Positions 1-64,000 of a stretch of 64,000 bases of DNA are shown one piece after another (the first letter of the stretch is position 1; each line of letters opens with the position of its first letter). This DNA comes from Parietichytrium sp. I65-24A (lineage: Eukaryota > Sar > Bigyra > Thraustochytrida > Thraustochytriidae): assembly GCA_012862575.1 (NCBI GenBank), contig BLSF01000093.1, forward strand, positions 1-64,000, in the 5' to 3' direction. The position numbers and the translations under genes were made by a program. A model generated the notes under the pieces. It was not told the DNA's origin. It saw only the letters and a list, made by a program, of their open reading frames with translations, and did not search any database.

Positions 1-1204
1 GCATTGGATTGCAGATTGCATTGCGCTCCAAAGGGCGAGGCCATGGGTTCAAGTAAGAATGGGCTGAGCTGATGATCCTATGATTGTAGGTTAGCAATGC
101 GGCAACGGTACTTTGCTGTTCTGCGTTCCCACTGTGCACCATTGTGCACCACACTAGGTTGGTCTACGGGCGCAACATGGTCTGTTCTAGCTAGGGTCAC
201 GGACGTTCGAGTTTGAGAATCCGAGTCGAGCTGATCTCTATATTATTTTCCAGATTTTTCCAGTTCGGCAGGATGTGCAACGTGGGATGTGACGAATACG
301 AGCACTTGGAAGAATCGCATGGACGGAGGAGCAGGCAGGGAGGGAGCTCTTCGGAGAAGCCGATCAACCAGCATTCATTCATTTACATTAGTCCACACCC
401 GCGTCCGACACATCGGGCAGTTTAGGGCCCATCTGCACCTACCCACACGGTCTATCCGACGACTGCCACTACTGCCACTACTGCCACGACACGATGAATG
501 GGATGGATGCAAAGGGTGAAATGGATAAGTTCGAAAGACCATTGGACGGACACATAGCAATGGCCATGGCAATGGCATGGGCGACCTTTGCCGGCCGAGG
601 GTGGCGCTGGCTCTCCAGAAAACCTTCACCGGTGCGAGTGTCGTGCTGGCTGCGAGTACTCCCTCGTCCCCGCGGGAATGAGGATGAATGTCGCCAATAC
701 ATGGTGCCACCGGTATTCACTGATTATCACTATGGCCTAGTGTGCACGAGAATGTCGTCGCAGTTTTTCGCTGTTTTTCGCAGTTTTAGCTATCTGTTAC
801 TGTTTCACTAAGCCTTAGCCGAGGGGTATCCCGGTGCCGTTTCTCGTCAACGTTTTCTTAACAATCAAGATAAAACTGTGAATAGATTCTTCGGACGATC
901 TGATTAATGTAGAGATGGCGAGAGCCAGGGCCAAGGGCGAGAAGAGAGTGCATGTACAAACAGCACAACGATACAAGTCATGAAAATGATGCAGCGATCT
1001 TTCGGATGGTAGTGACTGAGGAAAGTAGAAAAAAAAGGAACAAGTTATGTACTATACTGCTACTAGCTAGGGAGGCGACCCGGGCGACACATTGTTTATT
1101 GTTGCGCGGCGGAACTTGAAGAAAAGTATTGTCGGGGGATGGCTCCACCGAGCAAGAGGGCCAGGCAAAGAAAACGTAGGCGACAAAGGACAGAGGATTT
1201 TCCG
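1..1204. other. Intergenic, no gene supported
   Basis: Only short overlapping frames without recognisable domains are present on either strand. A short CTACTGCCA-type tandem repeat lies near 463-488. The 3' part is the downstream region of the minus-strand phosphatase gene that ends at 1205. A gene reaching in from outside the window cannot be excluded, but no exon signature was seen. Confidence 0.5.
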
Positions 1205-3817
1205 TCAGCACTGATATGCAGCCTTGCCTGCCACGCAAGGAGAAAGACAAACGTCACCGGCATGGGCGGATGCCACTGCAGCCCAAAATGTGACAGACTC
1301 CGCGCCAGCTTTCGTGTGGACAACGTTCTCCGGAGCGTTCTCCAGATCGATGAGCTGGTGCGCCACCATCATGGCGGCGTCTACAAGCCACTTTGGCGAA
1401 GTTTCCTCATACCAGATGAACTGGGAGTTTTGGGGAGGCGAACAGATGAGCCAACAGCGCGCCCCTGAAACGCGCGTGGCTACTTCAAAATCATTTTGTG
1501 TGGGGTGCTGGCCAATGTCTCCACAAGGAGAAGAGGCTGCGCTAGCCGAATCTGTAACCTCAAACATTGAAGAACTGATGTCCATAATCGGACCGCAAGC
1601 CAAGGGCAACTCATCCAAGGTGGGCAACCGGCGTTGCGCGCTTACGGCTTGTCCATCTTGCAGCTCCTCGACGTGGTTACCATCTCTGTTGACATAGTTG
1701 ATGCACGAGCGGCTATCAGATGCGGCGATGCGATAAATAAGAGTCCGGCTCGGCGAGATTACGCTGGGCCGAAGTGTAGCCCAACTCATAAGCTGTAAAC
1801 AAAACCCAACGTTTGGATTAACTTTGGAGCGCTTTTCCTTCAAAAAGCTAAGTGCGTCTTCGTACGACATGTGAAGCTTCCAAATCAAGTAGGCGAGGAC
1901 TATGGTTGCCGAGCGGGAGATGCCGCGTTGGCAAAATACGAGAACCTTGCCATTCGCCTTGCGAACTTGCTCGATGAATTGCACTGCCACCAGAAACACG
2001 GATGAGATATCCTGTGTCGCCTTGTCTCGTAGATACAACTTGAGTTCAGTGCTGTTGGGAGGGGGCTTTGGAATGCTCCCCCGACTCGCGTTGATGAAGG
2101 CAGTAAAGCCTTCGTTCGCCAGGTCGTCTGGATTCTTGAGAATCCCGTTCAAGGATCCAAGGTACAGCCACGGAAAGACAGTCGAGATAACTTCTGCCTC
2201 CTTCTCCTTCTCCTTCTCGGCCGCGTTTTTCAGGCCCGGTGTTTCCATGTCCATAAATGCCTCTCTAATGGTTTGCTCAGAATCGAGAGGGTCGACGAAG
2301 ACGTGCAAATCTGTCCGAATGCCCGGACGGCGGCGTTTCAAACTATTGCTACTTCCGGCACTGTGTGCAGTTGTGTTGAGTCCGTCCCTGCTCGAATCGG
2401 AGGTGTGAGAGCGGGCAGACATCGAACCAAACGACGCCGGCGGCGACGCAAACCCTGGTGAAAACTCGGACGAGCAAGACTCGAGTGTTTCCGGGCCAAA
2501 GTCAAGAGCTACCGCAGCCGTGGGAGTGTCAATTTGCACTTTGGAAGGCACAGAGGTATTGATCATTGGAGGGACGCGCACGCGGGACGCACTCGATTCA
2601 CCAAAGCCTCCACCGGAAAAGCTAATCTCGTCTCCGAGAGATCGTTGTTTGCTTGAAGGCGTTTGTTGTAAACTCAGAGTACTCGTATTACTCGTATCAT
2701 CTGACAAAATCCGAGGCATAGAGGCAGCAGACTTGAGTACGCTGGACGTGGAAAACCCAGGGGGGCTGCACTCCGGCGACACACGAGGGGTCGAGCATTG
2801 AAAGCCGTTTCCGCCAGTCAGACCGGAGGAGGGGGCAGTCGTGGGGCGAACAAGGTGCACATTTCGGTCCTCGCTGCGCCGCCTTGCAACCTTGGCGTCA
2901 ACTCCTCGGTTCATGGTGTTGTAGCTCTGGTTACTCCCACCGATGGTCGAGCACCAGGCAGGTATGCGGTTTCCGTTTTTCCCCATGTTGCGGTGGCGAC
3001 AGGTCGGCAATGGCCCAATGCTGAAGGACGATGGCACCTGGCTTGCTGCACGAGGCGATTTAAGCTCGGTGAACCCCTTGGTAAGTTGCGACATGTCTTC
3101 GCAGTTGAGACTACTTCCCGCCTGGTTGCTTGATTCGATTTGGAAAGGTACCGAGGCACGGCGAGAGTTAGGGTAATAGTCAGAATTGGAGGAAGAAGAC
3201 AACGATGCTGCGTCGGACTCAGCCGAGCAAGACTGTGGGGAGTTTGGCGCGCTTTGGCTGGTGCTTGGTGTGCGCAAGGATGTGAAGCTAGCGTTGTTGG
3301 TGGTGACCACGGACGACGAGGAAGACCCCTCCTCCTCTTCGATTCCCGCAAATTCGACACTAGACGAAGAGCTTCGCTCCCCTGGCGCAAGCATCGTTAC
3401 ATCGGCGCGCGATTTTCCCGATCTACTGGAGCTCGACGACGAAGACGAGGCTGACCGTGTCAGGGTGGCAGACCCTGCACCACGGAACGACGCGGAGGAC
3501 GACGACGACGACGAGGACGCCGCCTGCGCATCGTCGCAGCTCCTTGAGGAGGTGGCGCTGAAGCTCGACTTTGAATGCCCTACAAGGATGTTCGCAGGCG
3601 TATTCTCGTCATGCAGCTGCTCGTCGTCCATGTGACCGTGGTGGCGCTGATCAAGTACCTCGTCTTCGTCCAGCATTACAGACGCCTCGCTCCTTCCCGA
3701 AACGTTCCGTCCGCGATTGGACATCATCGTGGCCCTTCTCTTTGTCTCGCTTCTGGTCAGCTCCTCTAGACCAGCAGACACCTCAACCGCCCCTGAAAAG
3801 GCAGCGCTTTCTACCAT
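1205..3817 (-). CDS. MKP1-like dual-specificity phosphatase with gelsolin-like domain
   Basis: Predicted 870-residue protein that would dephosphorylate phospho-Tyr/Thr, probably on MAP kinases. The N-terminal ~510 residues are Ser-rich, low complexity and probably disordered. The phosphatase domain follows (about 545-680): a general-acid Asp in LYLRDKATQDIS and the C-x5-R loop FCQRGISRSAT (Cys629, Arg635). The residue before the catalytic Cys is Phe, where the family nearly always has His. The C-terminal ~90 residues (FIWYEETSPKW, then AGAESVTFWAAV) resemble the gelsolin-like repeat that follows the DSP domain in plant MKP1. The frame is open further upstream to 4009, but that extension starts at TTG and reads through a CTTT/CGTT microsatellite, so the first ATG (3817) is used; a double ATG at 3724-3727 is an alternative. 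Family assignment is firm for the DSP domain, good for the gelsolin-like part. Confidence 0.85.
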   Translation of the reverse strand: MVESAAFSGAVEVSAGLEELTRSETKRRATMMSNRGRNVSGRSEASVMLDEDEVLDQRHHGHMDDEQLHDENTPANILVGHSKSSFSATSSRSCDDAQAASSSSSSSSASFRGAGSATLTRSASSSSSSSSRSGKSRADVTMLAPGERSSSSSVEFAGIEEEEGSSSSSVVTTNNASFTSLRTPSTSQSAPNSPQSCSAESDAASLSSSSNSDYYPNSRRASVPFQIESSNQAGSSLNCEDMSQLTKGFTELKSPRAASQVPSSFSIGPLPTCRHRNMGKNGNRIPAWCSTIGGSNQSYNTMNRGVDAKVARRRSEDRNVHLVRPTTAPSSGLTGGNGFQCSTPRVSPECSPPGFSTSSVLKSAASMPRILSDDTSNTSTLSLQQTPSSKQRSLGDEISFSGGGFGESSASRVRVPPMINTSVPSKVQIDTPTAAVALDFGPETLESCSSEFSPGFASPPASFGSMSARSHTSDSSRDGLNTTAHSAGSSNSLKRRRPGIRTDLHVFVDPLDSEQTIREAFMDMETPGLKNAAEKEKEKEAEVISTVFPWLYLGSLNGILKNPDDLANEGFTAFINASRGSIPKPPPNSTELKLYLRDKATQDISSVFLVAVQFIEQVRKANGKVLVFCQRGISRSATIVLAYLIWKLHMSYEDALSFLKEKRSKVNPNVGFCLQLMSWATLRPSVISPSRTLIYRIAASDSRSCINYVNRDGNHVEELQDGQAVSAQRRLPTLDELPLACGPIMDISSSMFEVTDSASAASSPCGDIGQHPTQNDFEVATRVSGARCWLICSPPQNSQFIWYEETSPKWLVDAAMMVAHQLIDLENAPENVVHTKAGAESVTFWAAVASAHAGDVCLSPCVAGKAAYQC

Positions 3818-5881
3818 GCAAAGCGCAGCCGAATCAAACGAATTCGACCTGTTCCCTTCGACTAATTTCACACCCGAATCGTAAATGCTAAATGCGTATC
3901 GAAAACTCGAAGCACCAAGCGCAGTCGCTTTCTCTTTCTTTCTTTCTTTCTTTCGTTCGTTCGTTCGTTCGTTCGTTCGTTCTCGATCAATCAAAATTAC
4001 ACCGATCAAATCTCCAAATCTCCAAACGCTTCAACGTCCAAAGTTGATAATCTCCTATCAATCTCGCACCTTCTCCAACGCCAGTGCCAATTCTCGTGCC
4101 GACCAAAAATTGAGAAAATATATATTAATTGACTGCCCCAAAGAGAAAAAAGAAAAATTCGCAACCGCACTTTCTTTCTCTCTTTCTCTCCTTCTCTCCT
4201 TCACGCCCACACCTGGCGCGCCGCTGAATTCCACTCGAGACTTCCCGCCGCGGCTCGCGGAACCGCTTCCTTGTTCCCCCGCAGCACGTGCAGTCCGCGC
4301 AGCATACACAGCGCGTACGCACGGAGGCGCACCGCGCACTGTCCCACCGTCCCTGCAAAATCTCTACGCCCGCGGCCTACGATTCTCCTAGCGCCTTCGC
4401 CCCTCCCCTCCGCGTACACCTCCAGGTGTGGGGTGGGACGGCCTTTCCTCCTCCTCCTTCTTCTTCTTCTTCTGGGACGCTTTCGGACTCCTTCCTTTTT
4501 CCTTTCGTTTCTCTTTTCGTTTTCGTTTCTCTTTCTGTTTTCTTTGTTTCTGTCTCTCTGTCTCTTTCGTCTATTCCCTATTTTGGTCCCTTCCTTCTCC
4601 TTAGGCTTTGCTATGGTGGCGGCCTGGGACTAGGGCAGATCCTGGGATTGTTAGGGAAATGCGTGGGTGGTGCTAGGCAGTTTCATGGGTTAGTTCGCGA
4701 CTCACTACAGTGTTTGCCGAAATGGTGGAGTAATGTTTATGGTAGATGGTAATAGCGACCAGGGACTCGGCGGAGCGTAGCTGGAAGTAAGCTTGTCCTA
4801 TGGAATGTACGACTGGGCAGAAGGAAGGGACATATAGCGTTTTCCGTAGCGAATGCGGATGGCCCGCCTAGTAGGATCGTAGGCATTAGTAAGAGTCTTT
4901 TGTGAGGGGGCGGTGCACTCCCATCGCTGGATAGAAACTACATAAGCGTCACTATGAATTTGAGTGGTCCGTCTAACTACGGTTATTCATATGATGAGTT
5001 AGTCGGTTTCAAGTCCGGGGCGGAGGTGAAGTAGCCTTACTGTTTCGCATATGTGGGACTATAACCTGGTCTGCAACATGTGGAGCCAAAGAAGCTTCAG
5101 ACAGGAAAAGTATTCTATCTTTTTACGTAGATAAAAACATAGATCTTAAGCAGGGGTACATTCGATGCTATGGATTGTTAGCTAGTCTTTGTAGTCTACA
5201 GAAAGAGATTAGATGTGAATGTTCATTGAAGAGAGTGGAGAAAGAGACGGAAACAAAAGAGAAAGAAAACAAAAAAGAGACAAGTCACTGATTCGGCACT
5301 TATGGAACCCGTCAGCAGTTGTTTCTGATGCAGTGCGAGAACCCACATTTTCCGGTTCTTTTCTTTATCATATAATATATCTGGTAGAACATAACATTTT
5401 CGCCAATGTCGTACACGTACGAGCGCGTATTCATCGATTGAAAAGCGTGCTCGAATAGCTTGACTCGTGAAATATCAGAAAGAACAAGTTTGCTTTGCAC
5501 ACAATCGTAAGTTAGGTTTTCGCTGGTTCAGCAATTTCGATGGTCAACTCAAAGGCTGATTTGGTTGTTGTCAAAGGGAATTGGGGGCTTTTAGATTTCA
5601 TCGTCCGAGTCTCGAAATGTCTGCTTGCTATGCGAATTCGGTTTTCTCCGGGGCTAAATCTAGAGATCCGAGCAAAGTAGCAAAAGTGAGGTACGCTTAC
5701 CGAGGGTCGAAGGCGAATTTCTTTTTCTGCAGCGCTACCAACATTGTTTGAGGTTGAATGTGAGCAAGATTTTAGAGGCAATCCCATTTCGTCTCTATTG
5801 CCTGAGAAATCACAAGAACAAGAAGAAGAAGGGGCCAAAGCATGGGCGCGAACGTCAGAGTTGCGCAGAGCAGACCGCAGG
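3818..5881. other. Intergenic region upstream of the phosphatase, pyrimidine-rich tracts
   Basis: Holds the CTTT/CGTT microsatellite (3931-3985) and further CT-rich tracts (about 4160-4200 and 4440-4580) on the presumed 5' side of the minus-strand phosphatase, then about 1.3 kb of moderately AT-rich DNA to the 3' end of the next gene. No frame here has a recognisable domain or an ATG-initiated length that stands out. Confidence 0.5.
3931..3985. repeat. CTTT/CGTT tetranucleotide microsatellite
   Basis: A run of CTTT units passes directly into a run of CGTT units. It lies about 115 bases 5' of the chosen ATG of the minus-strand phosphatase, probably in its 5' leader. It reads as Arg/Thr/Asn/Glu/Lys repeats in the phosphatase frame, which misleadingly lengthens that frame. 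Confidence 0.9.
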
Positions 5882-7681
5882 CTAGAGGTCCAGCGTTCCC
5901 CAGGTAACGCGAGTGACATAGTCCCGTGCAAAGATGCCAGACTCGCAGATTTTCTCAATACGGCTCTGCACTGCGCAGCCTCGAAGCTGGCGCTCGATGA
6001 ACCTCCAAGGCACACGCGAAAAGTCCCTAAAGTCATCACCGTCATCATCATCATCGTCGTCGTCCTCCTCGTTGCCGGCGCCATTTTCCTGGGCGTCTTT
6101 CATCTCGTCCACGTCGTCCATTGCCTCCTGGAGTTCCTCGTCGCTCATCTGCGGCACGTTGCCGGGGTCGGCGAGCCCTTCTTGTGCATCTTGGCTAGCC
6201 TCTATGGCCTCCTTGAGCTTGCTCGTGATGTGATTCATCGCGCACTCGTACATTGCGTCGCCTGCGCTGGCGCCCGGGCAGACTTTCTCAATGGACGACC
6301 TGCACTTGACGTCATTCTGGAATCGATCCACCATCGACTCGGCCTCCTTGGGCAGGTTTCCCGAGATGATGTCCGAGGTGGTGACCCTGGCGTTCTTGTA
6401 GGTGGGCCGCAGCGAGTACGTGGGTCCTTCCGGCGCGGGCTTGTCCTGCTGCAGGAGCGAAAAGTACAGCGTGGGCCGCGTGAGCGTGGACTTGTTCGGG
6501 GCGCCCCTATGCAGGGAGCGCGAGTCGTAGATGGCCATGGAGCCCTGCGGCACCGCGAGCCTGACGAACGGCGCGGACTGCATCATGGCCCGCTCGCCCT
6601 GCGACAAGAAGTGAAAGTGCGTGTGCGTCATGGGATACACATCGAACGGCGCCACATCCTCGCCCACGTCGTCCAAGTAGATGAACGCCGAGTACAGCTT
6701 GGCCAGCTTGTTGAGATTCTCCGGCACCTCCACCGTCGAGTCCGAGTGGAACGTCTGCCCGCCCGCGCTCGGGTACGCCGTCAGCGTCGAGTACTCGGTC
6801 AGCACCGCGTCCTTGCCCAGGTTCCTCTCCAGCGCCGGGTTGAGCAGCGTGATGGACTCGCGCAGCATCTCGAACATGGCCCCGTGCAGCGGCAGCGGGT
6901 AGTCCTTCCTGAACCTCCGCTCCATGATGGACCCAAAGTTCACCGTCGGGTCGTGCACCTCGCGGTTCACCTGCTCCGCGATCTCCCTGCACCTCTGCCG
7001 CGCGAACAGCCGCGGCACCACCACCACGCCGTGCTTCTCCAGCCGCTCGGCGATCGCCCGCTGCGACTTTTCCGACAGCTCCCATCTCTCCAGTTCGCCG
7101 CGGCTCAGCTTCACGCTCAGCATCTCCAATGCCAGCTTGCTGCTGAACTGCTCCAGGCCCCACGTCTTGTTGTCGAAGCCCATCTCCCGCTGCACGCTCT
7201 CGCCCATCAGAATCTCTGACACTTTACCGCCGAAGAAGATCTGACCGGCCTTCGCCACCTCCTCAGCGTCCAACAAACCGTCCATCAAACCATCCTTCTC
7301 CATCGTCTCCATAGTTTCCATCGAATCCCAATCATCATGGCCGTCACGTTTGTCGCGTTTGTCACGTATGTCGCGTATGTCACTGGTGTCCGCGGCGTGG
7401 TGGTTGTGGTGGTTGTGTTGGTTGGTTGCGTACGCGAAAGTGTGCGCGAGAGTGTGCGCGAGTTGGAAGGCGTCGTCCTCGGAGGCGGTGCGCGCGAGGT
7501 GGGTTATGAGGAAGATGTTGAGCATGGCGGATGCGCAGAGCATGGCCACGAGGAACGTTCGCGGAGAGGCGCGACGATGATGCATCATCGTTCCGGGAAC
7601 GGCGACGACGCCGGGGACGTCCGCGGCGGGGACACCTGGGGTTGAACCTCGGGAGGAGTTGTGGGCTATGCGACGGCGCAT
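5882..7681 (-). CDS. Membrane-anchored PhyH-type 2-oxoglutarate/Fe(II) dioxygenase
   Basis: Predicted 599-residue hydroxylase of the phytanoyl-CoA dioxygenase-like class. A hydrophobic segment at about 42-63, after a basic stretch, looks like a signal anchor (type II, ER/Golgi lumen). A His-rich patch and short Asp-Ile-Arg/Asp-Lys-Arg repeats follow (about 85-115). The catalytic core spans about 215-435: HSDS supplies the H-x-D iron ligands (His312, Asp314), LHRGAPNKS the distal His391, and RPTLYFSL the Arg402 that would bind 2-oxoglutarate. After it comes a Cys-containing segment (KCRSSIEKVC ... YECAMNHI) resembling a GLG1-type Cys-rich repeat, then an Asp run. The frame extends to 7759 only with a GTG start; 7681 is the first ATG, and ATG at 7588, just before the anchor, is also plausible. 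Substrate unknown; a glycoprotein or lumenal protein target would suit the topology (inference). Confidence 0.8.
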   Translation of the reverse strand: MRRRIAHNSSRGSTPGVPAADVPGVVAVPGTMMHHRRASPRTFLVAMLCASAMLNIFLITHLARTASEDDAFQLAHTLAHTFAYATNQHNHHNHHAADTSDIRDIRDKRDKRDGHDDWDSMETMETMEKDGLMDGLLDAEEVAKAGQIFFGGKVSEILMGESVQREMGFDNKTWGLEQFSSKLALEMLSVKLSRGELERWELSEKSQRAIAERLEKHGVVVVPRLFARQRCREIAEQVNREVHDPTVNFGSIMERRFRKDYPLPLHGAMFEMLRESITLLNPALERNLGKDAVLTEYSTLTAYPSAGGQTFHSDSTVEVPENLNKLAKLYSAFIYLDDVGEDVAPFDVYPMTHTHFHFLSQGERAMMQSAPFVRLAVPQGSMAIYDSRSLHRGAPNKSTLTRPTLYFSLLQQDKPAPEGPTYSLRPTYKNARVTTSDIISGNLPKEAESMVDRFQNDVKCRSSIEKVCPGASAGDAMYECAMNHITSKLKEAIEASQDAQEGLADPGNVPQMSDEELQEAMDDVDEMKDAQENGAGNEEDDDDDDDDGDDFRDFSRVPWRFIERQLRGCAVQSRIEKICESGIFARDYVTRVTWGTLDL

Positions 7682-9160
7682 ACGTGGGATGAGGACACAC
7701 GCTGAATAGCAGAAAGGATTTGGGACGATCGCCTTTGGGACGCGCCGGTGCGAGGACACTTTGGGACACTAACTGGAGGAAGGACGCTCTCGATGAATGG
7801 ATGGAATGATACCGGAACGATACGGGAACAGTCGGTGTCCTCGCGGTCGACGGTCTGTTTCCGTCTCCTATGTGTACGTACTGACTGTGAGTACCGGTAC
7901 AGAGTGATGCCGAACGATCTTTTCTATTGATGTGTTTGTGTATGTGTATGTTTTGCAGAATTCAGAAGAGACGAAGAGACACGGCAGACGATGCTACGCT
8001 CGCAGTCGTCGATGTTATATGTTATATGTTGTGCGTTGTGTGTTGTGTGTTTGGTTGAACAAGTTCGCAAAGCCAAAAAGGGTTTGGTTGATTGCGGTTT
8101 TGGCTCTGTTTTTCCATCCACTTTCGACTTTTGTCTACAATCGACGGTTAACTTTTTTTTTCTCCAAGTTAGATGAAGAGAGACAGATAGATAGATGGAG
8201 CGTTACGAAGAGAGCAGTAGCGCATGCGGAGGTTCAGAAACTTCGCAAGGCTCCCTCCAGACGTCGGAATGGTCCATGTAACGCGGGAAACGCCAGCTCG
8301 CGAGGGTTGGAATGGAATGGGCTCGCTGAAAGTGCACTCGTCGGTACTCATAGATGTCAGTACCTACTGTATCATTCATTCGCAAAATGCACGATTTACA
8401 ATTGATTCACAGTTCACAATCGCTTCTTCCTTTGACTTTCTCAATCAAGATTGTCGATCAAATGAAACACATGGTGTAGTACCTGTAACTGCAATTTGCA
8501 AAAACAAACAAACAAAGAAACAAACAAACAAACGAACGAACGAACAAGGCCGTCCATTCCTAACAAATAGCTCTAGCGCACGTTGGAAGGGTTCAGCGAG
8601 GTGAAGAAGATAGCTACCGGTAAGATAAGATGGTAGCTCGTTAAGTGCTGAACTTCCAATTCCGCATACTTGACTTGGATAACTTGGTTACAGTGCCAGT
8701 CAGTTCCATGTCAGGTCAGTGGAGGTTGTGGAGGTTGGAGTTTTCCTCTTTCAGGTGTGACTTGCAAGCTTCCACAATGCTTTTAGAGCGCAGCCGATCG
8801 AGGATTTTATGGGAAGTGGCGTACTTTGTAGTGTAGAGTTCAGCACGGACAGCAGAACAAGATACTTGATGATAAACATGAAAAGCAGATTGTCAGGAGC
8901 GATGAAAAGGCCTTGTGCCTGCCATGTATAGAATCGTACGTAGGGACAATGTGGCCAGGTTAAAAAAATGAGCGGTGTTGAGGCAAGGGGATATGATATA
9001 TGAGTAACAAAATTGTGCTATGGGTGATGAGTGAGGGATGGCAATCGCTTCTACAACGCAACCAAAAGTATAGCATCAGCGCCGGTGTAAATCTTCTAAA
9101 GAGTCTACATGCCACACGTTCTGCTCAAGAGCGCGCTGCTTCTCACCCAAATGGACTAGA
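7682..9160. other. Intergenic region
   Basis: No coding frame with recognisable content. Contains an AAAC/GAAC tetranucleotide tract (8503-8546) and two TACCGGTA palindromes (7891, 8615). Its left end is the presumed promoter of the minus-strand dioxygenase and its right end the 3' flank of the Maf-like gene. Confidence 0.5.
8503..8546. repeat. AAAC/GAAC tetranucleotide microsatellite
   Basis: CAAA units followed by CGAA units. It has the same kind of unit switch as the CTTT/CGTT tract near 3931-3985. Confidence 0.9.
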
Positions 9161-9294
9161 CTAAACTAGAGCTGCAAAATCACTGCGCAGCATTTTCAGA
9201 TTCGACGAGGTGTTTATACTAAACTAGAGCTGCAAAATGGCAGCGTTCCATATAAATCACTGCGCAGCATTTTCAGATTCGACCAGGTGTTTAT
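9161..9294. repeat. Tandem duplication over the 3' end of the Maf-like gene
   Basis: A 20-base block (CTAAACTAGAGCTGCAAAAT) occurs at 9161-9180 and again at 9219-9238. A ~37-base block beginning CACTGCGCAGCATTTTCAG occurs at 9181-9217 and again at 9258-9294 with one base change (GACGAGG versus GACCAGG). The right-hand copy of the second block encodes the last codons of the Maf-like protein; the left-hand copy is noncoding. Confidence 0.9.
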
Positions 9295-10087
9295 CGAACA
9301 GCTTGGCCATCTCCTCCGACAGCACTTGTACAGGCAAGCCCACCATATTGAAATAGCAACCTTCGATGCCGCGAACAAAAGTGGCTCCGCCCGCGCTCTG
9401 GATCCCGTACCCGCCAGCCTTATCAAACGGCTCTCCTGACGCCACATACTCTTCGATGACCGCATCGCTCAGCTCAGCAAAGTGCACCTTGGTCGCGCAG
9501 CTTGTCACGATCTCCTCCCGCTCGATCACCTCGACGATCCCTTCGAACCCGGGCTCTGACTCGCGGTTCGTTCCCATCTGGTCGTCTGCATTGCCAACTT
9601 CATTCCCATCCGCCCCGCGGACACGTAGCTTGAGTAGAATAAGGGCCAATCCGCTCACCACTTGATGGCTCTTGCCACTAAACTTGCGCAGCATCTCCTT
9701 GGCCATGTCCGCGTCGCTAGGCTTTTCAAAGATCCTGTCCTCGTGCACGACCACCGTATCGCACCCAATCAGCAGCACGCTGATCTCGCTGAACTTGTGT
9801 CCGCGTACCCCTCCGCGTACGGCTTTGCGTACGGTTTCAAGCGTGGAGATTCTGGCCTCCACGTCGCGGGCCTTACGTGCGGCGTACTCTTGGACGTAGT
9901 CATCCGCGCGGAACTGGGTCGCGTCCCAGTCCTCGGCGAAGCCACTGGGCTCCACGGCAGCGCGTGGACATCGCAAAAGTATGTGCTCGTGGAGGAGCTG
10001 TACGCGCCGAGGACTGGCGGAGCACAGGATGATGCGCAGCGTGTTGGAGGAGACGCACTCGCGCACGAGGGACTGGTGCCTCAGCAT
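9257..10087 (-). CDS. Maf-like nucleoside triphosphate pyrophosphatase
   Basis: Predicted 276-residue Maf/HAM1-like protein. This family hydrolyses modified or non-canonical nucleoside triphosphates (such as dTTP/UTP and modified pyrimidines) to monophosphates as a house-cleaning function. Visible family motifs: SASPRR near the N-terminus (nucleotide-binding loop), GCDTVV in the middle, EPFDKAGGYGIQ and IEGCYFNMVGLPV near the C-terminus. A ~35-residue Gly/Asn/Glu-rich insertion sits between the core strands (about 155-190), making it longer than bacterial Maf (~190-200). The frame runs on to 10186 only with a TTG start; the ATG at 10087 gives a natural N-terminus shortly before SASPRR. The stop lies inside a small tandem duplication. 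Confidence 0.9.
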   Translation of the reverse strand: MLRHQSLVRECVSSNTLRIILCSASPRRVQLLHEHILLRCPRAAVEPSGFAEDWDATQFRADDYVQEYAARKARDVEARISTLETVRKAVRGGVRGHKFSEISVLLIGCDTVVVHEDRIFEKPSDADMAKEMLRKFSGKSHQVVSGLALILLKLRVRGADGNEVGNADDQMGTNRESEPGFEGIVEVIEREEIVTSCATKVHFAELSDAVIEEYVASGEPFDKAGGYGIQSAGGATFVRGIEGCYFNMVGLPVQVLSEEMAKLFDKHLVESENAAQ

Positions 10088-10275
10088 GGTTCCTTTCTGT
10101 TCGTTGGGGGTTCCTCGGGGGACTCGATGCTGACGTTTGCGTACGGGGTTTGTAGCAAATAGCGTATGCCAAGCTAGGAGTAGCAAGTGTACGCGGTGAA
10201 ACTGAAACTGTTCTGTGCAAGAGGCGAGGCTGTCACGCTAAGACGCGGCTAGTCGATTCACTAATAGTAGGAATT
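10088..10275. promoter_or_regulatory. Upstream region of the Maf-like gene
   Basis: A 188-base noncoding interval between the ATG of the minus-strand Maf-like gene and the left edge of the vWA-gene duplication. It presumably carries the Maf promoter; no specific element could be recognised. Confidence 0.35.
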
Positions 10276-11422
10276 GAAGTCGTCTCGGCCACGGTCTCCT
10301 CAGAAGTCACTGGAGCCGTCTGTACCGACATTGCCGTCGATGCCAATCCGCAGAATTATTCTTCACTGTGGATGGCGAGCTCCTCTATGCAAACTTTGCT
10401 AATTTAGCGAGCCCAACATCTTTGGCTTTTGCCACAAACGTTGCAGTCATCAAAGAAAACGTGATTCAGTATTCGACCTCGGGCTCCATCCTTCAGTACG
10501 ACGTTGCAAACTCTATTTCCTACGGGACGCCAACAAATCAAAGGAGTGGGTATACTGCTGTTCAGATTGCAGCTAGACCTGACGAGACCTCAACAGTTCT
10601 TTACCAGTCTGATTCAGACTCCAAGTACTACATTTCCGAAATCAGTGCTAGCACGGACTCTCGCGTGGATTCGGAATTCCCGAACGATGGCCCCATTTCA
10701 ATTACGCCGTATGTTAATGATGCATCCGTGTTTAATCTTGTCAGTCTCGAGCGGAATAGACTGTCCATCTTTAAGTTGGATGGCACCACCGGACTCCAGA
10801 CTTCAAGTTTTGCAGGGACGGGACTCACCCCAGGAGATGTAAACGGCGATCGGACCACAACCAGACTTCCTACNACAACACTGGCAACTCAAAGAAAGCC
10901 ATCGCCAACATGTTCCGAGCCTCGAGAGATTTCACGAGAGCGTTCGTGGACAACCTTGTCTTCGGTGGTGCCAGCTTGAACTATGTGGATCTTTTCCAGA
11001 AGCGCTACGAGACTGGATTTGAGCTCAGCGACGCCAAGGCGACTGACCAGTCGGAATGGCAGGCCATCGCAAACGACATACCAGCAAAAAGAGGCTACCG
11101 GAATAAGTCCACTGACTTTAGTGAGCTCTTCAGAAGCATCGCTGACTCGGTTGTGCTGGCGGACACCAAGTCATACATTGTGATCCTTTCTGATGGCTTG
11201 CTGCGCCAAGACAAAAAGTACTGGAGGAGCCACTTGAAGAGAAAGAAGCAGATGTTGGCAAAGCATGGTGCCGACGCGCCCACGGTGGTGTGCGTCAAGG
11301 TAAGCAGCGCAAGTACATCGAGGTTTTACAAAGCAATCTGCGATGAGATTCTCTACGAAGGAAAGGGCTCGGAGACCCTCCAAGAGCAAGCCGCTACGCT
11401 CGCAACGGATGTATGCGCGTAA
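10276..11422 (+). pseudogene. Truncated second copy of the secreted propeller/vWA gene
   Basis: Parallels residues from about 23 to the C-terminus of the intact gene at 13347-14864. It lacks the ATG and signal peptide, because the duplication begins downstream of them. It also has one base fewer in the AATTTATTC stretch (about 10354-10362), which breaks the frame close to the left edge, and it misses ~100 codons at the n (10874). The rest of the frame, including the vWA-like C-terminal part and the stop, is open and highly conserved, with a few amino-acid changes (for example Gly to Val and Arg to Ser near 11300-11315). The G-to-T change at about 11300 creates a GTAAG that looks like a splice donor. 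Either a recent pseudogene or a partly unresolved functional copy. Confidence 0.75.
10874..10874. other. Assembly gap (single n)
   Basis: Single ambiguous base joining two contigs inside copy A of the duplicated gene. Comparison with copy B suggests roughly 305 bases are missing here. Confidence 0.9.
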
Positions 11423-11801
11423 GAACACGGTGTGTTCTCGGTTTCACGCCACTTTGATCTCCAGATGCAAGGCAAGCAAACAACAAGCGTTCCTTTCCGA
11501 TAGGAAATGTTAAAAGTCCTCCTTTCCCGTTTTCAACTTTTTGTCAAAATTGAGGTCGACGAATTTGCAGCCGTGTTCATCGATTTGAGGAACACAAAGA
11601 CGTCAAGGCCTCTTCAAAACAAGTTGCGATGAGATTCTCTACAAAGGGCAGATCGGACTCCAGACCCTTAAGGACCACTGCCTGCGCTCAATGTGGCTCT
11701 ATCAATGCAGTAAATCGAAATCTCGAGATCCTTTCTTGAACGCTGGCGATACGAGGAGTCCGAGACCGATATGACGATACGGCGACGCTGCTGCAATACT
11801 G

Positions 11802-13346
11802 TAAGTGCAGTTTTGTTCGTGCCGCGGAGAGAGTCATGTGTGTGTGTGTGATTGTGAAGACTGCCGGCGAAAGAGACGTAGCTGGTGGACCTCCGCCCCA
11901 GCCGCATAGTTAAGCAGGAAAGACAATCCCAACTTGAACCAGCTTACTGTACCGGTACACTCTCTCTCCGCTCGAATGTCGAACGGAAAGGCGGAATAAC
12001 ATTCCACTACCAAAACATACCGGTACCAAAACATACCAAAACACGCGAAACACAACGGAGCTACCCGGGGGCCCTAGCTGTGAGTAACGGTACTGCTGCC
12101 AATTTATCGTGTTCTTCTGGGAGGACAAAAGATGACAAAAGATGGCAAAAGATGGCAAACGAGGATAAAAGAGGTATGGAAGAGTGTACAATACAAGTGG
12201 TGGTCCAGCAGTAGGTAGGCGGTACTCAGTACTCAGTCTACACACGATCATACACGATCGATGCTTCTAGCTAGTAGCAGGAAAGGCCTGGTTGTACTGG
12301 TGGTACTGGCGGTACTGGTGGTACTGGTGGAAGTCATTTCCAGCAGGGGGTGGACGACAGTGAGCAGCTGTAGCCCCTACCACATTCCTACCACAGTGGG
12401 GGGACATGGATGTCTTGACGAGTACTGGCATGCACAATTTGTTGTCGACTGTGTCGACTGCGCCAGACTGCGCCTCTTGTGCTTGTTTCGTGGGTTCGTA
12501 GATCAGTCTCTCCATTCTCTCCATAGATAACTTCTACACCTAGCCTAGAGAGAAAAAAAGACACCTCACGTAAGCGCAGCTCGCGAAGATGAACTGTGAA
12601 CGCAACGAACGCAACTCTCAAGAACGAAGAAGACCGCCGAAGGCGGGCGCACTTTGGCTTGTGTTTCAATAAAATTTTCAGGATCAGTGGGATCAGCGAG
12701 ACCAGCAAGACCAGTGGGATTAGATTTCGTGAGGTAATGGCGATAGACGTTTAGCAGCTAAACCCTTTCCATGAAGGTACCGTTGACTTCAACAAGAAGT
12801 TGAACGTGAACGTTGACCCTTAAAATTGAACTTGGGAAAAGGTGGAGGTGACTGACCGTCACTCAGACAAGGCCGAGACCTCATAAGCCCATAAGAAACT
12901 TGAACTTTTATTCGCACCTGAATTCTGTTGTGGTCTCGCATTGTCGCCTTCAAAAAACGTTCAACCTTCATGATCAGAAGACCTTTAAAAGAGCCGTTCT
13001 AGCGGTTAAGGTACGGTCAATAATAAAGGAAAAGAAAATGTTGAACTGCAAGTGGGAATATGCAATCCGACTCATTTTTGTGCCCCGATTCGTTGAAATC
13101 ACCACTTGAATGAAACTACGATACGATGAGAGAGAAGAGAGATGCCTGAACTCTTTTACTGTTAATCCGAAGAACTCACATCAGAGAGAGTTCATGACGT
13201 CGAACTGGTTCGCATTCGCTTTGGCAGCAGACCCCAAACCTGTCACTGGTCACGAGACCTCTGCAACTCCTCGCTTCGCATGCTACATTCTTCCGTCAAA
13301 CATCTCACGTGTACAACGCAAACCGGTGACTCTTGCGACCAGAAAG
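11802..13346. other. Spacer between the two vWA gene copies
   Basis: Unique sequence without a supportable gene. Includes TACCGGTA palindromes at 11950 and 12018 and a GTACTGGTG-type tandem repeat at about 12292-12330. The right end (about 12780-13346) carries the presumed promoter and 5' leader of the intact vWA gene; the coding frame is open back to an ATG at 13110, but the signal peptide starts at 13347. Confidence 0.5.
12292..12330. repeat. GTACTGGTG short tandem repeat
   Basis: About four imperfect 9-base units of the type GGTACTGGT in noncoding DNA. Confidence 0.85.
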
Positions 13347-14864
13347 ATGGCGCGACCTTTCGCTCTTGTGCTTTCAGCATTCTGTCTGCACAGATGTTCT
13401 GCTCAAAATATCGAAGTCGTCTCGGCCACGGTCTCCTCAGAAGTCACTGGAGCCCTCTGTACCGACATTGCCGTCGATGCCAATCCGCAGAATTTATTCT
13501 ACATTGTGAATGGCCAGCTCCTCTATGCAGACTTTGCTAATATGGCGAGCCCAACAGTTTTTGGTTCTGCCACAAACGTTGCAGTCATCAAAGAAAACGT
13601 GATTCAGTATTCGACCTCGGGCTCCATCCTTCAGTACGACGTTGCAAACTCTATTTCCTACGGGACGCCAACAAGTCAAAGGAGTGGGTATACTGCTGTT
13701 CAGATTGCAGCTAGACCTGACGAGACCTCAGCAGTTCTTTACCAGTCTGATTCAGACTCCAAGTACTACATTTCCGAAATCAGTGCTAGCACGGACTCTC
13801 GCGTGGATTCGGAATTCCCGAACGATGGCCCCATTTCAATTACGCCGTATGTTAATGATGCATCCGTGTTTAATCTTGTCAGTCTCGAGCGGAATAGACT
13901 GTCCATCTTTAAGTTGGATGGCACCACCGGACTCCAGACTTCAAGTTTTGCAGGGACGGGACTCACCCCAGGAGATGTAAACGGCGATCGGACCACAACC
14001 AGACTTCCTACGAACGCGAGAATCGCGGTTACGAGCGATTACAAGTATGTCTATGTGTCTTCCGAGGACAACCACATCCTCCGTCTCGTAGAAGTGGAAA
14101 CAGGGTGGTCTTTTGCCATCGCAGGAACGGGTTCAAGTGGAGATGTCGACGGAGATAGCTCAATTGCAAAATTCGATACTCCAACTGCTTTGACGGTTAT
14201 GAAGGTCTCAGACAATGAACATCATGTTTACATGTGTGATTCGGGAAACAACAAGATTAAAAAGATCGCTGTGACGATTGCGCCCCCTTGCGACTCGCGG
14301 ATCACTCTCGCCATTGACAACACTGGCAACTCAAAGAAAGCCATCGCCAACATGTTCCGAGCCTCGAGAGATTTCACGAGAGCGTTCGTGGACAACCTTG
14401 TCTTCGGTGGTGCCAGCTTGAACTATGTGGATCTTTTCCAGAAGCGCTACGAGACTGGATTTGAGCTCAGCGACGCCAAGGCGACTGACCAGTCGGAATG
14501 GCAGGCCATCGCAAACGACATACCAGCAAAAAGAGGCTACCGGAATAAGTCCACTGACTTTAGTGAGCTCTTCAGAAGCATCGCTGACTCGGTTGTGCTG
14601 GCGGACACCAAGTCATACATTGTGATCCTTTCTGATGGCTTGCTGCGCCAAGACAAAAAGTACTGGAGGAGCCATTTGAAGAGAAAGAAGCAGATGTTGG
14701 CAAAGCATGGTGCCGACGCGCCCACGGTGGTGTGCGTCAAGGGAAGCAGCGCAAGAACATCGAGGTTCTACAAAGCAATCTGCGATGAGATTCTCTACGA
14801 AGGAAAGGGCTCTCAAACCCTCAAGGAGCAAGCCGCTACGCTCGCAACCGATGTATGCGCGTAA
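13347..14864 (+). CDS. Secreted NHL/propeller-like protein with vWA-like domain
   Basis: Predicted 505-residue extracellular protein. It begins with a classical signal peptide (MARPFALVLSAFCLHRCSAQ). The next ~290 residues resemble NHL-type beta-propeller blades: AGTGLTPGDVNGD and AGTGSSGDVDGDSSIAKFD are typical turns, with VYVSSEDNHILRL and VYMCDSGNNKIKKI as blade strands. From about residue 318 a von Willebrand factor A-like domain follows: AIDNTGNS gives most of a metal-ion site (Asp325, Thr327), STDF a candidate metal-binding Thr, and YIVILSDG the conserved strand with Asp. The upstream in-frame ATG at 13110 would bury the signal peptide, so 13347 is preferred. A role in cell-surface or matrix adhesion is inferred from the domain types only. 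A gapped, 5'-truncated duplicate lies 3 kb upstream. Confidence 0.75.
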   Translation: MARPFALVLSAFCLHRCSAQNIEVVSATVSSEVTGALCTDIAVDANPQNLFYIVNGQLLYADFANMASPTVFGSATNVAVIKENVIQYSTSGSILQYDVANSISYGTPTSQRSGYTAVQIAARPDETSAVLYQSDSDSKYYISEISASTDSRVDSEFPNDGPISITPYVNDASVFNLVSLERNRLSIFKLDGTTGLQTSSFAGTGLTPGDVNGDRTTTRLPTNARIAVTSDYKYVYVSSEDNHILRLVEVETGWSFAIAGTGSSGDVDGDSSIAKFDTPTALTVMKVSDNEHHVYMCDSGNNKIKKIAVTIAPPCDSRITLAIDNTGNSKKAIANMFRASRDFTRAFVDNLVFGGASLNYVDLFQKRYETGFELSDAKATDQSEWQAIANDIPAKRGYRNKSTDFSELFRSIADSVVLADTKSYIVILSDGLLRQDKKYWRSHLKRKKQMLAKHGADAPTVVCVKGSSARTSRFYKAICDEILYEGKGSQTLKEQAATLATDVCA

Positions 14865-15288
14865 GAACACGGTCTGTTCTCGGTTTCACGCCACTTTGAT
14901 CTCCAGATGCAAGGCAAGCAAACAACATGTGTTCCTTTACGTTAGTAAATGTTAAAGATCCTCCTTTCCCGTTTTCAACTTTTTGTCAAAATTGAGGTCG
15001 ATGAATTTGCGGCCGTGTTCATCGATTTGAGGAACACAAAGACGTCAAGGGCTCTTCAAAACAAGTTGCAATGAGGTTCTCTACAAAGGGCAGATAGGAC
15101 TCCAGACCCTTGAGGACCACTGCCTGCGCTCAATGTGGCTCTATCAATGCAGTAAGCCGAAATCTCGAGATCCTTTCTTGTGGCTCTATCAATGCAGTAA
15201 GCCGAAATTCTCGAGATCTTGCTCGAATGCTGGCGATGGAAGGAGTCCGAGACCGATGTGACGATAGGACGTCGATGCTGCAATACTG
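13413..15288 (+). repeat. Duplicated segment, copy B
   Basis: Partner of 10276-11801. Past the stop codon it contains, at about 15044-15122, a degenerate echo of the gene's own 3' end (GTCAAGGG ... ATGAGGTTCTCTACAAAGG ... CAGACCCTTGAGGA), showing that an even older copy of the coding end lies downstream. The same echo is present in copy A at about 11600-11683. Confidence 0.85.
15132..15217 (+). repeat. 45-base tandem repeat in the vWA-gene 3' flank
   Basis: The unit TGGCTCTATCAATGCAGTAA plus about 25 further bases occurs twice in a row, with an extra T in the second unit. Copy A (11695-11739) has the unit only once, so this is a repeat expansion after the larger duplication. Confidence 0.85.
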
Positions 15289-15662
15289 GAACGCGGATGC
15301 CCACAGAACAGGTCTATGTTGAATGAGAGTGCACAAGAGAAGGTAAAATACTGCAAGAAACTCATGCATCCCGAAGACTGTTTCGGCCTCACAATAGGCA
15401 CCACGTATCCAGCCGGTATGCTGCGCGAGGTAAAATATGGTGTCCCAAAAGAGCTGACAAACACATTCTGAATTCTTCTCTTGTTACTAGCTTTCATTCC
15501 TCGGTAACCTTGGGATCTCAAGGAATCCCAATTGGCAGCAACTCCAGTTACGATTGCTGCGCGAACGAACCATTGCAACATGGCGGCTTGACCGCGGACG
15601 TTTGACCAGCCGCATTGTAGTAGCAAAATAGGCACACTGGAAGAGTGTGGATAAAATAAGAG
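15289..15662. other. Intergenic, convergent 3' flanks
   Basis: Unique sequence between the duplicated segment and the stop codon of the channel gene. A minus-strand frame of 148 codons covers much of it, but it starts at GTG and resembles no family known to me, so it is not called as a gene. Confidence 0.45.
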
Positions 15663-18326
15663 TCACTTGCCTAGCGTCTGAGGCGGTGCTGGTGTCACCG
15701 TTGACGAGCTGGGTTGCGCGAGCAGGTTCGTGAATAACGACGTCCCCATTCGCTTCAAAGTGCCTGTCCCGTGCAAGGACTGCGTCGTGCCGCGCTCTTT
15801 GCGGCGCATAACCTCTTGGAAAGTGAGAGAGTTTTGCAAAAGATTGCTCTCCCCTGTTCCACGCTTGTCTCGCCTGGAAATAAAGCCAGACTCCTTTGAC
15901 TTGAGCGTGAATTGGTCTCGACTTGAGTGATGGATTGATTGCATCTTATTGGAGCGGCTTGCTACGGCGTATCGCGGGTCGCTCGAGAGCATCTCGTGTA
16001 TCTGCGAGACTAGCGAGCGCATCCTGGACAACTCGGCAGTTTGGGTTTTTTCGATAACACTGAGCCTTCGATCCATTGAGTCCAGACGGTCAAAAGTACT
16101 GTTCGGATCAGAAGAGTCAAAGCCGTCAGGTGCTGCGAGCGTGTACCCGATTGAAGAGCGCCGTTGATTTCCAGTGACGGACTCTGACAGAGTTAAGAAA
16201 TTGTTCATAGTATACCCCTGACCGACGTCGTCCGAGCCGCCAGAGGAAATTCTCCCATCGCGTTGATGGTCGCTGCGGTGGCCCTCTCCGCTGGACTGTC
16301 TATATCCCAAACTGTCCTCTTCTTGCTCCTCTCCGCTGTGAACAGAATCTTCACCTTCCTCTTCCTTGATTATGTTGAACGCGTTTGGGAGCGCGGCGGC
16401 CTGTGAAGCCGGGGCAGCGGGAAGCAGATTTGCAGCGCTTGATGACTTGAACATTTCGAGTTTTCGCCTTTCCTCGACCATCGTCTCCGGGTCCAAAGGA
16501 TGCTCTGGATTTTCTAAAATCAGATCTTCGTATGTAGTAATGGCTAATTGCACCATCTTGGTAATCGTCTCCGGCTCCGTCTGTGCGAATGTATCAAAAA
16601 AGTCGTTCTTGGACAAAGAGTATAGCTCACATTGCTCCGTTGCCCGAACCCCACATGTTCGCCGAAATGTGATTCCAAGAGCACAAAGCTCGCCAAAGTA
16701 AGCACCGCTCGTCAAGATTGCCTGAACTTCTCCCTCCTCATCCAGAACCTCTAAAGTACCTGAAATCAACAAAAACATCTCCTCGCCAATGTCTCCAGCG
16801 CCAAAAATGAACTCGCCTTCCTCTACCTTGATCGGATACAATATATTGATCAGCCGTGCGAAACTCTTGGCACTCATGTCCTTGAAGAGAGGATTTGCGG
16901 ACACCGTCTGATCGATCAGGAATAGCGCTACTTCGGATCGCAATGCGGGAGAAAGGTCCTGCAGAATGGTTGACTCATTCAGCGCGGTTTTGGTCTGATA
17001 GTAGTGCCGAAAGTAATTGCGCACCCTCCTGAACAGCTGCTTGGGGAACTTTCGAATGCGCATATAAGTGGTGATGGAGTCCATTCGCTCTGAAATTAAC
17101 CTCTGATTTGCGTCCTGATTTGTCACTATTGAGGAGATGGTCGCAATAACGTATGCGTAAAAAGCGCCGCCAAAAATCATTGATGTGAAGCAATACATGC
17201 GCTCAAAGTCGGTTTGTGGGATGATGTCGCCATACCCGACTGTGGTCATCGTAGTGATAGCCCAATACAACGCTGCGATGTATTGCGAGGACACTGGCTC
17301 GTCCACAACGCCGTACTCGCTGGCCCAGGACTGCCACGCAAACGAGTCGCTTGCGCGCGAACTAAACGCCCACCCACAGGCATTTATGTGCGCAATCAGA
17401 GATGTGTTGAGAAATATACGCATCAACTTGATCTGGATCGGGCTGATCTGCATGCCGTCTTCAAATCTCTCCATGAGATGGGGAAGCTTCATCAGCCTTG
17501 TCAGTTTTGCGAGCTTGAGAATTCGGCCCACTCGAAGTATTTTACCAGCTTTGAGAACCTTTGCAGATTGCAGATTTTCCACCGTCTGAATTACCCAGTC
17601 GATTGGAAACGAACTAATAAAGTCGATTGTGAAATAGCCCTTCAAATACGACTTTGCGATTCTCCCTGGATTCAGCTCCATGCCGCCGTCGGGCCGAAGA
17701 TATCCAGTGCGAAAGTTTACAAATATGTCCACCATGAAGAAAACTTCCAGGAAAATTTCCAAGCCATACAGAGCACTGTCGGCCGTCACGTCGTACTCAA
17801 AGCCGAGGCGAATGGGCGTCATCATGGAAACATATGCAAGAAGCACCAGTGTGCACAGATCCCAGAAAACGCGGAAGCGATCGTCTGGCCTCAGCACCAT
17901 TCTTTTGCAAAGTCTCTCCGCAGCCGTCTCCTTCCGAGCGTTTATTGAAACCAGACTCTGGCGACCTTTGATTGTGGAGAGCTCGTTTTTGGATATCGAC
18001 TCGATCGTCTCCTTGTCAAGAAGCACGCTAGCGTTCCTCTCGCGGAGACTGCTGACGGCAGAGCTATCCAGCAATCTTTCTTTCACGGACCCAGTCATAG
18101 ACACCGACTTTTTTGAACCGTCCTGGTTCATCACGCTCGTATTGCGCCGCTCCGTTCTCCATTCTTGCAGCACCTCATTGGCCAAACTCTCGCCATGCTT
18201 TTCGATCTCTGCTTTTGTAAAGCTTCTCTTCACTCCAGGTGAATTGCTGCCGAAATTGAAGCTACTTCGCACGGAAGACTGCCGTCTTCGAACGGCCTGC
18301 GCCTTCTGCGGCTCTCCGCCTTCCAT
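15663..18326 (-). CDS. Voltage-gated K+ channel with cyclic nucleotide-binding domain
   Basis: Predicted 887-residue plasma-membrane channel subunit of the EAG/HCN/CNG/plant-Shaker superfamily. Six membrane segments can be traced: S1 about 153-172, S2 188-206, S3 230-248, S4 256-280 with regularly spaced Lys/Arg (KAGKILRVGRILKLAKLTR), S5 300-322 and S6 376-400. The pore loop carries the K+-selective filter TTVGYGD (about 361-367). A C-linker and a cyclic nucleotide-binding domain follow (about 480-590), with the phosphate-binding cassette FGELCALGITFRRTC. The C-terminal third is low complexity and acidic. The TVGYGD filter predicts K+ selectivity, not the non-selective cation permeation of animal CNG channels. 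The ATG at 18326 precedes a basic, Ser-rich cytoplasmic N-terminus. Gating direction and ligand (cAMP or cGMP) cannot be told from sequence. Confidence 0.92.
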   Translation of the reverse strand: MEGGEPQKAQAVRRRQSSVRSSFNFGSNSPGVKRSFTKAEIEKHGESLANEVLQEWRTERRNTSVMNQDGSKKSVSMTGSVKERLLDSSAVSSLRERNASVLLDKETIESISKNELSTIKGRQSLVSINARKETAAERLCKRMVLRPDDRFRVFWDLCTLVLLAYVSMMTPIRLGFEYDVTADSALYGLEIFLEVFFMVDIFVNFRTGYLRPDGGMELNPGRIAKSYLKGYFTIDFISSFPIDWVIQTVENLQSAKVLKAGKILRVGRILKLAKLTRLMKLPHLMERFEDGMQISPIQIKLMRIFLNTSLIAHINACGWAFSSRASDSFAWQSWASEYGVVDEPVSSQYIAALYWAITTMTTVGYGDIIPQTDFERMYCFTSMIFGGAFYAYVIATISSIVTNQDANQRLISERMDSITTYMRIRKFPKQLFRRVRNYFRHYYQTKTALNESTILQDLSPALRSEVALFLIDQTVSANPLFKDMSAKSFARLINILYPIKVEEGEFIFGAGDIGEEMFLLISGTLEVLDEEGEVQAILTSGAYFGELCALGITFRRTCGVRATEQCELYSLSKNDFFDTFAQTEPETITKMVQLAITTYEDLILENPEHPLDPETMVEERRKLEMFKSSSAANLLPAAPASQAAALPNAFNIIKEEEGEDSVHSGEEQEEDSLGYRQSSGEGHRSDHQRDGRISSGGSDDVGQGYTMNNFLTLSESVTGNQRRSSIGYTLAAPDGFDSSDPNSTFDRLDSMDRRLSVIEKTQTAELSRMRSLVSQIHEMLSSDPRYAVASRSNKMQSIHHSSRDQFTLKSKESGFISRRDKRGTGESNLLQNSLTFQEVMRRKERGTTQSLHGTGTLKRMGTSLFTNLLAQPSSSTVTPAPPQTLGK

Positions 18327-18754
18327 TGTGTAGCAGAACTATCTCAATTGCTCTTCCACGCCAATTACTTCATCGCCAGATTTGCTCAAAGATTTCTTCT
18401 GCTCCAGTCCACAATGTCAAAGTCTCGTTTCTCCCGACTTTTTTTCCCCAGAATTTACCGCGGCCACGGCCCACAGAATCCGCAAAGCGCCAGTTTCCTA
18501 CTAACACACAATCAAACACCGCAATCGTCTTTTCGACTTGGTGGCCAAATGCTTTGGGGGTCAAAAAGAAACGAGAGAGAACAAACAAAAAATCCACACG
18601 AGAACAACGGGAATAAATAGAATGCCAACAAACTAATTCCCTCCACTAGCTAGCACAAACAAATCCCGCAACCTGCAGACAAGCACACATGCAATTTCTC
18701 CCATACAATTTCCTCGCATGAAATTTCTCGCATGCGCACCCAGAGAATTTTCTC

Positions 18755-18895
18755 CTTCTCCTCCTCCTCCTCCTCCCTTGCACCGACGCCGCAACCTTAC
18801 CGAGGACCCCAAATGCACCGTCCGCAGTCCCCGTGTGTAACGCCCCGCTCCCCTTCCTCCTCCTCCTCCCCTTCCTCCTCCTCCTCCGCGTACCC
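18755..18895. repeat. TCC/CTCC-rich low-complexity tract
   Basis: Two blocks of TCC triplets (about 18755-18780 and 18855-18892) in the 5' flank of the minus-strand channel gene. Confidence 0.8.
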
Positions 18896-19505
18896 CCAGT
18901 CCGCGCTGTCTCTCTATGTCCGTTTGTCGTTTGTGTGTCTGTGTCCCTTTGTGTCCGTTTTCTCTCTACTAGCCGTGTCCCCTCGCTGGGCTTGCGCTAC
19001 TTGTTTCCCTACTCTTTCCTCTTTCTGTCCGCGCCGTTTCTATTTGAACCTGAATTCTGAAAGCGATTTTTGGCCTTTCTTTCTTACTTTCTTTCTTTGT
19101 TCAATGAATGAACCTTTTCTGAGAAACATTAGAACCAAAACACTTTGGAAAACAAAGAAGGAACAGTGAGACAAAGTGACGCCCCGCCTCTTCAACGTTT
19201 ACGCTAACCGCAGGCCTTAAGACACAGGGGTCCTACTCCGTCCCTAAGCTCGTTTACAACGCCGGAGCGTAGATCGTTTATAGGGTGAATGGTAGATGGT
19301 TTCGGCAGGGGGTAAGAGGTACTAGATATTGAGGTAGCGGCTGGCTGGAAAAGACCGTTGTGAACCTTTTTTTTTGGGCGACCTTTTGTGTGTTGGGGGA
19401 TATGACCAGAGAGAAGAAATACATATACGGATCTAGCATAAAATGACGAGATTTTAGTAGAGATTTTGTGCCGGTGTTCGAAATAGGACCAGAGGTGAAA
19501 ATTGC

Positions 19506-19612
19506 ACTTTGAACATCTTTGAACATGGAGAAAATGGAGAACATTGAACCTTGATTGAGCTTTGAACATTGAGAATATTTTAATTTGAACTGTGAGCATT
19601 GGGCATTGAACA
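19506..19612. repeat. Degenerate GAACATTGA-type repeat
   Basis: Recurring words GAACAT, GAACATTGA, GAGCATTGGGCATTGAACA occur several times in about 107 bases. This is an eroded minisatellite. Confidence 0.6.
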
Positions 19613-22071
19613 CGTGGTATTCAGAAGGGAGACGGGAGTGTATGGGCGTAAGGCGGTGGCATTGCAGGAGAGATGGGAAAGAGGAGATCGACACGTGCAT
19701 CGACCGTCTATTCTTCTGTTGCTGTGTTATTGTTGAGTTGTTGCGTTGTTGCGGGCAGAGGGTCAGTACTACAGAAAGCGGGAGGCTCAACTTGCAGCAA
19801 GTGCCGTCTGCGTGGAAAAAGGTTCCCAAAGCCATGTCTTTTGCGTTTGGCACGTTCTTCTTCAAAGGACTGTGCTTAAGGCTCGTGCTCCCCGATTGTA
19901 CCTGTTTTTTCGGGAGAAGTCCAGAGAACCGCGTCAGAACCGATTGGATTGTACCCAAAACGTCTCATGAGACTCGTCGTGAATTGCTCTTATGAAGGAA
20001 GACTCAATCGACGCATCCCAACAACTCTTTTCTGTTACGCACCTCTACGACGTCGCTGCTCCGTTCCACCAAATCCAAAGAAAAGATCTCGCCATCTCGT
20101 GCTCGAGCTAATCGTGAACTCACTGCTTGGGGAAACTTATGCAGGTAGTTCCACGTGCTGTTGATAGCTATTTTTGAAATAAAAGTTGCAAAAGATCGTG
20201 TCCTTCACATCGATCCATAGCTGGCTGGCCCCTCTTTGAAGGGCAGTGATCCGCGCATGCAGTTCGTTCCACGAGCCTCTCGCGGGCGGCACTGGCGGTG
20301 CAGGCCAATGAAACTTTCGTGAACGATGTGATACTATTACTTGGCAATGCCCCCTTCCCCCCTTTCTCCCACTTCCTCAAACCAACCAAGCATCTAAGCC
20401 AGTACATACGCCAGCAAGTCCGTTCGGGCCCACAGTTTCCCGAGAATCAATTGGCTATGCCGCTCCCAGAAGTTTGTCAGACGTACCTTTTCCCTGCTCC
20501 GTCTGCTTCCTCCTTCGATCTTCCACGCGTCAAAGCCTGTTCATCTTCCCAAAGTACAGGTTCATCTACCTCTTCTTTTGGAAAGCATTTGGCTTGCAAA
20601 CAAACGATTTCCGCTGCTTCCATTTGCCCAGAGGCTCTAAAGCCAAGAGAATTCGCCTTCAATTGAGGAGAAGGCAAGCTCGGCGATCTTCCGTGTCGCA
20701 ACGCCGACATACCACATGGTATGTAAAGTCGCTTCTTCGGGACAGGGGGGCTAGACTTTGTTGGTCAGACTCAAACACTGGAACACACGCCGAGACAGTT
20801 TTGTAAGAGGCAAATGCCACTTGCGAATTTGAGTTCGTCTGACTACCCCAAATGTATCTTTGAATTAAGGCAGGCGAGCTCCAGCTCTCAAAAGATGTGA
20901 GCGAGAGGTCCCGGTGTGTTTTCAAGCAGACTGTGATTTTGAGTGCCGGTCCTTTGGTCCGGTCCGTGCGAATGCGTACACGCAGTAGCTGTTACGTCCG
21001 GCGCCTTTCTTCCATACTTTCTCTGCATCCGCTTTAGGCGATTTCTTCGAGACGTTTTCACTGTTTTCACATGACACGCGCTGGCCACGCTCGTTTGGGT
21101 TCTCACTTGCAAATCGAGAACGTCTTTAAAAGCAAAAACGCAATTACTGTACTATTGCGAAGCGCGGCTAACGACGCCACTAATGCAGTGTAATACTGGA
21201 ACACACTCCAGGTGCTACTCAACACCTACGTTTATGCGTAAGAGATACACACGTGGATTACACCGACTGTTACGGGGGGACCACTGGTCTTTAGCTGGCT
21301 ACTAGGAGGGAGGATAAATGTGGAAAAAGTAAAAAAAAAATTTCAGTTCAAAACAAAAAAACAAAAAAAAACAATTCAAATAAAAAGTTTTGACAACTTT
21401 GCATAATAATTCCTTCTTCTTGCCGTGTTCCATTTCACAATGTAAGCAATGCCAGAGAAGGCTTTTTCGTTTTTTAGTTGAACTTCAAATTCCGCGGATC
21501 ATCTCTTACAATCTTCTCTTCTCAGGTTTGATTGACAGCCAAAACGCTCTTTTTGATAGCTCTTCATTATGCGAGCTTGAGAAGATAGCGGGAGGGAATT
21601 CAAAGTTTGTCGACGTGTGGGTGTATGATATACTCGCACAGTACTGAGTGCTACCGAGTGCCACGTTTGCCTTCTCCAGCCCAAAGAGAGCTGTGGCACG
21701 CAGCAACAATATGCTCGCAGAGACTACAGAGACGAAGAGACCGTTGTTGTTTCGCGGCGAGGGAAAGAAAAAACACGTCAACTTGGACTTTGAAAGAGAG
21801 CAGCTTCTCCGAAGCACACGAAGCACTCACTGGCTTTCGGGGGCATGCTTTTGGGTCTTTCTGCTGTTCTGTTTGTGCAGTCGACACTGGGATCCAAAGC
21901 AGTAAAGGAAAAGCTTACCTATGGAATTCTGATTTTTCTCCTTCCGTTTTCAGACGAGACGAATCAGAGTTCACAGCGCGTTAGCTCGGAGATGACCTCA
22001 AGGCCACGGGCCGTATCCGCGGAAGAGCGTTGGTTAAGTTACTCCACAGAAACCCAACGCTCAACTTTTTA

Positions 22072-22085
22072 ACCCCCCCCCCCCA
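22072..22085. repeat. Poly-C homopolymer
   Basis: Uninterrupted run of about 13 C residues in noncoding DNA. Confidence 0.9.
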
Positions 22086-23774
22086 TTCCCCCGCACGCTG
22101 GAATGCAATATCTCCAGTCTTAAATGACAGTGTGCACGCACCGCTGCGCAAAACCGTTGCGTCTGGCTGGCCGTAAGGACCTCTTCAAGTCCGCGTTCCT
22201 GCCGAAGGCGACGACGTCTTCGACGCCTTGGTCACAAACCAAGGCACGCGCAAGGCCATTGGAGACTGGCGAAAAATCTTGCAAAGTAACAATGACACTC
22301 GCAGACAGTACAGTGATGTGTACGAGTCGAAACTCACAAAGCGCACTCGCGAGCAAGGGTGAGTGCTACGTGAGGTGAGAGATTGAATTTGTGACTTGGC
22401 ACAAGTGACAGTTTGTCTCGAGATCACAAAGTTTCCACGTCTGATAGCTGCGCTCTTAAATTTAACGCTTGTCCTTTCTCTTTCTCTTTCTCTTTCTCCT
22501 TGCTGCCAAACGAAAAAGAAGTGCTTGCGTGCTTGCTTGCTTGCTTTGCGTTTTCAGTAACACAGTGTACATGCAACTTCGCACTTTGCACTTGCTCTCT
22601 TTGCGACGCGTGCGTGCACGTCCACTGAGTTGCTGTACTGAAGGATAACAACAACTTTTTTGCTTGCTAACTCAATTCCTACTCGCTCGCCTGGTCGCTC
22701 TTTGCCAACATGCTAGTAAGCTCTCTCCAACAGTTAATGTATGTGGTATATATACAGAACAGTTAAAGAGATGAGAATTGTTTGCAGCGGAAAAAGCGTC
22801 CAAACCACTGGCGCCAGAGCCGCTGTGCTATCTATTTGTTGTTTACATTTGTTTGTACAAACATTTTTATTGTGTTGTATTGTAAGTTAAAGTTATTGTG
22901 TTGTATACAAAGTACGACGCTGGTGAAAGCCGTTCCAGTGCTCGCAGACTCTGACTCCGGCAGAGCATACAAGGCAGTCGATCGACTGCTTCTTTGCTGT
23001 GCCCAGTATTTGGCGGAGCTTATTTTCATTCATGTTCTCTTCTGTTCTGAGAAGAACGAGTAGGTTTGTTACTTTCTTTCTGCGAATGAGAGTTTTCGCG
23101 GATTCGAAGCGAGCTATCATGATATGTATACATTGTAAACCCTGCATCACAAATCAACGACGCAAAACAATGGACGTTTCGAGTGCACCGTGCAGAGGTG
23201 TACTCACACCCTACAGTGCCGGCTCTGGGTGTGAGCAAAGGGCGGAGACATTCACGTGAAGGCAGAAGAAACGAAGGCTCGAACACCGTGCTGGGTGGAG
23301 AGGCCTTGCTTGCTCCCCTCTTCATCATGCCGCTCGTGTTTACGTTTACCGGGTACTGACATGTGAGTACGACTTTCTTTCTGTTTTCTGAATTCTGTTT
23401 TCTCTTCAGCTGCTCAAAGCTTCATCCTACACGCCGACAAAGCGGCATGCCATGGATGGATAGACCAATAGATGGATGGACAGATATTCACAAAACGGGT
23501 GTGCGCCACTTTTTGGTGACGACCCCAGTCGCTACTAGCTAGCAGGCCACACGCGGCTCTCGCTCAACGCCTGCCTTGTTCGTTGTGCCAGTAAGTGTGA
23601 AGCCGACCTACCACGAGCGAGTCGTTTCCACCGTCTCCACCGTTTCCGCACTCCACATTCCAACTTTTCGATTCGAACGACGTTGACAATTATGAAAGAT
23701 CCAAACAGAAGTTATATCCCATCTATCCCATTCGTCGGTCAGTCGTTTCAGTCAATCACTCAGTCTGAGCTCGT

Positions 23775-23840
23775 GCTGTTGATGTTGCTGTTGTTGCTGT
23801 TGTTGATGCTGATGCTCTTGCTCTTGCTGCGATCGACTGC
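23775..23840. repeat. TGTTGCTG/CTGTTGATG repeat
   Basis: Imperfect 3- and 6-base units of the form GTTGCTGTTGATGCT in noncoding DNA. Confidence 0.8.
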
Positions 23841-24408
23841 AAGAGGAGCTGGATCGAAAGGGATGTATTCATTTGAGCTCATCATGATGTATGTACATCT
23901 ACACCTAGAGAGTCCTCGTTTGCGCTTGCAGAGTGGAAGCGGCACATGCTCACATGCTCACATGCTGAGGAAGGGAAGAGAGAAGGAGGGCGGGAAGGAA
24001 TTTGTGAGAAGATGTGACACACGATGATTGCCCCAACACTTTGCGCAAAGAGGCAAGTGCTCTTTCTTTTTGTCTCTCTCTCTAAGTACTTATCTCTCTC
24101 GTGGTCTTCTCATACGAAGGGGAGAGGAGGTGAGAGGAGCTGTTCATTTTGCTGCTGCTCTTGCTGCTTAAAATTTAATGTTTGACACGTGAGTGAATGA
24201 AAGAAGGAAAGGAAAGGAAAAAATCGATTAAAATTGGGTCAAAAAACCGCTTGTAAATTCGTTTTCCTTTTCCTCCTCCTGTCCATTTTCCTCTCTCTCT
24301 CTCACACACCACGTACTTGCTGTTAGACTAAAACACTGGCAGTGGTTAGGAGTAGGTGGCGGGAAAGGAAGGATCGCTGAAGGCCGTCGGCGTATTCGGG
24401 AAAATAGA

Positions 24409-24453
24409 CTCATTGGGATTGCGGTCTGTGGTTCAGCATGCAATCCCAATGAG
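24409..24453. repeat. Perfect 14-bp inverted repeat (hairpin)
   Basis: CTCATTGGGATTGC at 24409-24422 is exactly complementary to GCAATCCCAATGAG at 24440-24453, leaving a 17-base loop. No T-run follows that would suggest a transcription stop and no coding frame surrounds it. It could be a structured RNA element or a remnant of a small inverted-repeat transposon. Confidence 0.85.
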
Positions 24454-26820
24454 ATCAAATGAATGTCGTTTCTTTCGCAATTGTTGGTTTCATCTCCTAG
24501 GATTGTGCTAAATGAGCATAATGAGCCACTAGCTCCCGCGCGTAAGTGAACACGTTCCATAACTCGTTCACATCTCTCTAACTACTCTCCTTTTCTCACT
24601 ACCCCATTACATAATGACGTCTATAGTGGAAGTGCACACTAGAGGCGCACACCCATGCAGCGTGAGCACGACGTCTACCGATGAAAATAGAGGAAATTGT
24701 CCACAGTTTGCATATAATCTTACTGGACCTCCCCACTTGATTTTGATCTCAACGTTGCTTGCTTGTTCTACATCCCACGTAGGTGTCTATAGTGCCCGGT
24801 AAGTCAGTTTATGTTCCGCTCCATGAGCTCATTATGTGAGGAGCGAAACTCTCGTACCTTCAACCCTTTTCCGCCTATCCATTCAGTATCGAATCTTAAG
24901 AGCAACTCGGATCAGGTCGGTCTGAAAGAGGGAGAGATCCGTCGCTAAGGTCTCTACCCGAGGCTTAGGGACAGTTCGATTTTCACCCTACTGACGGTCA
25001 TTAGCGAAACCCTAATGCAGATTTTGAAATCCTACAGTGATCGCTAAGTAGAAGACGTTGGAAAAACACTTGGCACTGTCGATTCCACTCAGCTGAGATC
25101 GTTAGTCTTTTTCCGCGCAAAAGTTTCTTTCTAACTTTTTTCTACTTCGGAATTTCAATCAAATAAACAGTTGTTAGAAAAATGAGGTGTTTCGTTCCAT
25201 CCTGGATACGGTATGTGAGTTCTCACTGTTAGTTTGAACTTACTTGTCAGCGCTCACTCACTCCCAGACCAGAACTCACATGTCGGAAGAAGCGTTTCAA
25301 CGTTCACTGCCGCTAAGCTTTAGTGGTTGCGCTTACAGTAAACTTATAAAGCAGGATTCCCGAGAGCTGGTCTGGGTCTGATCAAGATCAATTTTTGGAA
25401 CCGGATCTAACCTGGCAGCTCTGGGTCCCCCGGGTTCTTTCTTCGGGTTCCAAAGGAGTCGAAGGCACGACGCGCCGTGACAACCCAGTATCGGTCAGCT
25501 CGGCATTAAAAGCAACGATCTCAATCAACAGCTCTTCAATGAAGCATCGAAGGACCGGGAAAAAAAGCACTCTAGAAACTCTGAATTCTGAAAAGTTAAA
25601 AAAAATCCAAACTCAACAAGACAAGAATACAGAAATAAAGATGTTGGTAGAAGTAATACATCGTAAGAATCCGCTATACGTATCGACCACATCTAATGGC
25701 GGTGGAGATCCCTCCTTCCCTTTTCTTGCGCTCCACGCTGGCACACACCTAGGTCGGCCTGAGAGGCCTCCTACCATCAACTATGTACTTCGACTAGCTC
25801 TCGCATCACCCAGTGAGTACTGTAGTACGGTGTACACCTTGTTGTGAGGAGAAAGCGGAGAAAAGAGCGTATAGTCAAAGGTATAGTATATGACTATCGA
25901 GCCCTTGTGTGGGGGCCAAGTATACAGAGCCACAGCTCGGACTGAGATTCTGGGATACTGTATCTTACTGACTCTTACCGAAGAAGAAGGTTCACTTCTT
26001 AGTTTTACATTTTATAGTAGTTAATTGTTATATTCCTTGATGCTTCGCTTTGTTCCTTCGTGGAGTACTATCGAGCTAGCTAGCTCTTTTCATAAAGCCC
26101 GTTCACTGCTCGCTTGCGGGACCAAGCGAGAGGAGCTGGAAAAGCTTTTGATGCGATGAGCATGAGCGCAAAAGCTTTGCGACGATGGCTTCTTTTGTAA
26201 GTATCGCTACGCAGATGCTAATAGAACTCAGAATACAAACAGAATTATTGGTCACATTTATTGTTCTGGTTCTTCGGAATTCTGTTCTGAAATTGTTATT
26301 TCACGTGGGCCTCTTTATCTTTCCCGGCGTACGCAACCACGTAAACTAGTAAGCGTCATGATACGCTCTTGTATAGTGCAGGTACTATATCAGAGGGAAA
26401 ATGCTTGTTCCAAGTCCTAATTTGTACTTACTGATCGAATACCGTTTTGCGTAGTTCGCACACCGGGCAGACTGAGAGGAGGAGAGCAGTTCCGCCCTCA
26501 CAACATCCTTGGATGTATCCCCGAGAGGAGGTGTGTATTTCCGAGAGGAGAAGCTGTGCTGGTAACTCCCTTTCACGTGTGGCACGCCCTAGTTCACTAT
26601 AATGAAAAGATAGACCGAAGTGAGAGAGCGTGACAGGCACGCGATTTCTTTTTCAAAATTAATGATTAATTAATTAAATTCTTAATGTTCTGTCAGTCTC
26701 TCCTTGGATGCAGGCGGAGAGATTTTGTGAGGGCGCTGGCTGGAGTGCGCGGGAGAAAGCAGAATCAGAGGCGCGAACGGAGCTGTCTCTTCAGACTCTT
26801 CAGAGGTACTTGCGCCACGT

Positions 26821-26870
26821 GAGTGTGAGTGAGTGAGTGAGTGAGTGAGTGAGTGAGTGAGTGAGTGAGT
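26821..26870. repeat. GTGA tetranucleotide microsatellite
   Basis: About 12 uninterrupted GTGA units. Confidence 0.95.
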
Positions 26871-26999
26871 TTTACTTATTTGCTCCCTTTTTTCGCGTAT
26901 CTCTCTTGTTCTCTCTCTCTTGGAGTGACCTCTCGGTTGTTGGTTTTCTCCTTTCCTCCTTTTGCCTCCCCTCTTTCCCCCCCCCTCCCTCCCTCCCAC

Positions 27000-27385
27000 T
27001 CTTCTCTCTCTATCGCTCTATCGCTCTATCTCTCTCTCTCTGTTTTCCCCTCCCCCCTCTCCTCCCTCCCAGTCTCTTACTATCGCGGCGGAAAAGGTCT
27101 GGTTCCTTGCTTGCTTCCTTCTTTCTTTCTTTCTTTCTCTCTCTCTCTCTCTCTCCCTTCCGCACCCGCCACACTCTCCACACTCTCCACACTCTTCTTT
27201 CTCTTCTTCTTCATACTCGACACTCTGGAGCCGTGGGCAGGAGAGGCAGGAGAGGCAGGAGGGCTCCAAACAGTCGGTGAAAGTCGGTGTGCCAGTCTCT
27301 GTTTCTCTCTCTGTTTCTCTCTGTCTCTGATATTTGCTCGTGTGTGTCTTCCTTTCTCTCTCTATCTCTCTATCTCTCTCTCTGG
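27000..27385. repeat. CT-rich microsatellite block upstream of the G2-like gene
   Basis: Several CT/TCTC runs separated by short unique stretches, on the 5' side of the plus-strand gene at 27830. Pyrimidine-rich tracts are common in front of genes in this window (also near 4450, 51430 and 56550), so it may be part of a core promoter or leader. Confidence 0.75.
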
Positions 27386-27829
27386 TGTCTGCGACGGAGG
27401 CAGAAGGTCGCAGAGGCAGAGGCAGCGCAGAGTGGTTTCGTGTAGGTCGGCGCTGGTGATCGACGAGACTGGTATCGGAAGGAAGGTCATAAACGATTCT
27501 CTTTTGATTCTCTGGCGTTGTGGCTCCGACGGCGAAGAGTGTGCAAAGCCAAGCAGTGGTTGGGATCCAATATTCAAGCGGCCGGAACGCAGATCGATTC
27601 GCAGGGCCAGATCCGCTATACCCCGAGAGACGAGGGAACAGTTGTTCGTGACTGTATCTCGCTTGGTGTCTGGATTGCAGAACTGCAGAAAGATTGCTGA
27701 TTTATAGTTTGGCATTTTGGCGGTCGGCAGTCGGCAGTCGCGAAATTGAAAGAGCTGGGACGTAGAGCCCCGCCAGACTGCTCCGTCACATTGCGAGACA
27801 GGAGCTAAATTTCGGCCGAGTCCGGAAGA

Positions 27830-30031
27830 ATGTACGCGCAGGAGAGGATGGGCCACGGCCACAATGCCCACATCATGGGCCACGGACATCAACAGCAGCA
27901 GCACATGAACTTTGACGAGCTGGTGGAGCCTGGCCTGCTCAATGACCTCTTCGAGTTCGAGAACGCCAACTTCATGATGAAGGCCGATCAAGATTTTCAC
28001 AACATGCCAGGGGGCAACGGCAACCCTGCCGCAAGGCATGGGGAGTTCAAGCAGCAGCCAGAACACGACTTTTCGGCGCCACACCAAGAGAGCAACGAAC
28101 AGGAGAACAAGATGGACATGGAGCAAGTCCTCAACATCCTCGAGGCAGCGGAGACCGGGTATTTCATCGACACCATCTCCCAGCGCCCGCAGGCATCGCC
28201 TATTTGCCCTGCCATCACCTGTTTTTACGTCAACCCCAGTCTCAAGCATCTGCTCTCTGAGAGCGAACGCGAGGAGCGCCTCGGAGACCCAGACACCCTC
28301 ATCGCCGTCAAGTACCAGGGCTTTTCAAATGGCGAGGTTTGGTGGTCTCCAAGACACAACAATTGCAAAGGTGTCGTAGCCAGGAACATGACTCGCAAAG
28401 CGAGAAACTCTCGAAACACTGCAGAGCATGGCTTTGCTGGAAGGTGGTACACGCTTATCCGACGATCGAACGAGGATGTCAAGGTCTCCAAGAATGATTG
28501 CCGTGATTTTATCGTTGTCGGCGCGCCTTCCTTCGTGCAGTTTTGGCCAGCTCCGGAGGTCAGGCTCAAGGACCGCTCTCTCAAGCGCAGGAGAACCGCT
28601 GGTAACGGCAGTAACAATGGCCAGACTTCGCAGAGCCCGAGAAGCACCTCGGACATGTGCTCGATTTCGTCCAGAGAGTCGCACGATACCTCCGAAATGA
28701 CAGATACACACTCGCATCCGGAAGAATTCGGGAACGCGGCCAACAACGTTCGCAGGACCAGCGACAATACCAAAGCTACAAGCAGCAAGCAAACGCAGAA
28801 CAGCAAGTTCTCCGAGAACGCCGCCCCCGTACTCAACACCCAGAACTCCCTGGCCCTTCGACAGTCAGAGTCGCGCTCCCTGTCTTCGTCCTCCTCCTCC
28901 TCAAACTTCGCATCGAACTACTCCTCGGCCTCGTCTCGTCCTCTCGGTTCACGCGAGTTCGTCCAGCACGATGGCGCGCTGGTTGTAGAGCACGGTCTCT
29001 ATGTAAAAGGGGACTGTGTCATCGAAGGGGACCTCGTTGCCAACAACCTCAGAGTGCTCGGCCAGCTTACAGTCGATGGCGGCATCCATGGACAGCTCGT
29101 CACTCCACCAAATGCCGCTGACTACGCAGAATGGTTCCCTTGCCTGGACCCAAAAGAAAATATTCTTCCAGGCAATGTGGTCCAACTTCGCTCTCCGGAG
29201 CAGCGCATCACTCTCGACACCTCAGGTCGCGGACCATGCATGGTGGTTTCCACCACCCCATCTGTCGCTGCCGGTGTCCCTCTCGGAGTGAAAAAGGCTG
29301 AAGGTCGCCTTGTCGCGTTCATTGGTCAGGCCCCTGTGCGATGCCGCGGACCGATCAAGTGCGGAGACCAGCTGTTCCCTACTGGGCACTGCGACGGACT
29401 CGCTGTTGCTGGTGACAGCCGCCACACTGACTTCGAGCCCATTGCCACTGCCATGGAATCTTGCGGACCAGGCATTCACACCGTGCATGCATTTGTTCGC
29501 TGGCCACACAACAGGGAATGGAGTAGCCGCAGACAGAGAGCTATGCAGCTCTCATCCACCACCATCAGCTCGTGGAGAATCCTCTCTGTCTTCTTGGTAT
29601 ACCTCATCATTCGCGGTATCTACATGAACAACTCGAACGCATTCCCACTGATTCCGCAGGTCTTGACTACTCTGGAGCTCGCACACATCATCTTGCTCTT
29701 CACCAAGTTTCCCGTCTACCCCGAGTTTGCATGGCGAGACTTTTGGGTCGGCTGTGCTCTGCATACCTATGATCTGATTTACACCTCTCACCAGTTCTCG
29801 CAGCAAGCTCTTTCTGTTCAAGCTGGCGACGAGAAACCCGTCACTATGGGCCAGATCAGGGGCCTCCTCTTTGATTGCATCCTCGTGCAGATCCATGTGG
29901 TATTCATCATACTCGTCATGCGAATCTACTTTCGCGCTCGCAGTGCGATCCTTGCACTTCCCAGCGAAGACACTGCACGCTCAGACTGGAGCAAAAAGCT
30001 GGTCCCGCACATTTTTTCATTTTCGTGGTAA
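27830..30031 (+). CDS. Multi-pass membrane protein with phage-type peptidase-G2-like domain
   Basis: Predicted 733 residues, starting at the ATG in AAGAATGTACG. Residues 1-120 are Met/His/Gln-rich and acidic. Residues 125-245 form a globular region I cannot assign, ending in the basic cluster LKRRR (251-255), a possible nuclear localisation signal. Residues 256-372 are Ser/Thr-rich linker. Residues 383-425 look like stacked beta turns (YVKGDCVIEGDLVANNLRVL), as in bactofilin or tail-spike beta solenoids. Residues 430-545 resemble the Peptidase_G2 (IMC autoproteolytic) domain of phage appendage proteins: ADYAEWF, then LPGNVVQL, GVPLGV, and VAFIGQAPVRCRGPIKCGD. Four hydrophobic segments follow (about 580-597, 606-626, 637-652, 677-700). 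The order soluble basic part, beta solenoid, self-cleaving-type domain, membrane helices parallels MYRF-type membrane-tethered regulators. That analogy, and self-cleavage, are inference. Confidence 0.7.
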   Translation: MYAQERMGHGHNAHIMGHGHQQQQHMNFDELVEPGLLNDLFEFENANFMMKADQDFHNMPGGNGNPAARHGEFKQQPEHDFSAPHQESNEQENKMDMEQVLNILEAAETGYFIDTISQRPQASPICPAITCFYVNPSLKHLLSESEREERLGDPDTLIAVKYQGFSNGEVWWSPRHNNCKGVVARNMTRKARNSRNTAEHGFAGRWYTLIRRSNEDVKVSKNDCRDFIVVGAPSFVQFWPAPEVRLKDRSLKRRRTAGNGSNNGQTSQSPRSTSDMCSISSRESHDTSEMTDTHSHPEEFGNAANNVRRTSDNTKATSSKQTQNSKFSENAAPVLNTQNSLALRQSESRSLSSSSSSSNFASNYSSASSRPLGSREFVQHDGALVVEHGLYVKGDCVIEGDLVANNLRVLGQLTVDGGIHGQLVTPPNAADYAEWFPCLDPKENILPGNVVQLRSPEQRITLDTSGRGPCMVVSTTPSVAAGVPLGVKKAEGRLVAFIGQAPVRCRGPIKCGDQLFPTGHCDGLAVAGDSRHTDFEPIATAMESCGPGIHTVHAFVRWPHNREWSSRRQRAMQLSSTTISSWRILSVFLVYLIIRGIYMNNSNAFPLIPQVLTTLELAHIILLFTKFPVYPEFAWRDFWVGCALHTYDLIYTSHQFSQQALSVQAGDEKPVTMGQIRGLLFDCILVQIHVVFIILVMRIYFRARSAILALPSEDTARSDWSKKLVPHIFSFSW

Positions 30032-30160
30032 TTGAAAAAGCTCTGGACCCCTAATCCTGGGATGGTTGGCACCGCCCATCCCCGCAGCTTTTGAGCTGGT
30101 GCCTCTTTCATGTTTGTACCTTTCTCTTGCTTCAGGCTTTCCCTCGAAAGTGTTGGGCCG

Positions 30161-31560
30161 AACGACCGTGAGACGCGTAGATCATTCGGACTGGCCTAAC
30201 GTTTTGTATTGCCTTGCTTGGCGTTCACCAAAGACCATATTAGAACGCCATCTCCCTACTTGACTTTTGATGATGCGCTAAATATTTGATATTGAAATGT
30301 TTTTTGTCTTCGAAAGAGATTCCACAGTTTCAACCCACGAAACAGAGGAGAGTTGCGGCACTGTTTGATGAACAAATGCAATCTCTCCGATTAAGCTCGA
30401 GCCTCCGTCATCTTCGAGTCCACATCTCTGTGGCCGAACAACACGCGCCCAATGGTAAAGGTCCATGCACCCAAAGGCGTTGCATCCTTTGCTGTACAAA
30501 GTGCAAGAAAGAAAAGCCGCGATCACAAGTTCTTCGTCGCACCACCGCCAACCTCGCTTCACAATGCAGATGTGCTCGACCTGTAAGGTTTGCTCTCCCG
30601 TGCACCACTCTGAAACCGAGCTATCTTTACCTCCATGCCGATCTTTGCATTGACAGTCATTTCATCTTCCTGTGTTTTACATACAGCCTGCATCGTCGTT
30701 CGCGGTCGTTTTGCCTGCAGAAAAAATTAGTGAACAGATCTTTATTCTTCACGCACAGGTCTCCATTCCTCGTGAAGAACTGAATTGCCGGGATTCTTTC
30801 CCAGCGCAACCGCTTACTCAATCTCTGCCAATGTTGCAGCTTCCTTCTGTTCACGACTCTCTTCCTCCTCTTCATTTTAGAATTCAGATTTTTTCCAATT
30901 TACATCGATAGTGTGAGATGCAAATGAGAAAGAAAAAAGATCCGTTCCAAGTGCCTTAAGCCCTTTTATTCCAAACAATAGTACCTGCGGTGTGTACCTT
31001 TTTTTACTTACACTCTAGTACTAGCGCCCACCGTAAACAAATGTTATCCTATGTAATAAGACATTATTAGTTCAAACCAAAACAGTGAATGAATGAATAA
31101 ATTGGGAGAAGGAGATGAGCTATTGAATGAGAGTATTTCAAGATCGTTTGTGAATGGGATAGCAAAGGCTGTCAGCATTATAGCCGCGGAAAGTGGAACG
31201 TGGAACGTGGAAAGGTCGCGCAAAGCAGAGGTCTCGCGGTCGAGAGATCGAGAGATTGAGAGAGGTTTTGGAGCCGCGGCAAGAGTCCGTCGGTTGAGCT
31301 GCTTTTGTCTTCGTGCTGCTCTTCTGCTTTTGAGTCTATACCAAAAGAGTTGTGTTTCAGCTTCAGCAGCGGCCGAGCAGAATGGATCCGTCGCAATTGG
31401 ACGCGAGCTGGGAGACTGCGCAGGATATCCGACACATGCTGCAGACGCCGGCCTCCTTCCGGCCAGGCACGGGGCAAACACTTGGCTCGCGGAGACCGTC
31501 GACGTGCTCGACGTACGAGGACCAGGACCTGGACCTGGACCTGGAAGAGGCCGAAGAGTA
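30161..31560 (+). repeat. 1.4 kb direct duplication, left copy
   Basis: Near-identical to 31562-32959 with a few substitutions and small indels. It ends, in mid-gene, at the n at 31561. This pattern (contig end, n, restart of the same sequence) is typical of two overlapping contigs, or two alleles, that were scaffolded end to end, so one copy may not exist in the genome. Confidence 0.92.
31382..31560 (+). pseudogene. Partial 5' end of the acidic protein gene (left copy)
   Basis: Encodes the first ~59 residues (MDPSQLDASWETAQ ... DLEEAEE) of the gene complete at 32787-33659 and stops at the n. It has one extra GACCTG (Asp-Leu) unit compared with the complete copy, so the two are not strictly identical. 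Probably an assembly duplicate or the other allele. Confidence 0.75.
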
Positions 31561-31561
31561 N
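31561..31561. other. Assembly gap (single n) at duplication junction
   Basis: Single ambiguous base exactly between the two copies of the 1.4 kb repeat. Confidence 0.95.
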
Positions 31562-32959
31562 AACGACCGTGAGACGCGTAGATCATTCGGACTGGCCTAA
31601 CGTTTTGTATTGCCTTGCTTGGCGTTCACCAAAGACCATATTAGAACGCCATCTCCCTACTTGACTTTTGATGATGCGCTAAATATTTGATATTGAAATG
31701 TTTTTTGTCTTCGAAAGAGATTCCACAGTTTCAACCCACGAAACAGAGGAGAGTTGCGGCACTGTTTGATGAACAAATGCAATCTCTCCGATTAAGCTCG
31801 AGCCTCCGTCATCTTCGAGTCCACATCTCTGTGGCCGAACAACACGCGCCCAATGGTAAAGGTCCATGCACCCAAAGGCGTTGCATCCTTTGCTGTACAA
31901 AGTGCAAGAAAGAAAAGCCGCGATCACAAGTTCTTCGTCGCACCACCGCCAACCTCGCTTCACAATGCAGATGTGCTCGACCTGTAAGGTTTGCTCTCCC
32001 GTGCACCACTCTGAAACCGAGCTATCTTTACCTCCATGCCGATCTTTGCATTGACAGTCATTTCATCTTCCTGTGTTTTACATACAGTCTGCATCGTCGT
32101 TCGCGGTCGTTTTGCCTGCAGAAAAAATTAGTGAACAGATCTTTATTCTTCACGCACAGGTCTCCATTCCTCGTGAAGAATTGAATTGCCGGGATTCTTT
32201 CCCAGCGCAACCGCTTACTCAATCTCTGCCACTGTTGCAGCTTCCTTGTGTTCATCACTCTCTTCCTCCTCTTCATTTTAGAATTTATTTCTGACAGTGT
32301 GAGATGCAATGAGAAAGAAAAAAGATCCGTTCGAAGTGCCCTAAGCCCGTCTATTTCAAACAATAGTACAGGTGGTGTGTACCTTTTTTTACTTACACTC
32401 TAGCACTAGCGCCCACCGTAAACGATTGTTATCCTATGTAATAAGACATTATTAGTTCAAACCAAAACAACCAAAACAGTGAATGAATAAATTGGGAGAA
32501 GGAGATGAGCTATTGAATGAGAGTATTTCAAGATCGTTTGTGAATGGGATAGCAAAGGCTGTCAGCATTATAGCTGCGGAAAGTGGAACGTGGAACGTGG
32601 AACGTGGAAAGGTCGCGCAAAGCAGAGGTCTCGCGGTCGAGAGATCGAGAGATCGAGAGATTGAGAGAGGTTTTGGAGCCGCGGCAAGAGTCCGTCGGTT
32701 GAGCTGCTTTTGTCTTCGTGCTGCTCTTCTGCTTTTGAGTCTATACAAAAAGAGTTGTGTTTCAGCTTCAGCAGCGGCCGAGCAGAATGGATCCGTCGCA
32801 ATTGGACGCGAGCTGGGAGACTGCGCAGGATATCCGACACATGCTGCAGACGCCGGCCTCCTTCCGGCCAGGCACGGGGCAAACACTTGGCTCGCGGAGA
32901 CCGTCGACGTGCTCGACGTACGAGGACCAGGACCTGGACCTGGAAGAGGCCGAAGAGTA
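31562..32959 (+). repeat. 1.4 kb direct duplication, right copy
   Basis: Second copy of 30161-31560. It begins with AACGACCGTGAGACG and runs into the coding region of the acidic protein gene, which continues intact beyond the repeat. Differences to the left copy include a loss of about ten bases near 32285 and a gain of AACGTGG near 32595. Confidence 0.92.
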
Positions 32960-33659
32960 CGAGTATGGACGCCACATGTCTGCAGCTGGGAGTGGGAGGC
33001 TGGGCGCGCAGAGGTTTCAGCGGAGTGTGGAGCAGAGGTCTTGCGTGAGAAAAAGGGACGCGGTGGACTTCGCCATCGAGCAGGTGAAATGCACGCCCGT
33101 TCGATGGCTGCAATCGGAGTTTCGAAGATCGCTAGACCTTCAACAGGTCACGCAGGGAATTTGGGAGTTTGAGCAGAACGCTAATGTTTGTGCGAACCGG
33201 TTTGCGTACCTGACGAAAACACAGCTTCTTGCAGTCCTGGAGAATATGCCGATGAAGCTCTCCACTCTCGCAAGGGAAACAGAACAGACCCTGCAAATTC
33301 CAAAGACGTTTCTAACTTGCCACAAGGAAGAGCTAATCCGACTCGCAGAGGCTGCTGATAAAATGTATGGTCTTTTGGACGAGAAGATTCAACGAAGGCT
33401 GGAGGAAGAGGCGCTCGCTGCAAGGGCACAAGAGTCAGACGATGAGGACTATGGCAACAACGAAGATGCCGATTCTGATGAGGACAATGCCGCGAACACG
33501 GAGATCAAGTCCCGGTCCACGGGGAAGCAATGTGCCGATCTGCAGCAACTCAAGTTTCACACAAGGAGTCTTGGGGGCGGCGCGGAAGTCGTTACCCCTC
33601 GACAAGCTCACTTAGTAAGAAAAGTGTTTTTCAAACCACGGAAAAGTGGCAAGAAGTAA
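32787..33659 (+). CDS. Uncharacterised acidic/basic protein
   Basis: Predicted 290 residues; the ATG at 32787 is the first in frame, since the further extension to 32757 begins with GTG. The middle part (about 95-215) is predicted to be helical (QVKCTPVRWLQSEFRRSL, KTQLLAVLENMPMKLSTLA, KEELIRLAEAADKMYGLLDEK). An acidic cluster (ESDDEDYGNNEDADSDEDN, about 221-240) and a basic C-terminus (KVFFKPRKSGKK) follow. There is no signal peptide or membrane segment. The composition suits a nuclear or ribosome-biogenesis protein, but I recognise no family. The first ~57 codons lie within the 1.4 kb duplicated segment. Confidence 0.65.
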   Translation: MDPSQLDASWETAQDIRHMLQTPASFRPGTGQTLGSRRPSTCSTYEDQDLDLEEAEEYEYGRHMSAAGSGRLGAQRFQRSVEQRSCVRKRDAVDFAIEQVKCTPVRWLQSEFRRSLDLQQVTQGIWEFEQNANVCANRFAYLTKTQLLAVLENMPMKLSTLARETEQTLQIPKTFLTCHKEELIRLAEAADKMYGLLDEKIQRRLEEEALAARAQESDDEDYGNNEDADSDEDNAANTEIKSRSTGKQCADLQQLKFHTRSLGGGAEVVTPRQAHLVRKVFFKPRKSGKK

Positions 33660-33851
33660 ATGTCGCGCCATCTAAAGTCGCGGTGGGTGCGCATGCAAAC
33701 TGTAAATTGCGAATTGTAAAATGCGAATGTGAATGTGAATGGGGAACTGTATTTTATTTTATTTGGAGCAAGCCGAAGAGCAGCACAACTTCAATTCATT
33801 GAACAAAATTAAAAATAAATAGTTCTGGAATTATGGATTCATGGACGGAGG

Positions 33852-36800
33852 TCAGTAATCTCCCTGAGGGCAAATTTGGTAGTGCTCGTAAATGATATCC
33901 ATGACACTTTGCACGACTTCCCGAGTAAGGCTCAGCTCATTCACAAGTACGCAAGTCGTCAGATTGAGCTCTGGGAAGCAGAGAACAAGATTTCCGCCAA
34001 AGCAGACTTGACCTATCGCAATCGTTTCTTCGCCTCGTCTCTGGAACAAATACGTTCTGAGGCCTAAAAGATCTTCGTTGAATGGCTCGGCACAATCCCG
34101 TTTGGCAGCGCTGCGGATTTGCCGCACCACCTCTACAGGGATGACTCGGTTTCCGTGGTGTTTTCCGCGATGCAAGATGCAGTGAAGCAAATTGCTCATT
34201 GAAGTGGCGGTCGTGAGCATACTTGCGCTCGGCAGGCACGCAGCCATGATACTCGGATTGTTCATCATGCGAGGGTCCACCCAGTACTCTTTTCCCTTCA
34301 AAGAGGGCACCATCTCCGTCACAATGCCAATTCCACCGCCGTCAGCATTAACTGTTTCAACATCGCCCATCGAACCAAAGTCTTGCAGACCGTGCTGCTC
34401 TAGCAACTTTGCCACGGGAAAACTGACCTGGACTGCGCTACCTTCCTCGTACAACATTTCACTCTCTTCTGGACTTTCGAGTCCAAACCGAAAGTCACCA
34501 AGCGCAGCAAGCTCCTCCCGAGCGAACGTGGCAATTTCAGGACGGGACCCTTGACGGGATTGACGCGCGACGTTCGAATTTTGCTGCACCTCACGCATCG
34601 CAAGAAATCCCCACAAGAAATTTGCGTGGTTGAGTTCATATGGCAAATGAGACTCCTTGCCATCTTTGCGTCGCTGGTTCTCTTTTTTTCGAGAGCAGCC
34701 TTCAAACTCGGAGACAACACCTTCTACATGCTCTAAATTTCTGACCCAGTCTGCAGCAGTTTTGGAGCCAAACGTCTTTGGAACGCTCACGGGGTCAATA
34801 TACATTGTATCCTGATGCTTCAAAACAGACAGGTCCCCGTGCAAGACAGATTGCGCCCAAAGCGAGTCGTCCGGGTACGAGCCATGATGAGCAATGATCT
34901 GCGCCACCGATTGCGCGAGACTAAGCCCCTGGAACAACGTCCTGTTGCTGACTGGGCGGTGGTCTTCCGGAGAAAGCACTCCAGATGATAGTGAGAGTCT
35001 TTCGTCGCCGTCTAGTATGCAAATCTGGATGCCAACAAAGTCGCCTCTTTTATTCTCAAGAGATTCCAGAATTTTGGACTTTAAGGCTTCCAATCGAGGC
35101 GACGCAGAGATATCTGCAGAGCTTTGTAGACCTTCCTCGACCTTTGCCGCATTTTGCTCTAAGAGAGCCTGTTTCGCCCAAGCGGAAAGAATTTTAATAA
35201 AAGGCTGTCTGACTTCCAGGGAACTACAGACTCCTCGAAGCAGGTTGAGCGATCGAAAGAACAACAGCATTTCAGGGGGAAACGACTCCACGGGATTCTC
35301 AAAGTCTTTGCTCTGGAACTTTTGTTTTTCTAACTCGATGCGAGTCATTGTCTCTTTGCGGGATTCTTCGGTTGGAGCGGTGTCCCTAAACATGTGCTGC
35401 AGACCGCTAATATCGTCAAGCACATCTTCTCTCCGCAGAACGACGCCCAACATGTCCCATGCCCAAAGAAGCGCGCCGGCATCTAGTTGGGACCCTGCGT
35501 ACACCATCTTTGCTAGCCCGAGACGAATATTGGTAGGTAACCGCAGTGCGAGACCAAAATCGAGCAAGACGGGAATAGGACGGTCAGGATCTGCAGTGGA
35601 TTTCAAATCAATAGACGACGGTGTGGGTATAGTATCAGCCAACTGCGGCAAATGCATGACTTGTCCGTCACTAACGTCTTCTCGTCTGGCGACGAGGATA
35701 TTTCCCGGATGCGGATCTGCATTAAAGATACCGTCAATAAACATTTGTTGCGCGAACGCATCGCAGATGTCGTTGGCTAGCACGCCCCGCGAGTGATATC
35801 CTGTCACACCCACGGTAGCAAGAGCCTTTAGGTCGGTGACTTTGACTCCTTTGACGTATCTCATGATCATCACGCGCTTGGTGCAACGGTCGCCATCTTT
35901 TATTGCAGAAGGCACAGTCGCATTAACTGAATTGCGTGACTTGAGATTCTCTCCGACCTCCTCCATGTTCGAGAGCTCGTGGGTAAAGTCTAACTCACTC
36001 AACACGCTTTGCCTCCAGTGATCCAGGACCTCGTGAAGGTCTAGCTTGCGATCTACGAGGGACACCCATCGAAGTACAACACCCATGTTGTATACGTCTT
36101 GGCGCAACTTGCTCTCAATTCCGGGATGCTGCACTTTCACAACAACTTTTGAGCCGTCTTTAAGTTTAGCCAGGTGAACTTGACCAATACTTGCAGCGGC
36201 TATGGGGTCGGGCTCAAACGCAGCAAATTCCTGATCAAGCTGTGTTCCGAGCTCCGCTTCAAGAAAAGGCTTGAGCTTGTCAAATGGGGTTGGAGGGACG
36301 GAATCTTGCAGCCTTCCTAAAACATTGGTGATTGTAGGGGGAAATACATCAGGCCGTGAACCTAGCGCCTGCGCGACCTTGACCCAGAACCCTCCAAGCG
36401 AGAGAGAGTGGTAGTAAACTTCCTCTGCAACCGCGCGTTGCTTCGTCTTCCAGACCGCGGACGAGTGAATGGCGGGGAGATCCTCGGCCTTCATGTCAGT
36501 CACTTTAAGATCAAAAATGAGCCGCGCACTGAGCAGATACACTTTCATCCGTCTTCTGAAAAGAGCAAAGTAGTTTGAGGTCATGACTAGTTTGGAAACC
36601 AATCCTGCAAGCGTCACCAAAGTAGCTTGAGCGATTGGGGATTTTGGAAGAGCACGAATCACTGCGAGTCGGAGACGGTGTCCTATGAGCCAAAGGCTCG
36701 CCAAAAGCGGTACTATACGCCAAGAAAGCTTTCGTAAGAGAAATGAAGAATGACTCTCCACCCCAGATGCAATAAGACTGGCCTCAAGGGCCTCTGCTTG

Positions 36801-37808
36801 CTCCGCAAACGTGTAGCCCGAACTAATGGATGGTGCTGCGCCGCCCTCAGCAGCCACTTCACTCACGACAGCAACGGAGGACTGTGGACCACCGCCCCAC
36901 CTGTTGGGGGTCTCAATTTTTGCCGGTTGAGAGGACGGCGCTGAGGCTCTGCTCCTTGCCGTGATGGCTGCTTTTAGCTTTTGAAGCCACTCAGACCTCA
37001 CTGAATCGTTCTCAGCGCAAACTACGAGGAGGTCCTGACCGACGCGCCGGTCCACCAACGCAAATGCGGCTTGGTTCCTTTTGTCTGACCGCGTAGTGAC
37101 TCGAGGTTCCACGGAGCAGGAGCTATGAAGTTCAAATGTCATTTTGGGCGCACCTCCTTTCTTGGATGCATATGTCAGAGTTGGGCGGTGGTAAGGGTCC
37201 CAGTCCAAAATGAACCACCTCGAGTTCCACTTTCGGAGCCACTCCGACTTTTTCTCCAGCATCCCGGAGAACGTGCCCCGAACGGGCTCGCCTTCCCAAT
37301 CCAGTGACGCCATCGCGCGGCTGTTCTTGCGCTCCTGGGCCTCGATATTTAGCTTCTTGGCGACCTCGATCAATGGAAGCAATTTCATTTTCGCTCGGAG
37401 AGAGCCATCCACTGTGACCTGCCCGAGCTTGATGAGCTTTTCGAAATCGAGCCGCTTGCTCAGCACACCCCTAAACTGCTGCTCAGACTCAAACGTCAAC
37501 GTGATGTCAGCCTTCTGCGCATTGTTTCGAGCATTCACTTTGATTGGCAGCCCCGACTTGAGGTCCACCGTCAATGAGCTTTTGGCGTTCCCCTTGATGG
37601 AGATGCTGAGCACGACGCCAACGACAAGCTCGTTGCGACTCAACAACTTGTCGCCCACGAGTTCCGCGGCAGCTTCCAGAACTTGAAATAAATTTTCACT
37701 CGCCAAGCTCTCTTGGGCGAGGCCAGCTTTCAGGTCCGCGATCTTCGTGCCACCCACATCGTTCAGGCCCAGTTCCTCCAGCGCAGATTCCAGAGCCTCC
37801 TGATCCAT
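33852..37808 (-). CDS. SCP2-PH-ABC1 kinase-beta-lactamase fusion protein
   Basis: Predicted 1318 residues with four recognisable parts. About 45-155: SCP2-like sterol/lipid-binding fold (VTVDGSLRAKMKLLPLIEV). About 177-285: PH domain (SGMLEKKSEWLRKWNSRWFIL ending in SEWLQKLKAAI). About 430-830: ABC1/ADCK (UbiB) atypical kinase, with the KxGQ-type motif altered to KVAQ (477-480), an Ala-rich loop AAASIGQVHLA (537-547), Lys558, NADPHPGN (696-703) and LLDFGLALRL (748-757). About 920-1318: class C beta-lactamase/LACTB-like region. There the expected S-x-x-K is SLAQ (963-966), so the catalytic Lys is replaced by Gln. Two hydrophobic stretches (about 366-403) precede the kinase. ABC1 fused to beta-lactamase is known in plants and algae, where ABC1 kinases act in quinone and lipid metabolism of plastids and mitochondria; the SCP2 and PH parts suggest lipid-membrane work. 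ATG at 37808 is unambiguous. Confidence 0.85.
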   Translation of the reverse strand: MDQEALESALEELGLNDVGGTKIADLKAGLAQESLASENLFQVLEAAAELVGDKLLSRNELVVGVVLSISIKGNAKSSLTVDLKSGLPIKVNARNNAQKADITLTFESEQQFRGVLSKRLDFEKLIKLGQVTVDGSLRAKMKLLPLIEVAKKLNIEAQERKNSRAMASLDWEGEPVRGTFSGMLEKKSEWLRKWNSRWFILDWDPYHRPTLTYASKKGGAPKMTFELHSSCSVEPRVTTRSDKRNQAAFALVDRRVGQDLLVVCAENDSVRSEWLQKLKAAITARSRASAPSSQPAKIETPNRWGGGPQSSVAVVSEVAAEGGAAPSISSGYTFAEQAEALEASLIASGVESHSSFLLRKLSWRIVPLLASLWLIGHRLRLAVIRALPKSPIAQATLVTLAGLVSKLVMTSNYFALFRRRMKVYLLSARLIFDLKVTDMKAEDLPAIHSSAVWKTKQRAVAEEVYYHSLSLGGFWVKVAQALGSRPDVFPPTITNVLGRLQDSVPPTPFDKLKPFLEAELGTQLDQEFAAFEPDPIAAASIGQVHLAKLKDGSKVVVKVQHPGIESKLRQDVYNMGVVLRWVSLVDRKLDLHEVLDHWRQSVLSELDFTHELSNMEEVGENLKSRNSVNATVPSAIKDGDRCTKRVMIMRYVKGVKVTDLKALATVGVTGYHSRGVLANDICDAFAQQMFIDGIFNADPHPGNILVARREDVSDGQVMHLPQLADTIPTPSSIDLKSTADPDRPIPVLLDFGLALRLPTNIRLGLAKMVYAGSQLDAGALLWAWDMLGVVLRREDVLDDISGLQHMFRDTAPTEESRKETMTRIELEKQKFQSKDFENPVESFPPEMLLFFRSLNLLRGVCSSLEVRQPFIKILSAWAKQALLEQNAAKVEEGLQSSADISASPRLEALKSKILESLENKRGDFVGIQICILDGDERLSLSSGVLSPEDHRPVSNRTLFQGLSLAQSVAQIIAHHGSYPDDSLWAQSVLHGDLSVLKHQDTMYIDPVSVPKTFGSKTAADWVRNLEHVEGVVSEFEGCSRKKENQRRKDGKESHLPYELNHANFLWGFLAMREVQQNSNVARQSRQGSRPEIATFAREELAALGDFRFGLESPEESEMLYEEGSAVQVSFPVAKLLEQHGLQDFGSMGDVETVNADGGGIGIVTEMVPSLKGKEYWVDPRMMNNPSIMAACLPSASMLTTATSMSNLLHCILHRGKHHGNRVIPVEVVRQIRSAAKRDCAEPFNEDLLGLRTYLFQRRGEETIAIGQVCFGGNLVLCFPELNLTTCVLVNELSLTREVVQSVMDIIYEHYQICPQGDY

Positions 37809-39366
37809 TTCCCGTCTCAGGACGCCTGATCTCTAGATTACACTCAAAGCCTCCTTTCCCACACCGCCCGATGTTCGCCTCAAATGACCAATGATATGAT
37901 AATCAGACCGCTCAAACGAACAGATATGATGAAGAAGAAGAAGTCAAAGGAGTCAACCCAACCGCAACAAACGCAACAAACCCCGTGCAGCCAGTCAAAC
38001 GCGCGACGAAAGAATCACCAGCATCAACACCACGGTCCACCAGCACGAAAACGCCTCGCCGCAGCTATCACACAACCTATTTCAAAACACACATTCGCCC
38101 GCCCCGAGGGACATCCAACCACACACACAAACACACAAACACCGTCAGCACTGTCAGCACCGTCACTTGCATCACACATTTAAAACACATCCACATCCAC
38201 ATTTACCCCCCAAAACCCCAAACCTCCACATGTGCCACAACAAAACCACATCAAAAGTGCCAATATCCCATTCTGATCCATACAACATAACATACATCCA
38301 ACACCACACCTGAACACACTTCCCACAATTCCACACTTGAACACACAGCTTACCTCCTTCGCGTAGGTACTCGAGTACTCCCATGAGTCGAGCCCTAGGG
38401 TCCTCGCATTAACAAATGGGTAAGTCAGCTACCTTTCTATTGCAAAAACTCTTTTCACTGTTCACTGTTTTTCATTCATTCACTTGGAAAGAAAAAGTAC
38501 GCGACGAAGTACGCAAACACTTCGATAGTACAGCTTAGCTCGTCCACTAGTACTCCGTCCATAAGCTTCCGTTAAGAATGAGTAAGACTATGGTGGTGTT
38601 CAGGTGACGCAAGCTTGCGTAATGTTGTTCATTGGAAGGTCGGCTATGCGTTTCGCTATCCGAGAGAGTAGAGGGAACAAGGAGCATTTGTTTACCAGGA
38701 ACTGACGGAGTGCTAAGGAGAGTAGAAGTTCTTACTGGGTGAGAACCGCATTCTGGAGGAACCCATTGGCAATACGGAAAACCATAATGGAACCCGATTT
38801 GAAGAACCAGTAGAACAATGGTAGTCTTCCAATAGTCAACTTGATGGTAAGACTCAAATAAAATATTCTCTAAGTTTCACATCCTCGTACTCGAGTACAA
38901 GTGTATGTGTAATGTTCACGTATGTATGTGGTACTCGAGGACATGCGCAAAGACAGACTGAGTAGTCTTAGACGTTGGATAGTGAAGAGTATCTGTGAAC
39001 TTTTGTCGAGATAGCTGTAGGTGAGTTTGTGATTCTGCGTTCTTATATCTCTTACGGTTATAAAAATATGACAAGGGCGGTATCTTGTCTTGTCACAACT
39101 GACGTTTGGAAATTTTTTTGGCCGTAGCTGCGTAAAGGTTCCAAACAAATGCGAAGGCGGTGTCTCCTCTGAACACATTGTAGGGTTTCAGAGCTTTTGT
39201 GAGAGAGGGAGGACGTGGTTTGGTGGAACGTGAACAAGCTGGTGCTCAAACTGGTGGAAGTTATAACTTTTGTTGTTCGCCTTTGACGAAGACTTTGGAA
39301 GCTTCCAGCAGGGAGGATTGGCCTGATTCGAGTCTGGGTTCGGGCCTGATAAGACCGTTGTGGAAG
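37809..39366. other. Intergenic, divergent promoters
   Basis: Separates the divergent ABC1-fusion gene (minus) and F-box-like gene (plus). Contains a CA/ACAC-rich tract (about 38090-38350) and two perfect TACTCGAGTA palindromes (38368, 38888). No coding frame of its own. The F-box frame opens at 39199, but only with a GTG start. Confidence 0.5.
38090..38350. repeat. CACA/CCACA-rich low-complexity tract
   Basis: Strongly strand-asymmetric A/C-rich sequence with ACACACAAACACAC and CACATCCACATCCACAT runs; almost free of G on the plus strand. Confidence 0.75.
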
Positions 39367-40269
39367 ATGCAGCCGAGCGGAATGTCTGCTATCGATGCTG
39401 TGCCAGAGACGATCTTGTCGCAGCGCGTCTTTTGTTTTTTGGAAGCCGAAGACCTTTTTCGATGCGAGGAAGTCTGCAAGCTGTGGCATCGAGCAGTGCA
39501 GAGCGGCGAGCCTTGGGAAGCTGCATGTGCGACGCTTTGGAAGAAAAAGCATGCTCCTCATTGCCAAGGCGGCAAACTCCGCGTTGGAAGAAATTCTTCA
39601 AATTTAATACCCTATCCCTTTATGAGGGTGACAAAGGAAGGCGCGCAGCGGATGAGAACTTCGCATATCCGCGCGGTGTTGCAGTTTCGCAAAGTTGACA
39701 TGCGGGGCCTGCTAGAGCGCTCAGATCTCGAAAACATATTCCTTGACAGCGCCCCTTCCTCGGCGTTTGACCGGAAAACCCTTCTTGCACAAAGCGACTA
39801 CAAAACGGATGGCCCTCAAAGCCCTGAAAAAACACGTACTTCCTTCCTGCTGCCCACCTCTCCGGTCAGATGGGACTTCGAAGACCCGTGGAAAGCTAGC
39901 TTTGCTTACTCTATTCGGGATGGATATCGACCAGCCATCAAGCCTCGCGATCTTGTGCACCCCGTCTCCTGGACAGCATTTGCACGTGCAGCTGCAAGCG
40001 CAAATCGGAGGGTAGAACTGCCTCCACCAGAAACTAAGAGGGAGTTGAGTTTCCACGAAAACTTCACTGTAACAGTTAGCAACGAGCCCGAAATGCGGTG
40101 GAGTCTAAAGAGTGATGGCTTGACACTACGGCTCGGGACATGGGGTGAGCTTCGTGCTCTGAGAAGAGAGGACTGGGGGTGGAAACTAGAAGGCGCAAAT
40201 ATCATCATTTACTCGGAAAGATATCCTTTGGACACCTGGAAACTTTTCATCGCAGAATATGGTACGTAA
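39367..40269 (+). CDS. F-box-like protein
   Basis: Predicted 300 residues from the first ATG in frame; ATG at 39382 is also possible. Residues about 10-45 (LSQRVFCFLEAEDLFRCEEV then CKLWHRAVQSGEPWEAAC) match the F-box pattern, so it probably docks a substrate to an SKP1-cullin ubiquitin ligase. The remainder (about 50-300) has no recognisable substrate-binding repeat; the C-terminal ~60 residues are Trp-rich (MRWSLKSDGLTLRLGTWGEL). The frame stops right after TATGGTACGTAA, which contains a good splice-donor consensus (GTACGT). Splicing from 40260 to the CCACAG acceptor (40353-40358) would replace the last residues with about 38 others, so the true C-terminus may differ. Confidence 0.65.
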   Translation: MQPSGMSAIDAVPETILSQRVFCFLEAEDLFRCEEVCKLWHRAVQSGEPWEAACATLWKKKHAPHCQGGKLRVGRNSSNLIPYPFMRVTKEGAQRMRTSHIRAVLQFRKVDMRGLLERSDLENIFLDSAPSSAFDRKTLLAQSDYKTDGPQSPEKTRTSFLLPTSPVRWDFEDPWKASFAYSIRDGYRPAIKPRDLVHPVSWTAFARAAASANRRVELPPPETKRELSFHENFTVTVSNEPEMRWSLKSDGLTLRLGTWGELRALRREDWGWKLEGANIIIYSERYPLDTWKLFIAEYGT

Positions 40270-40529
40270 TCATCGTTTCCTCACTTGGACTGCAATGGTT
40301 GGGGTGCTCGCATACTATGTGTGCAGGCAGAGCACTACTATTGTGAACCAAGTCCACAGGTCTTGTTCAAAAAGTGTTTCCAAGGCATTCTTCATTTCGT
40401 CCCCAGTACTCGCATTCCATCGAACAGTCATTGCCAAGGTGCATGAGAAACGCAAATCAAGCGCCTTGACTCATCATGGAATTACCAACCCTGCAACTTG
40501 TTTGATGGACTTTCGCTCACGATAGTTTG

Positions 40530-41138
40530 ATGAACTTGCGAGTCGAAGAATTGTGCTCCTTACAAGCGAGAAAAGACGACCTCGTCGATACCGCGCACCT
40601 GGCGGGCGGTTTGACGTGCGAGCTTGCGTTCGAGTGGCTCCCCAACGGGGTGTTTCAGCGTCTCGTGGCACAGTGCGCCAAGCACGCATTGCAAGTCACG
40701 GACGATGATGTCTGGACGTGTGATGTGGGCAAAACCAAAGCATTGCTAACATTTGGGTACACGGTGTTTGCGATTGAGGTCCATGGCGACTCGATCCGGC
40801 TGAGGATAGCGCCGGACGCTGACGAAGCGGCGTTGACATTGAAGAAGCTGATCTCCATGATTCGACAGCAGCAACGTCTTCTTTTCAAGTCCTTGCAATA
40901 TCAGCTCCTGCTGCTCGACGACGATGGCACTGCGGTAGAGTTGGACAAAGTGGAAACTGCAAGAGCTAAGAATAAGCCTAAGGTGATGGCGGCTCACCCA
41001 AAGCGAATAGTGACAGTGGCTAACTATACCAGATTCTTCGACGATGAGGTTGGCGACATCAACAGTGACTCGGAAGGTCCCAGTGCGCGCCACAAGACCA
41101 AGCTCGCCGAACTTGCTCCACGTGTTTATGAGCCATAG
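40530..41138 (+). CDS. COR-domain (Roco-type) part of a COR-TIR locus
   Basis: An ATG-initiated frame of 202 codons. Residues about 15-120 resemble the COR-B subdomain of Roco proteins: CELAFEWLPNGVFQRLVAQC, then DDVWTCDVGKTKALLTFG, a strand series FAIEVHGDSIRLRI and a closing amphipathic helix TLKKLISMIRQQQ. The Roc GTPase that normally precedes COR is not found upstream, so the gene is either truncated or its 5' exons lie in another frame that I could not identify; an in-frame TGA sits at 40503. The frame ends 30 codons into an overlap with the TIR-coding frame. A GT-AG intron such as 40935-41016 (GTAGAG ... GACAG) would fuse it in phase to the TIR domain; a one-base frameshift is the alternative. 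Confidence 0.55.
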   Translation: MNLRVEELCSLQARKDDLVDTAHLAGGLTCELAFEWLPNGVFQRLVAQCAKHALQVTDDDVWTCDVGKTKALLTFGYTVFAIEVHGDSIRLRIAPDADEAALTLKKLISMIRQQQRLLFKSLQYQLLLLDDDGTAVELDKVETARAKNKPKVMAAHPKRIVTVANYTRFFDDEVGDINSDSEGPSARHKTKLAELAPRVYEP

Positions 41139-41544
41139 ACAAGACCTTGGCGGCGATCTCGCAGAGAACTTGTGCCTCAAGCTGGAGAATCGCGGGCTAA
41201 AGGTGTGGTTCGACAAAATGCATCGAGGCAAGCTCAATAAGAGCGCCATGCTTAAAGGCGTCGCCCAGAGCAAGTGCTACCTGTTGGTGCTCACAAAAGG
41301 TATATTTGAAAGCGATTTCGTCAAGGCGGAGATGCAAGAAGCTCTTCGATTGAAGAAACCCCTTCTGTTTGTGCACGAGTCGGAGACTCATCGCGGAGCG
41401 TACGCGCCTTTCGGAGAGTACATCAAATCGTGTCCGGAGTTTTGTGAGGGGCTGTTTTTGGAAGAGCAATCCCTTCCTGTTCGCAGGGGCTTTTATGAAG
41501 TGGGTGCTTTCTTGTCCGAACTAGTGCGCAGAATCAACGAATAA
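41017..41544 (+). CDS. TIR-domain part of the COR-TIR locus
   Basis: Frame open from 41014, with the first ATG at 41044. From about residue 25 it matches a TIR domain: LLHVFMSHRQD (strand A), helix ENLCLKLENRGLKVWFD, then MLKGVAQSKCYLLVLTKGIF and SDFVKAEMQEAL. In the last motif Glu96 (counted from 41044) aligns with the glutamate needed for NAD+ cleavage in catalytic TIR proteins. PLLFVHES and a final helix complete the fold, about 140 residues in all. TIR domains act in innate immune or stress signalling as scaffolds or NADases. It lies in another frame than the COR part, which ends within it; joined expression requires splicing or frameshifting. A free-standing TIR protein starting at 41044 is also possible. 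Confidence 0.75.
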   Translation, partial: WLTIPDSSTMRLATSTVTRKVPVRATRPSSPNLLHVFMSHRQDLGGDLAENLCLKLENRGLKVWFDKMHRGKLNKSAMLKGVAQSKCYLLVLTKGIFESDFVKAEMQEALRLKKPLLFVHESETHRGAYAPFGEYIKSCPEFCEGLFLEEQSLPVRRGFYEVGAFLSELVRRINE

Positions 41545-41588
41545 GTTTCAAGCCGGGGCTTGGTTGAGGAATGAAAAGCAAAGCTCTG

Positions 41589-41876
41589 CTATGGGAAAAT
41601 CGGGACAAGGTTATAGTTCACCACTGCACCCCGGCGGGAACCGAGGAGACGAATTGTCTCGCGCCCTACAAAAGAGGAATCCTTGTGCCGAATCTCCAAC
41701 GTGCTGTCGAATTCACTGGACGATCTGAATGACACAGAGTTTTGGTCAGTATCATCGAGCGCGTGTAGCGCAAAGTGGCAATGACACCGCGCTTGTCGAG
41801 CGCATCTCGACGACAATAGACCGATCAAATGCGACCAATTGCCTGCAACATGGCGAATGGGTTGATGATCTTGCGA
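41589..41876 (-). pseudogene. Orphan C-terminal coding fragment, unidentified
   Basis: A minus-strand frame of about 95 codons without a start, ending 45 bases from the convergent TIR stop. The last ~50 residues read as well-formed protein (SVSFRSSSEFDSTLEIRH, ETIRLLGSRRGAVVNYNLVP) with alternating hydrophobic pattern, as expected for the end of a beta-sandwich domain. No matching upstream exon was found, and the stretch before it (41877 on) has stops in all minus frames. It may be a last exon or a gene remnant; I do not recognise the family. Confidence 0.25.
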
Positions 41877-42880
41877 TCAAAACTCTAGTAACGGTTCTTC
41901 TGGAGCAGCCTCCCGACGGGCAGAGACAGGGAAACAAGGTGCATCAGGATATGACTCGTGCTATATTTACACTCGAGTAATTCGGTCTAAACTTGCTGGC
42001 CTGCCGCTGTCAAATTCACAGCACTATCTCAGTTACTTGCACTACAGAAAACAGAATAAACAATGCACAATAAGCAACCCATAACAAATATCTTCACAGG
42101 TCATCAACTCGATTCGATCACTGTCAAGTCAAAGCTGACGACGACCACCTCAACCAAGCCCCGATTCCAACACATCACAAACATCCTCACATGATATGGA
42201 CTCGATCGATCACTGTCAAGTCAAAGCTGACGACCACCACCTCAATCAACTAAGCCCCGATTCCTACGAGCTGGTCCTATCTGCCTCGTAGGACCTGATA
42301 ATTTATCCGTTTGAAAAATCTGGACCGTGACAACCGTGGACCGTGACCGTCTGTGACGGTCAAGTTCGACAAAAGCAAAGTAAAGCAATTACTGTGAATT
42401 ATGGCCACGACTGAAGATTTCAAAAGCGAAAAGTAAATAAAAGGTCCTCGAGAGCGATTGGTTCAGAAAAAGCAGGCTGATGGGCGCTCTGCTTCACGCG
42501 GGTCTCACAGACCAAAACGCACGAAGGCCGGAGGAAGGCAACCCTATGACATCCCCACCGTGCTCACAGCCACTGTCAATACCTCGTCTCTTCGACAGCT
42601 CTGAAAGAGGGCCGCCGCGGCGCCATGAACTAATATACATATCTATATATCTATCATTATTTACTTCTCTGGTCACGAAGAATGGCTATATATGCCTGCG
42701 GCGCGGTGTTGTGTTGGCTGATGGCATTTGGTAGCCTAGTTTAATCGATAGCGAAGCAGGACGTGATGCATGATACTCTTGAGAGTCCCAGCAAGTGTCG
42801 GAAAAGATCGAGAGCGGGCGACAACTGCACAGCACTGCACAGCACAGCACTGCACTGCATTGCACTCCGAGCGCGCGCTG
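41877..42880. other. Intergenic region with short repeats
   Basis: Holds an imperfect direct repeat (42108-42168 and 42201-42264), an ACCGTGAC-rich stretch with a 6-bp hairpin (42345-42361) and, just before the next gene, a GCACTGCACA-type repeat (42828-42866). No gene seen. Confidence 0.5.
42108..42264. repeat. Imperfect ~60-base direct repeat
   Basis: CTCGATTCGATCACTGTCAA ... AGCCCCGATTCC at 42108-42168 recurs at 42201-42264 with few differences and 32 bases between the units. Confidence 0.85.
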
Positions 42881-45796
42881 ATGGCCATGCAAGGACAAAG
42901 GCAGGGCTCGGGAGCGTCGACAGGGATGGGCCCTTATCCATTCTACGAGACGGGGACGGTGCTACAGGTGGACGGAAATGAGTTGAGCCGACGCAGTCCG
43001 AAAAGGTGTTCGCCAAATGGACTCGAGAGAGGCAAGCCGAGACAACTGGGGAGTATCTCGACCGCTTTGCGAGATGAGGTCCGTGCCGACCTAGAGGAGG
43101 TCTTTGACCGGCCCAACACGGCCAGCTACAGCTTGTTCTCGCGTGAAGCAAGCTCGATTGCCGTCTTTGACACGAGAATGAACCTCGCCAAGCAGTTTTC
43201 CAAGCGTATACCTGCTTCTCTGATCCCCTTTGCCATGCTGCAAGAAGCAAATCAGCCAGCGTCTCTTATTTGGCCAATGACGAACGTGCTTTCTGGAGAG
43301 CACTACTCCATGTCCCCGCTTTCAAGCAGCGATGTGAGCAACTTGCGCGGCTGGATTTCGTTCATGAAGAGGAAAATCGAGAGTAATCCAATCAGCACTG
43401 CAGAGGACCAGTTGGAAGATCTAGAGTGCGCATACCTCATGGCGTTTCACGAACTTGCGAGACAGGTGATGCACAGTAATTTCGAGCGGGGAGAATTTTT
43501 GATGAGTCTCTTTTCCAACTTTAAAGCCTTGCTCGGAACGAAGATCGAGGGGCAGACTCTAAAGATTGCTAGTGTGGAAGCAAAAGCCAGAGAGCTTGAG
43601 CGTATTATAGTCCAGAGGAGTTCCGAGATCGAAAGTTTGCGGAGAAACGCAGCAGTTGCTAATGATATTGGCTCACAGAGACGAGGGTCCAGACTTTCCG
43701 CAGAGGAGCGACGCACGATATCGAATGCCCGCAAAGAATCTGCCATCCGCGTGCGCCGCATTTCGATGAGGCCTTCCAACCAAAAGCGCCGGAGCTCAAT
43801 TTTCGACACAGAGACGCTTAAAAAGGTTCATGATTCTCAGCAGCAACAAAATAATGCACCATCGTCACCTAGCAATGCGCGCTCGGCATTCGGTGGCGGT
43901 CTTTTGTCTTCCCCATCTCGCAACTCTCAGCTTTCTCCAAGCACTGATTTGCCAGAGCGTGAAGTGCCCCGCTCTGACGTGCCTTTGTTTGAGCGGTTCT
44001 TGCATGCAATAGAAACTGACCTTGATGCAGAAAGCCACGAAGCTGACATATCTGATGACATGTACCGTGAGATGTATGAAGCTGACGAGAGTAAATTGAT
44101 GGTGAGCTTGCTTGAAGAAGATCTTAAGGCAGCTGCAGAAAAAATTCAGTCCCTCGAGAAAGAGAACCTCCAGCTCCTCGAGAGGGTGAAAGAGCTTGAA
44201 GCTCTGCCCGACACGAGCAGTGTAGCATGCCAGACGGAAGCCGAGTCAAATGGGGTTGACTTGGCTGCTCGGAAAGCAAGCATACTCGGTGTTCATCACT
44301 TTGGTGGGAAGCATGGCCTGCTCTCTGCTGCCAATGCGGGAGAAGATGTTCCGGCGTCCAAAACTCACAACGGGGTTCACGCTGGCAGTGATGGAGGGAG
44401 AACTATTGCTGGGAAACCAAGGAATAAAAAGATGGTCCGACAAGTGTCCGGAAAGGACTTTTCGAGCGGATCACGTAAGATTGGCAAGCTGCAACGGTCT
44501 CAGACCATACAAAGTCTTTCTATTCAGACTGGGCCTGGGAATGTACAAAGAGGGGGGCAAAGACTAGTTGGCGAGCACGGCTTTGGTTCCCCTGATGCTA
44601 CAAGGGATCCTAGCTCTCCAGGGATTCGCGAAGGGGCTGCAGAAGATGCCAGTCTCTTCACTGGATTAGATTCGCAGTCGCGGGATACCGTCCTCGCTCC
44701 GAGGTCTACTCTTACGGGGAGGAATAGGGAGGTGAGCCTCGGGGCGGCGGTTTTGTCTATGGAGGATCTGGCCAAGCTGCAAGGGCTTTCGCCAAAGGGG
44801 CGAGTAACAGAATCTTCTGCCAATTTTGTGAAAACAACGAGTGAGACACTCACCTTGGCAAAAATCTTGAAGGAGAATAAGAATGTCCCGCTCCAAAGCC
44901 TCAAATGGACTCTGAAATGCATTTCCCAGGTCACTCAGGAAAGAATCCAATCAGCGCAGGTCATCTCTATATCACATCGCGACTTTGTGCTCGACTTGTA
45001 TCTTCGAAAATACGGGCTTCCCAATGTTGCGCTGAGACATATCCGAGCACTAGTGCAGAACGCATATCATCACCGCAGCCACCCCGGAGTGAGCGTGTTC
45101 TTCCGTCTCTTCGAGAAGGAGCTTGATACGAAGCATTTGCAATTGTACCTCTCTGGAATTGAGCTTTGTCGGAGATCAGACTCCCTCGTCGACGGCCCTG
45201 ATTCGCCCGGAAACAAAGGGGATCACAGAAAAGCACATGAGCGCGCAACGGAGAAGAATGTTGTCTTCCCCGAGGACCAGGACGGTAACTCCAACTGGGT
45301 AGCACTTTCGCGAGTGCAAGAAATTGTTACTTCCTTGATGCCGGAACTCGAGCAAGACAGGATAACCGCAATATTGGAAAAATGCAGAGCGAACAAGCAG
45401 GTGGGGCCGAGGACAGAGTGGTCAAGCGTGCCAAAGCACATCGAAGGCCTTTTGGCAAAGACGGAGAGAGTAGAGCGGGAGCTGTTGCTATTCCTCGTCG
45501 TTGAAGAGCAAGAGCATGTCGAGGAAATGGTCCGAGAGAGCTACAGGGAGGTCTTTCGAAGTCTCGACGAGAATAAGGCGGGGACAATCAATTATTCGAC
45601 GTTTTCCTCGTATTGGTTTCGGGTTCGCCCGACGATCACGTCCGACGCTATCCGGGATCTATTCGCATATGGTCTTGATCACCCGCTGAATTCTAATGTG
45701 TTAGAGGAGGCGGTCTGCATGGAGACATTTGTGGCCGTGTCTATTGCTGTCAAGATCAGAGAGGACGAAAAGCATCCTCAGCCGTACTCGCTCTGA
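42881..45796 (+). CDS. Large coiled-coil protein with degenerate EF-hand
   Basis: Predicted 971 residues. The frame opens at an ATG at 42770, but the extra 37 residues translate a GCACTGCACA repeat, so the ATG at 42881 is preferred. Residues about 60-245 contain a helical domain ending in ECAYLMAFHELARQ and the segment NFERGEFLMSLFSNFKALL, followed by a long coiled coil (about 225-260). A Ser/Arg-rich linker and a second coiled coil follow (about 400-445). Residues about 660-765 (LKWTLKCISQVTQERI ... ISHRDFVLDLYLRKYGLPNV ... VSVFFRLFEKEL) form another helical domain that I have the impression recurs in protist cytoskeletal proteins. Near 888-912, FRSLDENKAGTINYSTF resembles an EF-hand loop, but Thr replaces the final Glu. 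The ERGEFL-type segment recalls axoneme-associated proteins. Function unknown. Confidence 0.7.
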   Translation: MAMQGQRQGSGASTGMGPYPFYETGTVLQVDGNELSRRSPKRCSPNGLERGKPRQLGSISTALRDEVRADLEEVFDRPNTASYSLFSREASSIAVFDTRMNLAKQFSKRIPASLIPFAMLQEANQPASLIWPMTNVLSGEHYSMSPLSSSDVSNLRGWISFMKRKIESNPISTAEDQLEDLECAYLMAFHELARQVMHSNFERGEFLMSLFSNFKALLGTKIEGQTLKIASVEAKARELERIIVQRSSEIESLRRNAAVANDIGSQRRGSRLSAEERRTISNARKESAIRVRRISMRPSNQKRRSSIFDTETLKKVHDSQQQQNNAPSSPSNARSAFGGGLLSSPSRNSQLSPSTDLPEREVPRSDVPLFERFLHAIETDLDAESHEADISDDMYREMYEADESKLMVSLLEEDLKAAAEKIQSLEKENLQLLERVKELEALPDTSSVACQTEAESNGVDLAARKASILGVHHFGGKHGLLSAANAGEDVPASKTHNGVHAGSDGGRTIAGKPRNKKMVRQVSGKDFSSGSRKIGKLQRSQTIQSLSIQTGPGNVQRGGQRLVGEHGFGSPDATRDPSSPGIREGAAEDASLFTGLDSQSRDTVLAPRSTLTGRNREVSLGAAVLSMEDLAKLQGLSPKGRVTESSANFVKTTSETLTLAKILKENKNVPLQSLKWTLKCISQVTQERIQSAQVISISHRDFVLDLYLRKYGLPNVALRHIRALVQNAYHHRSHPGVSVFFRLFEKELDTKHLQLYLSGIELCRRSDSLVDGPDSPGNKGDHRKAHERATEKNVVFPEDQDGNSNWVALSRVQEIVTSLMPELEQDRITAILEKCRANKQVGPRTEWSSVPKHIEGLLAKTERVERELLLFLVVEEQEHVEEMVRESYREVFRSLDENKAGTINYSTFSSYWFRVRPTITSDAIRDLFAYGLDHPLNSNVLEEAVCMETFVAVSIAVKIREDEKHPQPYSL

Positions 45797-45961
45797 AGGG
45801 GGCACGGCGAGACGGCGAGGCGGAGCTCCGGGCGACGCAGAAAATGTTTACCGTTAAGATTTTAGTTTGTATAGAGGCCACGTGAACATATGTATTATAC
45901 CTTTTCGAACATTTGCAAATGTGGAGAGAGAGATATGGAGCTTGGTCGACGATCTTGTGTG

Positions 45962-47568
45962 TTATTGTACTGATTGACTGGCCTCGCCCAAGTGATGGCT
46001 CTGCACAGGCTCTATTTCCAAAAGTTTACCAACTAATTTGTGAATTTTTTTCCTCGCTTCCAAAACATCTGTCGAGTCTTCTGCTCGCGGTCCGGAGAGC
46101 TCTGAATGGTGTGCGCCGTTAGGCATCACGATACAGAGATCGGTTCCATACACTCCGCCAACGCTCCAAGGGTCCATCAAACCGTTTGTCCAAATGACTT
46201 TGGTGTAAAGCTCCTTGACCTTGCCAAGTCCGTACCGCTCCGCGAGCCCATGGGGATCAACCACAGCACCCTGAAAGTGCTCAGCGCTATGCACTGTCAT
46301 CCAAGTAAGGTTAAATGGCCGAGGCGGGAACATGTCTGTTTCGTTGTTGGTGCCGATGGGTTGGATTACTTGTGTGGAGCTCTGGTAGTCCCACGCCTCT
46401 CCTGACCAACCGGTGCCACACCCAGAAAAGTCTCCACAGGCAATTTTAGCACCGCGGCGGGGAACGCCAGCGGCGTTAGCCTCCATGCTGAGGCACGTTG
46501 AGTGATTGCTCTGCAAAACATCGCGCCAAGCCTTGAGAAAGTGGTCGTCATCGTCGGATATTACTGTAGCAGCATTGGTCAATTCTGTGCAAATCCGAAA
46601 CATTTCTGTGTGCGTGCGCGGAGGGTAGTTTGACATTCCTGCGTTGGCAAAGGTCACTCGAATAAGCTGAATAAGTTCTTGCCGATCGTCCTCAGATTCC
46701 AATGGCGAGCATAGAGCGAGTTTTTCGGAGATCTTGCCCAACTCGGTCTCTAGAAGTGCTGCGAATGCCTTCCTCGTTGCCCCAGCGCAACCGGCAACAG
46801 TCTTTTCTGCCGCCTCAGTAGTGACTTGATAGTACGCAAAGGGGCTCACTCCGAGGTCGGTGCCGTCCAACATCACTGGCGCGCTACTTGCAAGTGCGGC
46901 GTCGCAAACGTGCGGGTGGGAGTATCTCAGATACGCTGAGAGCTTGCCACTGTACGACCCTCCAAATGCAAATATCTTGAGAGTGTCGTTGTAGTCGACC
47001 TGCAGCAGCTCCCTCTTCACAAACAATAGAAATGCAGCCGAGTCCGCCACCGCCTGTTCGATTGTGAGTTTCCCCAGCGAGCCCGGAAATCTCGCAAAAG
47101 CTTTGTGATGATCATTCTTGAACGGCACGGACTTGCCGTAGAATCTGTGTTCCAGCGCCACATAAGCGCCGCCATACATCTTGGCCAGCGTCCGGCCCAG
47201 TCCATAAGGCAGCCCGCCCATCTCATTCTCCCCGCCTGGCGTCTGCATCGCAGCGCATCGGCGCCCATGCACACATGCACACACACATACATGCGTCTCG
47301 TTAGCAACTCACCGTCGCCCTCCCTCCAAGCTCCAGCCCAGCATCTCGCGCCCAAACTCACGTAAAACACTGGCCCGCCGCGTTTCCACTGCGACAGGTC
47401 CGCAAAGTACCTTTGTTTGAACAGGTTCTTGTTCAGCAGGTCGAAGTGGTCCAGCGCCTGGTCAAAGTAGTGCTCCCTCTCGCCGACCGCTTGTGCCAGG
47501 CTCCCGCACGTCCAAAGGACGAGCACAAGGACATGGCCAAGTGCGCCATACATCGATCTTGCCGCCAT
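45962..47568 (-). CDS. S28-family serine carboxypeptidase (Pro-X carboxypeptidase/DPP7-like), spliced
   Basis: Two exons, 47362-47568 and 45962-47242, joined over a 119-nt intron, give 495 residues, typical of the family. A signal peptide (MAARSMYGALGHVLVLVLW ... SLAQA) directs it to the secretory pathway, probably to a lysosome or vacuole or outside the cell. FDLLNKNLFKQRYF and GGPVFY open the hydrolase fold. The splice restores GGPVFY-TPGGENEMGGLP, then LAKMYGGAYVALEHRFYGKS. GGSYSGKL holds the nucleophile Ser; WTNGLMDPWSVGG and NGAHHSEL supply the Asp and His of the triad. These enzymes cleave next to proline, from the C-terminus (PRCP) or as N-terminal dipeptides (DPP7); which one cannot be told here. 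An upstream ATG at 47667 adds 33 residues that would hide the signal peptide. Confidence 0.88.
47243..47361 (-). other. Intron of the S28 peptidase gene
   Basis: 119 nt, GTGAGT donor and GATGCAG acceptor on the minus strand, phase 0. Splicing restores the family-conserved junction GGPVFY / TPGGENE. Confidence 0.88.
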
Positions 47569-48438
47569 CTTTTCTTTCTCGCTCGCCAGCTCCTTTGCTC
47601 CTTTGCTCCGTCTTGGCGAGGCCTTCGTTGTTTGGGTCGCAGAGTTCGCAGTCGATCGATGAGACATGCCAAAAAAAGAGTGAGTGAACCTACTGTTGTT
47701 GCATCTTCTTTCGCTGACAAGAACTTGTATTGCTTGTATCAACTCAATTGTTTGTTTTAAGATAGGTCGATTGATTTGACTTATTTTCAATTCATTGATT
47801 TGACTGATTTTCAATTCATTGGGGTTGATGGATTAATGAGTTTGAGTGATTGATTTTGATTGGTTTGTGACTCTGATGCGAGAATGATGCGAGACCAACT
47901 TACAATCTCGAAAGATATTTTTGGCATTAGCATGACTCGGTAGTATTTACAGTTAGTAATCTAAAATCTGTTCTGTTGTGACAGTGCCAGTGTCAGTGAT
48001 TTCTGAATTCTGAATTCTGTTGTTTGTCAAACAAAGCTCAATTCGACTTCCAAGCTGCCTGCTGTATACTCGCTCGGTGACAGAGCAGAAGGAGGACCGA
48101 AAGCACGAGGGAAAAAAAGGTCGTGTATCATTCTGTCTTGCGCAAGGTTGTTCTATCTTGCAGCAAAAAAGAAGATTTCAATCATGGCACAGATGCTAGC
48201 CAAGGCTGTATCCGCGAAGAAACGCCGTGGCGCTTAGCTGCAAGCAAGAACAGAGGTCAAAGAAATAGTGCAGGAAGTCGGACTAGTCCAGAGAGTGAAA
48301 AGAAGAAAACAGATTAGTTGGAGAGATCATGATAGTGAATGCGAAAACGGTGAAAACTTTCGAGCATATTCAACTCAAGAAAACCCTTCACTCAGAGACG
48401 CTGCACAAATACAATGTGGGTTTTGTTATAAAACAGTG
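47569..48438. other. Intergenic region
   Basis: Presumed promoter of the S28 gene and 3' flank of the sterol glucosyltransferase gene. AT-rich with repeated TTGATTTGA and TTCATTG words around 47765-47870. No gene seen. Confidence 0.5.
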
Positions 48439-51148
48439 TTACGAGGAAGGAGATGAATGACGAGCGGGGTCCATAATCGCTTTCACCCTTTCACTGATCT
48501 CCTTGGTATTCTGAGCGACCATAGATGTAATGAGTCCGCGGGCTAAGCTCCACTCAAAGCGAACTGCCGAGTTAGCATCCTTGGCGAATGCAGATGCAAA
48601 TCTGCCGCGCGAAAAGTTGATAGATTCGTGATGCAAGCGAACTGGTTTCGCGACTTTGATCATTTCCACGAGAGCTTCACAGTTCTCCTGAACCCCGTCA
48701 GAGCTTCCTGAGTCTTTGGCCAACTCGGCAGCAAGGTGTTCGGCGGCTGAAAGGTACGGATTTCCGGGAGCAAGGCATTCGTCAATATATTCGATGGCGC
48801 ATTTGTGGAAATCTGTAATATGCACAGGCTTTGGCCCAACACCAAGCTCGTAAACTCGTCTTCCCCAGAAGCGCTGGTCAAGGATTAGCACTCCAGTGGT
48901 AATGCAAGGTTTTGCAGCACGAAGAATCTCTCCAGTCGTTCCCAAGCCACCATGTGCAATGACGAGATCAACCTCGGGGAAAAGCTTTCCAAATGGCGCC
49001 CCCGCATCAATCAAAAGTTTTCCTGCGCGGACCAAAGTCCTTGCCCTGGCCTCAAGCATCTTGACACTTTCTTCGAGCTCTTCGCCAACCGCATCATCGG
49101 TGGGTACACTATTTTGAGCTCCGACAAGAGCGATGACTCGGGGGGACTGAGCGCCGTTTTCGACCATCAGAATTGCAAGCTCGAGTATTTTGAGACGTGG
49201 GACAGGCATACTCGAGAAAGCCATGGCGATAACAGGTTCCTGCGCTTGTCGCGCGTCGGAGAGGAACTTTAGGTATCTGGGCCCCAAGTCTGGGACAGCA
49301 CCTGTCCTCAGAAATATGAAGTCGGTCAAAATTGCATGTTCGTGCCAGTCGGCAGGCTTACCTCCAAACGTGGTCTTGTTAATTGGAACAACAACGGGTA
49401 TGTTTTGATCCACGATAAGCTGATAGTTGTCAACCCTGTGTGAGAACGGTTGCAGTCCGCGTCGCTTTCTCATCGTGCTAATACTATCTTGATAATCCAT
49501 AGGGTTGTTTTCCATGAAAAGCTTGATCCTTCCGTGCAGTCGGTGCGACACATCAGAATCTCCCTCGCGCTCGATCCGCGCAATAGCCGGATATTGCTTC
49601 GACGGAATGACAGTTGGCTGGAGCAAAAACCCGACCATAGGAATGCGAAGAGACTCGGAGAGCACCATTGCAATATTTGCCGTTGTAAAGCCAAACAGGA
49701 TGACGTCAGGCTGTCGCGAAGGTTGGGGCAAAACAATTGTCGTCAGCATTCGCTCCAAATTGGACTAACTCAATTAAGCAGTTGCGGCAACACTCTAAAC
49801 TAAACCTACCTGCATTCTCCGGCACCAGTAGTGGTATACTGGCTCGCTATCAAAGAACTCTCGCTCGCTGCGGCCCAGCATTGCAAACTGGAGTGCTGTG
49901 GAGTTTTGCTGCAACGCCCATCGCGCGACCGCAGTTGTGATTCGCTTTTCAGTGTCGCCTAAGACAGTTGAAAAAAAAAAAGAAAAAGTGTCATTAATCC
50001 CATGTGCGTGCGTCTGTGAGAGAGAGAAAGAGCGTCAACTTACCCCCGCTGGTGCGGAATTGAACTTTCCCAGCCGAAACATCGCTATACCGCTCAACGA
50101 GCGGACGGTATCTGTCTTCCGTGCAGATGGTGACCAAATAGTTGTGCATTTCCGCAAGCCCACGGGCGAGTGCGATGAAAGGCTGGACATCGCCTCGGGT
50201 TCCTCTGGTTACAACGAAAACATGTTTTTCGTAGGTTGCTTGTTGTTCCCTCTCTGGGTCTTCCTCATCCTCCCCGGGGATGACGACGGAAATGCCGCGG
50301 GGTATAGGGAGATGCTCAGCAGGCATAGTTGCCATGTCAAAGCTTATTTGAATTTGGCACGGATCCATCATCGCGCCGTCAAAGATGATAATATCGGTTT
50401 CAGAATCCTTAATCCAGAGTGACGCGGCTGCAACCGTTGATTCGTTCTCCGAGTTGGGGTCGATCATAGACTCTGCGAGCAGAGCTCCTACTCGAACCTT
50501 GACTTCGCCCACTTTAATCCTCACTCCATCTTCGCCGAGCTGCCCTTCCAGGTACTTTGTGCTGAGCACGAACTTGATCGTATCGTTCGCCGAAACCATC
50601 CCGAGATTCAAAGCCTCCCCGAGCTCCACCACGCCATCCGTGCATGGCTGCGACGTCGTCCGCGACTCGCCCGCCAACGTATCTTTCCTCTTGCCAGCAC
50701 CAGGCTTTTCCACGGACGCAAAGACGCAGTACTTGTCGCTCAGCAGTTTTGTGTGCTCTCCCGCAGAAGGCATGTGCACAACGCGGTCAACGTTCACCAC
50801 GAACTCAAACTCCTCTTCGCCCTCTTCGCCAATCTCGTCGGTCTCCTGCGCCGATTCCTTGTCCGCTTGCGCCTGCTGGAACGCTCCTTTCAGCCTCGCG
50901 ATTGGCGCAGCGAGGAATTCGCCGAGGCTTTGCCAAATCTTGGGCCCGCTCTGCTTCTCGGGGGCAGCTCTTTGCAAAGAGACTGTCGCCCCATGCTGCT
51001 TCTCGTGCTCTCCCATGTGATCATCATCAGTCGACGAGAAAGACGCTGCATTCTCCGTGGCTTTGATTGACTCGCGCCCTACGTGTGAACTCGCAGAGCC
51101 ATTGCTGCTCCTTCTGCTCAGCCGCTTGCTCAGCCGCGACATCATCAT
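48439..51148 (-). CDS. Sterol 3-beta-glucosyltransferase (UGT80/ATG26-like) with C2-like N-terminus, spliced
   Basis: Three exons (50044-51148, 49810-49958, 48439-49764) encode about 859 residues. The enzyme would transfer glucose from UDP-glucose to the 3-OH of membrane sterols. After a basic Ser-rich start (MMMSRLSKRLSRRSS), residues about 110-270 resemble a C2-like beta sandwich (EFEFVVNVDRVVHM ... IKVGEVKVRVGALL). The GT-B fold begins with HVFVVTRGTRGDVQPFIALA. Exon 2 supplies the segment TEKRITTAVARWALQQ ... FDSEPVYHYW and exon 3 opens with SNLERMLTTIVLPQP. The nucleotide-sugar region is KLFPEVDLVIAHGGLGTTGE. Yeast Atg26 carries PH and GRAM domains in this position; a C2-like module would be an alternative membrane-targeting device. 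ATG at 51148 is the first in frame; further upstream the frame runs through ACTTGTAA repeats. Confidence 0.87.
49765..49809 (-). other. Intron 2 of the sterol glucosyltransferase gene
   Basis: 45 nt, GTAGGT donor and GAGTTAG acceptor on the minus strand, phase 0; very short but needed to keep the frame. Confidence 0.8.
49959..50043 (-). other. Intron 1 of the sterol glucosyltransferase gene
   Basis: 85 nt, GTAAGT donor, long poly-T (polypyrimidine) tract and CTTAG acceptor on the minus strand, phase 1. Confidence 0.88.
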
Positions 51149-51162
51149 CTTCCACGCGTGTT

Positions 51163-51202
51163 CGCAAACTTGTAAACTTGTAAACTTGTAAATTTGTAAA
51201 CT
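51163..51202. repeat. ACTTGTAA tandem repeat
   Basis: Four to five 9-base units of the form TTGTAAACT directly upstream of the sterol glucosyltransferase start. Confidence 0.9.
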
Positions 51203-52186
51203 TCTCCACTCTCGAACATACACACACAAACCACAAACACCGAAATGACCTGTTCAATGTCAATGCAAATGCGCTGCAAAGCTCGTGCTTGCTTTGGTGC
51301 TCCTAAAGTCAAACACAAAAACACGAAGCGCAATCTCCTCTCTTAGAGTGTCCTCGCGCATCTAGAGGAAGCTTACTGACCTTTGACCCTTGACCTTTGA
51401 CTTTAATGAACTTGTCTCTATTGTTTCTCTCTTTCTTTCTCTCTTTCTTCCTTTCGTTCTCTTTTAGAATGTCTCTGCTCTTCCTCGCTCTTTTTTTCTC
51501 TTTCACTGTCAATTCTCCTTCTTCTTTTCAGTGCTCTTCTTCCTCTCTCCCACTCAACCCGCGTGCTGGCCAGCGCTAAAATTTCCACTAACTACACTCC
51601 TATCCCTCTGCTCTCCCTCCTGTGAATCGCCAAAAAGAGGTGTCCTCGCAAGTGCTAAGAACCCGCTACTCCTCCCTATTACATATATGGCCGCTAGCTG
51701 CCGTCAGGGTAGGAGATGCGTAGCTGACTGCTATGGTGGCTTAGCACAGAGAGGTGTGCGGTCTAGTGTTAAAGGTAGTGAGTTGTAAGGGTGTGTCCGT
51801 GCGTATGGATTACACTATTTGTAAGGGCGGCTATGTAAAATGGGTAGCATGTTTGTTGTACGACGAGAGAAACGAAGAGGTGTGTGGTAGGGATGATCTA
51901 GTGAAATTGTTAAGAGAGGTGCAGTGAAATTGTAACTTGGCTGTTTTGGTTTTCAAGTTGAACGATGTTGTTTATAAGTAAACTTTTGAAAATTGTTCGA
52001 TGAAGTTGGTGGTTCGTATTTCAGTGGCTTGGAAGATGCGGCGCAATGCTGGCGGTTCGTTTCGTCTCCGGAGTGTTTGGTATTTAATGTTTAGTATGCC
52101 GCGAGAGTGGGAGATCATGGTAGACCATGGTCGATGGGATGTCCCGAAGAAGTGGAGGATTTGTTCGAAATTTGATGGAATAGGCT

Positions 52187-52330
52187 GTCGTTCATCGTTC
52201 ATTGTTCACCATTCATCATTCATCACTCATCGTTCATCATTCATCGTTCATCGTTTATCATTCATCGTTCATCGTTCATCGTTCATCGTTCATCGTTCAT
52301 CATTCATCATTCTTCATTCTTCATTCAGAA
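52187..52330. repeat. TTCATCG/TTCATCA minisatellite
   Basis: About twenty 7-base units GTTCATC/ATTCATC in a row, with occasional CACC or TTATC variants. Confidence 0.92.
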
Positions 52331-53079
52331 CATCGTTCATCGATGATCGAAAGAGTCCATAGTGAGACACTCTGATCGTCGAACATGGAGAAGTTCCGGC
52401 CCCAATAACCATTCATGCACTGTCAATCAACGATCACATATGAGCAGTCCAAGCTGCTTCGAACATCTGGTTCCAATGAATCGAATGGGTTTGCTCGCAG
52501 TTTCAAAAAAGTCTTTCTCCTTTCAATTGGTCAAAGTGCGAGGACTCCTATCTCTGCCATTAACCAAACCCATAGCAAACAGAAACGCTTTTGGAGACGC
52601 AGATATTAGCTGCTAGCTACCTCGAATCAAGGTAGCAGGTACTAACCCGGCACTAAATATACCTATAGCGGGTGTAAGGTTTACGAGAAAAGGATCAAAA
52701 GGAGCATTCCCTATCCGTTACGAATCCTCAGAACTCAAATTCACTGTCAGAACTTGAACTTCGAACTAATTACTTCAACGTTGAACAAGTGTGCAGTGAA
52801 TGAATGCCAATGCAACTGAGTCCACTGACATTGGAAAGAGAAATGGGAAATGGCGCTGACAATTGAAATGGCAATACCAGCGCCAATGTCAGCAAATGCA
52901 ACGTGTCCGTGTCTCAGCAGAGCTCACCAGCAGACTAGATTTGCCACTCATTCAGCCTTAACCTTAACTTGGGACGTTCGTTTCCGCAATTTCAATTCAA
53001 GCTCTTGCGTCGACCCAGCGGCAAATGATCAACCAAACAAACAAAAAACAAACAAACCAATCAATGAATGAATGAAGCA

Positions 53080-53155
53080 CTCACTCAATTTATCGATCAA
53101 TCAATCGATTAATCAATCAAATGAAATCAATCGATCGATCGATCGATCAATCAAC
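53080..53155. repeat. AATC/ATCG tetranucleotide tract
   Basis: Mixed AATC and GATC units (ATCAATCAATCGATT, then ATCGATCGATCGATC). Confidence 0.9.
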
Positions 53156-53919
53156 TCGCAAGTATCGAGATGGTTGACGCAGCGTTACTTGGACAGAGCA
53201 AGCTGAGCAGGCGCTGGCAGTGCAACTAGGTAGGTAGGTAGCAGCTACTCAGGAGAGCGATGGCGCGGAGGAGCGCAAGTGGCGCAAGGGTATTTGGGAC
53301 TTGTGGTTGCTAGCGGCACGAAGAGGGCAAAAGGTAGCAGCTTGGCCAAGTTGTCGAAGATGTGCATGGAGAGACATGTAAACGCAGCTAGGTTGACGTG
53401 CTGAGAGTAGGAACCGCGTTGACGCGAAGGAGACGAGTATAGATTGGTGATAGAAAGAAAACAAATAATTTTCATCGGCGAGAGAGTCGCAATGGCCTCG
53501 TGGCGAACGTGTAGCCCTCAGACAGAACAGTATAAGACAGCGGAAAGAAAGAAAGAAATGCCGCGAGCAGATTCTGGAAGGGTGACCGCTTTCTAATTGG
53601 AAAGTTCTCGGCCATAGCAATCCCGCGCTGCACACAGAGAACGCTTGCTCGCTAAACCTGCGCGATGCCGTAGAGACATGAGGCGACTGCTAAGGGTTTG
53701 TGGAGAATTCGATTCTCACAGTTGTCTTCCTGCCTTGACTCAGCGTTGCAAGTTGCAATCCCCCATTCGTGTAAGCTGCCGACTGCAGATCGTGGAATCA
53801 ACAGGAAGCAAAGCGCACGGGAATCCAATTCGGACAGACGGCTTGCGGATAGTCACGAGCTATACAGCCGCATTTGCGCAACGAGCGAGACAGCCTCAGG
53901 GGTGCGAGGGCGAGTGAAC

Positions 53920-54384
53920 ATGCCTCGACTGGACGAAGAGAGCAAGTTTGCGGAGAGCAAAAGCGATGGCGGGTCCAACAAGCTGAACAAGATGCTTCAG
54001 GGCCGCGGAAATGGCGACGTTCTCAGGAATCTCTATCCTTTCTACCAGAGCAAGATTTCACACGGACTGGAGGAATTTTACGACGAATTTGCACTCGAGT
54101 TTGATGATGAGGAGGAGCACAAGTTGGTATACTTTGACATTTTCAAAAAGTATGAAGACTTGTTCGAGAGCTTTTTGGAAGAGTTCATCGAAGAGAATCA
54201 CCTTGACAGCAAGGTTTTCTACGCTGAGTTGAACGACGCAGTGGAAAACTCAGGAAAGTCCCAGATCTTGGTCAAGCTTGTAGCAGCACAAACCAACTAC
54301 GACTTTTTCGTGAGCCTGATGAAGGACAAAGCCAGGGAAATTCGCAAATCCGGAGGCGGTAGCTCTCGGAACAACAAAAAGTAA
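53920..54384 (+). CDS. BART-domain protein (ARL2-binding protein-like)
   Basis: Predicted 154 residues beginning MPRLDEESKF. Nearly the whole protein forms a BART domain: LEEFYDEFALEFDDEEEHKL, then YFDIFKKYEDLFESFLEEFI and a closing helical segment LVKLVAAQTNYDFFVSLM. BART proteins are all-helical effectors that bind the GTP form of small GTPases of the ARL2/ARL3 group; in other organisms they act in tubulin folding, mitochondria and cilia. Here the partner is unknown. The frame runs upstream to 53698 without similarity, so the ATG at 53920 is used. Convergent with VPS45, 332 bases between the stops. Confidence 0.82.
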   Translation: MPRLDEESKFAESKSDGGSNKLNKMLQGRGNGDVLRNLYPFYQSKISHGLEEFYDEFALEFDDEEEHKLVYFDIFKKYEDLFESFLEEFIEENHLDSKVFYAELNDAVENSGKSQILVKLVAAQTNYDFFVSLMKDKAREIRKSGGGSSRNNKK

Positions 54385-54716
54385 GCGTCTGTGCGACTTG
54401 TCATCCTCGCTGAATTTTAGAGCATTGTTGGACGAAAGAAGAGCAAAGAGTTGAATGTTTCATTTCCAATTTTTCCATTTTTTTTTTGACAGCAAATCTT
54501 CTTTTCGCCGTTTGCCTATTCGCTCAAGCAAAGCTCCAACCGACCCTTCTGTCAAACAACTTCCCGTTTTTCCCGGTTAATTTCACACTGTCGATGAGAA
54601 ATGCGAAACAATCCATGCCTTTTTATCTTTTATCTTCGCTGAAACAGTCATCTACAATTTTTGAAAAAAAAAATTGATGAGCTAGAGCGCATTATCACAT
54701 CAAGCAAAAAAAGGTT
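54385..54716. other. Convergent 3' flanks of BART and VPS45
   Basis: AT-rich with a poly-T run (about 54478-54488); no coding content. Presumably holds polyadenylation signals for both genes. Confidence 0.5.
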
Positions 54717-56489
54717 CTATTGAGCAGAAGGGAAGGAGCTGACTGGGAAGGTCCCGGAGCCTAAGCGAGCGAGCTCCACCAAAAAGGTCTTGGAGTTGTG
54801 CACGCTGGACCCACCCAGAACCACGTTCATGCCCACACCAGACTGGTTGATCTGATGCACGGCGGCGGCCTCCTCAAATGTGGCGCCGCCCAGAATAAAG
54901 ACAATTACATCTCGGGGCTTGTCCCTGGCATTGCCAGGTCCAAGAAATGGGTAGTCCGAGTCCTTAAGTTTTCCCTTGGACACCAGCTCGAGGATTTCGT
55001 GAAGCAAGGTTTTGTGCTGCGTGTACACGTTTTGCACACCTTTAACTCTCCTGGCAGCCAATTTGAGGGACTTGGAGAGCAAAGTGCTTTCGCCGAACAA
55101 ATCGCCTCCACGCTTGCTCGCCCCTGCATGGGCGAGCATAAGGTCCACCAGTTGCACGTCCACGTCCGGGACGCCCTTGTCCCGCAGAATCCGTTTGAGT
55201 ATGGGGATCTGGTTCGCAGTGTGTGTTTCATAACGAATAGCATACAAAAGGACGAGTCTGACGGCGTCTACGGCGGATGTTCCCGGGCTAAGTATCTTGG
55301 ACTTGACCTCCTCCACCTGAGCAGCATGATCACTAGTACAAGCAAGCTCTTGCTCGAGCTGTGAGATGTCGAGTAACTTGTGTGTCTCTACGAGGCGGTT
55401 GACTTCGGCCAACACCGCAACGTGCTTGCTGACGTTGTTCTTGAACTGCTTGAGCTGGGGAAATCGCTCAACGAAATCCTGCATAGCCTCGATGGTATCC
55501 ATTTTCTTGTGATCCGCAGTCTTGCTCTGCAAGTCTTGCAGCAGATTGTGCACCGCTGTGCCGAGGTCACCAAAATTGGAGTACATGTGTTCGCTGAAGA
55601 AAGGGTCAGACACCGACAAGACCACCTCCTCCATGTCGGACTTGACGCCAGGAGCGTTTTTCAGGCTGACGCGGTTGTTGCGAATGCCGAGGAGCTCATG
55701 CACCATTGCCTGGTATGTCCACTGCGTCAGCAGAGGGGTAATCGGGTCATCGCGACGATCCAGGACGAGCAAGAGGGCAGAAGAATGGCCATCGCGAAAG
55801 TCAAATAGCTGCTTTTCACGCTCCATTTGAAGCTTGACCTCCCGACACAGATCCTGGCACCAAGCGCTCTTGCGCTGGAAGCGAATTGCCGGTCGCTTTT
55901 TAAAGGAGAGTAGTGCGGCGACCAGACCCTCCACAGTCCGAAGAAACGAGGACTTTTCCGTTTTCGACTCGCGGCTGCGAGGGAGGCTCTGCAACAAGCT
56001 GTCGTTCACGTTGAGCGAGAACAGCTCCTCATTCACAGCGTAATAATCCGCGTAAAACTCTTGCACCTGCTTGACGAGATCATTCTCATCCGCGTCCGCG
56101 AGCTGCTGGAGCAGATCCTGCGCGCAAATGTTGGAGAAGAACACGTGGTACTCGCCGTAATGCGGATTCTTCAGCTCTTGCCTGATCGCGAGCACATTGG
56201 ACCGCGTCGGCCTGCAGAAGATAACACCTTTCAGATGCATCATCGTTTCCCTCGCATCTGGCAGCGACGCAGTAAGAAACACCTCCTTCTCCAAGATCTT
56301 GCTCTGCGTGAACACCATTGAAATGATACCCTTCGTCTCCCAGTCCAGCAGCAGCGCCTTCATGCCGCTAATTCCGCTCAGCATCTTCTCAAAGTACGCT
56401 TCCACAGCCTGCGTCGGGCTCAGGCTCGCGCCGCCATCTTTCTGAAGATGCCCGAACCCAACCTCCTTCGGACCGCTCGCCAAACTCAT
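54717..56489 (-). CDS. VPS45: VPS45, Sec1/Munc18-family SNARE regulator
   Basis: Predicted 590 residues, the usual length. SM proteins clasp syntaxins and guide SNARE assembly; VPS45 works with Tlg2/syntaxin-16 type SNAREs at the trans-Golgi network and endosomes. Subfamily-specific stretches are clear: KGVIFCRPTRSNV, EYHVFFSNICAQDLL, QVQEFYADYYAVN, LDRRDDPITPLLTQW (from about residue 243), YQAMVHELLGIRNNRV, LLDISQLEQELACTSDHAA, and near the C-terminus VIVFILGGATFEEA. The longer frame to 56540 starts at TTG; the ATG at 56489 is the first. It is preceded by a CT microsatellite (56545-56572). Confidence 0.95.
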   Translation of the reverse strand: MSLASGPKEVGFGHLQKDGGASLSPTQAVEAYFEKMLSGISGMKALLLDWETKGIISMVFTQSKILEKEVFLTASLPDARETMMHLKGVIFCRPTRSNVLAIRQELKNPHYGEYHVFFSNICAQDLLQQLADADENDLVKQVQEFYADYYAVNEELFSLNVNDSLLQSLPRSRESKTEKSSFLRTVEGLVAALLSFKKRPAIRFQRKSAWCQDLCREVKLQMEREKQLFDFRDGHSSALLLVLDRRDDPITPLLTQWTYQAMVHELLGIRNNRVSLKNAPGVKSDMEEVVLSVSDPFFSEHMYSNFGDLGTAVHNLLQDLQSKTADHKKMDTIEAMQDFVERFPQLKQFKNNVSKHVAVLAEVNRLVETHKLLDISQLEQELACTSDHAAQVEEVKSKILSPGTSAVDAVRLVLLYAIRYETHTANQIPILKRILRDKGVPDVDVQLVDLMLAHAGASKRGGDLFGESTLLSKSLKLAARRVKGVQNVYTQHKTLLHEILELVSKGKLKDSDYPFLGPGNARDKPRDVIVFILGGATFEEAAAVHQINQSGVGMNVVLGGSSVHNSKTFLVELARLGSGTFPVSSFPSAQ

Positions 56490-57355
56490 CTCGCCTGCAA
56501 ATATATACTCTCCTTGGCGCCTATCTGCCCAACGTTTCAATTGCCACTCTCTCTCTCTCTCTCTCTCTCTTTCAATGTCTCTTTTTCTCTCTCTGTCTCG
56601 TTCGATCCACCTTACTTTGCTCGACCTTTCTAGGTCCCTATCATCTATTACTGCTCGCTACTGCTCGCTCTCTCACTGTTGTTTCGCGTTGGCCCAACGC
56701 TCTGCTGGGACGCGGGGAGACGAAGATGTAGAGTGTACGCGCCGAGGACACACACAGTGTTTCTCTCTCTGTCTCTCAATCTTTTCCTTGTGAGGGACAG
56801 CAAGGAAGTTCGGCCACACCAGCGGACTATGGAATTGTGGTAGTGGGGTTAATGGTAAGGAGGTGCTATTGATGGGATAGGTGGATGGCGTAGTGGAGGG
56901 TGAGAGGGTGTTAGGGGAAGATCGGAGGCTCGTTTGTTCTTTGGGACTGGAGCCGATTTTTTTTTAGTTTTGGGATTTATTTTTAAGCCTTTATTTTTTA
57001 ATTTTTTGGTTTGTTTGTGTTCAAATGAAATGAAATGAAATGAAAGTTGTGATTATTTTTCTGTTCTTCGAAAGTTTCTGTTCTCTTGGTTATGTTTATA
57101 ACTTATTGATTTTGCAATTTGGAAATGGAGCCAGGCGTAGGACTTTGAGTTGGGCGGAACTCGGCTCTCGGGTTTTCGACTGGCAATTGATCGATCCTAC
57201 GATCAAGAACCGGGAACCCGAGCGAGAACCCGGAACCGAAATAATTAATTCAATTGTGAGAATTTGGAGTGTGAGAATATTCAGTTTCTAGGTCATATCA
57301 TCATGGCGAGGAGAGTTTTATCGAGTTGTGAAGGGTACATGAAGCGCTTCGCGCT
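56490..57355. other. Intergenic, VPS45 promoter side and HSP20 3' flank
   Basis: Contains the CT microsatellite (56545-56572) just 5' of VPS45 and a GAAAT run (about 57027-57045). No gene seen. Confidence 0.5.
56545..56572. repeat. CT dinucleotide microsatellite
   Basis: About 12 CT units directly upstream of VPS45. Confidence 0.92.
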
Positions 57356-57760
57356 CTATTCGACGGTGATGCGCTTGCTCGCTTTCTCTGTCTTCTTGAC
57401 CTTTGGAATGGTCAGCGTCAAGACGCCGTTGTCGTGGGCAGCCTTGATGGCCTCCGTGTCGGCATTCTCAGGGAGCCGAATGGACCTGGACATGTGGCCG
57501 GTGCTGCGCTCCTCCCAGTGCACCTTGTCGTTGTCGCCCTTGGCCTCTTTCTTGAACTCTGCAGAGACGGTGAGGACGTCCTTGTCCAAGTTGATGTGAA
57601 TGTCCTCCTTCTTGAGTCCCGGGATATCCACGTGCGCCACGAACGCATCCGGGGTCTCGCGCATGTCCATGGCGAACCCGGTCTTCATCGGCCACTCTGT
57701 GCTGCCGCTGCGAGCAAGCGCGAAGTCGTCGCCGAACATCGATCGAAGGAGAAGGGACAT
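57356..57760 (-). CDS. Small heat-shock protein HSP20 (copy 1)
   Basis: Predicted 134-residue alpha-crystallin-type chaperone that would hold unfolding proteins in the cytosol (no targeting signal seen). Short N-terminal arm MSLLLRSMFGDDF, then the alpha-crystallin domain (AHVDIPGLKKEDIHIN, LTVSAEFKKEA, DNGVLTLTIPKV) and a C-terminal I-x-V motif (KRITVE) for oligomer contacts. The sequence from about residue 18 on is almost identical at the DNA level to the divergent copy at 59082-59486; only the N-terminal arm and a few positions differ. The 1.3 kb between the two starts contains perfect heat-shock elements, so both are probably HSF-controlled. Confidence 0.95.
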   Translation of the reverse strand: MSLLLRSMFGDDFALARSGSTEWPMKTGFAMDMRETPDAFVAHVDIPGLKKEDIHINLDKDVLTVSAEFKKEAKGDNDKVHWEERSTGHMSRSIRLPENADTEAIKAAHDNGVLTLTIPKVKKTEKASKRITVE

Positions 57761-57840
57761 CTTGCCTTGCGTGCAATTTAAAATTTAAGGTATGCTCCGG
57801 TATATGTCGCGCTCTTTGTCCTGCAAGCTATCGCTCTTGT

Positions 57841-57884
57841 TCACTTTGGCTTTGGCTTTGGCTTTGGCTTTGGCTTTGACTTGA
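57841..57884. repeat. GGCTTT hexanucleotide repeat
   Basis: Six to seven units of TTTGGC in the leader/promoter region of HSP20 copy 1. Confidence 0.9.
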
Positions 57885-58161
57885 GATCTTGATTCTGGTT
57901 TTGATCTTTTCTGGATTGTCTGAATTTGGGGTCTGGTCTGTCACAAGTTTCAAAACGCTTCACACTCGTCGCTCACTACCGCCGACGATAATCATGTCCT
58001 AGTGGTACTGCTAACGATACTGTTTACAGATGGTGTAATCACCAGGGAGACTTAAAGTTTTTGGCCATCTAGTATTATGTATGATAGAGTTGTATAGCTG
58101 AATCGTGTAGGCCATGAGACTGGATTAGCTGGTAAATAGGGAAAAGTCGTAGAGTTCGAGC

Positions 58162-58179
58162 GAAGTTTCGGGAAAGTTC
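58162..58179. promoter_or_regulatory. Heat-shock element (4 contiguous units)
   Basis: GAAGTTTCGGGAAAGTTC: four alternating GAA/TTC blocks, each separated by two bases, exactly the HSF trimer binding pattern. It lies between the divergent HSP20 genes, about 400 bases from copy 1 and 900 from copy 2. Confidence 0.85.
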
Positions 58180-58259
58180 TTAATGATGTCTTATTTTATT
58201 TCTTAAAACCTTGGGGTAGGCAACCCGTACCAACTAGCTAATAGAAGTCGTACTAGTAG

Positions 58260-58272
58260 TTCCAGAATCTTC
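58260..58272. promoter_or_regulatory. Heat-shock element (3 units)
   Basis: TTCCAGAATCTTC: TTC, GAA and TTC, each two bases apart. Confidence 0.75.
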
Positions 58273-58658
58273 GAGGCTCTTGGAATTGATGGATGCTTGT
58301 GGATTTTGAGAACGAGAGATGGTTTTGGAGGGAACAAATCAGTGACTTGTCATTGGTGAAAAACTTTGTTTTTGATGTTTTTGAGATGTAATGCCGAGTG
58401 GCGTGCATTCATGTTCCGCAACTTGAGGGCTGTGTTCCAGACGCTTCTGGACCGCAGCGTTACCGGTACTCAGTACCGGTACCGGTATCTTCAAAAAAAT
58501 TAATGTTTTGTTCTGTTCCGTTCCGTTCCGTTCTGTTGCGTTCTGACTCGGAACTGATGGATCGTGACAGCGAAAGCGCTGACCATCACTATACCGGTAC
58601 TAGTACTCGAGTAAAAAAAGCAAATGAATTAATTTTAATTATTTCAAATCTCGATCGA

Positions 58659-58666
58659 GAAGATTC
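58659..58666. promoter_or_regulatory. Heat-shock half-element
   Basis: GAAGATTC, two inverted units. A second such pair, GAAGCTTC, is at 58766-58773, nearer to copy 2. Confidence 0.5.
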
Positions 58667-58765
58667 CAGCACTGCGAAACAACAACCCCTTCATTGAACA
58701 AATATGTAAATGTATGCGTGAATGTGTTCGCGTTCCATAGGCAATCCATACACCGTGGACGACTG

Positions 58766-58773
58766 GAAGCTTC
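58766..58773. promoter_or_regulatory. Heat-shock half-element
   Basis: GAAGCTTC, followed by TGGAT in the position of a degenerate third unit; about 310 bases upstream of HSP20 copy 2. Confidence 0.45.
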
Positions 58774-59081
58774 TGGATCGCGCTGTGTGGGTGGGTGGGT
58801 ATTCCGTGCCAAGCTCCGGACCCCGTGAGTTATAGCGCCGGATACATTGCGTATCCAATATCCTTTTAATTAATGCTGCCACGGATTCTAGATGCTTCCA
58901 GAGTCGCTTCTAATCTGTTGTTGCAGCTCAATTTGGTCGGAGTTTGTCCTTAGAATGCGCGGCGAGCCTGATTCAGAATTTCAGAATTCAGACTTCAGAG
59001 CAGACCCCAAACTCGAGCAACGAGAAAGAAGAAGCGAGAAACGAGAAGAAAGTCAGGAGCAGAGCAACGGCGAAAGCGAAG

Positions 59082-59486
59082 ATGGCACTCCTTTTCAGAT
59101 CCATGTTTGACGACAGCATGCCGCTCACGCGCAGCGGGAGCACAGAGTGGCCGATGAAGACCGGGTTCGCCATGGACATGCGCGAGACCCCGGACGCGTT
59201 CGTGGCGCACGTGGATATCCCGGGACTCAAGAAGGAGGACATTCACATCAACCTGGACAAGGACGTCCTCACCGTCTCTGCAGAGTTCAAGAAAGAGGCC
59301 AAGGGCGACAACGACAAGGTGCACTGGGAGGAGCGCAGCACCGGCCACATGTCCAGGTCCATTCGGCTCCCTGAGAATGCCGACACGGAGGCCATCAAGG
59401 CTGCTCACGACAACGGCGTCTTGACGCTGACCATCCCCAAGGTTAAGAAGACAGAGAAGGCGAGCAAGCGCATCAGCGTTGAATAA
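59082..59486 (+). CDS. Small heat-shock protein HSP20 (copy 2)
   Basis: Predicted 134 residues, divergent twin of the gene at 57356-57760. The N-terminal arm differs (MALLFRSMFDDSMPLT); from RSGSTEWPMK on the two proteins are identical except near the end (KRISVE instead of KRITVE). Synonymous sites are also nearly unchanged, indicating a recent duplication or ongoing gene conversion between the inverted arms. The frame runs upstream to 58944, but the ATG at 59082 gives the same start position as the twin. Function as for copy 1; differing N-terminal arms may change oligomer assembly or client choice. Confidence 0.95.
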   Translation: MALLFRSMFDDSMPLTRSGSTEWPMKTGFAMDMRETPDAFVAHVDIPGLKKEDIHINLDKDVLTVSAEFKKEAKGDNDKVHWEERSTGHMSRSIRLPENADTEAIKAAHDNGVLTLTIPKVKKTEKASKRISVE

Positions 59487-60335
59487 AGTCGCACTCTGGC
59501 ACGCCGACAAGGGCGTATCGACCGCGAAGTGTCCACCAAACACCCAGTACCATTCCACCTTTCCACCATTCCACTTGATCCATCGAAGAAGGACGCTCTT
59601 TAACATAACACCAACATGAAAATAGCTTTACATTATTTGACATCCTCTCCTGCTTTCTCGCTTTTTGTTTTGACATCGTCATCGAGTATCATACTTTTCG
59701 AGAGGAGCTGGCTTGGCTTGCTTCGAAAGTAATGCTGAGCGGCCATCGATCAACGATCAATCGACGATCGGCGATTAATATAAGCAACAGTCGACGATCG
59801 ACGATCAACGATAAACAACCATTAATCAAAGTTCAATCGACGATGCCTCCTCGTCGCAAGGAGAATAAAAGGTTAAGAAAGAGAACCAGAGAACCAGAGC
59901 ACCGCAATGTTCAGTCTCTTAAAGACTCAAAAATTTGAAGCGGGAGTCTTTGTGGGCCCAAAACATGCTCAATAACAGCGAGTGCACTGCAAAAGCCGCG
60001 CAAACTGGTCATGAATATGACGACTAGCTCAAGAGGCGAAAGTTTTGATTGACAGTGAACGAATTGAGAACAAAAAGGAGTTGTGTTGAAAAAACACTAC
60101 GTAGGTACACTATTAATCATTTATGGTTATCCTTACGCCTCCACCTACAAAAGAACCAAAGAACCCTCTGCGGAACGCAATTTCAAATTTCAAATTCGAA
60201 TTTTCGAAAATAAAGAAGGTAGGATCAGTAGGATCAGTTAGGACACCCTATAAAGCCTTGTACACAAACGCATACAGTGAACAAAACGAACATTCTCTGC
60301 GCAGTCACGAAAAAGAAAGGAAAAGAGAGTGAAGC

Positions 60336-60370
<35 letters not shown>

Positions 60371-60509
60371 CGGCGAGGACACAATCACATACGCAAGTTC
60401 AGCGCAAAAGAAAGGTCCAAGTAAGAAATCATCAGAGAGATAGATAGAGAGAGGGGCAGGAGAAAAAAATAAAAAGTCAAAAGAGTGTGTCTCACCAGAT
60501 CTTTAAAAG
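59487..60509. other. Intergenic region upstream of MSH2
   Basis: Contains repeated CGATCAACGATC words (59746-59842) and a GA microsatellite (60342-60371). I looked here for the missing first domain of MSH2 (usual ~120 residues) and found no similar reading frame. Confidence 0.5.
60342..60371. repeat. GA dinucleotide microsatellite
   Basis: About 14 GA units, 140 bases upstream of the MSH2 start. Confidence 0.92.
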
Positions 60510-63083
60510 ATGTCCTCGCCGGATTCGCCACGGGACGGGGACCAAGACGGCATGGAAGAAGGGTGCGCGGTGGGTATCGTCCTCGGTCCGCGCGGCAAAG
60601 TGTCCGTTGCCAGCGTACGCGACGGGTGCGCGCAGCTTGACTCGTTCTCGGACCGTTCCTCTCAGCTGGCGCGGCTGGAGAGCTGCCTGGTCCGCGCCAA
60701 TGCCTCTCGCGGGATCGTCGCGTCAGCTTCCGGCGCGGGTGTCCCCGCGGACTCTTTGGTGTCCGCGCGGCGCCTCCTGTCCGCGCTCGGCGTACGCGAA
60801 GTAGTGATGGGGGCCAGTCCCAGTCCCAGCCTGGACTGGGACGACGCCGGCGGGGAACATTCCCGGCTCGTGGCAAAGCTCACGGGCGAGGACACCCAGG
60901 CCACTAGCCGTTGGCCAGAGGGAACGCTAGCAGCGCTGGCGCTGGTGGTACGCGCCGAGGACATGGAGAACGAATTTGGCGGAGAATGCCCGACGCTCAA
61001 GCTGGAGAGAGCGCCGCTGGATGGGTTCCTACGCCTCGACATGGCCGCCGCGGAAGCGCTTCATTTGTTCCCGGAACAACCCAACGCAGGCGCAAGCAGC
61101 AGTAATGGGAATGGAAATGGGAATGGGATTGGGAATGGGAATAAGAACTTTGCCCGGGAGAGCAGCCTGGTGGGCGTGCTGGACCACTGCCGAACGAGAG
61201 GGATTGGCCCGCGCATGCTGCAGCAGTGGGTGCGGCAGCCGCTGGTGGACATGCGCGAGATCAACAAGAGGCAGGACGCTGTGCAGGCGCTGAAAGATGA
61301 CGGCCTGCGCCGCCAGAGCGTGCAAGATGCGCTGCGCGGCGTGCCGGATTTGGACTCACTCGTGCGGAGAGTTGCTGGAAAGCGTAGGATGTACAAGCAC
61401 CATGCCAATGTCAGCAGCAACGTGGACATGGATAAGGATGCGCAGGCGGATGGTAATACTCGGCCAAAGGCGGTGGGCAGCGGCGGGCTCAAGGAGTTGT
61501 ACCAGTTGTACTTGTTCGTGAGGCTGCTCCCAAGACTGGCGAATGCGCTGGGCGCGGATGACAGCGGCGAGATGCCGGCGCCGAAGAGCATCAAGAGGCT
61601 CGCGGACGCGGTTTCGGCGCTGTCCGAACCCGGTAGGTTTGAGAAATTCGCCGAATTGGTGGAGAGCGTCGTGGATTTGGACCTCGCGCCGGCGGAACTG
61701 AGGGTGCGCCCGATGCACGATCCCAGCGGCAGGCTCGCGGAATTGAGCGAGGAATTGGAAGTGGTGCGCGCCGAAACGGCTGCTGCTCGCGAGGCGCTGG
61801 AGAATGGGGCGCTGAGAGGTATGAATGCCAAGTTTGAGGCTGACCCGTCCATGCTCAAGACGTACGGGTTTCACTTCAGGGTAAACAAGAAGGAGGACAA
61901 TCAACTGCGCAAGCTCAATGTTGGGGGCAACTACCTGAACGTGGTGGCGGCGTGCATCCGCTGGGGAACGCCCAAGCTGCGCAAACTTTACGACGACTTT
62001 GCCGCCACGCAACAGGCGCTCCAGCGCCAGCAGCGGCAGATTGTGATCCAGGCCATGGAGGTGGCGGCCACCTTTGCACCGCTCTTCGATGCAGCTGCCG
62101 AGATCTGCGCCGAAACCGACGTCCTCTGCAGCTTCGCCCATGCAGCAGCGTATGCCGGCGAGTGCGGGTATGTCCGTCCAAAGCTGATCCCACTGGGCTC
62201 CGCGGAGCGGAGGAGGGTCAAGCTCTCCAGAGCTCGCCATCCGTGCCTAGAAATGCTGGAGGGAATCGACTTTATCGCCAACGACTACTCGTTGCTCGCC
62301 CCTGCTGCTGGCGACGCCGGAAACGGAAACGGAAACGGCCAGAATGAGGAAGATGAAGGGAGCTGCTTTCAGATCATCACCGGGCCAAACATGGGCGGTA
62401 AAAGCACGTACATTCGTCAACTTGGAACGATTGCGGTGATGGCGCAGATTGGTAGTTTTGTGCCTGCAGACTACGCCGAGCTGCCAATTTTCGACGCAAT
62501 TCTTGCCAGGGTCGGCGCGAGCGACGCGCAGCTCCGCGGAGTATCGACCTTCATGGCCGAGATGGTGGAAGCTTCCGTCATCGTAGAGGTCGCCACTGAG
62601 AACTCGCTGGTCATTATCGATGAGCTAGGACGTGGCACGAGCACGTACGACGGGTTTGGCCTTGCTTGGGCAATTTCTGAATTCCTGGCCACCAAGATCA
62701 AACCCTTTTGCTTGTTTGCAACCCATTTTCACGAGCTCACGGCGTTGGCAGATCGCGTGCCACAAGTTGCCAACAAGCACGTCAGTGCCTTGGCGAACGA
62801 GGACAGCGTCACCATGCTCTACACAATCGGCGAAGGGCCTTGCGAGCAGAGTTTCGGTATCAACATCGCCCAAATGGCTGGGTTTCCAGACGATGTCATC
62901 GAGTGCGCCAAACGTAAAGCGGATGCCCTCGAATCCCTCGTTGTCATCGCGTCGAAGAGCACAGAGAACCAGAACAAGCGCGCTCGTCTCGAAAAAGCAC
63001 GCGATGTTGTGAAAAGATTGGCACATTTGCCTAAAGAGAAGGCTGTGGACATTGGTACTTTGAGAGAACTGATTGCTGGGTAA
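60510..63083 (+). CDS. MSH2: DNA mismatch repair protein MSH2 (lacks mismatch-binding domain I)
   Basis: Predicted 857 residues, shorter than the ~930-960 usual for MSH2. It pairs with MSH6 or MSH3 to recognise mismatches and loops and hands over to MLH complexes in the nucleus. The protein starts almost directly with the connector (RNase H-like) domain II (CAVGIVLGPRGKVSVASV), so the N-terminal domain I is absent. Lever and clamp regions follow (LDHCRTRGIGPRMLQQWVRQ), then the ATPase: Walker A GPNMGGKSTYIRQ (about 626-638), RVGASDAQLRGVSTFMAEM, Walker B VIIDELGRGTSTYDG (about 701) and FATHFHELTAL. MSH2 is favoured over MSH6/MSH3 by the GGKSTYIRQ and QSFGINIAQMAGFPDDVI segments. Two Asn-Gly low-complexity insertions (about 200-212 and 605-612) come from GGAAAT-type repeats. 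ATG at 60510 is the first in frame. Confidence 0.93.
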   Translation: MSSPDSPRDGDQDGMEEGCAVGIVLGPRGKVSVASVRDGCAQLDSFSDRSSQLARLESCLVRANASRGIVASASGAGVPADSLVSARRLLSALGVREVVMGASPSPSLDWDDAGGEHSRLVAKLTGEDTQATSRWPEGTLAALALVVRAEDMENEFGGECPTLKLERAPLDGFLRLDMAAAEALHLFPEQPNAGASSSNGNGNGNGIGNGNKNFARESSLVGVLDHCRTRGIGPRMLQQWVRQPLVDMREINKRQDAVQALKDDGLRRQSVQDALRGVPDLDSLVRRVAGKRRMYKHHANVSSNVDMDKDAQADGNTRPKAVGSGGLKELYQLYLFVRLLPRLANALGADDSGEMPAPKSIKRLADAVSALSEPGRFEKFAELVESVVDLDLAPAELRVRPMHDPSGRLAELSEELEVVRAETAAAREALENGALRGMNAKFEADPSMLKTYGFHFRVNKKEDNQLRKLNVGGNYLNVVAACIRWGTPKLRKLYDDFAATQQALQRQQRQIVIQAMEVAATFAPLFDAAAEICAETDVLCSFAHAAAYAGECGYVRPKLIPLGSAERRRVKLSRARHPCLEMLEGIDFIANDYSLLAPAAGDAGNGNGNGQNEEDEGSCFQIITGPNMGGKSTYIRQLGTIAVMAQIGSFVPADYAELPIFDAILARVGASDAQLRGVSTFMAEMVEASVIVEVATENSLVIIDELGRGTSTYDGFGLAWAISEFLATKIKPFCLFATHFHELTALADRVPQVANKHVSALANEDSVTMLYTIGEGPCEQSFGINIAQMAGFPDDVIECAKRKADALESLVVIASKSTENQNKRARLEKARDVVKRLAHLPKEKAVDIGTLRELIAG

Positions 63084-63448
63084 GTTTGTTGCTTCGAACA
63101 GCAAGGCTTGTGTTTTGCCGCCAGTCCAAAACGCAACACTTATGGCGTGCGAGGGCTTCCGCCTCCTACTTTTCCCCTCTCTTTAAACTTCCCTTTTTGC
63201 CTGTTTCTATCTTTCCTGAGTGTTTTCCTGTAGGTCGAGAGAAGACATTTCATTTGTTTTAAAACCCAAATCATGAGCCCATGCTATTATACTTTTTTGG
63301 TCTTTGTTCAACTTCTTTCAATGATTTAGTGAAACAAAAAGAAATCGAAATAAAAATGAACTTGGATTACGAACAGAAGATTGAAGATTGAAGGGTCAAT
63401 AAAAGGCTAAAGGGGAGCGTGCGTCGAGAATACTAGTGGCGAGCCGCA
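63084..63448. other. Convergent 3' flanks of MSH2 and FKBP12
   Basis: Noncoding, AT-rich toward its centre; no gene or repeat of note. Confidence 0.5.
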
Positions 63449-63933
63449 TCAAGTAAAGGTGATGAGCTCCACATCGAAAATCAAGGTGGAATTGCCAGGA
63501 ATGAGCCCAGGAAATCCACGATCCCCGTATCCAAGGTCTGCTGGGATGACCATCTTCGCCCTTTCCCCCACCGACAATTGCGACACGCCTTCGTCCAAGC
63601 CTTCGATCACCTGCTCCGCTCCTAGCTTGAATTTGAACGGCTTCCCTCTGTCCCGCGAGCTGTCAAACCTTGTCCCATCCGCCAGGTACCCCGTGTAATG
63701 CACGGTGACAGTCTGCCCTTTCTTCGGGTAGTTCACTCCATCTCCGCTGCGCCAATTCCATTTTGTTTTCCATTTCCACCATGCCACGCACACTTTGTCA
63801 GGCACAATTCCATATTTCCTCCCGGGCCATGAAAATCGAAAAGAAAGCAACCAACCAACCCAATCAACCAACCAACCAACAGCACTTACGCTGAGAAGAT
63901 CTCCACCGTCACGGACCCCTTCTTCTTCGCCAT
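63449..63933 (-). CDS. FKBP12-type peptidyl-prolyl isomerase, spliced
   Basis: Two exons (63890-63933 and 63449-63746) give 113 residues, the size of FKBP12. The first exon encodes [15 protein letters not shown]; splicing continues [20 protein letters not shown]. The single-domain enzyme catalyses cis-trans isomerisation of Xaa-Pro bonds in the cytosol. Active-site residues visible: Tyr in VHYTGY, Phe-Asp in RFDSS, Val-Ile in QVIEGL, Tyr in DLGYGD, Phe in LIFDVEL. The Trp that usually forms the pocket floor (VIxGW) is Leu here, and the usual His of GHPG is Phe (GFPG). Those changes may lower FK506/rapamycin affinity (inference). Without splicing, a 140-residue frame is seen whose first ~40 residues are intron. 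Confidence 0.93.
63747..63889 (-). other. Intron of the FKBP12 gene
   Basis: 143 nt, GTAAGT donor and GCGCAG acceptor on the minus strand, phase 2. It contains a CCAA repeat (63850-63880). Confidence 0.9.
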
Positions 63934-64000
63934 TCTGTCCTTCTTCTATCTGCCTTCAGCTGCTTTCCTCGCGCGCGCACCTGTTACCGCGTACCCTCAA

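What the first reader, a model, noticed from the sequence alone, without database searches (positions are those of the whole stretch)
27830..30031. Possible membrane-tethered, self-cleaving regulator built on a phage peptidase-G2-like domain
Seen: a soluble N-terminal region with a basic cluster (LKRRR), a Ser-rich linker, a beta-turn repeat, a region resembling the Peptidase_G2 self-cleaving domain of phage appendage proteins (ADYAEWF ... VAFIGQAPVR ... IKCGD) and four membrane helices. Known: MYRF couples a phage-derived self-cleaving chaperone domain to a membrane anchor to release a transcription factor. Inference: this gene may be an independent analogue using a different phage domain. 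I know of no described system of this architecture.
Basis: partly seen in the sequence, partly recalled or inferred. Interest (0 to 1): 0.75.

Follow-up and report, generated by a model that had tools for sequence, protein, structure and literature searches.

The report
Membrane-anchored regulator with phage self-cleaving domain
A eukaryotic gene appears to join a probable gene-regulating part to a membrane anchor through a domain related to the self-cleaving tip of phage tail fibres, a layout like that of the myelin regulator MYRF but built from different pieces.

Summary
The gene is real. Window 27830-30031 is one 733-codon frame in a 42.5-Mb assembly of an unidentified eukaryote. A full-length paralogue conserves the N-terminal domain (50% identity), a KRRR cluster, the beta stalk (47%) and most of all the G2-like domain (61%).

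The phage claim holds in substance. The domain is a divergent relative of Peptidase_G2. Pfam gives 15.6 bits for the window piece and 23.0 for the paralogue, both under the cut-off of 25. A profile of bacterial relatives gives 29.1 and 37.6, against at most 11.7 for 10,000 shuffles; much of the window's score rests on one motif. phi29 gp12 is cut between Ser691 and Asp692 (S|DFAEYF); the window reads A430|DYAEWF. Asp431 and Glu434 match Asp692 and Glu695, and Glu695 is Gln in the solved uncut gp12.

The N-terminal domain is absent from Pfam. At least seven copies lie in this genome, five in proteins with other C-termini.

Best reading: a trimeric, membrane-tethered regulator freed by self-cleavage at A430|D431. 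It resembles MYRF in logic, but neither MYRF's NDT80 nor its S74 domain was detected. Cleavage, trimerisation and DNA binding are inferred, not shown.

The parts
27830..30031 (+). Whole gene, 733 aa, no intron needed
   Evidence: Single open frame; full-length paralogue on G000:C21, L009:3102-5222 -
28109..28561 (+). N-terminal domain, aa 94-244, candidate DNA-binding domain, not in Pfam
   Evidence: At least seven members in own genome; no Pfam family above noise in any of 7; 50.3% identical to paralogue
28562..28594 (+). Basic cluster RLKDRSLKRRR, aa 245-255, candidate nuclear localisation signal
   Evidence: Sequence; RKRRR at the same place in the paralogue
28598..28954 (+). Ser-rich linker, aa 257-375, not conserved
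   Evidence: 11 of 46 aligned positions identical, the rest gapped
28967..29113 (+). Beta stalk, aa 380-428, Gly/hydrophobic repeat of phage-shaft type
   Evidence: 47.2% identical to paralogue over aa 376-428; pattern count against shuffles
29114..29509 (+). G2-like domain, aa 429-560
   Evidence: 61.4% identical to paralogue; weak PF11962 hits; bacterial profile 29.1 bits; profile-profile with phage G2
29117..29137 (+). ADYAEWF, aa 430-436: predicted cut between Ala430 and Asp431; Glu434 matches phi29 Glu695
   Evidence: Alignment with gp12 S691|DFAEYF; mature gp12* is 1-691; solved fragment 3gqh starts at Asp692 and the uncut form 3suc has Gln for Glu695
29564..29944 (+). Membrane region, aa 579-705, three clear and one marginal helix
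   Evidence: Hydropathy; paralogue has four; only 26.3% identical over aa 586-705

Best explanation
The protein is made as a membrane-anchored precursor with its N-terminal part in the cytosol. The beta stalk and G2-like domain bring three chains together, as the G2 domain does in phage tail fibres. Once assembled, the G2-like domain cuts its own chain between Ala430 and Asp431, with Glu434 as the key acid. The N-terminal fragment (aa 1-430: new domain, basic cluster, linker, stalk) leaves as a trimer and enters the nucleus to regulate genes; the G2-like domain and membrane helices (aa 431-733) stay behind. Shown here: the gene, its paralogue, the homology of the domain, the matching residues at the cut site, hydrophobic segments, and the family of N-terminal domains. 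Inferred: trimerisation, cleavage, membrane topology, nuclear entry, DNA binding.
For: G2 homology: PF11962 E = 6.1e-5 for the paralogue piece and 0.011 for the window piece, 27.9 bits (over the cut-off) for a bacterial relative, 328.7 for phi29 gp12. Profile of 11 bacterial sequences: 29.1 and 37.6 bits against at most 11.7 in 10,000 shuffles; the phi29 domain itself scores 17.6 with that profile. On the sequence after the motif alone: 12.3 (window) and 22.5 bits (paralogue) against at most 9.1 in 10,000 shuffles, 7,919 reported. A profile of seven bacterial sequences plus the two eukaryotic domains ranks three G2 proteins first among 177,635 PDB sequences: 8h2i P22 1.3e-6, Dpo31 chaperone domain 2.9e-4, phi29 gp12 fragment 4.4e-3; the fourth and last hit, 0.44, is unrelated. 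Cut site. The solved tailspike Dpo31 has Ala before the same Asp, as here. Conservation peaks in the G2-like domain while the linker drifts. In this genome the domain was found in 2 places, both with the N-terminal domain and a membrane region. The N-terminal domain recurs in 5 proteins with other C-termini. Precedent: MYRF frees a nuclear trimer, and MrfA a nuclear fragment, by a phage chaperone domain (PMC3742443 and PMC3828593, passages).
Confidence: 0.55

Rival explanations
1. The G2-like domain still makes trimers but no longer cuts. The protein is a permanent membrane-bound trimer whose N-terminal domains act at the membrane, or it is released by another protease.
For: Ala in place of Ser at P1; the domain is divergent and under Pfam's cut-off; no experiment here can see cleavage.
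Against: Asp and Glu at the phi29 cut-site and catalytic positions are kept in both eukaryotic copies and in the independently known G2 proteins phi29 gp12, Dpo31 and P22. They are also in all 14 bacterial and viral rows of alignment A8, but those were fetched partly by this motif. Conservation between the paralogues is highest in this domain.
Confidence: 0.22
2. Cleavage happens, but the N-terminal domain is not a DNA-binding domain; the freed trimer is a cytosolic adaptor or enzyme regulator.
For: No known fold, no Pfam match, modest net charge of the window copy.
Against: A KRRR/RKRRR cluster follows the domain in both copies, and the domain recurs in proteins without a strong membrane segment (best hydropathy window 1.22) that have long low-complexity regions, one of them Gln-rich.
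Confidence: 0.17
3. The gene is a recent viral or bacterial fibre gene in the genome, or an assembly contaminant, not a host regulator.
For: Nearest relatives of the G2-like domain found are fibre-like proteins of Peribacteria/Peregrinibacteria and of viral contigs.
Against: Two diverged paralogues on different contigs, both fused to a domain with five further copies in the genome; no relative of the N-terminal domain found in viral contigs.
Confidence: 0.03

Closest known systems
MYRF / MrfA membrane-tethered transcription factors
   Same: Order of parts: soluble N-terminal domain, basic cluster, beta stalk, phage-type self-cleaving chaperone, membrane anchor.
   Different: MYRF has an NDT80-type DNA-binding domain and an S74-type (Ser-Lys) ICA domain with one membrane pass (NDT80, the S74 name and the single pass are recalled; the Ser-Lys dyad is from PMC8326128). 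Here neither domain was found; the chaperone is G2-like and the membrane part looks polytopic.
phi29 gp12 pre-neck appendage C-terminal domain (Pfam PF11962 Peptidase_G2)
   Same: Related sequence over the domain; Asp at the cut and Glu three residues on.
   Different: Divergent, under Pfam's cut-off; Ala for Ser before the cut; lacks the middle insertion of gp12; followed by membrane helices and preceded by an unrelated domain.
GADYAEWF domains of Peribacteria/Peregrinibacteria fibre-like proteins
   Same: Closest sequences found outside this genome (23-29% identical), also without the gp12 insertion.
   Different: In large repeat proteins of fibre type; N-terminal domain and membrane anchor were not looked for in them.
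Fungal NDT80 proteins with a membrane segment (survey PMC13294678)
   Same: Membrane-bound candidate regulators predicted from domain combinations.
   Different: They lack MYRF's ICA domain according to the passage seen.

Membership tests
Peptidase_G2 (PF11962) | Score over Pfam's gathering cut-off of 25 bits | tested here: not met
   Window piece 15.6 bits, paralogue piece 23.0 bits; genome search with the family found nothing. So it is called G2-like, not a PF11962 member
Peptidase_G2 (PF11962) | Sequence homology over the domain | tested here: met
   firm with the paralogue, thin for the window alone
Peptidase_G2 (PF11962) | Asp at the cut site and Glu three residues later | tested here: met
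   Asp431 and Glu434 match Asp692 and Glu695
Peptidase_G2 (PF11962) | Autocleavage after trimerisation | not testable with these tools
   Needs expression
Peptidase_G2 (PF11962) | Same fold as phi29 gp12 C-terminal domain | tested here: inconclusive
MYRF | NDT80/PhoG DNA-binding domain | tested here: not met
   No PF05224 in 7 N-terminal domains at E up to 10, within HMMER's filters; a remote relation of fold is not excluded
MYRF | Peptidase_S74/ICA domain with Ser-Lys dyad | tested here: not met
   No PF13884 in the protein or paralogue; S74 occurs elsewhere in the genome
MYRF | Membrane segment C-terminal to the chaperone | tested here: met
   Hydropathy only
MYRF | Freed N-terminal trimer enters nucleus and binds DNA | not testable with these tools
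   Needs experiment

The most novel reading that the evidence does not exclude
Eukaryotes twice built membrane-tethered transcription factors from phage tail-fibre self-cleaving chaperones: MYRF from the Ser-Lys S74 type, and this family from the acid-type G2 domain, joined to a DNA-binding domain not yet described.
Probability: 0.5. Interest if true: 0.87.

Novelty: new variant of a known kind. Interest (0 to 1): 0.74.

Why it matters
If true, the MYRF trick evolved at least twice from different phage chaperones, which would make trimerisation-triggered self-release a general solution rather than an oddity. It would be the first G2-type domain at work in a regulator of a cellular eukaryote that I know of (recalled), and would add a DNA-binding domain family absent from Pfam. 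It can be tested in E. coli with one construct and one point mutant that removes activity.

Tried and rejected
MYRF orthologue: rejected, no NDT80 or S74 domain detected. NDT80 in the genome: nothing, but the control was silent too, so absence is not shown. PF11962 in the genome by family search: no match, though the control rang in Bacillus subtilis; the two copies are too divergent for that search. Single-sequence model of the N-terminal domain: useless (pLDDT 32). PDB profile search with the N-terminal domain: three hits at E 0.16 to 1.4, none credible. PDB search with the whole window protein: four hits at E 0.039 to 1.8, none relevant; with the two eukaryotic G2-like domains alone: one hit, E 1.5. 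NCBIfam: only a Ser-rich hit, E 0.31. PHROGs: window piece E 0.025 and whole protein 0.14 to phrog_22593, paralogue piece 1.8e-5 to phrog_34132 and 0.0051 to phrog_6427, all of unknown function. Relatives of the N-terminal domain in viral contigs: none. G2-like relatives in viral contigs: none with the eukaryotic sequences first or with one bacterial copy; four with a bacterial sequence heading the alignment, of which L048 and L049 are identical (6222 of 6222 bases). Foldseek: no match at E 0.001 or better, best rows are phage head proteins. Organism: not identified; a search for omega_3_PfaA, meant to test for a thraustochytrid, gave only partial hits under the cut-off. Printed precedent: Peptidase_G2, searched as one word, is in 0 papers of the library; the spaced form was not searched alone. 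Searches listed no paper whose title or abstract start names a eukaryotic G2 protein; most listed papers were not opened. PMC11476376, passages, says nothing of autocleavage.

Full report
The gene. Window 27830-30031 holds one + strand frame of 733 codons. The window is contig C93:1-64000 of an assembly of 42.5 Mb in 172 contigs. A protein search of the assembly found a full-length relative on C21 (L009:3102-5222, minus) and five further frames that match only the N-terminal part: two on C4, one each on C73, C118 and C38. Searches with two of those N-terminal domains added no new member, and a search with the paralogue's G2-like domain found only the two known copies. The tool scores only its best candidates, so these are lower bounds.

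Conservation. Aligned to the paralogue, identity is 22.5% in the N-tail, 50.3% in the N-terminal domain (aa 94-244), 23.9% of the few aligned linker positions, 47.2% in the stalk, 61.4% in the G2-like domain (aa 429-560) and 26.3% in the membrane region. The basic cluster after the N-terminal domain is kept as KRRR/RKRRR. A conserved multi-domain protein is thus shown.

The G2-like domain. Pfam scores the window's piece at 15.6 bits, E 0.011, the paralogue's at 23.0 bits, E 6.1e-5, a Peribacter relative at 27.9 bits and phi29 gp12 at 328.7, with a cut-off of 25. The whole window protein gives no hit, the whole paralogue E 0.0017. The scan of bacterial and archaeal genomes returned 11 loci of 184 stretches matching a pattern, all 11 named Peribacteria or Peregrinibacteria groups. 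They carry GADYAEWF domains in large, repeat-rich, fibre-like proteins. The scan of viral contigs with a bacterial sequence first returned four loci of 32 stretches, two of them identical, with repeat-rich proteins ending in the same motif and domain. One bacterial copy matches 11 Pseudomonas phage records at E about 1e-5; two are annotated as a baseplate/tail pin or virion structural protein and nine as hypothetical. The window's own domain matched 8 phage records at E 0.4 to 10, one of them a pre-neck appendage protein.

Tests of that homology. A profile of the 11 bacterial sequences alone gives 29.1 bits for the window and 37.6 for the paralogue, while the best of 10,000 shuffles gets 11.7; adding four phage sequences gives 29.4 and 35.8 against 10.8; four phage sequences alone give 10.6 and 13.8 against 6.8. 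Since the bacterial loci were found through the motif, I scored the part after the motif by itself: 12.3 and 22.5 bits against at most 9.1 in 10,000 shuffles (7,919 reported). With the motif masked in the full protein the window falls to 8.4 bits, below the two best shuffles, and the paralogue keeps 18.4. With the same profile phi29 gp12 itself scores 17.6, or 10.7 with its motif masked. The homology is firm through the paralogue and thin for the window alone. Profile-profile comparison with four phage G2 domains gives E 7.5e-7 for the two eukaryotic copies (54 columns) and 3.5e-16 for the combined eukaryotic and bacterial profile (139 columns), each for a single comparison. The combined profile ranks P22 (8h2i), the Dpo31 chaperone domain and the phi29 gp12 fragment first in the PDB; the two eukaryotic copies alone did not find them.

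The cut site. Mature gp12* covers residues 1-691 (PMC6542822, passages). In the PDB the solved C-terminal fragment 3gqh begins at Asp692, and the chain shared by 3gq7, 3gq8, 3gq9 and 3gqa ends at 691. 3suc, titled the pre-mature form, differs from the 3gqh sequence over their shared stretch only by Gln in place of Glu695. I infer that Glu695 is needed for cleavage; the paper was not read. gp12 reads S|DFAEYFESLDG and the window A|DYAEWFPCLDP. Asp and Glu are kept in both eukaryotic copies, in Dpo31 and in P22, and in all 14 bacterial and viral rows, though those rows were fetched partly by this motif. The P1 residue differs from phi29 (Ala for Ser), but the solved tailspike Dpo31 also has Ala there, as do the 14 rows.

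The N-terminal domain. Seven members share about 150 residues; the pattern RPxASPI, VKY, WWSP, GVVxRxM, VQFW is the consensus of the five closest. None has a Pfam match above noise or a credible PDB match. Four of the five other paralogues share, by eye, a second C-terminal region also unknown to Pfam. That the domain binds DNA is inference from its spread over proteins without a strong membrane segment and from the adjacent basic cluster.

Comparison. MYRF is freed from the ER as a nuclear trimer, and MrfA as a nuclear fragment, by a phage-type domain with a Ser-Lys dyad (PMC3742443, passages; PMC8326128, abstract and passages; PMC3828593, passages). The present protein has the same order of parts but a different chaperone, no detectable NDT80 domain and an apparently polytopic anchor. 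It works like MYRF, on the best reading, but is not a member of that family. A 2026 survey of membrane-bound regulators (PMC13294678, passages) mentions fungal NDT80 membrane proteins that lack the ICA domain; the words peptidase, stramenopile and protist do not occur in its main text. The one-word name Peptidase_G2 appears in no paper of the library.

Verdict. Observation confirmed, interpretation partly supported. The most likely mechanism is self-release of a trimeric regulator at A430|D431, at about 0.55.

Noticed in passing
window 30159-30854 and 31560-32255: Near-identical direct duplication (496 of 498 bases in the compared part, offset 1401) just downstream of the gene, with a single N at 31561; possibly an assembly artefact.
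   Followed up: partly
window 33852-37808, minus strand: 1318-aa frame joining an SCP2-like stretch (just under cut-off), a PH domain and an ABC1 atypical kinase domain.
   Followed up: partly
G000:C32 (L015, L016, L019); also C22 (L014), C54 (L017), C48 (L018): A 12,825-codon open frame with three Peptidase_S74 matches; S74 also on three other contigs (6 matches in all). None of these contigs is among those with the N-terminal domain. Only the frames of L014 and L018 were read.
   Followed up: partly
L010, L011, L012: Four paralogues share a second conserved C-terminal region (EFxxWY ... DPRL..DFMF ... LPPLP) with no Pfam match.
   Followed up: partly
PDB 8h2i chain P22: A large protein with a clear G2-type domain; from memory the entry is a chlorella virus capsid, which would show that a eukaryotic virus can carry this domain.
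   Followed up: no
G000:C66 (L046): A 5583-codon frame with repeated partial matches to the PfaA model, probably a large polyketide or fatty-acid synthase.
   Followed up: no
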